Shown here in pieces: positions 1 through 46,555 of a stretch of DNA of 46,555 nt (positions are counted from its first letter, which is position 1; each line of letters opens with the position of its first letter). The position numbers and the translations under genes were made by a program. The notes beneath the pieces were generated by a model. That model made no database searches. It was given only the letters and a program-made list of their open reading frames with translations, and was not told the origin of the DNA. Location of the stretch: positions 1 through 46,555 of the forward strand of contig QWQY01000003.1 of the NCBI GenBank assembly GCA_003670675.1, written 5' to 3'. Source of the stretch: Chloroflexota bacterium (GTDB lineage: Bacteria; Chloroflexota; Chloroflexia; Chloroflexales; Roseiflexaceae).

Positions 1-363
1 ACAACTGTATCGAACCCCGGTGCGTACGTTTGCTCAGGTACTGCAGCATCGACACGTCGATGCCAGTTGCGATCTGACGAAGGCATTTTTCGTTGTAGCA
101 TTGACTGCATTCCGTAGCGGGTGCGCTGTATGGACAGAAAACCGCACGCGGCGCGCCGCGTGCGGTGTGAGTAGCCACGTGTAGCCTGTGTTGCTATGGA
201 ATGGTGGGGGTAGCAACAACGGTCGCAGTCGTTGATGGGGTTTTGGTCTTGGTGGTGGCGCAGGCAGGAGTGCGGGTTTGCAGTTGTATTTTGTTGGAGG
301 GCCTGCGGGAGGTTGACTCATCGAAAGAAAAAGTTGAAACATCTCTCTGCATGCAGGTGCTGC
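1..363. other. left-edge stretch with no assignable gene
   Basis: No reading frame here resembles a known protein. A minus-strand frame at 34-342 is proline-rich and runs through the hairpin at 141-166, so it looks accidental. A plus-strand gene could end inside the first ~110 bases, but the fragment is too short to identify. The only clear element is the hairpin listed separately. Confidence 0.5.
136..166 (-). terminator. Rho-independent terminator downstream of the photolyase pair
   Basis: Positions 141-166 form a perfect 26-bp G+C-rich palindrome (arms ACCGCACGCGGCG). Read on the minus strand it is followed by TTTTC (137-140 and neighbours). It lies about 200 bases after the stop of the FAD-domain gene, the first good stop for that operon. 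The distance to the gene is longer than usual. Confidence 0.6.
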
Positions 364-1158
364 TCAGCGAAACAACTGCGCACCGATGTCCTCGTATGTC
401 CCGTCAAATGGGCATGCGTTGCGTAATGGGCAGTTTTCGCAATACAGATTATTGGTATAGCGTTGCACATTTTCGCGGTTGAAAAAATAGGGTTTGTGAC
501 TGAACGTACTGGCAATCCATTGCCACGACAGGTTGTTGCTGGCGGGATCACCGTCGAGTAAATGTTGGAGGAACCAACGCGCACCGGCCTGCCAGCGCAC
601 CCGTCGCCAGTGCACCACATAGGCCGCCAGCCACATGCGCGCGTGATTGTGCAGGTAGCCCGTGGCATCCAACTCTGCCACGAATCCATCGATACACGCG
701 AGCCCCGTCTGTCCCGCACGGATGTCATCCGGGAGTTGCTTGGCATAGGCGCTGGCAGGGTATCCGGTTTTGTAGGGCTCGCGGTCATACCAGACCCCAT
801 CGCCAATCGCTGCATAGACCCGTTGCCAGTAGTCACGCCAGGCCAATTCGTTCAGCAGTTTTTCGTCATCGTTCGCCTTGGTGACCCGAGCCAATACCAC
901 ATCACGCACCTGTGCCAACGACAGCACCCCGTGGCGGATGTAGGGGCTCAGCCCGGTTACTGCACCGGTCAGATGATTGCGCGTTTGTGCATAGCGTTGT
1001 GGATCGATCGGTGCCAAATGCTCCTGTGCAGCAGCGAGCCCACCCAGCGTGTCAGATACTGCATCGTCCGCGCCGACCACATCGGCAAAGGTGGTGCGTA
1101 TGTAGGCGATGAGTGCGGCGCGGTCTGTAAAGCTCCGCTGTAATGGTGCATCGGTCAT
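364..1158 (-). CDS. stand-alone FAD-binding domain of the cryptochrome/photolyase family
   Basis: The 264-aa protein matches only the C-terminal, FAD-binding half of class I-type photolyases. Visible landmarks are LSPYIRHGVLS, LLNELAWRDYWQRVY, ATGYLHNHARMWLAAYVVHW and LLDGDPASNNLSWQWIAST, the helices that surround the flavin and the lesion pocket. The N-terminal Rossmann-like antenna domain is absent, so the protein is about 200 residues shorter than a normal photolyase. It ends in a Cys-rich tail, YCENCPLRNACPF (C-x2-C-x5-C), before the stop. The ATG overlaps the stop of the upstream photolyase gene (ATGA), so the two are translationally coupled. The likely role is a flavoprotein in DNA photorepair or light sensing, possibly in a complex with its neighbour. 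Repair activity cannot be judged from the sequence. Confidence 0.85.
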   Translation of the reverse strand: MTDAPLQRSFTDRAALIAYIRTTFADVVGADDAVSDTLGGLAAAQEHLAPIDPQRYAQTRNHLTGAVTGLSPYIRHGVLSLAQVRDVVLARVTKANDDEKLLNELAWRDYWQRVYAAIGDGVWYDREPYKTGYPASAYAKQLPDDIRAGQTGLACIDGFVAELDATGYLHNHARMWLAAYVVHWRRVRWQAGARWFLQHLLDGDPASNNLSWQWIASTFSHKPYFFNRENVQRYTNNLYCENCPLRNACPFDGTYEDIGAQLFR

Positions 1159-2681
1159 TGTTCGGTCCCTTCGCTGAGGCGTTCGAGCCAGATGACTGCC
1201 TGCGCCTGTATCGCACTGCGCTGGTCATCATCCACGTGGCGCAGGCCGAGCACTGCCGGGCCCATGCGTGGATTGGCGTGTAGGCGGGGTTGATGGGTGA
1301 GGAGAAAGTTCCAGTACAACAGGGTAAATGGGCAGGCATTGGGACCCGTGCGTACGGCGGGGTCGTAGCGACAGCCCGCGCAGTAGTTGCTCATGCGCTT
1401 GATGTATGCCCCCGACGAGATATACGGCTTGGTTGCAATCAACCCCCCGTCGGCGTTGAGCCCCATGCCACTGACGTTGGGCCACATGACCCAGTCGTAT
1501 GCATCAATATACCCCGCCAAGAACCACTCGTTCACCGCGACCGGGTCGATACCTGCCAACGTGCAGAAGTTGGTGAGGATCATCAAGCGCTCGATGTGAT
1601 GCGAATAGCCGGTACGCCAGACCCGCGCGATGACCGTATCGAGGCAGTGCATGCCGCTCTGCCCCTGCCAAAACCATGCGGGCAGCGGTCGTGTGGCGTT
1701 CCATGCATTCATGCGCCGCAACCCGGGCATCAACTCCCAGTAGCGACGGTACATGTACTCGCGCCAGCCGATAATCTGACGGATGAACCCCTCGGCCGCT
1801 GCCAGCGGTGCCAATCCGGCGCGGTAGGCCGCTTCGGCGGCGCGGGCACAGGTAAGTGGGTCGAGCAAGCCCAGATTGAGGTACGGCGACAGGACCGAGT
1901 GGAACAGCACGTCCTCGTCGGCCGCCATAGCGTCTTCGTAGCGGCCGAAATCTGGGAGCCGCTCGCGGATGAACCGCTCCAACGCATCGTCGGCCTGTGT
2001 ATGCGTGACAGCCAATCCAAACGTCGTCGCGTCGCCGCGCGCCTCGGGGTATGCGGCGACTTCGGTGATGACCTGCTGGGTGATGGCGTCGATCGGGTAG
2101 CGATAGACGGGTGGGATGGGGGCGTGTTTGGGGAGGGGCTTGCGGTTCTCGGCGTCGTAGTTCCAACTTCCGCCGACTGGCGAGCCATCTGGCTCGAGCA
2201 GGAGCTGATAGCGGGTGCGCATGCTGCGATAGAACGCCTCCATCGTCTGTCGTTTGGCCCCTGACGCCGCCGGGACATCTGCCGCCAGGAACTGCCGGTT
2301 GGGCAGTACCACCACGGGCCGTCCGAGCCACGTCGACCAACGCTCTTGCGCGCGCCGGGCGTTGTACTCGGCGCCGGCCATCGTGACGATGCTATCGGGG
2401 TTGATCTGCGCACATGCATCGGTCAAGCCAGCGCGCCACGAATCAGCCGTGCGGAGCGATACCTGCCAGCCCATCGCGTGCAACGCCGTGGCATAGTGCC
2501 GCAACGCACTCAACACCAACACCAGTTTGTGGCGTTGATACGGGCGCAACTGCAGGCGCGCGTGACTCTCGATCAGCACCACGTGGATGTCGCTGTGATC
2601 CGCCTGTGCCGCTGCATAGGTCAGAGCGGGGTGCTCACGCATGAGCTGATCGGCCAGAATGGCCACGAGGAGTGTCGGCAT
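1155..2681 (-). CDS. iron-sulfur bacterial cryptochrome/photolyase (FeS-BCP, PhrB-like)
   Basis: This 508-aa protein belongs to the deoxyribodipyrimidine photolyase-related group. The N-terminal domain starts LLVAILADQL, followed by the FAD domain with FIRQIIGWREYMYRRYW and SHHIERLMILTNFCTLAGIDP. Cysteines at NFCTL and in YCAGCRYDPAVRTGPNACPF (C-x2-C-x12-C) match the four ligands that hold a [4Fe-4S] cluster in PhrB/CryB proteins. Members repair (6-4) photoproducts or act as photoreceptors with FAD and a lumazine antenna. The start is placed at the ATG at 2681 because AAGGAG-like GGAGAAAG precedes it and the conserved domain begins there. An in-frame upstream ATG would run into the terminator hairpin. 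It is the first gene of a two-gene operon. Confidence 0.9.
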   Translation of the reverse strand: MPTLLVAILADQLMREHPALTYAAAQADHSDIHVVLIESHARLQLRPYQRHKLVLVLSALRHYATALHAMGWQVSLRTADSWRAGLTDACAQINPDSIVTMAGAEYNARRAQERWSTWLGRPVVVLPNRQFLAADVPAASGAKRQTMEAFYRSMRTRYQLLLEPDGSPVGGSWNYDAENRKPLPKHAPIPPVYRYPIDAITQQVITEVAAYPEARGDATTFGLAVTHTQADDALERFIRERLPDFGRYEDAMAADEDVLFHSVLSPYLNLGLLDPLTCARAAEAAYRAGLAPLAAAEGFIRQIIGWREYMYRRYWELMPGLRRMNAWNATRPLPAWFWQGQSGMHCLDTVIARVWRTGYSHHIERLMILTNFCTLAGIDPVAVNEWFLAGYIDAYDWVMWPNVSGMGLNADGGLIATKPYISSGAYIKRMSNYCAGCRYDPAVRTGPNACPFTLLYWNFLLTHQPRLHANPRMGPAVLGLRHVDDDQRSAIQAQAVIWLERLSEGTEQ

Positions 2682-2695
2682 CGTTGAGCTTTCTC

Positions 2696-2742
2696 CAAAA
2701 AAAACAATTGAGCAGGGCTTATTGCAATAAGCCCTGCTCAAT
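2696..2742 (-). terminator. terminator of the ABC efflux operon
   Basis: Positions 2707-2742 are a perfect 36-bp palindrome (arm ATTGAGCAGGGCTTATTG). On the minus strand it is followed by TTGTTTTTTTT. It sits 14 bases after the permease stop and only ~25 bases before the photolyase ATG, so the photolyase pair needs its own promoter within or upstream of it, or depends on read-through. Confidence 0.9.
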
Positions 2743-2755
2743 ACACACGTCTACC

Positions 2756-4006
2756 CTACTCGTAACGTAGTGCTTCGATCGGGAGCAAAAGGGCAGCCCG
2801 TTTGGCGGGGTAATACCCAAAGCCCACGCCGATTGCCAGCGCGAACACGAGCGAGATGATGATTGCCGGGAACGACAGAATCATCCCCAACCCGGCAGCT
2901 GCTGCAATGGCAAGCACCAATGCAACCGCACTGCCAATGCCGATGAGACTGCCTATCAAGCTAATCGTGATTGCCTCGATGACAAACTGGCCGAGCACGT
3001 CGCGATCGGTTGCACCGAGTGCTTTGCGGACGCCGATTTCGCGCGTGCGCTCGGTCACCGCCACCAACATGATGTTCATGATGCCGATGCCACCGACGAC
3101 CAGACTGATGCCTGCCACCAGCGCGATGAATCCCGTGATAGCGCCGTTGATCCCCTTGAGGATGTTGAGCGATTGGGTCGGCGAGTTCAGCTTGAAGTCA
3201 TCGACCGCGCCGGCTGCCAACCGCCGGGTGTCACGCAGGGTCTGCGTAATCAATGCTTCGGCCTGGGTCACTTTGCCTTCGCTATTGAGACCGACCAAAA
3301 TCGACGACATCTGCAGACCGCGACCCGGCAGGTCTTGGTTGCCTGCGATGCGCAGGCGTGCCGTGCCCGCCGGTACGAGGATGCGTTGATCCGAGCTGAA
3401 CGGCCCGCCGGCGGCTTTCACCACACCGACCACCAACAGACTCTGACCATTGATGACCACCGTCTGCCCGACGGCAGCCGCTTTGTTCTCTGGGCCTTTG
3501 CCGAACAAGTCTTCGACCACCAGCCCACCAAGGACCGTCACCCGTGCGGATTCTTCGGACTCGCTGGCCGTAAAGAACCGTCCGTATTCGACTGGCACCG
3601 ACTGCACCTGCTGATACCCTTCACCGGTACCGACGACGAGTGCGTCGATTTCGGTGGTTTTGGCACGGGCACGTACCTTGATCGACACTTCGGGCACAAT
3701 CACGCGAAAGATGTCGGGGTAGGTGGCCGTCATGGTCTTGAGGGCTTCGTAGTCTTTGATCGACAACAAACCGTAGCCCGAAGTGATGCGTGCGCCGGCA
3801 GCGTCGGGGTCACCCGGCAGAATACCGATGCGCCGCGTACCCAAGTCGATGAAACTCTCGAACACCTGCCCTTGCAACGCATTGCCCAACGACAATACCG
3901 CTACCAGGGTGGACGAGCCGATGATGATACCCAACATGGTCAGCAACGAGCGAAACTTGTTCGCCCGTAGACTTTCCATCGCCATGCGAATTTGTTCACC
4001 CCACAT
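2756..4006 (-). CDS. MacB-type ABC transporter permease
   Basis: The 416-aa membrane protein has the MacB/LolC layout. An N-terminal amphipathic stretch (QIRMAMESLRANKFRSLLTMLGIIIG) leads into the first transmembrane helix (~20-42). A large extracytoplasmic domain (~45-285) follows, then three C-terminal helices. The cytoplasmic coupling segment TEREIGVRKALGA-like (TERTREIGVRKALGAT) and the terminal YPAKRAALLLPIEALRYE are typical. The ATG at 4006 overlaps the ATPase stop by 11 bases, so it is coupled to the ATPase. It probably powers extrusion of a peptide, lipid or toxic compound with its neighbours by mechanotransmission. The substrate cannot be read from the sequence. Confidence 0.92.
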   Translation of the reverse strand: MWGEQIRMAMESLRANKFRSLLTMLGIIIGSSTLVAVLSLGNALQGQVFESFIDLGTRRIGILPGDPDAAGARITSGYGLLSIKDYEALKTMTATYPDIFRVIVPEVSIKVRARAKTTEIDALVVGTGEGYQQVQSVPVEYGRFFTASESEESARVTVLGGLVVEDLFGKGPENKAAAVGQTVVINGQSLLVVGVVKAAGGPFSSDQRILVPAGTARLRIAGNQDLPGRGLQMSSILVGLNSEGKVTQAEALITQTLRDTRRLAAGAVDDFKLNSPTQSLNILKGINGAITGFIALVAGISLVVGGIGIMNIMLVAVTERTREIGVRKALGATDRDVLGQFVIEAITISLIGSLIGIGSAVALVLAIAAAAGLGMILSFPAIIISLVFALAIGVGFGYYPAKRAALLLPIEALRYE

Positions 4007-4757
4007 TGACGACCTCCTGCACCGCAGTGCGTACCCGACCATGGTCATCGGTTGCAATGCCGTAGTAGTCGTGCAGCGCATCCATGTTGATGACGCCGTC
4101 GCGCAAACTGACAATGCGATCCATTTGTTTGCCGACTTCGGCATCGTGCGTCACGACGACCACGGTAATGCCCTGCGTCCGATTGAGCGTGCGGAACAGT
4201 TCCATAATCTCGTGCCCGGTGCGGCTGTCCAACGCACCAGTTGGTTCGTCAGCTAGCAAGAACTCCGGGTTGTTGACCAGCGAGCGGGCAATTGCCACAC
4301 GCTGTTTTTGGCCGCCCGACAGCTCGTTGGGCCGATTCTTGAGGCGATTCCCCAGGCCGACCGCTACGAGTGCTGCCGTGGCGCGTGCTTCGCGTTCTGC
4401 GGGTGGGATGCGCCCATAGACCATCGGCAAGGCGACATTCTGGAGCGCAGTCAGCCGCGGGAGCAGGTTGAAGTTCTGGAACACAAAGCCGATTTTTTGA
4501 TTGCGTACCGCTGCCTGCGCATCGCGATCGAGGGTGCTGGTGTCGATGCCATCGAGCATATAACGACCGCTGCTAGGGACGTCGAGCAGACCAATCACGG
4601 TCATCAACGTACTCTTGCCGCTCCCTGACGGTCCCATGATGGCCACCATCTCGCCGCGGTCGACGTGCATGGTCACGTTGTCGAGTGCGACGACGCGGTT
4701 GTCGCCACCGTCAAAGACCTTGGTCACGTTCGATACAGAGATGACCGGGGTGCTCAT
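3996..4757 (-). CDS. MacB/LolD-type ABC transporter ATPase
   Basis: This 253-aa nucleotide-binding subunit shows Walker A GPSGSGKST, a Q-loop (FVFQNFNLLPRLTALQNV), signature LSGGQKQRVAIARS, Walker B EFLLADEPTGALD and an H-loop VVVTHD. The sequence is that of the MacB/LolD group of stand-alone ATPases. Its ATG overlaps the stop of the adaptor gene (ATGA at 4754-4757), and its own end overlaps the permease start. The order adaptor, ATPase, permease shows a complete efflux unit under the TetR regulator. The last ~30 residues after the H-loop (NMDALHDYYGIATDD...) are longer than the minimal fold and may be a local extension. Confidence 0.95.
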   Translation of the reverse strand: MSTPVISVSNVTKVFDGGDNRVVALDNVTMHVDRGEMVAIMGPSGSGKSTLMTVIGLLDVPSSGRYMLDGIDTSTLDRDAQAAVRNQKIGFVFQNFNLLPRLTALQNVALPMVYGRIPPAEREARATAALVAVGLGNRLKNRPNELSGGQKQRVAIARSLVNNPEFLLADEPTGALDSRTGHEIMELFRTLNRTQGITVVVVTHDAEVGKQMDRIVSLRDGVINMDALHDYYGIATDDHGRVRTAVQEVVNVG

Positions 4758-6433
4758 TTGCTCACCGCCGTGACTTCGACCACGTCACCCGCCTTGAGGC
4801 CACTGGTGATCTCGGTCATCTCGTTGCCGCGCAACCCGACGGTTACGGCACGCTCGACCCGTTTGCCGTCTTCGACGACCATCACCATGGTGACGCCGTC
4901 GACCTCGCTGATGGCACTGCGTGGCACACCAATGACGCCCTTGGCCTCTGCCGTGACAATCTGGGCCGAGGCAGTCATGCCGGATTTGAACGACCGCTCG
5001 TCGGGTGTGACGTTGACAATGACCTCGTACGAGACCACACCGCGGTCAGACTGTGCTTCGGGCGATACACGCACGACCGAACCGTTCAATGTCGGCGCTC
5101 CGAGTGCATCGACCAACACGATGACCGGTTGGCCGACGGCGATATTGGCCACGTCGACTTCGTCGACGGTTACTTTGACTTCGAACGCACTCAGGTTGAG
5201 CACGCTGACGACCGGTGCCGAACCGACAAACTCACCCACTTTGGCATCGACCTGGGCAACGACACCGGCAAACGGTGCCGTCAGAACTGTATCGTCGAGC
5301 CGCACGCCGGCCATCTGTGCTTGTGCCGTGGCCTGCGTCAATTTGCCGTTGGCACGGTCGAGGCCCGCTTTGGCTGCGGCGACGTTGGCTTCTTGGGCGG
5401 CCACAGCGGCGTCACGCTGGCTACCAATGACTTTGTTGAGGTTTGCTTCGGCACTCGCAACGGTTGCCTGGGCAGTGGCCAGATCAGCGCCGGCGCCGCT
5501 GGTCAACGCAGTCAGATCTGCTTGGGCTGTTGCGACACGGGCCTCGGCACTGGCAACGCCCGAGATTTCGTTCTGACGTGCTACATCTGCGTCACGCTGC
5601 GCCTGCAGCAACGTCCCCTGAGCATTGGTCAATGCACGCTCGGCTGTGGTGAAGGCATCGGCGAAGTCGCGCTTCTGGGCGTCGGAGAGTTCGCGCCCGG
5701 TGCGTGGGTCGGTGCCGTCTGCCTCGACATGCGCCAGGTCTGCACGGGCTGCATTGAAGGTTGTCTGGGCATCACGCACCGCATTAGCACGCTGTTCGAC
5801 CAGTGTATCTGCCTGCGTTTTGGCGCCCGACAAGTTCTTGCGCTGGGTGTCCAACGTCCCCTGGGCATCGGTCAACGCGCTCTGGGCGCGGGCGATTTGC
5901 TCGGGGCGCGTGCCGTTCGACAAGAGCGCCAAACGCTCCTGGGCGGCGGTCAGGTTAGCCCGCGCAGCACCGATTTCGGCAGCGCCGACGCTCCCCACCG
6001 TCTGCACCAGGACCGCTTCTGCACCGGCCAGCTGGGCTGTTGCAACGGCGACGTCCGCTTTGGCCTGATCGACCACTGCCAGTGCGCTGGTCTGCTCGAG
6101 GGTCAGCATGGTCTGGTCGAGCTGCACCAGCGGTGCATCGACGGCGACAGTGTCGCCACTCACGACATATACCTTGGCCACCCGACCGCCGATGGCGTAG
6201 CTCAGATTGGCACTTTCGATGGGTGTCATCTTGCCGGTAGCAGTGATGTCGGCGCGGATATCAACGGGACCTGCCACCATGGTCGTCCCCACCGCACTCG
6301 CTGTAGATTGGCTCTGCAACGCCGGGATGGCGATGCCCACTGCAATCAATACGGCAACCACAGCGCCGATAATGATCGTCTTTTTGCTCAATTGTGGGAG
6401 GCGATTGCGCATCCCCTGTGAAATCGTGGCCAT
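4754..6433 (-). CDS. HlyD/MacA-type adaptor with long alanine-rich coiled coil
   Basis: This 559-aa membrane-fusion protein has one N-terminal transmembrane segment (TIIIGAVVAVLIAVGIAIPAL, ~20-40), then half a lipoyl domain (GRVAKVYVVSGDTVAVDAPLVQLD). A very long Ala/Gln-rich helical region (~115-380) follows. Then come the second lipoyl half (LTAPFAGVVAQVDAKVGEFVG), a beta-barrel and the membrane-proximal end (VPRSAISEVDG...VGLRGNEMTEITSGLKAGDVVEV). Usual MacA proteins are about 370 residues, so the hairpin is greatly extended. The start at 6433 is chosen for GAGGAG seven bases upstream. That ribosome site overlaps the end of the TetR gene, so the two are coupled. If the cell has one membrane, the adaptor would reach through the wall rather than dock on TolC. 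Confidence 0.9.
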   Translation of the reverse strand: MATISQGMRNRLPQLSKKTIIIGAVVAVLIAVGIAIPALQSQSTASAVGTTMVAGPVDIRADITATGKMTPIESANLSYAIGGRVAKVYVVSGDTVAVDAPLVQLDQTMLTLEQTSALAVVDQAKADVAVATAQLAGAEAVLVQTVGSVGAAEIGAARANLTAAQERLALLSNGTRPEQIARAQSALTDAQGTLDTQRKNLSGAKTQADTLVEQRANAVRDAQTTFNAARADLAHVEADGTDPRTGRELSDAQKRDFADAFTTAERALTNAQGTLLQAQRDADVARQNEISGVASAEARVATAQADLTALTSGAGADLATAQATVASAEANLNKVIGSQRDAAVAAQEANVAAAKAGLDRANGKLTQATAQAQMAGVRLDDTVLTAPFAGVVAQVDAKVGEFVGSAPVVSVLNLSAFEVKVTVDEVDVANIAVGQPVIVLVDALGAPTLNGSVVRVSPEAQSDRGVVSYEVIVNVTPDERSFKSGMTASAQIVTAEAKGVIGVPRSAISEVDGVTMVMVVEDGKRVERAVTVGLRGNEMTEITSGLKAGDVVEVTAVSK

Positions 6434-6437
6434 GTGT

Positions 6438-7049
6438 TTACTCCTCTGCGTGTATCTGTTCAACCCGAGTGACCCGTGGAGCAGCGACTCCATACAAAAA
6501 CATCTCGCTGATATGATCTGCCGTCAGCCGCAGGTGTACTGCCATTGCCTCGGGCCCTGTATACGCCTCGATCAGACACAAAAACAGCATCGCCAGCTCA
6601 CTTGCACTGCGGCCGACGAGTTCCCCGAGGCTGATACCGCGCTCCATCAATGTCTCGATGGGAGCCATCATCGACGCATAAAACCGCATCCCGATACGGT
6701 GTTGATGCGTTGCATCGAGATGCACGCGCATTTCGTGCCGCATCATGCGGAAATCCTCGCCGTTGTGCGCCTGGATGGCCAGAATCACCGCCCGTAGTTG
6801 GTGCGCAAACGGCATGTCTGCATCGCTGATTGCCGCCCGCAACTCGGTCCCCATCGTGTCCAATGCACGTTCGGCGACCGCTGCGTACAACGACTCTTTG
6901 TCGGCGTAGTGGTAATACAACGACGGTTTGGTGATGCCGACCGTCTGTACCACCTCGTTGATGGATACTCCGACGTAGCCCCGTGCCATAAACAAATGGT
7001 GCGCGGTCTCGAGTATTTTTTCGGCCGTTTGTTGCCCGCCTCGTACCAT
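6438..7049 (-). CDS. TetR/AcrR-family repressor of the ABC efflux operon
   Basis: The 203-aa protein has a TetR helix-turn-helix at ~8-54 (ILETAHHLFMARGYVGVSINEVVQTVGITKPSLYYHYADKESL). A variable all-helical ligand/dimer domain follows, with a TetR_C-like tail. It is the first gene of the operon and ends 4 bases before the adaptor ATG. A GGGGAAG ribosome site lies just before its ATG. An inverted repeat at 7064-7075 sits between promoter and start, so autorepression relieved by a transported ligand is the simplest model. The ligand is unknown. Confidence 0.92.
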   Translation of the reverse strand: MVRGGQQTAEKILETAHHLFMARGYVGVSINEVVQTVGITKPSLYYHYADKESLYAAVAERALDTMGTELRAAISDADMPFAHQLRAVILAIQAHNGEDFRMMRHEMRVHLDATHQHRIGMRFYASMMAPIETLMERGISLGELVGRSASELAMLFLCLIEAYTGPEAMAVHLRLTADHISEMFLYGVAAPRVTRVEQIHAEE

Positions 7050-7063
7050 TTCTTCCCCTACAC

Positions 7064-7075
7064 TACCGAACGGTA
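7064..7075 (-). promoter_or_regulatory. probable TetR operator
   Basis: TACCGAACGGTA is a 5-bp inverted repeat (TACCG/CGGTA) with a 2-bp centre. It lies 14 bases before the TetR ATG and just downstream of the -10 box. TACCG...CGGTA half-sites are common for AcrR/TetR regulators. Binding here would block transcription of the whole efflux operon. Confidence 0.65.
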
Positions 7076-7081
7076 AGTATC

Positions 7082-7110
7082 ACTATACAGACTTTGCACA
7101 GATTTTGCAA
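7082..7110 (-). promoter_or_regulatory. sigma70-type promoter of the TetR-efflux operon
   Basis: On the minus strand TTGCAA (7110-7105) is separated by 17 bases from TATAGT (7087-7082). The predicted start of transcription falls next to the operator at 7064-7075. Confidence 0.65.
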
Positions 7111-7247
7111 TGTTTTGCACAGATTTGCTAGATGAGGATTAGTTGAGCGTTGATGACATTGGTCAATTATGTTTTTCTAAAGCCAAAAAACAATACGCAA
7201 GGTTTTGCAACGTTCGTGCACAGCTATCATTTGTTGCACAGGATTTG
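7093..7247. repeat. iterated TTTGCACAGATTT motif
   Basis: TTTGCACAGATTT occurs at 7093-7105 and again at 7114-7126, exactly 21 bp apart (two helical turns). A variant, TTGCACAGGATTTG, is at 7234-7247. A related composite (TTTTGCAA then GTGCACAG) is at 7203-7223. The first copy overlaps the spacer and -35 box of the TetR promoter. The function is not known; a direct-repeat activator site is one possibility. Confidence 0.5.
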
Positions 7248-7311
7248 TCGATTTTTCATTGCATCATGCGAAAACAGTGTGCGCACACACCGCCACGAAC
7301 GCAAGGGTGAC

Positions 7312-7338
7312 GTACCCCGCTTCGCGGGGCATGACGAC
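7312..7338 (+). repeat. REP-like hairpin, copy 1
   Basis: The 27-bp element (GTACCCCGCTTCGCGGGG then CATGACGAC) contains a CCCCGC/GCGGGG stem. It is repeated in inverse orientation at 37155-37181 with a single mismatch. Similarity continues weakly on both sides. It looks like a dispersed intergenic repeat. Confidence 0.7.
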
Positions 7339-7386
7339 GTCGCCCGTAGAAGCCCATGCGCAGCAGCCGTGCGTGGCAGTGGGACA

Positions 7387-7583
7387 AACGGGCGATGCAT
7401 GGCGAGATGGCCGGCGATGTATGGGGGAAAAGCGGGCGATGTATGGGGGGATGGCGGGCGAAGTATGGGGAGGTGGTGGGCGAGGAGAGGGGAGATTGCG
7501 GGCGAGGTATGGGAGAATGCGGGCGAGGACTGTGAGATGTCGGGCGAGGTATGGCGAGATGGCGGGCGAGGTATACCTCGCCC
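7387..7583 (+). repeat. G-rich 22-bp tandem array ending in a palindrome
   Basis: About nine units of 21-22 bp follow the pattern GCGGGCGAGGTATGGGG plus ~5 bases. The last unit runs into the perfect 20-bp palindrome GGGCGAGGTATACCTCGCCC (7564-7583). The array is almost free of C on the plus strand apart from the GGGCGA core. Reading frames through it (for example 7150-7614) give repetitive protein and are not believed. A two-unit version with the same palindrome lies at 37062-37100. Confidence 0.75.
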
Positions 7584-7713
7584 TTGGGCATGCAGGCCAT
7601 CACATCTGAGTTAGGTGATATCACATCAACCAGTTGTTTGACGGATCATAACCAGTTAGAGGGACAATCCCACGAAAGAAAAATCATATGTGGAACGAAT
7701 TCTTTCGTAGCGG

Positions 7714-7783
7714 TTCTGATTTCTGATTTCTGATTTCTTATCTCTGATCGCTACTAATTACTAATTAGTAATTACTCATTCCC
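7714..7783. repeat. heptamer short tandem repeat array, copy 1
   Basis: Ten consecutive 7-bp units can be read: TTCTGAT three times, TTCTTAT, CTCTGAT, CGCTACT, AATTACT, AATTAGT, AATTACT, CATTCCC. The AATTACT units make a 20-bp AT-only palindrome at 7755-7774. The array abuts the stop of the rRNA methyltransferase gene. The same heptamers recur at 26855-26948 beside other gene ends. Confidence 0.75.
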
Positions 7784-7785
7784 TC

Positions 7786-8970
7786 CTACCATTGCTGGTG
7801 TACTCTGCCCACGATGTATTTGAGGTAACGTCCTTCGGGGAAGTGTGCCGGCACCGGATGATCCAGCGCATGGCCAGCCTCGTGCAACATCTGCACCGCC
7901 ATCCCGCACTCACTGGCGGCGCTGGCCACCATGGTACGGAAGTCTTCGGGGCTGACCTGACTGGTACAGCTCGCCGTTACTAGCAACCCATTGGCCGTCA
8001 AGCACTTCATCGCCAACGCATTCAGGCGTGTATACGCCACAATCGCCGCCTCACGCTGGGTGCGGGTCCGTGCGAAGCTGGGTGGATCGAGGATGATGAC
8101 GTCATATTTACGACCATCGCCGGTCATCTTCTGGAGCAAATCAAAGCAATCCGTCGTCACAAACTGATGACGTTCGGCGGGGAGATCGTTGAGGGCTATA
8201 TTTCGGTCTGCTGCCTCGGCCAAGCCACGTCCGATATCGGTGCTGACCACTTTGCGTGCGCCGCCACGCAGGGCATAGAGCGAAAAAGCGCCGGTGTACG
8301 AAAAGCAATTCAATACTGTTTTGTCGGCCACCCAGTGCATCAGCGAGTGTCGGTTTTCGCGGTGGTCGAGGAACAGCCCGGTCTTTTGGCCTACCTGTGG
8401 GTCCACCACAAAACGCAACCCGGCGTGTTCGGTCACGATCAGTTCACCGTCGGGCATCGCGCCCCACAAGAGCGCCCGGCGTTGTTCGCCCGGGGTATCG
8501 TCGTCGCGGCTCTTGCTCCCCAAAATCGCCTGCAAATCCGGATTGGCAGCCACCAAGGCGGGGATGAGCAACGGCATGAGCTGGCCGGGACCAGCGCCAT
8601 AGCTCTGTACCACTGCTACGGTGCCGTATAAGTCGACGGTCAGGCCCGGCAATCCATCACCCTCGCCGAACAACCAGCGGTAGGCAGTGACACCTTGGCG
8701 GCGCAACAACGAACGGCCGTTCCACGCGGCCAGCACACGCTGGTTGATGAGGGCGGCGTCGATGCGATCGTGACTACTGTAGATGCGGATGGCAATAGCC
8801 CCGGCGGCGTCCCATAGGCCAATCCCACGCCATCCGGCACAGCGCACCACGACCTCGGTGCCGTCCGCGTAACTCACTGCGGGATCGACGTGGTTGCGAT
8901 AGACCCACGGGTGACCGCTCCGGAGCGTGTCGCGTAGATGGCGGGGCAACGTGACTTCTGGTCGCGCCAT
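7786..8970 (-). CDS. rlmI: RlmI-like 23S rRNA (cytosine-C5) methyltransferase
   Basis: This 394-aa protein is close to the 396 aa of E. coli RlmI. An N-terminal PUA-type RNA-binding domain (~1-75, GHPWVYRNHVDP...) precedes a SAM-dependent methyltransferase. The latter shows GLFLDHRENR, the SAM loop VLNCFSYTGAFSLYALRGGA, VVSTDIG and the motif IV segment IILDPPSFART. A TASCT segment matches the RlmI group's conserved Cys. The start at 8970 is supported by AAGGA eight bases upstream and by the PUA domain beginning there. It probably methylates a single cytosine of 23S rRNA. It stands alone, downstream of the ThuA-domain gene on the same strand. Confidence 0.88.
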   Translation of the reverse strand: MARPEVTLPRHLRDTLRSGHPWVYRNHVDPAVSYADGTEVVVRCAGWRGIGLWDAAGAIAIRIYSSHDRIDAALINQRVLAAWNGRSLLRRQGVTAYRWLFGEGDGLPGLTVDLYGTVAVVQSYGAGPGQLMPLLIPALVAANPDLQAILGSKSRDDDTPGEQRRALLWGAMPDGELIVTEHAGLRFVVDPQVGQKTGLFLDHRENRHSLMHWVADKTVLNCFSYTGAFSLYALRGGARKVVSTDIGRGLAEAADRNIALNDLPAERHQFVTTDCFDLLQKMTGDGRKYDVIILDPPSFARTRTQREAAIVAYTRLNALAMKCLTANGLLVTASCTSQVSPEDFRTMVASAASECGMAVQMLHEAGHALDHPVPAHFPEGRYLKYIVGRVHQQW

Positions 8971-9013
8971 GGTGATATTCCTTCTCCGCATATTTCGTGA
9001 CACTACATGCATC

Positions 9014-9057
9014 ACCCACCCGATGCACGTCCCTGCAGGACGGCGCCGGGTGGGCGC
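9014..9057. other. hairpin between ThuA and methyltransferase genes
   Basis: CCCACCCG and CGGGTGGG form an 8-bp stem with a further GTCC/GGAC pairing inside. There is no T-run on the minus strand, so it is a weak or factor-dependent stop at best. Confidence 0.35.
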
Positions 9058-9065
9058 GACAGTGA

Positions 9066-9788
9066 TTATTTGGCTTCGTGTGACTTGTGATTGCCGTAGG
9101 TCGGGCGTACCAGACCATGCGGGGCTGCCCACTTTACCCCGTTGCCGATGACCAAACGGACGTTCTTGTCGAAGTACGTCGGGTACGACTCGTGCCCAGG
9201 GCGGAAGTAAAAGACTTTGCCATTGCCACGATGATAGCAGCAGCCACTGCGGAACACTTCGCCGCCGGTGAACCAGCTGACCATCACCAAATTGTCGGGT
9301 GCGGGGATGTCGAAGCGCTCGCCGTACATTTCTTCGGGCAGCTCGAAGTGCTGTGGCACGTTGGCAGCAATTGGGTGACTCGGCTCGATGACCCAGACCC
9401 GCTCGATGTCGTCTGACTCGCGCCACTTGAGGTCACAGGTTGTGCCCATCAACGACTTGAAGATTTTGGAGAAGTGACCTGAATGCAGGACCACCAAGCC
9501 CATACCACGTTCGACGACATGCTTCTTGACGCGGGCGACGACAGCGTCGTCGACCTTCTCGTGGGCGGCGTGCCCCCACCAGACCAACACGTCTGTTTCG
9601 GCCAGCACTGCCTCGCTCAAGCCATGTTCAGGCTCCTGCAAGGTGGCAGTCTTGACGGTCATCGAACCATCATATGCCTTCAAACCTTCGGCGATAGCGC
9701 CGTGGATGCCCGTTGGGTAGATTTTGCCGGCGGGATGCCCTGCTTCGTGCTCGTGAACAAATTCGTTCCATACGACTACACGCGTCAT
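9066..9788 (-). CDS. ThuA-domain (trehalose utilization-like) protein
   Basis: The 240-aa protein has the class I glutamine-amidotransferase-like fold of the ThuA family. It starts [12 protein letters not shown] and continues with [46 protein letters not shown], and [28 protein letters not shown] near the end. Relatives sit in trehalose or other sugar operons and include 3-ketoglucoside-type enzymes, but no sugar genes adjoin it here. An AGAGGAG ribosome site lies before the ATG, and a TATAGT -10-like box lies about 50 bases upstream. Cytoplasmic, with no signal peptide. The exact reaction is unknown. Confidence 0.85.
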
Positions 9789-10116
9789 GGTGGTACTCCT
9801 CTCGTTGTGAACCGTGCCTTCTCAACTATACCACCAAGCACCGCCGCGCCCGTGATGCAGACACGTCTGTCTGCGCTATCCCGCAGCGCCGACACTGCGA
9901 GATGATTCATGCGCGCACCGGCAACCGAAAGATGCTTTGTTTGGCGATATTCACTTTACAAGAATAGTGATTTTTTTGCTTTATTAAAATAAAAAAACTG
10001 TGCAAGTGTTTACTAAATTGTGAATATCAACAGTACAAACCGTGGATGTGTGCGCCTCATCATTGGCCAGACGATGGTACAATCACAGAGATAAAAATAG
10101 TGCGGTGCGTGTGCAA
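9789..10116. other. divergent gap with AT-rich nested inverted repeat
   Basis: This stretch separates the ThuA gene and the plus-strand repeat protein. Positions 9946-9954 (GATATTCAC) and 10020-10028 (GTGAATATC) are a perfect 9-bp inverted repeat. Between them a T-run (9971-9977) and an A-run (9991-9997) can pair across TTATTAAAAT. The whole block is strikingly AT-rich against its surroundings and could hold promoters and an operator for both genes. No gene was seen. Confidence 0.5.
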
Positions 10117-10809
10117 ATGATTCCACAGCTCGACAACATCCCACACATCATGGCACAACTCGACCGAGCCGGAGCGATTCTCCCTGCGGAGTTGGTCACC
10201 CATATCGATGCCCATGCGGCGCACTACGCTCCGTTGTTGCGCGAGCGACTCGCACAACGCTTAGCGTTGACGAGTGATGAGCTGGCCGTCTATGGGCGCT
10301 CACATGCGTTGATTTTTTTGGCGCAATGGCATGACCCGATGACACTCACCCTGATAGGCGAACTCCTGCTCCGCCACGACGACATGCTCGACGGCCTGTA
10401 CGAGGTCTTCGAGGCGACTGTTCCTGCATATGGACCGGCAGCAATCCCTGTGTTGGCGCAGGTGATGGGAGATGCGACTGCACCAACGGCTTCGCGGATT
10501 GTCTGTACGACGACGCTTGGCTATATCGCCCATGTCCATCCGTTATCTGCCCGCGCAATTATCCGTACCTTGCGCGATGCACTCCCGGTCGGGGAGGATG
10601 TCGCTCATGACCATCACGAGGTGTGGTCGTGGGTAGTGACAACACTCGCCGAGTTGCGATCCAAGGCAGCAGCGGCGCAGGTCGACGAACTCTACAAAGC
10701 CGGCGTCCTTGACCCGAACATCTGTGGCCGCCCGGACGAATACCGCCGCGCGCTCAGGGAATCCCCGATCAAAGCAGTCTTTGCGCAACCACTGACCCTG
10801 TATTCATAA
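10117..10809 (+). CDS. helical-repeat protein, possibly DUF1186-like
   Basis: This 230-aa soluble protein is made of short helix pairs resembling HEAT repeats. Examples are HALIFLAQWHDPMTLTLIGELLL, MLDGLYEVFEATVPAYGPAAIPVLAQVM and TLGYIAHVHPLSARAIIRTL. The pattern recalls DUF1186 proteins, which also begin with an LPAEL-type segment followed by a paired array. No catalytic motif is visible. The ATG at 10117 is chosen because the repeat begins there; in-frame GTG codons at 10105 and 10111 are alternatives, and no good ribosome site is seen. It ends 7 bases before the next ATG, so it may head the polysaccharide operon without sharing its function. Confidence 0.65.
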   Translation: MIPQLDNIPHIMAQLDRAGAILPAELVTHIDAHAAHYAPLLRERLAQRLALTSDELAVYGRSHALIFLAQWHDPMTLTLIGELLLRHDDMLDGLYEVFEATVPAYGPAAIPVLAQVMGDATAPTASRIVCTTTLGYIAHVHPLSARAIIRTLRDALPVGEDVAHDHHEVWSWVVTTLAELRSKAAAAQVDELYKAGVLDPNICGRPDEYRRALRESPIKAVFAQPLTLYS

Positions 10810-10816
10810 GGTGCCT

Positions 10817-12280
10817 ATGCAGACTGCCTGGCACAATTTGACGCGGCCGAGCGACCGGCGCCCCCTGTGGGCAGTGCTCGGGGCGATTGTGGTGTGTCTC
10901 GCAGGGGCGGCAGGCGTCGTCTACGGGGCATTTTGGGCACCATTTGTGCTCATTGCCGCACTCACGGTCGGCTATTTCTCGCTCCGGAGCACACGGGTCA
11001 TGTTGGCCACGGTGGTCATGCTGATTACCGTTTTTCCCTTCGGCACATTACCTTTTCGGGCAGTGATTACACCGGCGTTTTTGTCCATCGCGATTGCTGC
11101 GTTGTTGGCGATGCGCGTATTGCATCTATTGACCACGCCCAACTATCGGGCGAACTTCACCTCGTATGCACCGGTTGTGTTTGGCTACATTGGGTTTACG
11201 TTGTTCGCGCTGTTTTTGGGTGCACGTGGCCTGCCAGACAGCACGACGTTGCATAACTACGCGAAGTTTCTGCTCGGCATTATGATGATGTTTGCCATCC
11301 TCGATGCAGTCCACGACGACATCGATGTGCAATGGGCATTACGGCTGTTGTTGGTCGGCGGGGCAGTGTCGGCGCTGATCGGATTGGTGCTGTATGTTAT
11401 CCCCGCCACGTATTCAGAGCAATTTCTGGTGCAGTTTGGGCGCTTCGGGTACCCCACGAGTGGGCGTGTGTTGCGCTATGTCGAGGATGACACCGACGGA
11501 CTGATGCGTGCCATCGGGCTCGCGGTTGACCCTAACAGTTACGGTGGCATGTTGGCAGTCATCGGTGCAATCGCAGCGACGCAGACCATCGTCGAAAAAC
11601 CCGTACTGCCACGCCCGTGGATGATTGCCATCAGTGGGATTGTCGTGCTCGTGTTGTTCCTGACGTTCTCACGGGCAGCCTTAGGCGGGCTGATGATTGC
11701 TGCAATTTATGTCGCAACGGTGCGCTATCGCCGTCTGTGGGGCTGGATTGTAGCAGCAGGGGTGTTGGCGACCATCCTGGTGGTGTTTGTGGGGATTGGC
11801 GAGCAGTTTGTCACACGCATCGTACAAGGTGTACAGTTCCAAGACCGTGCCAATCAGATGCGTTTGGCCGAGTTCAACAATGCCATTGCGGTCATTCAAG
11901 CCTATCCGTTCTTTGGGATTGGTTTTGGTACAGCACCCGACATCGACCTCGTCGCGGGCGTTTCGAACATTTATTTGGCGATCGCACAGCGGCTCGGATT
12001 GGTCGGCCTGGTGATCTTCGTCGGCATGATGCTCAATTTGTTTGTGCGATCGTGGCGAAGCCTGGGCCAGGCAGTGGCACAACACGACGAAGTCCATGCG
12101 AGTTGGCTGATCGGCTTGCAAGCCGGCATCGTGGCTGCACTCGCAGTGGGTATGTTGGATCACTATTTTTTCAATATCGAGTTCAGTCACATGACCGCGT
12201 TGCTCTGGAGTACGATCGGCTTGCAGCTCGCTGTGGCACGGAACATTGTGCCCGTCACCGACCATACAGAGGCGCTATGA
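10817..12280 (+). CDS. O-antigen ligase / Wzy-type polysaccharide polymerase family membrane protein
   Basis: The 487-aa protein has about a dozen hydrophobic helices and one larger loop carrying AYPFFGIGFGTAPDI, the Wzy_C-type signature around residues 375-390. The family joins or polymerises undecaprenyl-linked glycans at the outer face of the membrane. AAGG lies 5 bases before the ATG at 10817 and overlaps the upstream stop, so I prefer it to the GTG at 10811. Its end overlaps uridine kinase (ATGA). With five glycosyltransferases downstream it most likely polymerises an exopolysaccharide or cell-wall glycan; ligase and polymerase cannot be told apart by sequence alone. Confidence 0.85.
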   Translation: MQTAWHNLTRPSDRRPLWAVLGAIVVCLAGAAGVVYGAFWAPFVLIAALTVGYFSLRSTRVMLATVVMLITVFPFGTLPFRAVITPAFLSIAIAALLAMRVLHLLTTPNYRANFTSYAPVVFGYIGFTLFALFLGARGLPDSTTLHNYAKFLLGIMMMFAILDAVHDDIDVQWALRLLLVGGAVSALIGLVLYVIPATYSEQFLVQFGRFGYPTSGRVLRYVEDDTDGLMRAIGLAVDPNSYGGMLAVIGAIAATQTIVEKPVLPRPWMIAISGIVVLVLFLTFSRAALGGLMIAAIYVATVRYRRLWGWIVAAGVLATILVVFVGIGEQFVTRIVQGVQFQDRANQMRLAEFNNAIAVIQAYPFFGIGFGTAPDIDLVAGVSNIYLAIAQRLGLVGLVIFVGMMLNLFVRSWRSLGQAVAQHDEVHASWLIGLQAGIVAALAVGMLDHYFFNIEFSHMTALLWSTIGLQLAVARNIVPVTDHTEAL

Positions 12281-12915
12281 AGCCATTCATCATCGGCATT
12301 GCCGGCGGGAGCGGCTCGGGCAAAACCACCTTGACGCGGCAGATTATCGACGCGAGTCGTGCAGCCTCGGTAGCGTGGATTCCGTTCGATGCCTACTATC
12401 GAGATTTGTCGGCGTTTGACATCAGCGAGCGCCAGAAGATGAACTTCGATCATCCCGATGCCTTCGACACCGCGCTGTGTCTGCAGCATCTCGATGCGTT
12501 GGCGGAAGGACAGTCGGTTGTCGTGCCCGAGTACGATTTCGCTGCCTATACCCGTGCCCACGGCGGGCATCTGGTGCAGCCACGACCGGTGATTATCGTC
12601 GATGGCATTGTCTTGTTTGTCGATGCGGCCCTGCGGCAGCGCTTTGACTTACGGGTGTTTGTCGATGCACCAGACGACATCCGTCTGCTCCGGCGCATCC
12701 TGCGCGACACCCAAGAACGTGGCCGCGATGTTGCGTCGATTTGCGCACAGTACGTGACAACGGTCCGGCCGATGCATCAGGCATTTGTCGCCCCTTCGCG
12801 TGAACACGCCCACATCATCATCCCCAGCGGCGATGACACCCAACCGGCAATTACCCTTTTGCGTGCCGAAGTACAGCGCCACATCGATAAAGCGGCACAT
12901 CCGTCTGTGCGCTAG
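12277..12915 (+). CDS. udk: uridine kinase
   Basis: The 212-aa P-loop kinase begins IIGIAGGSGSGKTTLTRQI (Walker A). The uridine kinase/phosphoribulokinase motifs follow: FDAYYRD, NFDHPDAFD (the nucleoside-binding region), VVVPEYDFAAYTR and VIIVDGIVLF. A DIRLLRRILRDTQERGR lid segment is also present. It phosphorylates uridine or cytidine to UMP/CMP. Start and stop overlap or abut the neighbours (ATGA with the upstream gene, 9 bases to the next), so it is embedded in the polysaccharide operon. There it could replenish uridine nucleotides for UDP-sugar donors. That link is an inference. Confidence 0.88.
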   Translation: MKPFIIGIAGGSGSGKTTLTRQIIDASRAASVAWIPFDAYYRDLSAFDISERQKMNFDHPDAFDTALCLQHLDALAEGQSVVVPEYDFAAYTRAHGGHLVQPRPVIIVDGIVLFVDAALRQRFDLRVFVDAPDDIRLLRRILRDTQERGRDVASICAQYVTTVRPMHQAFVAPSREHAHIIIPSGDDTQPAITLLRAEVQRHIDKAAHPSVR

Positions 12916-12924
12916 GATGCATGT

Positions 12925-13974
12925 ATGCATATTTACCCGTTCCCACCCCGGCTCGCACAGAGCCCATATCTCGACGCGCTCTATGCCCAGTTGCCGGTCG
13001 ACGTATACGTCGATCGGCGTTCGCCGCGGCGCTCCTTCTGGCGTATGCTGTTGAGCCGTGGACAGCGTCTGTTACACCTGCACTTTTTCGATGCCGTCGT
13101 CCAGCATCCCAACCGCATCGTCTGTTGGATGCGGTCCACTGGGTGGGTGCTTTTGCTCATGCTGGTGCGATTCTGTGGCGTACGAATCGTGTGGACGGTC
13201 CATAATCTGCAACCGCACGAGTGCTTTCACCCGGACATCGCCACGCGGACCGTCGGTCGGGTCATTCGTCAATGTCATGCATTGACGGTGCATCATCATT
13301 GCACCAAGCAGCGTATCCAAAAGGAATATCATGGTGTGCCGTCTATCCACGTCATCCCACACGGGCACGCCGACGCACCGTTTGGCCCAATGCCTACCCG
13401 GGCAGCTGCACGTGCCAGCCTCGGGTTGGACCCGGATGTGCCAGTTTTTCTCTATATGGGGATGATTCGGCGCTACAAAGGGCTCGAGCTCTTGATTGAG
13501 GCGATGCCGCTCTTGCCACAAACCATGCTGATTATTGCCGGACATCCAGCCGATAAGCAATATCTGTCCGAAATTCACCAACGCACTGCGCGGCGCATCA
13601 ACATTTCGCTCCATCCGCGCTATATGAACGACAACGAAGCCGCCTGCTACTTGGCTGCCTGTGACGCCATGATCCTGCCATATACCCAAATCACGACCTC
13701 GGGCATGCTCGTCGCTGCGATGGCGGCGGGGATTGTCTGCGTTGTCCCGAACCTGCCACCACTCATCGAGCAGGTGCGGGATGGCGAAAACGGGTTTGTC
13801 TATTTGCATGGCAACGCACCGTCGCTCATCGCTGCCATGGAGCGCGTCAGTGCCACGCCACGGCGCGATCTCATCGGCCACCATGCACGCACATCGCTTG
13901 CGGCACACACCTGGCCGCACGTTGCAGGCCTCTTTCATGCCCTGTTTGTCACCGTGCTGCGGGAGCGCACATGA
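12925..13974 (+). CDS. GT4-type (GT-B) glycosyltransferase
   Basis: The 349-aa protein has a GT-B fold. The N-terminal half carries a hydrophobic helix (WVLLLMLVRFCGVRIVWTVHNLQPHE). The C-terminal half has the GT4-like VFLYMGMIRRYKGLELLIEAM and the donor-site region AACDAMILPYTQITTSGMLVAAMAAG. The usual E-x7-E pair of GT4 enzymes is not intact here (TTSGMLVAAMAAG). The family makes cytoplasmic-face glycosidic bonds from nucleotide sugars. It resembles the GumK/xanthan-type group more than classical GT4. Its stop overlaps the next start. Confidence 0.82.
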   Translation: MHIYPFPPRLAQSPYLDALYAQLPVDVYVDRRSPRRSFWRMLLSRGQRLLHLHFFDAVVQHPNRIVCWMRSTGWVLLLMLVRFCGVRIVWTVHNLQPHECFHPDIATRTVGRVIRQCHALTVHHHCTKQRIQKEYHGVPSIHVIPHGHADAPFGPMPTRAAARASLGLDPDVPVFLYMGMIRRYKGLELLIEAMPLLPQTMLIIAGHPADKQYLSEIHQRTARRINISLHPRYMNDNEAACYLAACDAMILPYTQITTSGMLVAAMAAGIVCVVPNLPPLIEQVRDGENGFVYLHGNAPSLIAAMERVSATPRRDLIGHHARTSLAAHTWPHVAGLFHALFVTVLRERT

Positions 13975-14804
13975 GCGACACGCCATTGGTCAGCATTATC
14001 TTCGTCATCTATAACAGCGCCCACCGGTTGCCTGCCTTGGCAGTGTCGCTCGATGCAGACCCCGGGATGGCTGCCTGTGAACTCATTGTGGTAGACAACG
14101 ACTCGACAGACACACCAACACGCTGGCTGCAACACGCACAGTGGCTCGTGTTACCCAGCAATCTGGGCTATGGGAGCGCGTGTAATCGCGGTGCAGCGTT
14201 GGCTCGTGGCGACTATGTGGTCTTTTGCAACCCTGATATACTAGTCACACCGTATTGGTGTCAACGGCTTGTTGCCCATCTGGATGCGCACCCGTTGGTT
14301 GCTTGCATCACCCCCGAGACCCGCTATCCAGGCGAGTCCATCCCGCTGGGGACAGGGGTTGCCGATCGCGACGCCCTCCCCGGCGCGGCGCTGATGATGC
14401 GCCGGGCAGAATGGCAGGCGTTGGGTGGGTTCGACGAGCAGTTTTTTTTGTACTGGGAAGATACCGATCTCTGCTGGCGTGCCCAACGCGCAGGTCGACG
14501 TACCGTTGTGGCTCGTGATGTCGAAATAACCCATTCACGTAATGGGAGCGGTGGCGGTGCGCAGACATGGTTGCATCTCTACATCCAAAACGGGATCTAT
14601 GCCCACCTCAAATCGCAATCGTGGGCGCGGGTTGTTTGGTTTGTGGGCAAGCAGCTCATCGCGTTGCCGTGGCGACTGTTGCGCAGTCGTGACCCACGCC
14701 TGCTCGCGGCATTTGGTTGGAACATCAGACACTGTGCAGCTACGCTCCGCCACCGACAAAATATTCTGGCCGGCTTGCACGTACCATCTAAAGGAACTCC
14801 ATGA
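13971..14804 (+). CDS. GT2-family glycosyltransferase, rhamnosyltransferase-like
   Basis: The 277-aa GT-A enzyme opens with PLVSIIFVIYN and ELIVVDNDSTD, then NLGYGSACNRGAALARGDYVVFCNPDIL (the DXD equivalent is NPD). LGGFDEQFFLYWEDTDLCWRAQRAGRRT is the acceptor/catalytic segment with an ED pair. It is typical of rhamnosyltransferase-like enzymes that build polysaccharide repeat units on lipid carriers. It has ATGA overlaps with both neighbours. There is no transmembrane helix, so it likely acts at the inner face of the membrane. The sugar is unknown. Confidence 0.88.
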   Translation: MSDTPLVSIIFVIYNSAHRLPALAVSLDADPGMAACELIVVDNDSTDTPTRWLQHAQWLVLPSNLGYGSACNRGAALARGDYVVFCNPDILVTPYWCQRLVAHLDAHPLVACITPETRYPGESIPLGTGVADRDALPGAALMMRRAEWQALGGFDEQFFLYWEDTDLCWRAQRAGRRTVVARDVEITHSRNGSGGGAQTWLHLYIQNGIYAHLKSQSWARVVWFVGKQLIALPWRLLRSRDPRLLAAFGWNIRHCAATLRHRQNILAGLHVPSKGTP

Positions 14805-15943
14805 GCAATCACCGAGCGCCATTGGTCTATCTTATTGGGAAAGATGCCGCTGAGGACACTATTCACTACCTCGTCAATCTGGTCGCTCATAGCGCCGCAA
14901 TGCCGTTCCATATCATCATCGTCACACAAACGGGTAACGTGCATCCGGCAATTCTTGCACTCACACAGCAGTCAGCGCATGTCGAAGCCATTACGCTGGA
15001 TATCCCGCCCCACACGAAAGCACTCTTGCGCCTGCGTATTTTGATTGCCTGGCTGCTCTACACCAAACCCGCCATTGTACATTTGCTGGCCGCATCACCC
15101 GACACCGAAACCGAAGTCATTGCCGCGTTGTGGGTTGCGCAAATTCCCACCCGCATTATGACCTTGGCCGAAGTCGCGCCGACCGTCCGCAGTGACGGGG
15201 TACGCCCCATTTACAGCTTCGTCGTGCAGCGCTTGCTGCGCACATTCAGTGACATCATCGTCTACACCACTGCAGCCAAGCATATTCTGCAACAGGAATA
15301 TCGCTTGACTCACACCCACATCGCCGTGATACCCATTGGGATAGATACCACAATGTATGCGTTACACATGACCCCCGACCGTGGTCGAGCGGCGTACAAT
15401 CTGCCGGTAGATGGGCAGTTGATTGCGAGTGTCGGGCAGTTCGCTCCCCACAAAGGGCATTCGGTCCTCATACACGCCATGGATCACATATGGCAGTACA
15501 ACCCTGAGGTGTCTCTTGTGCTGGTCGGGACCGGCGAACACAGCGCACACCTGCGTGGGTTGGCCCAGCAGAGTGCGCAACCTGAACGGATCCACTTTTT
15601 CGACGACATGCCCGACCGGTCAGGATTTCTGCGCTGTGTGGATGTCTATGTGCAACCTTCTTTTTCTGAACCGATGTCGTTCGATTTGTTGATGGCGATG
15701 GCGATGGAACGCCCCGTTGTTGCTTCTGCAATCGCAAACATACATGAAATCATCGAATCCAATGCGAGCGGATTGCTGGTGCGTGCCGGCTCCTCCGACG
15801 CACTCGCATCGGCTATTATGCGTGTCTTCAATGATGCTGCGATCCGGATCACGGTATCGCTGAATGCCCGTACCCGTGTTGCACAGCGCTTTACGATGGA
15901 ACGCTGGCTCAATGCCACCGTCGCCCTGTACCGCTTTGTGTAG
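14801..15943 (+). CDS. GT4-family glycosyltransferase
   Basis: This 380-aa GT-B enzyme has the GT4 C-terminal signature: IASVGQFAPHKGHSVLIHAM, VSLVLVGTGEHSAHLRGLA and VDVYVQPSFSEPMSFDLLMAMAMERPVVASAI. The first Glu of the E-x7-E motif (SEP) is present, but the position of the second has Met (LLMAMA). Either it diverged or it uses another acid. The N-terminal acceptor half carries IVHLLAASPDTET. It is overlapped by the preceding gene and separated by 42 bases from the next, whose own ribosome site is good. Confidence 0.85.
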   Translation: MSNHRAPLVYLIGKDAAEDTIHYLVNLVAHSAAMPFHIIIVTQTGNVHPAILALTQQSAHVEAITLDIPPHTKALLRLRILIAWLLYTKPAIVHLLAASPDTETEVIAALWVAQIPTRIMTLAEVAPTVRSDGVRPIYSFVVQRLLRTFSDIIVYTTAAKHILQQEYRLTHTHIAVIPIGIDTTMYALHMTPDRGRAAYNLPVDGQLIASVGQFAPHKGHSVLIHAMDHIWQYNPEVSLVLVGTGEHSAHLRGLAQQSAQPERIHFFDDMPDRSGFLRCVDVYVQPSFSEPMSFDLLMAMAMERPVVASAIANIHEIIESNASGLLVRAGSSDALASAIMRVFNDAAIRITVSLNARTRVAQRFTMERWLNATVALYRFV

Positions 15944-15985
15944 GGTAACCGCGTACCGCGTATCTGCAACGACCAAGGGAGCACC

Positions 15986-16921
15986 GTGATTACAACACAA
16001 CCTCCCATCGGAGGTACACCCGACGGCACACCTGTTCATGCACCACGCATCGCGGTGATTATCCCCACCATGGCAACGACACCACTCGATGTCGAGGCGA
16101 TGATGGCCGCACAGACGATGCAGTCGAGCCAGGTCGTCATCGTCTATCGCCAAGCGCCCAATGGGTACGCGCGCAACGTGGGTGCCTACCGCGTCAGTGA
16201 CAGCGCTCCGCATGATCCCGTCGATTGGTACCTCTTCCTCGATGATGATGCGGTATTTGGGCATCCCGAGTGTATCGAACGACTCTACCTCGCGACCTGC
16301 CAACCGGGTGTTGCAATCGCCGGTGCAGCCCGCATCCTGCCGGCCGACGCAAGCCCCTTCGAACACGCTGTCGCACAGCAGGTAGCCCGCATCGTCAACC
16401 CCGTGGTACCGATTGATACGCGCACCAACCCGGATCCGCCGCACTACAGCTGCTCGATAACGACGACCTGCTGCTTGGTGTCACGCCGGGTCTTCGAAGC
16501 GGTTGGTGGCTTCGATCCCACCCTGACGCGGGGCGTCGATACCGAGTTTTTTGTGCGGGTGCGCCAGCTGCATCGAGCCGATGCACCGGTCCATTTGGTC
16601 CAAGCCGGCAATGCGTGGGTAACGCACCATGCCCCATTGACGATGGCTGCGTTGTGGCACAAGCACTATGCCTACGGCATGGGGCATGCCCAAGAAGTAC
16701 GTCGCGATCCGCGCCGTGCTCGTGCGGGCAACAACTTCCGGTCACGTCTGCAGGCTGCAGTGTGGCTCCTGTTGCGGACCATCTTGGTGCCCATCCATTG
16801 TGTCATCCCGTTTTCGTTTAGTGATCCGCGCTGGCGGTTTGCCTGGTCACCGCTCAAAGCCTATGCCTCGTATGCAAGTGCATTGGGGTACATCGATGGC
16901 TGGTATCGCCATGACCACTGA
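15986..16921 (+). CDS. GT2-family glycosyltransferase
   Basis: The 311-aa enzyme starts at GTG 15986, fixed by AAGGGAG a few bases upstream. GT-A landmarks are APRIAVIIPTMA, YARNVGAYRVSD, WYLFLDDDAVFGHPECI (DDD metal site) and FEAVGGFDPTLTRGVDTEFFVRVRQ. The C-terminal part includes a hydrophobic stretch (LQAAVWLLLRTILVPIHCVIPFSF), which may anchor it to the membrane. It belongs with the surrounding polysaccharide genes. The acceptor and sugar are not determinable. Confidence 0.86.
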   Translation: MITTQPPIGGTPDGTPVHAPRIAVIIPTMATTPLDVEAMMAAQTMQSSQVVIVYRQAPNGYARNVGAYRVSDSAPHDPVDWYLFLDDDAVFGHPECIERLYLATCQPGVAIAGAARILPADASPFEHAVAQQVARIVNPVVPIDTRTNPDPPHYSCSITTTCCLVSRRVFEAVGGFDPTLTRGVDTEFFVRVRQLHRADAPVHLVQAGNAWVTHHAPLTMAALWHKHYAYGMGHAQEVRRDPRRARAGNNFRSRLQAAVWLLLRTILVPIHCVIPFSFSDPRWRFAWSPLKAYASYASALGYIDGWYRHDH

Positions 16922-18017
16922 GCGCCTGCGGATACTCGTCGATGCACGCTACGCGTGTGATGCGTACCCAGGCATTGGGCGAGTCGTAACCGGCATGGCC
17001 CACGCACTGGCGCACCATCCAGATGTCGCGCATCTGCACATCGTGACAAATCCCCGTCGTGTCAATACCCACCTGCAGCTCCCTACTGCAGCGGCGACCG
17101 TCACGCATCATGAGGTCAGCGGCCGTCCTGGGGGCGTGTGCGAGGGCCAACAGGTGCGACGGCTGGCAAACACAATCCCCGCTGATTGGTTTTATACGCC
17201 GTATCTGCGGTTGCCGTGGGGGCGTTTTGGTCCACGGACGATGGTGACCGTCCACGATGCCATCCCATTGCAGAGCGCGTCGACTCCGTGGCATCTACGC
17301 ATCGGGTTTCGGCTGGCGCTCTGGTTCGCAGCTGCTCGTGCGAGCCTCCTGACAACGGTGTCGTACGATGCAGCCGTGCAGATAACACCATACATTTGGC
17401 CGCATAGACCGCCTGCTGTTATTCGCAATGGTATCGATGCACAGTTTTTTGCGCCGGTGCCGGCATTTGATCCGCACGCACACGGCATTTCGGGCCCATA
17501 CGCATTGTGTGTAAGCTCCAATCAAGCACACAAAAACCTCGCAACATTGGTGGCCGCCTGGCGCATCCTGGTGACCGAACGGGCAATCGAAGCGCCCGCC
17601 ACGCTGGTTATTGCGGGGCAGTTCAATCCGGCTCGTGAACGGCCGTGGCGTGCCGCACCGGACCTTCCGATTGTCGAAATTGCTCATCCTGATGACGTGT
17701 TGCTCCGACAACTCTACCACGGTGCCACTCTGGTGGTGCAACCGTCACGGGCAGAGGGCTTCGGACTGCCCGTCTACGAAGCATTGGCGTGTGGCTGTGC
17801 GGTGTTGTGTAGTGACTTGCCGGTATATGGCGAGACAGTGGCCGATGCGGTTGTCACGACTGCTGTTGATAATCCTCAAGTCCTGGCCCGGGCCATAGCG
17901 GCACTCTGGAACAATCCCGTGCGTCGGGCGGACATGGCACGGCACGGTCCTCCGGTAGCGCGTCGCTTCGATTGGAGTGCCGCAGCAGCGCAGGCAATTG
18001 CCCTCATGCACAGATAA
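16896..18017 (+). CDS. GT4-family glycosyltransferase, mannosyltransferase-like
   Basis: The 373-aa GT-B enzyme starts with LRILVDARYACDAYPGIGRVVTGMAHAL and continues TMVTVHDAIPLQSAS. Then come LCVSSNQAHKNLATLVAAW and the complete E-x7-E donor site SRAEGFGLPVYEALACGCAVLCSDLPVYGET. The pattern is the mannosyl/glucosyl GT4 type. The ATG at 16896 has GGGG upstream and overlaps the previous gene by 26 bases; the ATG at 16911 is equally possible. It is the last gene of the cluster and its stop abuts the terminator hairpin. Confidence 0.87.
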   Translation: MAGIAMTTERLRILVDARYACDAYPGIGRVVTGMAHALAHHPDVAHLHIVTNPRRVNTHLQLPTAAATVTHHEVSGRPGGVCEGQQVRRLANTIPADWFYTPYLRLPWGRFGPRTMVTVHDAIPLQSASTPWHLRIGFRLALWFAAARASLLTTVSYDAAVQITPYIWPHRPPAVIRNGIDAQFFAPVPAFDPHAHGISGPYALCVSSNQAHKNLATLVAAWRILVTERAIEAPATLVIAGQFNPARERPWRAAPDLPIVEIAHPDDVLLRQLYHGATLVVQPSRAEGFGLPVYEALACGCAVLCSDLPVYGETVADAVVTTAVDNPQVLARAIAALWNNPVRRADMARHGPPVARRFDWSAAAAQAIALMHR

Positions 18018-18041
18018 ACCCCCGGTCACTGACCGGGGGTT
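18017..18041. terminator. bidirectional terminator between convergent genes
   Basis: AACCCCCGGTCA and TGACCGGGGGTT form a perfect 12-bp stem with a 1-base centre. It starts at the stop of the glycosyltransferase and lies ~30 bases from the stop of the VanW gene. T-runs are poor, so strength rests on the stem. Confidence 0.7.
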
Positions 18042-18068
18042 CGTCGTATTGTGTCATATTGGATTGCG

Positions 18069-20186
18069 TTATGGTGCTTCTGCTTCGGTTGGTTTGGGGG
18101 CATCTTCGACGGGTGCGGTCTGTGATGCGTTGATATAACGCACACCGGTTTCGGTGGTGACGCCGGGGGTATTGAGATTCCCCTGCGGTTCGGGCATTTC
18201 GATTTTGGGGAGCCCGTTTTCGAGGTCGGCGGGGTTAAAGACGTAGATATTGGGCCATGGCTTGAAGCGCGTCCGGTAGATTTCGGGTGCGCGTACGGTG
18301 CCATCGGGGTCGATAATGGTGCGGGCAATGTCGATGGTGATGCCATCGCGCGCACGGTCGCTCTGTTTGACTGCGCCTGCCGGCTGTTCTGCATCGGTCA
18401 CAAACACGGGTTCGACCGGTGCGCTGACGCGGTTGTAGATGTTTTGGATCATTTCGACTTTGCGGCCGGTCGGGGTCCCATAGAACTTGACCGATGCAAT
18501 CCCTGTTTTGGGATTGGATGACGTCTGGATGAGCAACCATTTGCCGGTATCATTCAAAAACTTCAAGTCTGGGCCACCCGTAAATATGGTCGAGTCCATC
18601 CCTGTTGGTCCGTATTTGTCATACCAGCTGATATAAAACGAATGTCCCCAGCGCTCAGTAATCGGCAACCCAGCCCAAAACGCCGCACGAAACACGGTCG
18701 TCGAGTCTTGGCAAATCCCGCCACCAAACTCGAGCTGGGTGCGCTGTTGGACAATCGCGTACCCTTCGACGAACCCCTGCGTCTCGTCGATGGCGCCGAT
18801 GGTCTCGTTGAACGAAAACTCATCGCCCGGTGGGATCAATACGCCGTCGAGTACGTTGAGGCCGGCTTGAATGTTCGTCACACGGTACTCTGCCGACCCA
18901 CTGAAATCGCTTTTGCCTTCCGACACCAAATCGACAATCCCGAGGGTGTTGAGGTTTGTCTCGTTGACGGGGATGGGTACATAGCGAGGCACCAACGTCA
19001 CACTGCGTACCCCGTTGTCGATGGTCGTGGTAATCAGGTCACGGGCTTCTTGTTTATTGAGGCGCCAGCCCGGGACACCTGGCTTGGTGATGGTCAATAC
19101 CCCCAAGTCCCATTTGACGCGTGGATACACGGGTTTGGTTTGGGTCTCTTCGGCTATTTTGTCGATGCGGCGCTCAATCATATACGGATTGAGCGACAAC
19201 GTATAGCCGGTTGGGCCACCTTGGGCATCGATCTGCACGTACTCGACCATGCGTGCCAACTCATCGCTGGTCCACGTGTATTCGGCATCACCGACCCGCA
19301 CGACGAGCGGTTGACCAACCAATGCGGTCATGCGTTGTTGTGCGGCATCTTTGGCGGCTTGGGTGATGTTCATCGGCAGTTCGCGGGTCGCCACGGTGAC
19401 GGGTTGTTGTTTGGCCATCAGCGGGAGGACCTCGCGGATGCGTGCGACGGTTTCGTCGATCAACACCATCCGCCCGACTGCACCACCGACGAAGCGCAAC
19501 GTTGTCCCATTGAGGACAACAGCGGGGTCTTGGGCAGGTCTATCGATGACCGGCACAAGCCGGGCAACACTTTCTTGGGTTTTGCGTTCGTCCACGACGA
19601 CTGTCACGGGGATCTCGAGCCCGCTTTTCATGACCTGCCAAATCGTCTCCATATTGGTGAGCATGTCACGCGATCGACCAATCGTAAATGCTTGGTCGAT
19701 ACTGTCGAGGTACGAGACGTCCATCCCCAGTTCGGTGCCGCTGACATTCCAGTTGCGGCCTTCGTAGCTCAGCACAATGGGTGTGTCGCGGAACGGCTTG
19801 AGGTGATCGACGAGAGCTTGTGTGGCTTCGGTCTTCGACAGGCCGCCGATGTTGACCCCCAAAATGCTGATATTGGGGTATACCCTATCTTGATAGCGGC
19901 GTTCGATGGACAAGAACCAGACCCCGCCGGCAGCCACAGCGATGAGCAACACCAACAGACCGTTCATCATCAGCTGACCTTGGCGCCGGACCCGCACGCG
20001 GTGCGACAGCAACGCACCACTGGTCGAACGGCGTGGTGTGTCGTTCGCAGAGGTTGTATAGCCGCTGATAGTTTCGGCGTCGTTTTGTTGACTATAGACA
20101 GGAGTAATGCGTGAATTTTGGCGTTTTGTTTGTCGTTCGAGGCCGCGTCGTCGATTTTTGTCCACCACTACCACCTTATGTCCCAC
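18069..20186 (-). CDS. VanW-domain cell-envelope protein with peptidoglycan-binding-like domains
   Basis: The 705-aa protein starts with a ~70-residue cytoplasmic Arg/Ser-rich part. A single transmembrane helix (LLVLLIAVAAGGVWFL) follows, so the rest is outside. It has repeated PG_binding_4-type modules, visible in ISILGVNIGGLSKTEATQALVDHL and WRLNKQEARDLITTTI. A VanW domain is recognisable around FSFNETIGAIDETQGFVEGYAIVQQ, GGGICQDSTTVFRAAFWAGL and ITERWGHSF. This resembles YoaR/VanW proteins of unknown enzymology in Gram-positive-type walls. The tail is Pro/Glu-rich. GTG at 20186 gives the longest form; internal GTGs soon after it (after AAGG) are also possible, so the start is uncertain. 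Confidence 0.88.
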   Translation of the reverse strand: MGHKVVVVDKNRRRGLERQTKRQNSRITPVYSQQNDAETISGYTTSANDTPRRSTSGALLSHRVRVRRQGQLMMNGLLVLLIAVAAGGVWFLSIERRYQDRVYPNISILGVNIGGLSKTEATQALVDHLKPFRDTPIVLSYEGRNWNVSGTELGMDVSYLDSIDQAFTIGRSRDMLTNMETIWQVMKSGLEIPVTVVVDERKTQESVARLVPVIDRPAQDPAVVLNGTTLRFVGGAVGRMVLIDETVARIREVLPLMAKQQPVTVATRELPMNITQAAKDAAQQRMTALVGQPLVVRVGDAEYTWTSDELARMVEYVQIDAQGGPTGYTLSLNPYMIERRIDKIAEETQTKPVYPRVKWDLGVLTITKPGVPGWRLNKQEARDLITTTIDNGVRSVTLVPRYVPIPVNETNLNTLGIVDLVSEGKSDFSGSAEYRVTNIQAGLNVLDGVLIPPGDEFSFNETIGAIDETQGFVEGYAIVQQRTQLEFGGGICQDSTTVFRAAFWAGLPITERWGHSFYISWYDKYGPTGMDSTIFTGGPDLKFLNDTGKWLLIQTSSNPKTGIASVKFYGTPTGRKVEMIQNIYNRVSAPVEPVFVTDAEQPAGAVKQSDRARDGITIDIARTIIDPDGTVRAPEIYRTRFKPWPNIYVFNPADLENGLPKIEMPEPQGNLNTPGVTTETGVRYINASQTAPVEDAPKPTEAEAP

Positions 20187-20248
20187 ACGAGACGACTCGG
20201 AGTCTGTATTGCTATTCTAGACGAAATTTGCCGCAAAACGCACGTCGA

Positions 20249-21577
20249 TTATTCGCCGTTGCGGTTGGCACGCCGGTTTTTTTTGCGTGGTCGGCGGCGC
20301 CAATTAATGGTTAACCCGCCGTGTTCACGTAGGCGTTCCAACAGGCTCATGCTCAAATTGAGGACGCGTCGGGTTGGGGCCTCTTTGGGTTCGTGTCGCC
20401 GATTGAGAATAGCGGGCATGCGTGGTTTTTTGATGGGGAGTGGGGGCGATACATGCAATTGATCGATGATGATATCGGCAATGCGACTGGCTCCATCGCG
20501 CGGCACCGAATCGCCCAGACGAGCAATGGTGTCTGCGTGGACGGCGGGGTCCATCAACGAACCGACCGCTTCGATGATTTGTGCCACTGCTGGTGCATAT
20601 GCGCCCAGTCCGCGGTTCACCACAAAATCGATGTTGCCGTGTTCTTGCATGCCGACTGCTTCGGTGATGATGACCGGCCGGCGCATCACCAATGCCTCCA
20701 TCAGGGTCCCTGGGCCCGCCTTGGTCACGACGGTGTCGCTGGCGGCCATCAACACTTCCATGTTGTCGACGAAGCCGTACACGTGGACGTGCCGCGCCAA
20801 ATCGATACGCTGTAACTCGGTCCGCAATGCCGCATTGCGTCCGGTCACCACCAGCAATTGGAGCTCTGGGTAGGCGCTATGCAGGGCAATCACCAGCTCT
20901 TTGAGACGGCCCGAACCGACACCACCGGCGGTCAATAGCACCGTCGCGCGATGCACATCCACACCCAACGCCGTCCGCGCTGCTGCTTCGGACAACGTGC
21001 ACGCCGTGAATTTGGGATGCCCAGGAAAGCCCGCATACACGACTTTGTCTGCCGGCATGCCTTGGGCCAACAAGACATCGTGTCCCTCGTGGGTAGGGGC
21101 AATGCACAAATCGGCGTCCAAATCACCCCAGGCAGTGTGCAGACTGACCAGATCGGTGACCACGGTGATAAAGCGGAACTGCATGTTGTAGGCAATGCGC
21201 GAATGCCCGATGAACCGGTTCGTCAGCGGATGAACCGAAACCACAATATCGGGTTTGTATGACTCCAATGTCCGCCGGATGCTCCGTTGCGCCGATACAT
21301 AAGCAATTTGTGCCAATGTGTCGATGCGCCGTCGGCCGTTGGTCAACTGATAGAGTAAGTCAAACAATGGCAACCAGCGTGTCGACAGCTGATCGTAGAG
21401 CCCAGGAGCACTGCGGAGCAGCGGTAACCCCGTCGCAGTAATCAAATCGATTGTTGAATATTCAAATGAATCACCCAGTGCATGAAGTTTCAATGCCGCT
21501 TGTAACGCTTCGGCGCCGGAACGATGCCCGCCACCGGTGTCTGATATTGCAAAAAGGATTCGTTTCCGTTGAGTCAT
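20249..21577 (-). CDS. MGDG-synthase-like glycosyltransferase (GT28)
   Basis: The 442-aa protein shows the N-terminal MGDG_synth motif ILFAISDTGGGHRSGAEALQAAL, which binds the diacylglycerol side, and HPLTNRFIG. The GT28 C-terminal half has TVLLTAGGVGSGRLKELVIAL, LQLLVVTGRN, VYGFVDNMEVLMAASDTVVTKAGPGTLMEALVMRRPVIIT and GMQEHGNIDFV. The family makes mono- or diglucosyl/galactosyl diacylglycerol. A GAGGAG site fixes the ATG. The C-terminus is Arg-rich and basic, plausibly for peripheral membrane binding. It shares its strand with the VanW gene 63 bases downstream. Confidence 0.9.
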   Translation of the reverse strand: MTQRKRILFAISDTGGGHRSGAEALQAALKLHALGDSFEYSTIDLITATGLPLLRSAPGLYDQLSTRWLPLFDLLYQLTNGRRRIDTLAQIAYVSAQRSIRRTLESYKPDIVVSVHPLTNRFIGHSRIAYNMQFRFITVVTDLVSLHTAWGDLDADLCIAPTHEGHDVLLAQGMPADKVVYAGFPGHPKFTACTLSEAAARTALGVDVHRATVLLTAGGVGSGRLKELVIALHSAYPELQLLVVTGRNAALRTELQRIDLARHVHVYGFVDNMEVLMAASDTVVTKAGPGTLMEALVMRRPVIITEAVGMQEHGNIDFVVNRGLGAYAPAVAQIIEAVGSLMDPAVHADTIARLGDSVPRDGASRIADIIIDQLHVSPPLPIKKPRMPAILNRRHEPKEAPTRRVLNLSMSLLERLREHGGLTINWRRRPRKKNRRANRNGE

Positions 21578-21708
21578 TTCGCACTCCTCTGCGTCCCACG
21601 CGGTTCGCTTGGTTCACAGACAACCGACACCACCCGACCAGGCACCGTATGTGCGTCCAGTCACCACGAATCCGTGCCCCGTGGATTTGGATTTCCTTCA
21701 GATATTCT

Positions 21709-21720
21709 ACCATTAATGGT
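21709..21720. promoter_or_regulatory. perfect palindrome in the divergent promoter gap
   Basis: ACCATTAATGGT is a perfect 12-bp palindrome between the glycosyltransferase (minus) and the SARP-like regulator (plus). On the minus strand it overlaps TAGAAT, a -10-like box for the glycosyltransferase. It is an operator candidate; no partner is known. Confidence 0.45.
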
Positions 21721-21807
21721 CCAATTCCGATATCACTGATTGCACGCACTACAATAACTCGTACGACATATTGTGGGGGATGCAAAAACCGACCTTTTGG
21801 GGGATAC

Positions 21808-21837
21808 CTGTAGCGCCTTGGTGGCGCTATCCTACAG
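21808..21837 (+). promoter_or_regulatory. hairpin in the leader of the SARP-like gene
   Basis: TAGCGCC (21811-21817) pairs with GGCGCTA (21823-21829) around TTGGT, flanked by CTGTAG/CTACAG with a bulge. It lies ~40 bases before the ATG. It could be an RNA hairpin or a protein site. Confidence 0.35.
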
Positions 21838-21875
21838 ACAGTCGTAGGTTGCCAGTCACAACAGGAGAGGCCGCT

Positions 21876-22670
21876 ATGCTCCACACAACGCGCCGCACCA
21901 ACACTGCCAAAGTTCGCCTACCCGCACTCACGGTCCAGACATTGGGGGCTTTTCGCTGTAGTCATGGCAGCACCGAAATCACGCAGACACAATGGCGTAG
22001 CCAGCGCGCGTGCGAATTGTTCCTGTTGTTGCTGACGAGCGATGGCTACAGTGTGTCGCGGGAATATGCGAGCGACCAGCTGTGGCCAGACCATTTGGGT
22101 GACGCGGCTGCCAATAATCTGCGGGTTGTCCTGCACCGGATGCGTAGTGCACTCGAACCAAGTGGGCAGCTACAGACCGTTGTGCATGCCACCCACCACA
22201 CCATTAGCTTGACACTGCCGAGTGGAAGCACCGTCGATAGCGACGAGTTCCGCCATGCGATTGCTGCTGCCCGCCGCAGTCCTGATGGCCGGACTGCGTT
22301 ACCCAATCTCCGCCGTGCATGTGATGTCTACAACGGCTACTACTTGGCAAATCTGCCGCTGGCAGAATGGGCCATTCCCCTGCGTGCAAAGTATGCAGCC
22401 GACTATGCGGCGGCAAGTACACGCCTGGGCCGCATATTGTTGACCCTCAACGCCCACACCGAACTGGTCGAACGCATGTGGCGCGCGCTAGATATTGACC
22501 CCAGCATCGAAGAAGCACACGAGATTCTGATGCAGTCGTATGCCGCTACCGGTAACCACGATCTCGTCAAGCGCGCTGCGCCGACCACCCCAGCGCTGCT
22601 TGCACACACACTCCGTGATGCCCACACAATGGTGCAACGGCGCATCTATCAGCAGGTGCTGAGTTCCTAA
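21876..22670 (+). CDS. SARP-like transcriptional regulator (DNA-binding + BTAD)
   Basis: The 264-aa protein has an N-terminal winged-helix like that of AfsR/SARP regulators. It reads VQTLGAFRC, WRSQRACELFLLLLTSDGYSVSREYASDQLWPD, AANNLRVVLHRMRSALEP. The bacterial transcriptional activator (BTAD) domain follows, with TVDSDEFRHAIAAAR, LRRACDVYNGYYLANLPLAEW and IDPSIEEAHEILMQSYAATG. The ATPase/TPR parts of large SARPs are absent, as in small SARPs. AGGAG precedes the ATG. It is divergent from the MGDG-type glycosyltransferase gene and 54 bases before the recombinase, but no target can be assigned. Confidence 0.82.
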   Translation: MLHTTRRTNTAKVRLPALTVQTLGAFRCSHGSTEITQTQWRSQRACELFLLLLTSDGYSVSREYASDQLWPDHLGDAAANNLRVVLHRMRSALEPSGQLQTVVHATHHTISLTLPSGSTVDSDEFRHAIAAARRSPDGRTALPNLRRACDVYNGYYLANLPLAEWAIPLRAKYAADYAAASTRLGRILLTLNAHTELVERMWRALDIDPSIEEAHEILMQSYAATGNHDLVKRAAPTTPALLAHTLRDAHTMVQRRIYQQVLSS

Positions 22671-22712
22671 ACCTGCAGGATGCGCATCATAGTGCGGATT
22701 ACTACAACGGTG

Positions 22713-22718
22713 TATAAT
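22713..22718 (+). promoter_or_regulatory. -10 box of a leaderless recombinase mRNA
   Basis: A perfect TATAAT ends six bases before the ATG of the recombinase, so transcription would start at or next to the A of the ATG. No good -35 and no ribosome site are visible. Confidence 0.55.
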
Positions 22719-22724
22719 CGATAT

Positions 22725-23744
22725 ATGAGCTGTACACTGACGCAAGCGCTCCAAGATTGGACCGTCGATCAACGCAAACGCCGCCGTGCCTTGTCCCCTG
22801 CCACCATCGCCTCGTATAGCGATGCGTGGCATGCATTCATGCAGTGGGCTGCGGCCAATGATCGCCATTCGACGCAATCGTTGCAGGCACGTGACTTCGC
22901 TGCCTGGATCAACACGCTCGGCCACCTCGCCGATGGATCGGTGCAGACCTACAGCCACGGTACCATTGCAATATGCAAATATCTGGCAGACCGCGGGCTA
23001 CTGGGATGCGAAATATCACTCATCCAAATGCACATTGGCGACGCGTTGCCACGCATCGTACCGAGTCGTGCACCCGACGTCGCAGACCTGCGCCGATTGG
23101 TCTCGTTCTACGACACAAACCTGTCTGCCGGTACGCCACACTCCAAGCCAGAGCGCGATCGGCTGTCGGCGTTGCGCAACAACGCGCTCCTGCATCTGCT
23201 TTTTTCGAGCGCCTGTCGTATCTCTGAAGTGCTCGCCATCGACATCGCCGATATCCGTGGTGATCACGGTGCAGTCGCGGCCCGTGTCTCGGTTGTCGGC
23301 AAAGGCAACAAACGACGCACCGTGTTTGTGCGGCCGCACGCGCGGACGGCGATCGAGGCCTATCTGCTGGCGCGGCGGGCGTCGTTCCCGAGTGCCACGG
23401 CGCTGTTTATTTCGCACGGGCCGCGGAGCCCAGGGCACCGGCTGAATCGGATCGCGGCGTGGAATGTCGTCACCCATGCGGCACTCACGCTGGCCGACAC
23501 CGTCGAATGCGATGGTCGCCCCCACGAAGCCGCACTCTTGCGCACGACCACCCCACACACCTTCCGCCATTTTGTTGCTATGTGGCTCCTCAACGAAGGC
23601 GTGCAGCTGTCAGAGGTATCGGCGATCCTCGGCCATGCCAATACACGCATCACCGAGCAATATTATGCGCGGCACACCGACGAACGCCTCGCCGAAGTGC
23701 ACGACCAATTCGCCGCAGATCCCCTGCCTCGCGGCGCACCCTGA
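22725..23744 (+). CDS. tyrosine recombinase (XerC/D-like)
   Basis: The 339-aa protein has an N-terminal SAM-like core-binding domain (~1-100) and the tyrosine-recombinase catalytic domain. All catalytic residues are visible: Arg in SSACRISEVLA, Lys in GKGNKRRTV, His-x-x-Arg in HTFRH, His in LGHANTRITEQ and the Tyr in QYYA. It probably cuts and joins DNA at a dif-like or att site. No transposon, phage or integron genes lie nearby and no target site was seen, so it may be a housekeeping or orphan recombinase. The ATG at 22725 is used because the domain starts there and TATAAT lies seven bases before it. Confidence 0.85.
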   Translation: MSCTLTQALQDWTVDQRKRRRALSPATIASYSDAWHAFMQWAAANDRHSTQSLQARDFAAWINTLGHLADGSVQTYSHGTIAICKYLADRGLLGCEISLIQMHIGDALPRIVPSRAPDVADLRRLVSFYDTNLSAGTPHSKPERDRLSALRNNALLHLLFSSACRISEVLAIDIADIRGDHGAVAARVSVVGKGNKRRTVFVRPHARTAIEAYLLARRASFPSATALFISHGPRSPGHRLNRIAAWNVVTHAALTLADTVECDGRPHEAALLRTTTPHTFRHFVAMWLLNEGVQLSEVSAILGHANTRITEQYYARHTDERLAEVHDQFAADPLPRGAP

Positions 23745-23880
23745 TGCGCGCTGTCGCGTGTATTGCGACGCAATTCCCACTCCGGCTATACACCTATCGC
23801 CGCATTCTGGTTTTCTCATGACGAACCGATGACCATCCTGCGTTCATCATCATTTATTCATCAGGGGTATGTCAGAACGA
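23745..23880. other. intergenic stretch after the recombinase
   Basis: No gene, hairpin terminator or repeat of note is seen before the promoter at 23881. Confidence 0.5.
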
Positions 23881-23910
23881 TTGAAAGAGCGTATCGTTCC
23901 ATGCTATAGT
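23881..23910 (+). promoter_or_regulatory. promoter of the NlpC/P60 gene
   Basis: TTGAAA (23881-23886) and TATAGT (23905-23910) are 18 bases apart. Each matches consensus in 5 of 6 positions. Transcription should start near 23917. Confidence 0.75.
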
Positions 23911-23916
23911 TTGTCT

Positions 23917-23940
23917 ATGTCTCCTGCGATGGAGGCGTGA
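23917..23940 (+). CDS. possible 7-codon leaderless leader peptide
   Basis: ATG at the predicted transcription start opens a reading frame MSPAMEA followed by TGA. It has no ribosome site. Its position suggests translation may affect the hairpins behind it. It may also be chance. Confidence 0.35.
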   Translation: MSPAMEA

Positions 23941-24055
23941 TTCGCCTGTGCAGCCGCGTTGTTTCGCAACAACCGCACACCCCAAATCATGTTGCACATC
24001 ATGAATGACCTGTTTATCTGTCTATGTGGTCATTCACTGAGGGAGTACCTACTCA
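23917..24055 (+). promoter_or_regulatory. structured 5' leader of the NlpC/P60 gene
   Basis: The ~139-nt leader can fold into consecutive hairpins. These are CTCC/GGAG (loop TGCGAT), GGCG/CGCC, then GTTGTT/AACAAC (loop TCGC) inside TGTGC/GCACA. Last is a perfect 9-bp stem TGAATGACC (24002-24010) with GGTCATTCA (24028-24036) just before the GGGAG ribosome site. It is not a match to the ydaO (c-di-AMP) consensus that I can recognise. Confidence 0.5.
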
Positions 24056-25657
24056 ATGGTCGACCAATCCAAACGCATGCGCAACGCCGCATCGGACCCA
24101 TATGAACTCATCCAACGGGTAAATCGCCGCCGTACCGAGTACCGCCGCGAAGAACGCACCACGCGTGTCACGGATCGAATCCCGAGCATCCAAACCCTGA
24201 TCCGCCGGCCTGAGCGTATTGCGGCGTTCTTTTCGCAGCGCATGGTGATGCACATTTTGGTGATTGCCCTGATCCCCGGTGCACTGCTGCTGAGCAAAAC
24301 CGAACTCGTTTTGGCAGTGCCCGAAATCGGCAGAGCCCCAATCCTGATTGATGATGGCAACAATGACTTCACGGTCGACGTCGCCCCTATCACGGACGAA
24401 TCGTTCAGCGAGGGCGATGCCCCGTTGACCGAGTCCGAAGACCTGCCCGTACCTATTTCGCTGGTGTCACGCAATCAGACCATGTCACCAGTCGTGGTCC
24501 CCGTCACGGTGATGACCGACCGCGCCTATATGCGCAACGGGCCTGGTACCAACTACGACCCAATCACCCGCGCATCGAGCGGACTCGAACTGCAAGTTAT
24601 CGGTAAATACGGCGACTGGTATCAGGTCCGCGAACGCGTCGACGCACCGGTGTTTTGGATGGCCGGCGAACTCTTGTCACTGCCCGAAAACGCTGCAGCA
24701 ACGATTTTTGACATCTTTGACAAAGACCTCCCGCCACCGCCCCCACCGCGGACAGGTATCGTGCTCGAATCAGGGCTGACCCTGCGTGACGGCCCCGGCG
24801 TCAATTACGTCGCCATCACCACACTCAAGCTCCGTGGCGAAGTCGAACTCATTGAAATCTATCAGGATTGGTACCATGTCGCGGTCGACTCGAAGACCGA
24901 CGGGTGGGTGAAGGCTCAATACATCGACGTCACCAAACCCGTCCTCGACCGCGTCATCACGGCTGATACCATCCCCGATCCATCACCAGAGCTCGTGGGT
25001 ACTGTCCGCGAAAGCAATGTCAATCTGCGCCTCGGACCTGATTCACGCCATGCCAAAGTCGGTACCGCTGATTTGGGGCGAAAGTTCGATCTGATAGGGA
25101 AGTACAAAGACTGGGTACAGGTCATGGACGGCAAAAAGAAGGTCTGGATCTTCAAAGACCTTTTGAACGCCACCTCGCATGTGCTCCGTCGTGTACCGAC
25201 CACGTCTGACTTCCCCGCGCTGCCGATTGGACCGACCCGTAATCGCAGTGGGAACAGCGGCGCGGGCGTCAGTACGAGTAGCGACGTCGCCAATGTGGCA
25301 TTACAGTTTGTTGGCTACAGGTATACCTGGGGCGGTACGACGCCCAAGTCTGGCTTCGACTGCTCTGGCTTGATGATGTACGCCTTCCGCCAAGTCGGCG
25401 TTACCATTCCACGGTTGGCGGCGTCGCAGTACAGCTTTAATGGTTCCATCGACATCAGCTGGGACAACATGGCGCCGGGCGACATGATGTTCTTCAAGAA
25501 CACCAGTGGTCGACGTGGGATTACCCACGTGTCGATGTACATCGGTGGTGGCAAAATGGTCCACGCAATGACCCCTACCTACGGCGTCCAGATTTCGAAC
25601 ATCTATGATGATTATTGGGTCAAGCATTTTTATGGTGCAGCCCGCGTCAAGCGCTAA
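24056..25657 (+). CDS. cell-wall hydrolase: three SH3-type domains + NlpC/P60
   Basis: The 533-aa protein begins with a ~60-residue basic cytoplasmic part and one transmembrane helix (~64-82, MHILVIALIPGALLL). It is exported or anchored outside. Three bacterial SH3-like modules follow (YMRNGPGTNYDPI..., LTLRDGPGVNYVAI..., VNLRLGPDSRHAKV...). The C-terminal NlpC/P60 peptidase has YTWGGTTPKSGFDCSGLMMYAFRQ with nucleophile C436, then GDMMFFKN and THVSMYIGGGKMVHA for the His. This fold cleaves peptidoglycan stem peptides. A poly-Pro linker separates modules 1 and 2. GGGAG precedes the ATG. Confidence 0.93.
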   Translation: MVDQSKRMRNAASDPYELIQRVNRRRTEYRREERTTRVTDRIPSIQTLIRRPERIAAFFSQRMVMHILVIALIPGALLLSKTELVLAVPEIGRAPILIDDGNNDFTVDVAPITDESFSEGDAPLTESEDLPVPISLVSRNQTMSPVVVPVTVMTDRAYMRNGPGTNYDPITRASSGLELQVIGKYGDWYQVRERVDAPVFWMAGELLSLPENAAATIFDIFDKDLPPPPPPRTGIVLESGLTLRDGPGVNYVAITTLKLRGEVELIEIYQDWYHVAVDSKTDGWVKAQYIDVTKPVLDRVITADTIPDPSPELVGTVRESNVNLRLGPDSRHAKVGTADLGRKFDLIGKYKDWVQVMDGKKKVWIFKDLLNATSHVLRRVPTTSDFPALPIGPTRNRSGNSGAGVSTSSDVANVALQFVGYRYTWGGTTPKSGFDCSGLMMYAFRQVGVTIPRLAASQYSFNGSIDISWDNMAPGDMMFFKNTSGRRGITHVSMYIGGGKMVHAMTPTYGVQISNIYDDYWVKHFYGAARVKR

Positions 25658-25691
25658 GCCGCAAATCATCACGGTTCTGTCATCTCATGAT

Positions 25692-25724
25692 GAGGCATCG
25701 TCCTAGGACGATGCCTCGGTTTTT
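25692..25724 (+). terminator. Rho-independent terminator after the NlpC/P60 gene
   Basis: Positions 25692-25717 are a perfect 26-bp palindrome (arm GAGGCATCGTCCT), followed by GGTTTTTG. Confidence 0.92.
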
Positions 25725-25791
25725 GTTACTATACGAACATCACATACCAACGTGCGGCAATCTTGTGCCCGCACACGATAAAGGAGCCTGC

Positions 25792-26859
25792 ATGAAAGGT
25801 CTGATTCTGAGCGGTGGCAACGGGACACGTCTGCGCCCCATCACCTACACCAGCGCAAAACAACTCGTCCCCGTGGCGAACAAACCCGTGCTGTTCCGTG
25901 TCATCGAGACCATCCGCGACGCCGGTATAGACGATATCGGCATCATCGTCGGCAACACTGCCGCCGAAGTGATGGCAGCAGTCGGTGACGGCGCCAAGTT
26001 CGGTGTCAAAATCACCTACATCCAACAAGACGCCCCCTCAGGTCTGGCACATGCGGTCAAAATCGCCCATCCGTTCATTGGTGACGAGAAATTCGTCATG
26101 TTCCTCGGCGACAACTGCATCCAGGGCGGCATATCGGGCCTCATCAAGCAATTCCAAGACAGCACATATAACTCCCAGATTGTCCTGAAGGAAGTCCCCA
26201 ATCCGCGCTCATTCGGCGTCGCCGAACTGAACCCCGACGGCAGCATCTTGCGTCTGGTCGAAAAGCCCAAGGAACCCAAGTCGAACCTGGCCCTGGTTGG
26301 CATCTACATGTTCGACAACTCGATCTGGCACGCGATTGACTCGATCAAACCCTCGGCCCGTGGAGAGCTCGAGATAACCGACGCGATTCAGGCGCTGGTC
26401 GATACCGGCAAGACCGTGTTCCCCTACGTCCATCGCGGCTGGTGGATCGACACCGGCAAAAAAGACGATATGCTCGAGGCCAACCGCCTCGTCCTCGACG
26501 AAATGGCCGAGGTCAACAACGGCTCTATCGATGCCGCGTCGCATATCATCGGCAAGGTAATCATCGAAGAAGGAGCTGAAGTTATCAACAGCACCATCCG
26601 CGGCCCCGCCATCATCGGCAAAGGCACCCGCATCATCAACTCATACGTAGGGCCGTTTACGTCGATTTATCATCATTGCACCATCCAAAACAGCGAAATC
26701 GAGCACTCCATTGTCCTCGAAGACTGCACCATCAACGACCTGCCCGGTCGCCTGTGCGACAGCCTGATTGGCCGCTCGGTCGTGGTGTCACGCTCGTCGG
26801 CTCGGCCAAGTGCATACCGCCTCGTCCTCGGTGACCATAGTCACGTCGACGTTCTCTAG
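25792..26859 (+). CDS. RmlA-like sugar-phosphate nucleotidyltransferase with C-terminal hexapeptide domain
   Basis: The 355-aa protein has the nucleotidyltransferase signature KGLILSGGNGTRLRPITYTSAKQLVPVANKPVLF. FLGDNCIQGGI binds the metal, and VEKPKEPKSNLALVGIYMFDNSIW is the substrate loop. The C-terminal third has hexapeptide-like repeats (IIGKVIIEEGAEVINSTIRGPAIIGKGTRIINSYVGPFTSI). This is the long, ~355-aa RmlA/StrD class (glucose-1-phosphate thymidylyltransferase), which activates hexose-1-phosphates to NDP-sugars for rhamnose and other deoxysugars. The usual rmlB/C/D partners are not adjacent. AAGGAG precedes the ATG. Confidence 0.9.
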   Translation: MKGLILSGGNGTRLRPITYTSAKQLVPVANKPVLFRVIETIRDAGIDDIGIIVGNTAAEVMAAVGDGAKFGVKITYIQQDAPSGLAHAVKIAHPFIGDEKFVMFLGDNCIQGGISGLIKQFQDSTYNSQIVLKEVPNPRSFGVAELNPDGSILRLVEKPKEPKSNLALVGIYMFDNSIWHAIDSIKPSARGELEITDAIQALVDTGKTVFPYVHRGWWIDTGKKDDMLEANRLVLDEMAEVNNGSIDAASHIIGKVIIEEGAEVINSTIRGPAIIGKGTRIINSYVGPFTSIYHHCTIQNSEIEHSIVLEDCTINDLPGRLCDSLIGRSVVVSRSSARPSAYRLVLGDHSHVDVL

Positions 26860-26948
26860 AGATCAGAGATAAGAGATCAGAAAAAAATACCAGCGTCAGT
26901 TTCTCGACTGGCTGCTGGTATCTTATTTCCTAATTCCTAATTTATCCT
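26855..26948. repeat. heptamer repeat units, copy 2, on both sides of a terminator
   Basis: Before the hairpin, ATCAGAG, ATAAGAG and ATCAGAA (26862-26882) follow one another. They are the reverse complements of the CTCTGAT, CTCTTAT and TTCTGAT units at 7714-7748. After it TCTTATT, TCCTAAT, TCCTAAT and TTATCCT (26921-26948) continue the 7-bp period to the stop of the kinase gene. Confidence 0.65.
26881..26921 (-). terminator. terminator between nucleotidyltransferase and kinase genes
   Basis: ATACCAGC (26887-26894) pairs with GCTGGTAT (26914-26921), with TCAGT/ACTG inside. On the minus strand a run of seven T follows, so it stops the kinase transcript. On the plus strand it is followed only by CTTATTT. 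Confidence 0.82.
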
Positions 26949-28152
26949 ATTCGTTGCTTTGCGCCGTTGGAATCGTAAAGAAAAACGTCGTTCCATAGCC
27001 CACGGTGCTCGACAGCCAGACGCGCCCGCCGTGGCCTTCGACCAAATGCCGCACAATCGCAAGCCCAAGCCCCGTGCCGGAACCACGGGTGCGTGCTTGA
27101 TCAACTTTATAAAATCGTTCAAAAATCCGGTGCTGATGCTCGAGCGGGATTCCCACGCCATTATCGGCAATACTCAAGAGCATCCATTCTCCCGGTGGAT
27201 GATCTGCCGGCAGATTGGTCACTGCTGCACCGTCTGATGGGAGGTGTACGACACGTGCGTCGAGACGTATCGCTCCATGGTCAGGGGTGAACTTCACTGC
27301 GTTGTGGAGCAAATTGAGAAACACCTGCGCCATCCGGCCGCGGTCGACCATGACTGCAGGCAGGTTGTCTGGGTAGGTTGCCTGCACCGTGATATAGTGT
27401 GCGTTTGCTTGTGGTGTGCTTCGCTCGATTGCTTGTTGGATGAGGGCAACCGTGTCGTATTGGGCATACTGGAGTGCGATGCGCCCCGCCTCGATTTGTG
27501 ACAAATCGTGCAGGTCCTCGACCAAGCGTGTCAGGGCATCGACTTCGTCCGAGATGCGCATCGCCATGCGTTGGGCAACCTCGGGCGGGGGCTGGCTGAC
27601 AATGGTGTCGCTGAGGATTTTGAGGGCGGCCAATGGGGTACGCAACTCGTGCGAGATGCTCACGATCATGTCACGGCGGGCACGTTCGAGTTGATTGATC
27701 TGCGTCACATCGCGGATAAGGACCATCACCACGACGTCCTCGTTGGGCAAAATCATCGGCCGCGCGACGACACGCATCGTGCGTGACGGGTTGCGCTGAT
27801 GGAGTTGCATTTCGTCGTTGACGCGTTTGGTGGCGGTGTCGCGCACGAATTCGTCGAGCTGATGATCGCGCACCAAGCTCATAATCGTTTGACCGTCGAC
27901 GCCGCCATCGATGCGCAAGACCGTCCGCAACGCAGGGTTGTGGTGCAACACGACGCCGTCGGCCGAAACATACATCACGCCGATGTCGAGCATTTCGACC
28001 GCGATATCGTTTGGCAAAAACGGCGGCGGTTCGGCCGGCGGAGGCGGCGTGCGCTTGATGCGCCGCTCAGAGGGGTTCTGTTGCCATGTGATAACCAACC
28101 AAATGATGGCTGCAATGGCAAATAGCCAGGGGTAGAGTGCATCGAGGTTCAT
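26947..28152 (-). CDS. PhoR-like sensor histidine kinase
   Basis: The 401-aa kinase has one N-terminal transmembrane helix (~7-24) and a PAS domain (~50-155). The HisKA dimerisation domain carries the phosphorylated His168 in SISHELRTPLAAL. The HATPase_c domain shows NLLHNAVKFTP (N box), IADNGVGIP (G1), FERFYKVD (F box) and GSGTGLGLAIVRHLVEGHGG (G2). With no large sensor loop it probably senses through PAS or a membrane partner. It ends near the heptamer repeats and starts 3 bases after the response-regulator stop, so the pair is co-transcribed. Confidence 0.93.
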   Translation of the reverse strand: MNLDALYPWLFAIAAIIWLVITWQQNPSERRIKRTPPPPAEPPPFLPNDIAVEMLDIGVMYVSADGVVLHHNPALRTVLRIDGGVDGQTIMSLVRDHQLDEFVRDTATKRVNDEMQLHQRNPSRTMRVVARPMILPNEDVVVMVLIRDVTQINQLERARRDMIVSISHELRTPLAALKILSDTIVSQPPPEVAQRMAMRISDEVDALTRLVEDLHDLSQIEAGRIALQYAQYDTVALIQQAIERSTPQANAHYITVQATYPDNLPAVMVDRGRMAQVFLNLLHNAVKFTPDHGAIRLDARVVHLPSDGAAVTNLPADHPPGEWMLLSIADNGVGIPLEHQHRIFERFYKVDQARTRGSGTGLGLAIVRHLVEGHGGRVWLSSTVGYGTTFFFTIPTAQSNE

Positions 28153-28155
28153 CGA

Positions 28156-28851
28156 TTACTCGTGTGCTTTGGGCGTATCAAAGCGATAGCCGATGCCACG
28201 AACGGTCTGCACATAGGCAGGAGTACTCGGGTCGGCTTCGATTTTCTCGCGGAGCCAGCGGATGTGCACGTCGACGGTCCGACCATCACCGACATAATCG
28301 CCGCCCCAGACCCGCTCGAGCAAGACATCGCGCGACAATGCGAGGCCACGATTGCGCATCAAGCAGGCCAGCAAATCAAACTCTTTCTGCGAGAGTTGGA
28401 CCTCGGTTTCGTCGCGCCAGACGCGACGCGAGCCGGTGTCGAGTTTGATCCCGCCGATGACGACTGCATCGCGTTCGGTGGTAGGCTGACGGTCACTGCG
28501 GCGCAGGATGGCGCGGATCCGTGCCAACAATTCGCCCACGCTGAACGGTTTGGTCAGATAATCGTCTGCACCGAGTTCGAGGCCCGCAATGCGGTCGACC
28601 TCGTCTTGGCGAGCGGTCAACATGAGGATGGGGATCGTGCTCTCTTTGCGGAGCATCCGACAGACCGAAAATCCATCGAGACGCGGTAACATCACATCCA
28701 ACACGAGGATGTCGGGCGCGTCACGACGGGCCATTTCGAGCGCTGTCATGCCATCGCTGGCACGCAAGACGGTGTAGCCTTCGCGTTCAAGATTGTAGGT
28801 CAGCGCTTCGGCCAGCGTTGCATCGTCTTCGACCAAGAGAATCGTCTGCAT
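28156..28851 (-). CDS. OmpR/PhoB-family response regulator
   Basis: The 231-aa protein has a receiver domain with acidic DD at 9-10, phospho-acceptor D52 (VLDVMLPRLDG), LTA at 78-80 and K101 (YLTKPF). A winged-helix effector domain carries EFDLLACLMRNRGLALSRDVLLERVWGGDYVGDGRTVDVHIRWLREK. The ATG at 28851 is preferred: AAGGA lies nine bases upstream, whereas the ATG at 28860 would directly touch it. It is the cognate partner of the downstream kinase and probably binds direct-repeat sites, for which no example was found here. Confidence 0.94.
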   Translation of the reverse strand: MQTILLVEDDATLAEALTYNLEREGYTVLRASDGMTALEMARRDAPDILVLDVMLPRLDGFSVCRMLRKESTIPILMLTARQDEVDRIAGLELGADDYLTKPFSVGELLARIRAILRRSDRQPTTERDAVVIGGIKLDTGSRRVWRDETEVQLSQKEFDLLACLMRNRGLALSRDVLLERVWGGDYVGDGRTVDVHIRWLREKIEADPSTPAYVQTVRGIGYRFDTPKAHE

Positions 28852-28877
28852 GGACACCATTCCTTTGTATCGTCAGG

Positions 28878-28890
28878 GTGACCATGTCAC
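28878..28890. promoter_or_regulatory. GTGAC palindrome upstream of the response regulator
   Basis: GTGAC-CAT-GTCAC lies 27 bases before the ATG. It may be an operator or a small hairpin. Confidence 0.35.
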
Positions 28891-28900
28891 TGCCGACGAT

Positions 28901-30064
28901 CTATTCGGGGCGGATGCGTCCCACACCATCTGCCGCATGCGTCACATAGATCGACGCACTCCGACCGGTGGCTGCCAAATAGGCGGCTGCGACTTCGTGG
29001 CGGAAGTGTTCGACCGCCCCGTTTTCGACCAGACTTACCGTACAGCCCCCAAAACCAGCGCCGGTCAGACGTGACCCGTAGCACCCGCTGACGCGTTGTG
29101 CCGACGCCACCAGTGCGTCCATTTCGGGGATGCTGACGTTGTAGTCATCACGCATGCTGGCGTGCGAGGCATTCATCAAGCGACCAAACTCGGCCACATT
29201 GCCGGCGCGCAGGGCTGCCACGCCACTCAACACGCGTTCGTTTTCGCTGATGACGTGCCGCGCGCGTTGCAACACAAGCGACGGCAAGGCTTGGCTGTGC
29301 TGCTGTAACTGCTGGCTAGTCACGTCACGCAGGGCTTTGATGCCCGGCAACGACGCGCTCAGGATTTCGACTGCCTGCTCGCACTCAGCACGGCGTTGGT
29401 TGTATGCCGAGGCTGCCAATGAGCGTTCGATATGGCTGTCGCAGATAACGATGGATGCGTTTTCGGGCACGCTGACCGCCTGATAGCTCAGATCACGGCA
29501 GTCGATCAACAACGCGTGGTGGGCTTGGCCGAGGGTCACGATGAACTGATCCATGATGCCGCAGTTGACGCCGACGAAGTGATTCTCTGTGGCCTGCGCC
29601 ATCAATGCGAGCTCTTCGCCCAGGATGTTGAGGCCATAGAACAGCTGAAAGACATACCCCGTGGCTACTTCGAGGGCCGCCGATGACGACAATCCGGCAC
29701 CGCGGGGCACGCTACTCGATACCACCATGTCGGCACCATTGATGACATGCCCTGCGGCCAGCAAGGCACGTACCATGCCGCGGATGTAGTTGCTCCAGGG
29801 GCGGATACCGCTCGATTCGATATGGTCGATGGCGAACTCGTCGCTCTCGTTGAGATCTGCTGCGAACACGCGTACCCTACGGTCGCTCCGTGGCGCGGCC
29901 GCAATATAGGTCGCCCGATCGATTGCCGCAGGGAGCACAAAGCCATCGTTGTAGTCGGTGTGTTCGCCGATTAAGTTGACGCGACCCGGTGCGCGCACGA
30001 CCATGCTGGGCGCTTGTCCAAAATGCGTGGCGAAAAGTGCCTGGATCCCTGCTGCGTCAATCAT
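28901..30064 (-). CDS. galK: galactokinase
   Basis: The 387-aa GHMP kinase has the galactokinase signature [23 protein letters not shown], the ATP-binding [15 protein letters not shown] and [10 protein letters not shown]. The C-terminal GHMP motif [18 protein letters not shown] is also there. It makes galactose-1-phosphate from galactose and ATP (Leloir pathway). galT, galE and galM are not in the window. The ATG at 30064 has GGAG eight bases upstream. Its own -10 box is at 30111-30116. It could also receive read-through from the TVP38-like gene. Confidence 0.95.
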
Positions 30065-30110
30065 GCATATGTCTCCAATGTTGGTAACTATCCACATTCT
30101 ATTATAAGAA

Positions 30111-30116
30111 ATTGTT
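30111..30116 (-). promoter_or_regulatory. -10 box for galK
   Basis: A perfect TATAAT on the minus strand lies ~47 bases before the ATG. The -35 region is weak. Confidence 0.55.
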
Positions 30117-30157
30117 ATGCATCCGTGTATTTCGCATCAAATCGCTGTGAATACTCA

Positions 30158-30826
30158 TCATGTACGCGTTCGAACAATCCGACTAATCCCCACCATCAGC
30201 AGCACGAATCCCACTGCAATGCCGACAGCCAAGCCGGGATTGCTCGTGCTCAGGTCGCCAGCCACGGTCAATACCATCAATCCGGGGGCAACGCCGAGCA
30301 GCGATCCGAGCAGGTACTGCCACCACGGCATGCTGCTACAGCCTGCTGCAAACGACACCAGCGTATACGCTGGCCCGGGCAATACCCGCAACAACAACAT
30401 GCCGGTCGGCGTGATGCGCACACACAGGTCATCAAACGCACCTTGCTCTGCCGCAGACAACCGCGTGCGGACGACCTGATGCCCCCACCGGCGGGCAATT
30501 GCAAACCCGACCAGCGCACCGATGAGGTCTCCCAACAGCGTCAAGCCAAAGCCCAGCCATGGTCCAAACACCAGTCCCGCGCCGACCTGCAGCACCGTTG
30601 CAGGCACCACCGGGACGACCAAGATGACCGCTATCCCCACCACGACAATCAGCGCACCCCAGCCACCGAGGGGTGCCAGGAGTGTGCGCATGCCACTCGG
30701 GGTCAAATCGATAACGCTGCGAAGCCACCAGAGGACAGCGAGGGCAACGACTGCGAGCACTGCCAGCCAGAGCAGCCGCCTGCGTGGCAGGAGTGTTTTG
30801 AGTGTGCTCCAGAACGATGTCTTCAT
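30158..30826 (-). CDS. TVP38/TMEM64-family (VTT domain) membrane protein
   Basis: The 222-aa protein has about five to six hydrophobic segments. The VTT-domain pattern is visible in VVPVVPATVLQVGAGLVFGPWLGFGLTLLGDLIGALVGFAIARRWG and LRVLPGPAYTLVSFAAGCSSMPWWQYLLGSLLGVAPG. DedA/TVP38 relatives act in lipid scrambling or membrane homeostasis. The ATG at 30826 overlaps the helicase stop (ATGA), which couples an unrelated membrane gene to DNA-repair genes. GGAG precedes the ATG. Confidence 0.9.
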   Translation of the reverse strand: MKTSFWSTLKTLLPRRRLLWLAVLAVVALAVLWWLRSVIDLTPSGMRTLLAPLGGWGALIVVVGIAVILVVPVVPATVLQVGAGLVFGPWLGFGLTLLGDLIGALVGFAIARRWGHQVVRTRLSAAEQGAFDDLCVRITPTGMLLLRVLPGPAYTLVSFAAGCSSMPWWQYLLGSLLGVAPGLMVLTVAGDLSTSNPGLAVGIAVGFVLLMVGISRIVRTRT

Positions 30827-32421
30827 AGTGTCGCTCCATCTTGCATTGTATAGCGGTACCCTTGGGCCACCAAAAACCGCTGGCGCTGCCAATTATCTTG
30901 GATTTCACGCGTGTGGGTGGTCATCAGCGCATAAAAGAACGCTTCGTGCCCATGATGGACGCGTAACACCCGGCCCAGCCGTTGTGCTTCTTCTTGGCGC
31001 GACCCAAATGCCCCCGATAGCTGTATCAATACCGTTGCATTGGGCAAATCAATGGCCTGATTGCCCACCTTCGACACAATCAGACGTGCTGCCTGCCCCG
31101 TGCGGAACGCCTCGTACAACGCCTGCCGCTCGTCCTCGGGCGTATTGCCGGTCAACAGCGGCCAGCCGGTCAGCGCCGCACACTGCTGCAACTGTTCGAT
31201 GTACTGCCCGATGACCAAAATCGATGCTTCGGCATGGAGCTGTGCCAGTCGTTCTACCACCGTCAGTTTGGCGCTGGCCATGGCAGCGATCCGCCCGTAT
31301 TGCCGCGGGAAGGCCGCGAGGTAGGTTGCCCGCTCGGCCGGCGTGTGGTCGACCGTGACCGCCACGCACTGGACGGGGGCAATATAGCCTGCTTGTTCGA
31401 GGGTACGCCACGGCATTGCATAGCGTTGCGGGCCGACGAGACTATAGACATCGGTGATGTTGCCGTCCTCGCGCACCAACGTTGCACTCAGGCCATAGCG
31501 CCGCCGCGATTGCAATGCTGCAGTGGTGCGGAAGACCGGGGCAGGCAGGGTGTGGACCTCGTCGTAGATAATGACGCCCCAGGCGGCGTCGAGCAGGCTC
31601 TGCGGCGCATGGATGAGCTGCTGATAGGTGGTCACCGTGATCGGCGTGAGTCCCGTTTGGCGCCGATAGATCCCTAGCGCTGTGGGCTCGACGGTGGTCG
31701 CACGCGCCACGCTGTCGTGCCATTGCTGTGCAGCAGCGCGACTGCTGGTGATAATCAGCGCGTGTTGTTGCAGGGTAGCGACTAGTGCCACGCCGATGTA
31801 GGTTTTGCCGCTCCCCGGGGGGAGGACGATGACGCCATGGGTCGTGGCGCAGGCGGCATCGACCGCCTGTTGTTGGTACGGATAGAGCGTGATGCTGTCG
31901 TTCCACGTGATGGCCAGTGCGCTCCCCGTCCGCGTCTGCGCATTGTCGATGACGGGCCAGCCGCGTTTGACCAATACCTGTTTGATCAGACCGCGTTGGT
32001 GGGCGTCGATCTGGTAGCGGTTTTCGCCTACGGGTTGCGCAAATACCGCATGCAAGCGGGCGTCGTGCAACAACATCAACGCCCCCAGCGGGTCATGCAC
32101 CGCGAGGATTAGTGCGTCTGCGGTGCCAGTCAACACCAACGCTCCCCAACGCTCCATCAGGGTGCGAATCGTGCGTTCAACGGTCGGCTCGAGTGCACCG
32201 GCATATCGTTGCAACGCGGCACAGACATCGACCGCAGTCATGCCGTTGGCAGCGGCGTTCCACAGGCTCGTGCGTTCGAGCCGGGCCCGCACATATCGAC
32301 CGGTGTATGCAGTAATACGGCTGAACCCCTGAAGCGCTTCGATGCAATCCCGGGCGTGCGGGTGATCGGTGTCGATCAACAACTGGCCGTGGGCCAACAC
32401 TACCAGCGGTACCGCACTCAT
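30823..32421 (-). CDS. XPB/RAD25-like superfamily 2 DNA helicase
   Basis: The 532-aa protein has an N-terminal damage-recognition-like region (~1-190). The helicase core follows: LYPYQQQAVDAA (Q/Ia region), motif I VLPPGSGKT, motif II YDEVHTL (DEVH), motif III LSATL and motif VI QRLGRVLR. Motif V lies in IDLPNATVLIQLSG. These fit bacterial XPB helicases, 3'-5' translocases that open DNA around damage. The ATG at 32421 overlaps the tag stop (ATGA), so it is co-translated with a base-excision glycosylase. The ATP-binding motifs look intact. Confidence 0.88.
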   Translation of the reverse strand: MSAVPLVVLAHGQLLIDTDHPHARDCIEALQGFSRITAYTGRYVRARLERTSLWNAAANGMTAVDVCAALQRYAGALEPTVERTIRTLMERWGALVLTGTADALILAVHDPLGALMLLHDARLHAVFAQPVGENRYQIDAHQRGLIKQVLVKRGWPVIDNAQTRTGSALAITWNDSITLYPYQQQAVDAACATTHGVIVLPPGSGKTYIGVALVATLQQHALIITSSRAAAQQWHDSVARATTVEPTALGIYRRQTGLTPITVTTYQQLIHAPQSLLDAAWGVIIYDEVHTLPAPVFRTTAALQSRRRYGLSATLVREDGNITDVYSLVGPQRYAMPWRTLEQAGYIAPVQCVAVTVDHTPAERATYLAAFPRQYGRIAAMASAKLTVVERLAQLHAEASILVIGQYIEQLQQCAALTGWPLLTGNTPEDERQALYEAFRTGQAARLIVSKVGNQAIDLPNATVLIQLSGAFGSRQEEAQRLGRVLRVHHGHEAFFYALMTTHTREIQDNWQRQRFLVAQGYRYTMQDGATL

Positions 32422-32990
32422 GGCGCTAGATGCGCGTGCCGATGGCAATCCACGACGTGGTCATTGACCAGCCCCGTCGCCTCCATCAACGCATAGCACA
32501 TGGTCGGCCCGATAAATGTGAACCCAGCGCGTTTGAGATCGTTGGCCATCTGCGTCGACAACGGTGTGACCGTGGGAATCTGGGCATGTGTTTGATAGCG
32601 TGGTTGCAGCGGCGTGCCGTCCACATAGCGCCAAAAAAACGCATCCACACTGCCGTGTTTGGCTTGGAGTGCGAGGAACGCATGTGCGTTGCTGATCATG
32701 GCGACCAGTTTGGCACGATTGCGGATAATCCCGCTGTCGGCCATGAGCCGATCGACATCGTCTGGTGTAAATGTCGCCACCCGGTGCGGGTCGAACCCCG
32801 CGCAGACGGCCCGATAGTGGTCACGCTTGCGCAATACCGTCAGCCAGCTGAGGCCGGCCTGCATCGTCTCGAGCACGATACGCTCGTACCAGCCATGTTC
32901 ACTGTGCAGGGGCACGCCCCATTCGTGATCATGGTACTCCGCATACAACGCATCAGTACCGCACCAGACGCAGCGTTGTGGGTCACTCAT
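32418..32990 (-). CDS. tag: DNA-3-methyladenine glycosylase I
   Basis: The 190-aa protein matches the Tag family from RCVWCGTDALYAEYHDHEWGVPLHSEHGWYERIVLETMQAGLSW onward. Cys/His zinc ligands are CVWC at the start and DCHRHAH at the end. IIRNRAKLVAMISNA is the helix-hairpin-like DNA contact, and GFTFIGPTMCYALMEATGLVNDH is the helical part. It removes 3-methyladenine from alkylated DNA. It overlaps the upstream gene by 8 bases and the helicase by 4. Confidence 0.95.
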   Translation of the reverse strand: MSDPQRCVWCGTDALYAEYHDHEWGVPLHSEHGWYERIVLETMQAGLSWLTVLRKRDHYRAVCAGFDPHRVATFTPDDVDRLMADSGIIRNRAKLVAMISNAHAFLALQAKHGSVDAFFWRYVDGTPLQPRYQTHAQIPTVTPLSTQMANDLKRAGFTFIGPTMCYALMEATGLVNDHVVDCHRHAHLAP

Positions 32991-33723
32991 CGTGGGTCAC
33001 CGCCGGGTCGATGGCGATTGCATGTACACCAACGCTGATCGGTTGTACGTCTGGTACGACATGGAGCCGCGTGTCATTGATTGTCACAAACCAGCGCGGC
33101 CCGTCATGCTGCCAGGTAACCTGGGTGACCGGTGTTTTGGCGGCAGTCGCAATGTCGGCGAACAGCTGCGCGAGTGTGGTGTCCCCGTGGTCCACAGCCT
33201 GTGTGACGTGCAACACCGGTGCCTGCCACTGGGCGATGCAAGCGGTCAAATCGGCATCGCTCAGGATTGTCCCCGCTGCATGCAGTGCGACCGTGGCGAT
33301 GGGCTGCTCGTCGAACTTGCGCCACTGGATGGCGTGTGGCGTCACCCGCATCTGCGCCGGACAGCCAAACGTCAACGCGTCGATGACACAATCCGTGATT
33401 GCATGCACGACCTGGTGTTGGTAGGCGGCACTCGTTGCCCCATAATCAGGACTGCGCCGTGTGCCGCTGGCGACCAGGATGACCTCGACCGGGGTGATGG
33501 GGTGCAGATTAATATGAAAGGTCAACGAGCTCACGTCGATGCGCTCGGGATGCTCGATGTCGCAGACGACAAGGGCCAGCAGACAGTCTTCGCCACGGAA
33601 TCCGACCGCGTGCACCATCAGCGGGGCACCGACATGCGCAAATGTCGCATGTCCGGCACGTTCTGTGGTATCAGGATCAATCGCGCGGCTGGCACTCCCG
33701 ACAAACCAATCTGTCGTATTCAT
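32983..33723 (-). CDS. protein resembling a degenerate neutral-ceramidase N-terminal fold
   Basis: The 246-aa protein is not readily assigned. The start WFVGSASRAIDPD, then PLMVHAVGFRGEDCLLALVVCDIEHP and PVEVILVASGTRRSPDYG, follow the order of the alkaline/neutral ceramidase N-terminal domain. In ceramidases the last segment is THTHSGP, with the zinc-binding His; here it is SGTRRSPD. The metal site therefore seems lost. It is about half the length of the enzyme domain. AAGG precedes the ATG. It heads the tag-helicase-TVP38 genes and overlaps tag. The assignment is tentative. Confidence 0.5.
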   Translation of the reverse strand: MNTTDWFVGSASRAIDPDTTERAGHATFAHVGAPLMVHAVGFRGEDCLLALVVCDIEHPERIDVSSLTFHINLHPITPVEVILVASGTRRSPDYGATSAAYQHQVVHAITDCVIDALTFGCPAQMRVTPHAIQWRKFDEQPIATVALHAAGTILSDADLTACIAQWQAPVLHVTQAVDHGDTTLAQLFADIATAAKTPVTQVTWQHDGPRWFVTINDTRLHVVPDVQPISVGVHAIAIDPAVTHDE

Positions 33724-33757
33724 CGCAGACCTTCATTACAGAGTGAATGCGTGCATT

Positions 33758-35062
33758 TTACCGCACCGCACCAGGTGCTGCCGTGCCCGGACCGTATAAT
33801 CGGTCGATCCATGATGCATTGGTGCGGCGCAGGTCGTGCCAGACTTCCTCCACATGCTGCGCATCGGGGCCGAGTGGATTGCTCAGCAACGCCTGCATGG
33901 CGAGTACTTCGTTCCCTTCGACGGCTGCCCGAATCGTCAGTTGCTCGTACGCTTTGACCTGGCTCGTCAATCCGTGCATGACCGGTGCCAACGGCGCATG
34001 GCGCAGGGGATGCGCGCCCGTACGATCCACCACACACGGCACTTCGACAACCACATCATCGGGCAAGTCGGGCAATGCACCATCATTGCGCACATTGACG
34101 ACGTGCGTCGCGCCGTCTCCGAGGTGGTGCGAGCAGATGAGGGCGGCTGCGGCGGTCGAGTAGTAGGCGCCGCCACGTTCCATCAGTTCAGCCGGCTTTT
34201 CGCACAGATGGACATCGGCATAGCGCTCGATGAGGCGTCGTTCGACATCCATGACCACCTCGGCGCGGGTGGGGATGCCGCTCTGTTGTTGGGCGACGAT
34301 GGCTTTGGTCAGATAGAAATAATCCAAATACCCGCTGGGCAATGCCTGTAGCATCCCAATCAGTTCGGCGGGCACATGCACGCCATCGCTGCCGCGCAAC
34401 TCGTCCATGCGCTGGGCCAGGATGTCGGCCGTGACATCGCTCCCACCGACCGTGATGCGCCGGATCCAGTTCAAATGATTGAGTCCGACTTGTTCTATCT
34501 GCACCTCAGCGGGGTCGACAGCCAGCGATTTGGCGATGCCGCGTTGGGCAGTCATTGCATTGTTGCACAGGCCGATAACCTTGACGCCGCCGTGGCGGAC
34601 CAGTGCTTCGGTGATGATGCCGGCAGGGTTGGTGAAGTTGACCAGCAGGGCATCGGGACAAAATGCACGCATATCGGCAGCGATGTCGAGCATGATGGGG
34701 ATGGTCCGCAGAGCTTTGGCAAAACCACCCACGCCGGTCGTCTCCTGGCCAATGAGGCCATGCCGGCGCCCGAGCAGTTCGTCGCCGTGGCGGGCGGATT
34801 GGCCACCCACCCGAAGCTGTGTGATGACATAGTGTGGTGCACGCTGTAATGCCGCCCGCCGGTCTGCGGTGTCATGGATGACAAACTGCCCGCCGTGATG
34901 TGCCACCATGCGCCGGCAAAAAGCGGAGACGATCGATCTGCGCACGTCGTCGGGATCGACGAGGGTGACCGTGGTCAACCCCAAATCCGCAGCGCGGCCA
35001 ATCAGGCCATCTATCAGTTCGGGAGTGTAGGTGCTCGCGCCACCGATGACCACAACATGCAT
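33758..35062 (-). CDS. GH4-family 6-phospho-beta-glucosidase-like enzyme
   Basis: The 434-aa protein opens with the NAD-binding VVVIGGASTYTPELIDGL. GH4 hallmarks are FTNPAG, GLCNNAM (metal-binding Cys) and GLNHLNW (metal-binding His). GH4 enzymes hydrolyse glycosides by an NAD+/Mn2+ redox-elimination route. The CN motif fits the 6-phospho-beta-glucosidase branch (CelF/LicH). A start at 35062 is supported by AAGGAG nine bases upstream. It lies divergent from the sigma-factor gene. The sugar transporter that would supply phospho-sugars is not in the window. Confidence 0.9.
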   Translation of the reverse strand: MHVVVIGGASTYTPELIDGLIGRAADLGLTTVTLVDPDDVRRSIVSAFCRRMVAHHGGQFVIHDTADRRAALQRAPHYVITQLRVGGQSARHGDELLGRRHGLIGQETTGVGGFAKALRTIPIMLDIAADMRAFCPDALLVNFTNPAGIITEALVRHGGVKVIGLCNNAMTAQRGIAKSLAVDPAEVQIEQVGLNHLNWIRRITVGGSDVTADILAQRMDELRGSDGVHVPAELIGMLQALPSGYLDYFYLTKAIVAQQQSGIPTRAEVVMDVERRLIERYADVHLCEKPAELMERGGAYYSTAAAALICSHHLGDGATHVVNVRNDGALPDLPDDVVVEVPCVVDRTGAHPLRHAPLAPVMHGLTSQVKAYEQLTIRAAVEGNEVLAMQALLSNPLGPDAQHVEEVWHDLRRTNASWIDRLYGPGTAAPGAVR

Positions 35063-35112
35063 ATAAATCAGCTCCTTTTTGCAAGAATTCACACCGATGC
35101 GTGTCCGAATTA

Positions 35113-35134
35113 TTGCAGTGCTATAGCAATGCAA
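35113..35134. promoter_or_regulatory. 22-bp near-perfect palindrome before the GH4 gene
   Basis: TTGCAGTGCTATAGCAATGCAA has 10 of 11 base pairs matched around a central CTATAG. It sits 51 bases upstream of the GH4 ATG. TTGC...GCAA ends are typical of sugar-responsive repressors, so it is a likely operator; the regulator is not in the window. Confidence 0.6.
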
Positions 35135-35202
35135 ACGTGTGCTTTCTGAGCCGAATCACATCTGATTATCATCTGCGCATGCCACTATATGTGGACAAAT
35201 CA

Positions 35203-35231
35203 TTGCGTTTTCATACCAAATATGGTATGAT
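35203..35231 (+). promoter_or_regulatory. promoter of the sigma-factor gene with palindromic operator
   Basis: TTGCGT (35203-35208) and TATGAT (35226-35231) are 17 bases apart. CATACCA (35212-35218) and TGGTATG (35223-35229) form a perfect 7-bp inverted repeat in the spacer, overlapping the -10 box. It looks like an operator that blocks RNA polymerase. Transcription would start near 35238. Confidence 0.65.
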
Positions 35232-35276
35232 ACCAGACGGTTAGCTCTTCTTTTCGTAAGAGAAAGTTGGTGTCGC

Positions 35277-37031
35277 GTGGATAAACCACTCAGTCCACCC
35301 CAACAGAACATCCAGAGCGAAAACGAACCAAATGTCGTTACAGCCCACAACGACGTTGATGATATTTTCCCTACCGGAGTCGCCCACATCGTCGACGAAA
35401 TCCCCGAAGACGAGCTTGCACACATCGAGGCCGATGCCACTGCCGATACGGACAGTGATGTCGACGATTCGGTGCGGCTGTACCTCCGTGATATCGGTCG
35501 TATCGACCGGTTGAAATCTATTGTAGACGAAAAGAAACTGGCGTATTTTTACGAGACCGGTCTGCGTTCTGCGGTCATCGGGAGTTCAATCCAAGACGAC
35601 GATGAAGACTATCCACACGGCGCTGCGTCAGGAGAGTACGCTCCAGCTCTCGACGGGTCATTCGCCACGGGCGATGCCACAACCGAGTTGTCGGCCCTCC
35701 CCGAAAGCTATATCACCAAGCTCCGTGCAAACCTCGGCAAGCGCTTGTACTACGTCTACATGATTGTCTATGTGTGTAGCCACGAGGTCGAGCCGAGTCG
35801 TATGCTGGACCACCCCGTCATCGGCCCATTGTTGGCTGCTGATTCCGAGCTCCGTGATTTCTTCATCCCGCAGCCCGATGCCAAAACCGAAGACAAAACC
35901 GGCTACGAAAAACATTCGCTCAACAAGCCTGATGCACGCTTCTATGACAAATTGTGTGTGTTGGCGTGTATCGGTGTCGAAGACATCGTCGAAAAGAGTG
36001 GTCGTCGTGACGGCACCGGTGTTGACTTTACCGCACGGGTCCGTCTGATTGCGCTGTATTTGTTCTGCAAGCAAGCGAACGGCTACGATGCGCATCACGC
36101 CGTGACCCCCGACAGTGTCACCGACAAGTATCAGCGCATCATGGCTGATTATGCATTGCCGTGGCAACCAGCCGGGATGGCCGTGCAAGCCGCACCGGCC
36201 GTCAGCGAACGTGATTGGTCGCGGGCCGCCGACGAGTCCAGCAGTGATTCGTTAGAGGCACTGCAGAGCATTTTGACCGCTGCCAGCGGGTGGATCGCCA
36301 GCGAAGGCCCCAACGCACGCGAAGTACTCATCAATGCGAACCTGCGCTTGGTTGTCTCGAACGCCAAAAAATACCTCGGCCGGGGGATGTCGATGCTCGA
36401 CCTCATTCAAGAGGGCAGCATCGGTCTGATGCGCGCTACTGAGAAGTATGAACAGCGCCGTGGCTTTAAGTTCTCGACCTACGCCACCTGGTGGATCCGT
36501 CAGGCCATCACCCGCGCGGTAGCAGACCAGAGCCGCACGATTCGCCTCCCTGTGCACGTGGGCGAGACCATCAATCGCCTGATGCGTACTGCCGCCAACA
36601 TCCAACAAAAGACCGGCCGCGACGCATCGCCCGACGACATCGCCGACGAGCTACAGATGCCGGCTGATAAAGTCCGCCGAATCCTCGATGCGTCACGCCA
36701 GACGTTGTCGCTCGAGACACCGGTCGGCAACGACGGCGACGCCAATTTGGCAGACTTCATCGAAGACTACCACGGCGCTACCCCTGCCGAGACTGCAACC
36801 CAAACGTTGCTCCGTGAGCGCCTCAACGACGCACTCACCCGCTTGCCCGAGCGCGAGCGCCGCATCATCCAACTGCGCTTTGGCCTCGAAGACGGGCGCT
36901 CACGCACCCTCGAAGAAGTCGGCCGCGAGTTCGGCATCACCCGCGAACGCACCCGCCAAATCGAAGGCGAAGCCCTGCGCAAACTGCGTCATCCCGGCGT
37001 CGCGCGTGGCCTGCGGAGCTTTCTCGAATAA
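35277..37031 (+). CDS. primary-type RNA polymerase sigma factor (sigma70 family)
   Basis: The 584-aa protein starts at GTG 35277. Region 1.2 is seen at ~63-79 ([17 protein letters not shown]). A long non-conserved insert (~80-340) rich in acidic and hydrophobic residues follows. Region 2 (~349-420) has [51 protein letters not shown]. Region 3 has [12 protein letters not shown]. Region 4 (~523-584) ends [20 protein letters not shown]. Region 2.4/4.2 motifs are those of housekeeping sigma factors. The insert is unlike the E. coli one in sequence. A second copy elsewhere in the genome cannot be excluded, so I give no gene symbol. Confidence 0.88.
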
Positions 37032-37061
37032 CCCATGCGCCTGCGTCCATGGGTGTATGCA

Positions 37062-37100
37062 CGGGCGATATCAAATGTACGGGCGAGGTATACCTCGCCC
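37062..37100 (+). repeat. two units of the 22-bp repeat plus shared palindrome, copy 2
   Basis: CGGGCGATATCAAATGTA is followed by the same 20-bp palindrome as at 7564-7583 (37081-37100), then TTGTTTG. Downstream of the sigma gene it may act as its terminator. Confidence 0.7.
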
Positions 37101-37154
37101 TTGTTTGTGCCTGATGTACCACGCCCCGAGCTGGGTATGTGTTCAGCGAGCGAA

Positions 37155-37181
37155 GTCGTCATGCCCCGCAAAGCGGGGTAC
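37155..37181 (-). repeat. REP-like hairpin, copy 2
   Basis: The 27-bp sequence is the reverse complement of 7312-7338 with one mismatch in the loop (CTTTGC for CTTCGC). It also lies near a copy of the 20-bp palindrome. Confidence 0.7.
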
Positions 37182-37221
37182 CACGCCCCTAGCCGTTGAT
37201 ACCTGATATACTATGCGAAGC

Positions 37222-37250
37222 AGCGACGTCGCTCAGACGGCGCTTTTTTT
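37222..37250 (+). terminator. hairpin with T-run just before the transaldolase gene
   Basis: AGCG-A-CGTC pairs with GACG-G-CGCT around GCTCA, followed by seven T. It ends 25 bases before the ATG and overlaps nothing else. It may finish the sigma transcript or attenuate the transaldolase-transketolase transcript. Confidence 0.6.
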
Positions 37251-37274
37251 GACATGATATAGGAGCGGATGCAC

Positions 37275-37922
37275 ATGCAAATCTATCTGGATACCGCGAA
37301 CATCAAAGAAATAGCCGAAGCAGCCAGCTGGGGCATTCTGAGCGGCGTGACCACCAACCCATCGTTGGTCGCCAAGGAACAAGGCATCGACCACAAGACG
37401 CTCATCACCGAGATTACCAAGTTGGTCGACGGCCCCATCAGCGCAGAAGCAATCTCGCTCGACGCCGCTGGCATGATTCGCGAAGGCCACGAATTTGCAA
37501 CCTGGCACCCCAACGTGATTGTCAAGGTGCCCGTCACGCCCGAAGGCCTCAAGGCGGTCTATGCCTTGGCCAAGGATGGTATCCGCACCAACGTGACCCT
37601 CTGCTTCAACGCAACCCAGGCACTGTTTGCGGCCCGCGCAGGTGCTTTCATCATCAGCCCGTTTATCGGCCGCGTCGATGACATGGGTGCAGACGGCATG
37701 CAACTCATCCGCGAAATTTCGGGGATCTACCGCTTGCATGGCATCACCACCAAGTTGTTGGCCGCCTCGATCCGACATCCGCGTCACATCATCGAATCTG
37801 CCCTGGCCGGTGCCGACATCGCGACCTGCCCGTTTGGCGTCATCAAGCAGAGCATGAAGCACCCATTGACCGACAGCGGCATCGAAAAGTTCTTGGCTGA
37901 TTACAAGAACAGCACCAAATAA
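37275..37922 (+). CDS. tal: small transaldolase (TalC/FSA-type fold)
   Basis: The 215-aa protein has [31 protein letters not shown], the catalytic Lys in [25 protein letters not shown] and [15 protein letters not shown]. The two residues that separate transaldolases from fructose-6-phosphate aldolases both look transaldolase-like: Glu in PISAEAIS (FSA has Gln) and Phe in SPFIGR (FSA has Tyr). It moves a dihydroxyacetone unit in the non-oxidative pentose-phosphate pathway. AGGAG is nine bases before the ATG at 37275; the ATG at 37269 is too close. It is followed after 10 bases by transketolase. Confidence 0.9.
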
Positions 37923-37932
37923 AGGGATTGTG

Positions 37933-39939
37933 ATGCCATATACCGAAATAGACCAGCGGTCCATCAACACCCTTCGCGCCCTGGCCATCGACGCCATCCA
38001 GCAGGCAAATTCGGGCCACCCCGGGTTGCCGATGGGATCGGCTGCCATGGCGCACGTGCTGTTCACCCGCTTTTTGTCGTTCAACCCGCGTGATCCGCAT
38101 TGGCCCGATCGCGACCACTTCGTGCTGTCTGCCGGTCACGGCTCGATGCTGCTCTATGGGTTGTTGCATCTGGCTGGGTATGATCTGCCAATGGACGAAC
38201 TCAAGCGCTTCCGGCAGTGGGGGTCGATGACCCCCGGGCACCCTGAAGTGGGCGTCACCCCGGGTGTCGAAGTCAGCACCGGACCGTTGGGTCAGGGCGC
38301 CGCCAACGCGGTCGGCATGGCCGTCGCCGAGGCATTTTTGGCGGCTACCTACAACCGCCCCGACATCGCTCCGGTCGACCATTACACCTATGCCATCGTC
38401 AGCGACGGCGACCTGATGGAGGGCATCGCCTCCGAAGCAGCGTCGTTGGCCGGGCATTTGGGTCTGGGCAAGTTAATCTTTTTGTACGACGACAACCTCA
38501 TCTCGCTCGACGGCCCGACGTCGTTGGCCTATACCGAAGACGCTATGCAGCGCTTCGCGGCATATGGTTGGCACACCCAAAAGGTCGCCGACGGCAACGA
38601 CTGCGACGCCATCGAGGCAGCCATCCATGCTGCCCGTGCCGAAACGAGCAAACCATCGATTATTTCGGTGCGCACGGTGATCGGCTTTGGGTCGCCGGCC
38701 TATGCCGGCACGGCCCGGGCCCACGGCGAGCCGCTGGGCAAAGACGAAGTACGTGCCACCAAGGTGGCGTTGGGGCTCGATCCGGACAAGTCGTTCGACG
38801 TCTCGCCGGTGGTCACACAGCTCTGGGCCGACGTGGCCCGCCGCAATGCCAAGACGTACGAGGCCTGGCAAAAACGCGCCACCGTCTACGCAGCAGCACA
38901 TCCCGAGGCGGCAGCAGCATTGCGCAACGCCTGGGACGGGACGCTCCCCGCTGGTTGGAACGCCGGGCTCGACACCTTGTTTGCCACCAGTGCCGACATG
39001 GCGACGCGCGACGCATCGGGCAAGGTGATTGATGTGCTCCGGAGCCGCATCCCATGGTTTGTGGGTGGCGCGGCCGACCTGGCCGGGTCGAACAAAACAC
39101 CCAAAATCATCGACGGTGCCTTCCAAAAGAACAACTATGCCGGCTCGGTCATCTGGTTTGGGGTGCGCGAGCACGCCATGGGCGCCATGATGAACGGTAT
39201 GGTGGCGCACGGCGGAATCCGCCCGTACGGCGGGACGTTCTTGACCTTTTCGGATTACATGCGCGGCTCGATCCGCGTGGCGGCGTTGTCGCACCAACCG
39301 GTGGTCTATGTGTTCACGCACGACAGCATCGGCGTCGGCGAAGACGGACCGACCCATCAGCCGGTCGAACACCTGGCATCGCTACGGGCATTGCCCAATC
39401 TGCTGACCATACGCCCCTGCGACGCCGCCGAGACGGCCGCCGCCTGGGAGCTGGCGCTGACGCAGTCACATCGCCCAACGGCACTGATCCTCAGCCGCCA
39501 AAAACTGCCCAATTACGACCGCACTGTGTACCCCAGCGCCAGCAACGTGGCCCACGGTGGCTACATCCTTCGTGAGGCCAGCGGCGGTACGCCGCAGGCG
39601 ATTGTGATCGGCACCGGCTCCGAGGTGTCGTTGGCGATGCAGGCTGCCGAGACGCTCGAAGGCCAGGGCATTCCGACCCGTGTCGTGTCGATGCCATGTA
39701 CATCACTCTTCGACCAGCAGTCCGCCGACTACAAGGCACACGTACTGCCTGCGGCAGTGACCGTCCGGGTCGCCGTCGAGGCCGGTGTGTCGTTCGGATG
39801 GGAGCGTTACGTCGGCATGACCGGCGGACTGGTGACCATCGACCGCTTCGGCGCTTCGGCGCCGGCTCCTGAGATTTATCAGCAGCTCGGGATTACCAGC
39901 GCTGCCATCGTGGCATCGGTACACGCCCAACGGAGCTAA
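37933..39939 (+). CDS. tkt: transketolase
   Basis: The 668-aa protein shows the thiamine-diphosphate fold. Landmarks are [69 protein letters not shown] and the TPP motif [18 protein letters not shown]. The pyrimidine domain has [19 protein letters not shown] and [25 protein letters not shown]. It transfers two-carbon ketol units in the pentose-phosphate pathway. AAAGGG precedes the ATG at 37933. With the upstream transaldolase it covers both transfer steps of the non-oxidative branch. Confidence 0.97.
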
Positions 39940-39955
39940 TCAGCGTAGGCAACAG

Positions 39956-39983
39956 CCGGTGCGGGCCCGCCCGCACCGGTTTT
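39956..39983 (+). terminator. terminator after transketolase
   Basis: CCGGTGCGGGC (39956-39966) pairs perfectly with GCCCGCACCGG (39969-39979), followed by TTTTCTCC. It is 17 bases after the stop. Confidence 0.85.
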
Positions 39984-40109
39984 CTCCCCTATCCTCGTGA
40001 CAAAAAGTACAAAGCAACGTATACTGTGTTCTGTGATGAATTGCACGAATACATCCACGGCGGTGTGGTGTGCGTATATCAGGTACGGTGAAGTAGAGGA
40101 GGACGTCGC

Positions 40110-40655
40110 ATGACCATGCGCGTAGAGGCAACGTCGCCCGTCGTATTGCGCAATGGCGTGGCGGTGACGATTCGACCATTGGCCGAGGATGATCGCGTCG
40201 CGCTGGCGCGGTTCGGCAAAAGTCTCCCCGAAGACGATGCGTTGTACCTCGAGGATGATTTATCGGATCCCAATATCATCAATCGACTGATTAACGCCTA
40301 TGCCGCCGAAAACTGGCGCCAAATGGTGGCAGTGCGCGACGATGGTGAAGTGGTGGCATATAGTGCGGTCCGCAAATTGGTCGGCTGGTCGTCGCATGTG
40401 GGCGACATCCAACTGATGGTGGGCAAGGAGTTCCGGCGCTCGGGGTTGGGCACCGAAATGGCCAAGGCCATTTTTGAGTCAGCCCGTGGTCTGGGGGTCG
40501 CCAAGGTCATCGTCGAAATGCTGGCGGTGCAGGTGAGTGGTCGGGCCATCTTTGAGCGGCTGGGCTTTAGTCGCGAGGGGATTTTCAGCAAGCATGCACA
40601 TGATCGGCACGGCAATCGCCACGACCTCGTCGTGATGGCCTACCACGTCATGTAA
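40110..40655 (+). CDS. GNAT-family N-acetyltransferase
   Basis: The 181-aa protein has the GNAT core. VTIRPLAEDDRVAL is the first strand region, and VAVRDDGEVVAYSAVRK and VGDIQLMVGKEFRRSGLGTEMAKAIFE follow; the acetyl-CoA-binding motif A is in the last. AIFERLGFSREG is motif B. It probably acetylates a small amine or a protein N-terminus. GGAGG precedes the ATG. The stop lies next to the terminator shared with serS. Confidence 0.88.
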   Translation: MTMRVEATSPVVLRNGVAVTIRPLAEDDRVALARFGKSLPEDDALYLEDDLSDPNIINRLINAYAAENWRQMVAVRDDGEVVAYSAVRKLVGWSSHVGDIQLMVGKEFRRSGLGTEMAKAIFESARGLGVAKVIVEMLAVQVSGRAIFERLGFSREGIFSKHAHDRHGNRHDLVVMAYHVM

Positions 40656-40670
40656 CGTCGCGATAGAGAC

Positions 40671-40705
40671 AATCCCCCCGGAGCAGCTGCTCTGGGGGGA
40701 TTTTT
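40671..40705. terminator. bidirectional terminator between GNAT gene and serS
   Basis: ATCCCCCC and GGGGGGAT close a stem with GAGCAG/CTGCTC inside, and TTTTT follows on the plus strand. It lies between two convergent genes. Confidence 0.88.
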
Positions 40706-40716
40706 GTGTGGTGGGA

Positions 40717-42000
40717 TTAGGCGTGGGTGTAGGGGCGGATGACGTCGATGCCGCCCAGGTATGGGCGTAGGACGTCGGGGACCGTTATCGAGCCGTCGGC
40801 GTTCTGGTAGTTTTCCATGATTGCGATCATGGTGCGCGGGATGCCCAAGCCCGAGCCGTTGAGGGTATGGACGAATTCGGGTTTGGCGCCGGCTTCGGGG
40901 CGGAAGCGGATGTTGGTGGCGCGTGCCTGGAACGACTCGACGTTGGAGCACGAGCTGACCTCGAGCCATTCGTCTTGGCCAGGAGCCCAGACTTCGATGT
41001 CGTAGGTCTTGGTCGACGCAAAGCCCATGTCGCCGGTGCACAGGACCTTGGTGCGGTAGGGGATGCCCAGCAGGCGGCAGCTCTCTTCGGCATCGAGGCG
41101 CAGTTGCTCGAGTTCGGCATAGCTGGTATCGGGATGAACGAACTTGTACATCTCGACCTTGTCGAACTGGTGGCCGCGCTTGATGCCGCGCACATCGCGA
41201 CCGGCGCTCATTTTTTCACGGCGGAAGCACGGTGTATAGGCGCAGTAGCTGATGGGCAGCTGTGTGGCGTCGATGATTTCGTCGCGATGCAGATTGGTCA
41301 CCGGTACTTCGGCGGTGGGCACCAACCACAAATCCTCTTCGGCGTCGTGGTACAGATTATCGCGGAACTTGGGGAGCTGGCGTGCCCCCCACAGGCTCAG
41401 TTCTTTGACGACGAACGGGGTGTAGACCTCGCAGTAGCCCTGTTTGCCGTGCAGATCGAGCAGCCATTGGATGAGCGCGCGCTGGAGCCGTGAGCCCATA
41501 CCTTTGAGGATATAGAAGCGCGAGCCCGAGACTTTGACGCCGCGCTCGAAGTCGATGATGTCGAGCGACGTACCCAGTTCCCAGTGGGGTTTGGGGGCGA
41601 AGTCGAAGGTGCGCTTGGTGCCGATGGTCTGGATGACGACGTTGCCTTCTTCGTCGGCGCCGACGGGAACAGACTCGTGGGGCAGATTGCGGAGCTCAAG
41701 GATGGCGGCCATTTGGGCTGCCTCGAGGTCGTTGACCTGCTTGTCGAGGTCGCTGATGCGGTCGCCGAGGGCACGCATGTCGGCGATTTTGGTGTCGCGC
41801 AAGGCGGCGTCTTTGAGCGTGCTGATTTCTTTGGAGGTGGTGTTGCGGTGCGCCTTGAGGCGTTCGACCTCGGTCAGCAAGGCGCGGCGTTGTTCGTCGA
41901 AGCCCAAGACGACGTCGACGGCCGCAGGATCGACGCCCGCACGGGCGAGGGTCGCTTTGACGGCGTCGGTTTGTTCACGGAGGAGGCGGATGTCGAGCAT
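40717..42000 (-). CDS. serS: seryl-tRNA synthetase
   Basis: The 427-aa class II synthetase has the N-terminal helical arm (~1-110) that binds the long variable arm of tRNA-Ser. Motif 2 is visible in [30 protein letters not shown] and motif 3 in [33 protein letters not shown] lies between. Length is normal. It charges tRNA-Ser and tRNA-Sec with serine. AAGGAG precedes the ATG. It is the last gene of a T-box-controlled operon after two Nudix genes, so its synthesis should rise when uncharged tRNA-Ser accumulates. Confidence 0.97.
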
Positions 42001-42036
42001 GAGAAAACTCCTTGATGCGGTGGGTGCGCTGCGATA

Positions 42037-42540
42037 TCAGGGTGCCCGGGAGGCGATTTTGGTACACGTCCACGAGACCATCTTGCCGGCTTTGTATGGC
42101 GCCACGCCATGGAAGGTATAATCGTCGCCGTCAAAGACCATGTCGATCCAGAGGCGATCGGAATCCCACAAATTGAGGGTGTGCAGGTCGGCGACGGGGA
42201 TCCACTCGAGTGACCCTTCGTCGTTGTGGGTATGCACGTCGCCCGACCAGCGGTCGATACGAAAGACGAAGCCGAACCAGTCTTCTTCGTTTTTGCCGAA
42301 GCCGGGCCAGTTGAGGGTCCCGCGCAGGACCATGGCATCGACCGTGATGCCGGCTTCTTCGAACAGTTCGCGAGCCATCCCAGTGGCAGCGTCTTCGTTG
42401 GGGTCGAGTTTGCCGCCGAGGCCGTTGTACTTATCGAGATGGATGTCGTCGGGGCGCTTGTTGCGGTGTACCATCAGTACCCGGGTGCCGTCGGCCGACA
42501 TGATATAGCCCAGGGTAGCGACGATGGGTGTATAGGGCAT
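42037..42540 (-). CDS. Nudix hydrolase, 8-oxo-dGTP diphosphatase-like
   Basis: The 167-aa protein has a full Nudix box starting GGKLDPNEDAATGMAREL and ending FEEAGI (Gx5Ex7REUxEExGU). It starts PIVATLGYIMSADGTRVLMVHRNKRPDD. The pattern resembles MutT/NUDT1-type enzymes with an N-glycosidic purine substrate (NGLGGKLD). It likely cleans oxidised nucleotides or a nucleotide derivative. It lies 36 bases upstream of serS and 8 bases after the second Nudix gene, so all three share one transcript. Confidence 0.92.
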   Translation of the reverse strand: MPYTPIVATLGYIMSADGTRVLMVHRNKRPDDIHLDKYNGLGGKLDPNEDAATGMARELFEEAGITVDAMVLRGTLNWPGFGKNEEDWFGFVFRIDRWSGDVHTHNDEGSLEWIPVADLHTLNLWDSDRLWIDMVFDGDDYTFHGVAPYKAGKMVSWTCTKIASRAP

Positions 42541-42548
42541 ACGGGCTC

Positions 42549-43046
42549 CTACCAGTGTGCGGCGACGGGTTTGCCCGTCAGGATTTCGTGGATACGGCGC
42601 AGGCAGCCGGGCTCGATGGCGTCGTCGAGCTCGTGGAAGACGCTCGGGTGGACAAAGCGGGCATCGGCGACCTCGATCGACCAGCGCGACGGCTGTGGGA
42701 TGGTGAGCTTGGGTGCGCGGGCGGCCACGGTGGTGACGATGCAGGGGTGGATTTCGTGGGCGCCTTCGCTGGTGCCATGGATATAGAAGAGTTTGGCGGG
42801 GATATTGACGCCGGCCTCTTCGTGGAGCTCGCGCCGGCCTGCTTCGATGACTGGTTCACGCGGGATGACGCCGCCGCCGGGGAGGGTCCAGGCGTATGGG
42901 CCGGCGCGGTGCCGCACCAGCAGGATGGCGTCGTTGGCATCGAGGATGATGACCCTGACGCCGGTGAGTTTGGGCTTGGTAATGGCCCAATAGACGTCCC
43001 GCCCGAAGCGCGCGACGATGTACAGGATACGCAGGACAACATCCAT
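42549..43046 (-). CDS. Nudix hydrolase
   Basis: The 165-aa protein begins with a short hydrophobic helix (MDVVLRILYIVARF) and has a full Nudix box (GGGVIPREPVIEAGRREL then HEEAGV). It reads TLPGGGV just before. The substrate is unknown. The ATG at 43046 is used because AAAAGG lies nine bases upstream and the T-box terminator ends immediately before. It is the first gene after the T-box, so it would be the most directly tRNA-regulated of the three. Confidence 0.9.
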   Translation of the reverse strand: MDVVLRILYIVARFGRDVYWAITKPKLTGVRVIILDANDAILLVRHRAGPYAWTLPGGGVIPREPVIEAGRRELHEEAGVNIPAKLFYIHGTSEGAHEIHPCIVTTVAARAPKLTIPQPSRWSIEVADARFVHPSVFHELDDAIEPGCLRRIHEILTGKPVAAHW

Positions 43047-43049
43047 AGC

Positions 43050-43290
43050 CGAGCCTTTTCGCCACAAAAAAACACCACCCATCCGGCGAAGGACGAGAGG
43101 CGAATGCCTTCGTGGTGCCACCTTCGTTCGTCATCTGGGTGATGACCTCGTTGCACGATAACGGGTGCAACCGATCCGAGTCATCCTCGGCCGCTCGGGA
43201 GTGGAATCGCTGTGTGACCTGTGTGCCTCGCACCAACCGGCACTTCTCTGGACAGGGGCGACAGCGACGTATCTCCGTCGTCGCGTTATG
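43050..43290 (-). promoter_or_regulatory. T-box riboswitch, serine specifier UCC
   Basis: Read on the minus strand, stem I can be drawn in full. GGAG (43276-43273) pairs with CTCC (43201-43198). TCGCTGT (43267-43261) pairs with ACAGCGA (43213-43207), CCTGT with ACAGG, and GTGCC with GGCAC around GGTTGGTGCGAG, with the AGAGA bulge before it. Between the first two helices the 3' loop is TTCCA, giving specifier UCC at 43205-43203 followed by the usual purine. The antiterminator core AAGGTGGCACCACG is at 43124-43111. Its UGGC pairs with GCCA, the 3' end expected of tRNA-Ser. A terminator with seven T (43072-43066) follows. Confidence 0.93.
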
Positions 43291-43295
43291 CACCT

Positions 43296-43324
43296 AGTAT
43301 ACGCGGATTTGCCCGCATTGGCAA
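43296..43324 (-). promoter_or_regulatory. promoter of the T-box-Nudix-serS operon
   Basis: TTGCCA (43324-43319) and TATACT (43301-43296) are 17 bases apart on the minus strand. Each matches consensus at 5 of 6 positions. Transcription would begin near 43289. Confidence 0.8.
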
Positions 43325-43386
43325 CGCGAAGCGCGTGCATGTGGCGAAATGTACAGCTTTTGTGGCGTAATGTTGGCGTTTTTTGA

Positions 43387-43416
43387 TTGACCGGCCTTTC
43401 TTTTACATGCTATAGT
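43387..43416 (+). promoter_or_regulatory. promoter of the ANTAR regulator gene
   Basis: TTGACC (43387-43392) and TATAGT (43411-43416) are 18 bases apart. It is divergent from the T-box promoter; the two are ~60 bases apart. Confidence 0.78.
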
Positions 43417-43459
43417 CACAACAGACCCTTTTGTCAACATCCCGATCAGGGAGGTACCC

Positions 43460-44044
43460 ATGGCGAATCAACTCAGACTGGTCATCGCAGACGACGAATC
43501 TATTATTCGAATGAATCTGCGCGAGACGCTGGTAGGACTTGGATATTTGGTGGTGGGCGATGCCGGCGACGGCGTCAGTGCAATCCATTTGGCCCGTGAA
43601 TTGCGACCTGACTTGGTCATCATGGACATCAAAATGCCCAAGCTCGACGGGATTGCAGCGGCCAAGGTTTTGACCGAAGAAAAAATCGCCCCCGTGCTGT
43701 TGTTGACGGCCTACTCGGACCGCGAACTGGTCGAACGCGCGCGTGATGCGGGTGTCGTCAACTATATCGTCAAACCGTTCCGCGAGGCCGAGTTGTTGCC
43801 GGCTATCGAAATCGCGTTGGCCCGCTTTGCGGAGTTCAACAGCATGGCCACCGAACTGGGTGATCTGAAGGACACCATGGAGACGCGCAAATTGGTCGAG
43901 CGCGCCAAAGGTGTGTTGATGGACACGCAGGGGCTGAAGGAACAAGACGCCTTCCGCAAGATCCAACAGCTGTCGATGAACACCCGCAAGTCGATGCGCG
44001 AAATCGCGCAGGCGATTCTGTTGACGGCCCAAATCGACAAATAG
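43460..44044 (+). CDS. ANTAR-domain response regulator (AmiR/NasT family)
   Basis: The 194-aa protein has an N-terminal receiver with DD at 11-12, phospho-acceptor D56 (VIMDIKMPKLDG), LTA and K105 (YIVKPF). A coiled linker follows, then the ANTAR RNA-binding domain (~130-190, ETRKLVERAKGVLMDTQGLKEQDAFRKIQQLSMNTRKSMREIAQAI). ANTAR proteins bind paired hexaloop hairpins and prevent transcription termination. No partner kinase is adjacent. GGGAGG precedes the ATG. The targets are probably elsewhere in the genome. Confidence 0.93.
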   Translation: MANQLRLVIADDESIIRMNLRETLVGLGYLVVGDAGDGVSAIHLARELRPDLVIMDIKMPKLDGIAAAKVLTEEKIAPVLLLTAYSDRELVERARDAGVVNYIVKPFREAELLPAIEIALARFAEFNSMATELGDLKDTMETRKLVERAKGVLMDTQGLKEQDAFRKIQQLSMNTRKSMREIAQAILLTAQIDK

Positions 44045-44078
44045 TGCACGACTATGCGCGGCGGAGTGACCACGGCAG

Positions 44079-44648
44079 ATGAGCGAACCACGCGCACAGC
44101 GACAACGGATGCGGCAACGACGCCTACTGAGGCGCACGTTGCCGCATCTTGTCACTGGGATTGTGACGCTGGCAGTGAGCTGGCTCTGGTTTGGGCGGGC
44201 ACCGCAATCTGTGCTGACCGAGTATGTGGCGCGTCGGGCCACGGCGACCGCCACACCAGCGCGCCCAATTGGGACCCCAACTCCCGTGGTGATCGTGCCA
44301 GCCGACATTACCCGGCAGGAGTTGCTGGATGTGACGGCACAGACAAACGCGTTGTGGAGCGCAGTGTATGTGTCGCGTGCGCAGTTGCACGCAGCAGACC
44401 TGGCGGCGGCCGTCGAGCTCAACGACGTGGTGCGGGCCCAACAGGTACTGTTGTCACTCGACGATGCACTGGCAATGGCCGCCGAGGTAGCGCCGACCGA
44501 GTATCGTGACCCGATTGCGCAATTGCGTCTTGAGGTGATTGGGATTCGGCAGGATTTCCCCATCCGGCCCGACGGCATCGGCGCGCGGGTGCAGCGTATC
44601 CGGCAGGCGTTGGTGCCCCTGATCGGGGCACCGGTCCCGACCCGTTAG
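44079..44648 (+). CDS. small single-pass membrane protein, function unknown
   Basis: The 189-aa protein is not recognised. It has a strongly Arg-rich start (SEPRAQRQRMRQRRLLRR), one hydrophobic helix (LVTGIVTLAVSWLWFG, ~23-40), a Thr/Pro-rich segment (TATATPARPIGTPTP) and a helical outer part. The layout suggests an anchored periplasmic or wall-facing protein. It follows the ANTAR gene by 34 bases on the same strand, so it may share its promoter. Its stop overlaps that of the aminotransferase on the other strand. Confidence 0.6.
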   Translation: MSEPRAQRQRMRQRRLLRRTLPHLVTGIVTLAVSWLWFGRAPQSVLTEYVARRATATATPARPIGTPTPVVIVPADITRQELLDVTAQTNALWSAVYVSRAQLHAADLAAAVELNDVVRAQQVLLSLDDALAMAAEVAPTEYRDPIAQLRLEVIGIRQDFPIRPDGIGARVQRIRQALVPLIGAPVPTR

Positions 44649-45838
44649 CGCCAGGCGATGGTGTGCAGGTTGCGTAAGCGTTCGCCGGCAGCGCGCATGG
44701 TTTCGTCTTTTTTGGCGAAGCAAAAACGTGCCAGCTGCGGTGCATCGGGATCGACATAAAACGCCGTGATGGGGATGGCCGCGACACCGATTTCGCTCAC
44801 CAGACGACGGCAAAAGACGCGCACATCGCTCACCCCTAGCGGTGCGACATCAATGCTGATGAAGTACGAGCCGGCGGCATCGATAAGGGGCAACCCGGTC
44901 TGGCTGAGGATGTCCCGCAGGATGACCCGGCGCGCGCTATACTCGTGGACCAGCTGGGTATAGTAGCCGTTGCTCTCGGCCTGCATCAGGGCGACTGCCG
45001 AGGCATATTGCATGGGGGTCGAGGTCGCAAAGGTGACCCACTGGTGACTGGCGCGTAGGGCACTGTTGAGGGCGGCGGGGGCAATGGCCCAGCCGATCTT
45101 CCAGCCGGTTACGCTGAAGGTTTTGCCGATGCTGTTGAGGCTGATGGTGCGCTGCCACATGTCGGGCAGGCTGGCCAAGTGGATGTGGACGTGTTGGTCG
45201 TAGACCAACCGGTCATAGACCTCGTCGACGACGGCCAGAATGTCGTGGGTTTTGCACAAATCGGCAATCTCGGTCAATTCTGCCAGACTGAATACCTTGC
45301 CTGTCGGGTTGTGGGGTGTATTGAGCAAGAGCAGTTTGGGCTTTTGGGCACAGGCGGCTGCCAGGACCTGCGGGTCGTAGTGCCAGACCGGGTTGGTCGC
45401 GGTCGGTGGATGCAAGCGCACCGGGATGACGCGCCCGCCGGCCATGATGATGTCGGGCACATAGGCGTCGTAGGCGGGCTCGAAGATGACCACCGCGTCG
45501 CCCGGGTTGATGAACGACAGCATCACATCGCAGAGCAACTCGGTGGCGCCGCTGGCGACGCTGACCTCGGCCAGGGGATCGATGTCGATGCCGGTACGCG
45601 TGCGCCACATGGTGGCCACTGCTTGGCGCAGACCCAGGGTCCCAGGCATCGGAGCGTACTGGTTGTAGTCGGCTTGGATTGCCTCGATGGCAGCGTTTTT
45701 GACAAAGTCGGGGCCGGCAAAGTCAGGGAAGCCCTGGCCGAGATTGACGGCGTTGTGCTGGATTGCCAGGGCGCTCATCTCGGTGAAAATCGTCGTACCG
45801 AAGCTGGCGATACGGGATGCAGACGCAGGATGACTCAT
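44645..45838 (-). CDS. class I PLP-dependent aminotransferase
   Basis: The 397-aa protein has NLGQGFPDFAGPDFVKNAA, VASGATELLCDVMLSFINPGD, LLLLNTPHNPTGKVF, VVDEVYDRLVYD and the PLP-lysine motif SLNSIGKTFSVTGWKIGW. These fit the YbdL/kynurenine-oxoglutarate aminotransferase branch, acting on methionine, glutamine or kynurenine-type substrates. It is a soluble dimer in that family. The start is the ATG at 45838; the ribosome site is weak (GAG). A TATAAT -10 box lies ~34 bases upstream. Its stop overlaps the neighbouring stop by 4 bases. Confidence 0.92.
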   Translation of the reverse strand: MSHPASASRIASFGTTIFTEMSALAIQHNAVNLGQGFPDFAGPDFVKNAAIEAIQADYNQYAPMPGTLGLRQAVATMWRTRTGIDIDPLAEVSVASGATELLCDVMLSFINPGDAVVIFEPAYDAYVPDIIMAGGRVIPVRLHPPTATNPVWHYDPQVLAAACAQKPKLLLLNTPHNPTGKVFSLAELTEIADLCKTHDILAVVDEVYDRLVYDQHVHIHLASLPDMWQRTISLNSIGKTFSVTGWKIGWAIAPAALNSALRASHQWVTFATSTPMQYASAVALMQAESNGYYTQLVHEYSARRVILRDILSQTGLPLIDAAGSYFISIDVAPLGVSDVRVFCRRLVSEIGVAAIPITAFYVDPDAPQLARFCFAKKDETMRAAGERLRNLHTIAWR

Positions 45839-45871
45839 CGGTATTCTCGTATGTGTGATGGATGTAGCGCT

Positions 45872-45877
45872 ATTATA
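45872..45877 (-). promoter_or_regulatory. -10 box for the aminotransferase gene
   Basis: A perfect TATAAT on the minus strand lies inside the palindrome GCTATTATAGC (45869-45879). The -35 region is weak. Confidence 0.45.
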
Positions 45878-45937
45878 GCCGTTCTCGTTGCTGTGGTCGG
45901 TGCCTCTGCCCGCCGCTGATGACCGAAGGAGTGCGAT

Positions 45938-46555
45938 ATGTGTGGAATCGTCGGATATGTGGGCGCACGGGCTGCTGCCCCGGTCATCGTCGATGGATTG
46001 GCGCGGCTCGAGTACCGTGGCTATGACTCGGCCGGTATCGCCGTCGACAATCAGGGGACGCTCGACATCCGCCGCAGCGTCGGCAAGTTGTCGGGCTTGA
46101 CCGCGGTGCTGGCTAATGCCCCGGTGCAGGGCACGATGGGCATCGGGCATACCCGCTGGGCGACACACGGCGACGTCACCGAGCAGAACGCACACCCCCA
46201 CCGCGACGCCAGCGGCCGTGTGGTGGTGATCCAAAACGGCATCGTCGAAAACTACCTCGAGCTGAAAAACGACCTCATCGCCGAGGGCCATACCTTTGTG
46301 TCGCAGACCGACACCGAGGTGATTGCCCACCTGCTGGGCCTGCATTTTGCCACCACAGGCAATCTGGCCGAGGCACTGCGGCGCACGGCGGCCATGCTCA
46401 AAGGGGGCAATGCGATTGTCGCGTTGAGTGTCGACGCACCTGGCACATTGGTGGCGACGCGCATCGGGCACGCCGGTGGCGTGGTCATCGGCATCGGCGA
46501 GGGCGAAATGTTTGTGGCGTCGGATGTGCCGGCGATTGTCGATCACACGCGGAAC
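45938..46555 (+). CDS. glmS: glucosamine-6-phosphate synthase (partial, runs off the window)
   Basis: The first 206 codons are present. They encode the glutaminase (GATase II) half: MCGIVGYVGAR with the N-terminal catalytic Cys, RLEYRGYDSAGI, GHTRWATHG, and VIQNGIVENYLELK. It makes glucosamine-6-phosphate from fructose-6-phosphate and glutamine, the first step to UDP-GlcNAc for wall and glycan synthesis. AAGGAG is six bases before the ATG. No glmS ribozyme was recognised in the ~100-base gap before it. Confidence 0.93.
   Translation, partial: MCGIVGYVGARAAAPVIVDGLARLEYRGYDSAGIAVDNQGTLDIRRSVGKLSGLTAVLANAPVQGTMGIGHTRWATHGDVTEQNAHPHRDASGRVVVIQNGIVENYLELKNDLIAEGHTFVSQTDTEVIAHLLGLHFATTGNLAEALRRTAAMLKGGNAIVALSVDAPGTLVATRIGHAGGVVIGIGEGEMFVASDVPAIVDHTRN

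Follow-up and report, generated by a model that had tools for sequence, protein, structure and literature searches.

A 139-nt leader precedes the gene for an NlpC/P60 peptidase in the window (the whole 46.5-kb stretch of DNA that was analyzed), and we propose with moderate confidence that it is a structured 5' UTR, conserved by selection in one subclade and acting in cis on the NlpC/P60 messenger. Judged by comparison with its orthologues, the leader is real, conserved and narrowly distributed and is probably cis-acting; its regulatory role is inferred. An earlier interpretation of the DNA letters (the sequence-only reading) had suggested a new cis-regulatory RNA at this place; the conserved and structured leader outside Rfam, ahead of a gene for an NlpC/P60 protein with SH3 repeats, stood up to the analysis, and its part in regulation is plausible.

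The host genome belongs to the Chloroflexales and comprises 165 contigs totaling 1.73 Mb; its closest named relatives are lake metagenome assemblies labelled Roseiflexaceae. By protein search, a relative of the NlpC/P60 protein was present in 59 of 60 genomes. Upstream of the gene lie a tyrosine recombinase gene (22680-23744) and one for a BTAD-type regulator; a nucleotidyltransferase gene follows downstream, and this last neighbor is conserved across the family. In some members of the genus (L037, L039-L042, and L045), the recombinase gene is syntenic and lies directly 5' of the NlpC/P60 gene; it was not found adjoining NlpC/P60 elsewhere in the family loci examined, where the downstream nucleotidyltransferase gene is mostly present. 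The features discussed below are collected in Table 1.

Table 1. Features of the NlpC/P60 leader and its surroundings (positions in the window)
Feature	Positions	Strand	Description	Basis
Conserved upstream box	23843-23862	+	TTCATCATCATTTATTCATC; about -74 to -55, ~20 nt before -35	identity above upstream spacer
Promoter	23881-23910	+	extended sigma-70 type, TTGAAA-18-TATAGT, TG before -10	10/12 consensus bases; aligned in 11/11 genus members
P1, 5'-terminal hairpin	23917-23938	+	ATGTCTCC/GGAGGCGT; begins at +1	kept in 6/6 leaders
Seven-codon frame	23917-23940	+	ATG TCT CCT GCG ATG GAG GCG TGA = MSPAMEA*	sequence; orthologous frames in six leaders
P2, 5' strand	23934-23942	+	GGCGTGATT; pairs with 23985-23993	9 consecutive pairs possible in 6/6 leaders
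PB, alternative stem	23947-23954 with 23991-23998	+	TGTGCAGC with GTTGCACA	via G-U pairs in G010
Small hairpin of middle domain	23958-23973	+	GTTGTT-TCGC-AACAAC	U-A to C-G compensatory change in G007; broken in G006 and G010
PC stem	23966-23971 with 23990-23995	+		G-C to A-U in G010
Hub strand	23985-24001	+	AATCATGTTGCACATCA; 3' strand of P2 (23985-23993), PB, and PC	highly conserved, among most conserved leader parts
P4, last hairpin	23999-24040	+	9-bp core, 24002-24010 with 24028-24036	kept in 6/6 leaders
Shine-Dalgarno sequence	24039-24045	+	GAGGGAG, 10 nt 5' of start codon	sequence; aligned GGGAG/GGGGG in six orthologues
NlpC/P60 peptidase gene	24056-25657	+	533 aa, with three bacterial SH3 repeats	Pfam PF00877 6.9e-29, PF08239 2.5e-27

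Promoter and folding of the leader

The promoter is very likely real because every one of the 11 genus members has a matching one (TTGAAN or TTGTAA, then ccatgcTATANT or a close variant) 5' of the orthologous gene. Only four sites of equal quality occur on both strands of the window, and this one is the sole member of the four with an ATG 5-8 nt past the -10 element. After the usual 6-nt discriminator, transcription is predicted to start at A23917, which is also the A of the ATG that opens MSPAMEA* and stands 7 nt past the last base of the -10 element. The clear promoter described by the sequence-only reading was therefore confirmed as a conserved site with an extended -10, and the start at this A is its predicted start site. 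The NlpC/P60 gene thus has its own promoter directly upstream, as a cis-regulatory leader requires, and would be transcribed from it.

Upstream of the promoter, the conserved box is possibly an activator or repressor site. Identity in the box region is 92% in both G005 and G007, 76% in G006, and 60% in G010, while the spacer further upstream shows 77, 71, 50, and 44% in G005, G007, G006, and G010, respectively. ATCAT-rich strings resembling TTCATCATCATTTATTCATC precede the promoter in some sister species (G003 and G004). Family members outside the genus (L012-L017) carry a different, strongly conserved promoter-like block, TTTGCAATTTTTAACACCTTATGGTACACTCGC, 5' of the orthologous gene.

The leader would run from A23917 to the NlpC/P60 start codon. 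Its minimum-energy fold opens with the 5'-terminal hairpin P1 of 8 bp, continues with a compound stem in the middle, and closes with P4, a perfect hairpin of 9 bp. Four hairpins had been described from the letters; this count is roughly right, with the reservation that the middle part has several competing folds, and the last of them was correctly placed by the ribosome site, where the perfect stem TGAATGACC/GGTCATTCA ends two nucleotides before GAGGGAG. Folding energy alone barely sets the leader of the window apart from shuffled sequence (z = -1.77, with 7 of 200 shuffles equally good), and the z values of the orthologous leaders range from -0.6 to -3.4.

In each of the six leaders, P1 starts at +1 to +3, leaving 0-2 nt between it and the predicted 5' end. 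It has 7 pairs in G010, its loop sequence is free, and its pairs change from U-G to U-A in G007 and from U-G to C-G in G010, the latter after re-alignment by hand. Because the 5' strand of P2 overlaps the 3' arm of P1, the two helices compete. A run of at least 8 pairs arose in 2% of column shuffles, and a single pair of P2 varies, from G-U to A-U. Each of P2, PB, and PC retains 5 or more pairs in every one of the six leaders. A pseudoknot of P2 and PB is possible on paper; we took the two as alternatives, since it would require a loop of 4 nt to bridge some 14 stacked pairs. A further pairing proposed by RNAalifold, GATTCGCC with GGGAGT, was weak and largely wobble in G010 and was not used. 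At the 3' end, the core of P4 can be lengthened by TCA/TGA pairing, which would take in the first bases of the Shine-Dalgarno sequence; this hairpin shows a U-A to A-U change plus two mismatches in G006 and is bulged yet longer in G010.

In studied bacteria, mRNAs with a closed 5' stem resist 5'-dependent decay. According to our favored reading, transcription would start at, or at most 2 nt from, the 5' edge of P1. Because the promoter places the start at this position, the mRNA would open with a closed stem, which may hinder attack on the 5' end. The middle domain and P4 would place the Shine-Dalgarno sequence at the base of a stem, and this may set the ease of ribosome loading. 5'-terminal stem-loops stabilize mRNA according to works summarized in PMC3997798, and RppH of Bacillus subtilis requires at least two unpaired 5' nucleotides (PMC3997798).

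Since P1 and P2 share bases and both can pair in all six leaders, a two-state switch is also conceivable. P1 together with PB would leave the Shine-Dalgarno sequence relatively free, whereas formation of P2 would open P1 and let its arm AUGUCUCC pair with GGGAG, shutting translation; a ligand, a protein, or temperature would make the choice. The common hub strand, being among the most conserved parts of the leader, is consistent with this, and when P2 was forced, the 5' arm of P1 paired with the Shine-Dalgarno region in the predicted folds of G001 and G007. However, these are only two of the six leaders, and the pairing partly follows from the GGAG within P1. We consider the switch unlikely because the P2 state lies 1-8 kcal/mol above the best fold in energy and P2 shows hardly any variation; with one varying pair, P2 offers no proof by covariation, and no ligand or aptamer is known. 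That P1 and a mutually exclusive long P2 form a hitherto undescribed riboswitch-like element of freshwater Roseiflexaceae, gating the NlpC/P60 Shine-Dalgarno sequence in response to a wall or envelope signal, seems improbable.

Selection on the leader and its distribution

The leader is under purifying selection, as its identity among orthologues indicates. Leader identity was.99 in G005, compared with.83 at third codon positions and.77 in the upstream spacer; the corresponding values were.88,.72, and.71 in G007,.81,.56, and.50 in G006, and.65,.52, and.44 in G010. Five helices of at least 6 bp were paired in all six rows of the alignment when P1 of G010 was re-aligned by hand, and four in the unedited alignment. 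Column shuffles gave means of 0.54 and 0.45 such helices and reached the observed counts in 0.25% and 0.75% of cases, respectively. The RNAalifold energy of the alignment was -29.95 versus -16.9 for shuffled alignments, and none of 300 column shuffles was as low.

The sequence-only reading had pointed to covariation among orthologous leaders as a check and to its absence as a refutation, and such absence was not observed. Within the counted structure, two pairs had changed on both sides in a compensatory way, one in P4 (U-A to A-U, G006) and one in the middle hairpin (U-A to C-G, G007), and the alternative stem PC adds a further double change in G010. Most leader pairs give no covariation signal because they never vary. 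In a pair-count control, which is only suggestive, 29 of 500 shuffles matched the observed covariation, which comprises only two double-change pairs. The six leaders on which the conservation and covariation signals rest represent about four independent lineages, and most helix-count measures were not significant when reduced to three lineages. Covariation in the leader thus appears real but thin, given the few independent lineages.

Shared ancestry could in principle account for the conservation, with no function beyond the promoter and the ribosome site. The lineages are few, the folding energies are weak, and the leader is unrecognized outside the subclade, all of which this explanation would accommodate. 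However, the leader exceeds third codon positions in every comparison, and P4 has a conserved stem but a loop of only 46-62% identity. We regard this already disfavored explanation as highly improbable.

It is likewise improbable that the conserved sequences are DNA operators around and beyond +1, bound by a regulator, with RNA structure being incidental. Inverted repeats do lie directly 3' of the promoter, the string ATCATG is repeated at 23986 and 23998, and the conserved box at 23843-23862 suggests that a regulator binds nearby. In G010, however, the P1 arms differ in sequence and the spacer between them is 5 instead of 6, while pairing is kept, which suits an RNA better than a dimeric operator. 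Moreover, P4, which is the best kept of the hairpins, is situated about 85-120 nt downstream; its sequence varies while most of its pairing stays.

Of the 11 genomes in the genus, 6 contain the leader DNA; it was found in no other class member among the 89 searched. A covariance model of the leader retrieved the same six genomes among 100 relatives with one site in each, and a multi-copy regulon was accordingly rejected. Two short leader-like DNA matches (G001 and G007) fall within coding sequence; they were attributed to chance. In the other five members of the genus, the gene is preceded by the promoter ccatgcTATACT or a near variant. The leaders of these species, 159-173 nt long, have a different sequence with no ATG at the start and fold no better than chance in four of the five species. 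Because these sister species share the promoter and have long leaders that differ in sequence, both features probably predate the leader sequence of the window type. The NlpC/P60 gene does not need the leader structure, since the sister leaders differ and four of five are not folded beyond chance. The structured version is, on this comparison, confined to one subclade of the genus, and the element of the window type is narrow and probably young.

The start of the orthologous gene differs in other ways among relatives. In other Chloroflexales (L012-L017, L020, and L022-L030), it sits inside the block GCTCC-ATG-ATYGAGC, frequently as GGAGATGCTCCATG. This block could fold into a small hairpin whose loop holds the start codon, and the hairpin is possibly conserved at the order level; the block is absent from the genus of the window. 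In the sister species L043-L046, an in-frame upstream start (MYAKFVFGTIQS...) lies about 60 nt 5' of the aligned start and possibly gives the NlpC/P60 protein an N-terminal extension.

The seven-codon frame at the predicted 5' end

An ATG opening MSPAMEA-stop at the predicted transcription start had been read as a leaderless ORF. The sequence is as described, and the frame could be a translated upstream ORF at which ribosomes start on the 5'-terminal AUG, so that their passage or release at the TGA affects the downstream gene. Several observations fit such an ORF: the predicted +1 in the window is the A of the ATG, all six leaders have an ATG 6-8 nt past the -10 element with an in-frame TGA 6-7 codons on, a 3-nt size change in G010 preserves the frame, and leaderless genes do occur in Chloroflexi (PMC3160421).

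The leaderless ORF was not supported by comparison of the leaders. Taking predicted start sites, the ATG lies 6, 6, 6, 7, 6, and 8 nt past the -10 element in the six leaders, 7 nt belonging to the frame MSPPMEA and 8 nt to MPQFEA. Because this spacing differs, an exactly leaderless start is not kept, and the predicted +1 leaves 1 nt before the ATG in G007 and 2 nt in G010. The frames read MSPAMEA (three leaders), MSPPMEA, MSPLMEA, and MPQFEA; their unchanged letters fall in the stems of P1 and P2, their changes fall mostly in the P1 loop, and no coding conservation of the peptide beyond the stem constraints was found among the six leaders. Both the ATG and the TGA lie inside conserved stems, and in the predicted folds of five of the six leaders the AUG is paired within P1, with an unpaired probability of 0.0-0.34. 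Furthermore, an ATG at the leader start is absent from the five sister species that share the promoter. Translation of this frame is thus very improbable. Most likely, the ATG...TGA frame is a by-product of the hairpin arm and not a functional ORF, and would have arisen from the pairing of P1 and P2; with the hairpin accounting for the frame, no translated peptide has to be assumed. Another short frame, which starts at 23988 and reads MLHIMNDL..., was rejected as coding because it is shifted in the orthologues by indels within the loop of P4.

Relation to known leader RNAs

The sequence-only reading had recognized no riboswitch consensus and suggested an Rfam scan, which agreed with it: the riboswitch and leader families of Rfam 15 gave no gathering-level match in the window or in 20 related loci. 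A permissive scan of 23700-24200 returned only a chance snoRNA match (E = 3.3). In Corynebacterium glutamicum, an nlpC gene is controlled by the c-di-AMP riboswitch (ydaO-yuaA, RF00379; PMC9960051), and in both cases a structured leader stands before an NlpC/P60 cell-wall peptidase gene. However, the covariance model of RF00379 had no match in the window or the 20 related loci, and the leader of the window, without a match in Rfam, is limited to one subclade of one genus.

Another likeness is to the 5'-terminal stem-loops of the ompA/papA type, as far as these are presented through the works cited in PMC3997798. In the six leaders, the stem starts no more than 2 nt from the predicted 5' end and is followed by a long untranslated leader. 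It differs in its added conserved middle domain and Shine-Dalgarno-adjacent hairpin and in belonging to another phylum, and its role in decay is putative. Leaderless genes are uncommon in Chloroflexi; they are reported from 4 of 12 genomes, with a share of about 4.7% of genes (PMC3160421). The window resembles leaderless mRNAs and upstream ORFs in having an ATG at the expected start distance after the -10 element, but the distance varies in orthologues, the AUG lies in a stem, the peptide is unconserved, and the downstream gene has its own Shine-Dalgarno sequence.

The novelty of the leader is modest, as it is a new candidate of a known type of leader RNA, and its reach is limited to one subclade of one genus. 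The case also shows that a 5'-terminal hairpin starting with ATG can mimic a leaderless micro-ORF. For the uncultured lake Chloroflexota, in which gene control is little known, it provides a candidate leader RNA outside Rfam, and this candidate sits on a wall hydrolase, a type of enzyme that cells must restrain.
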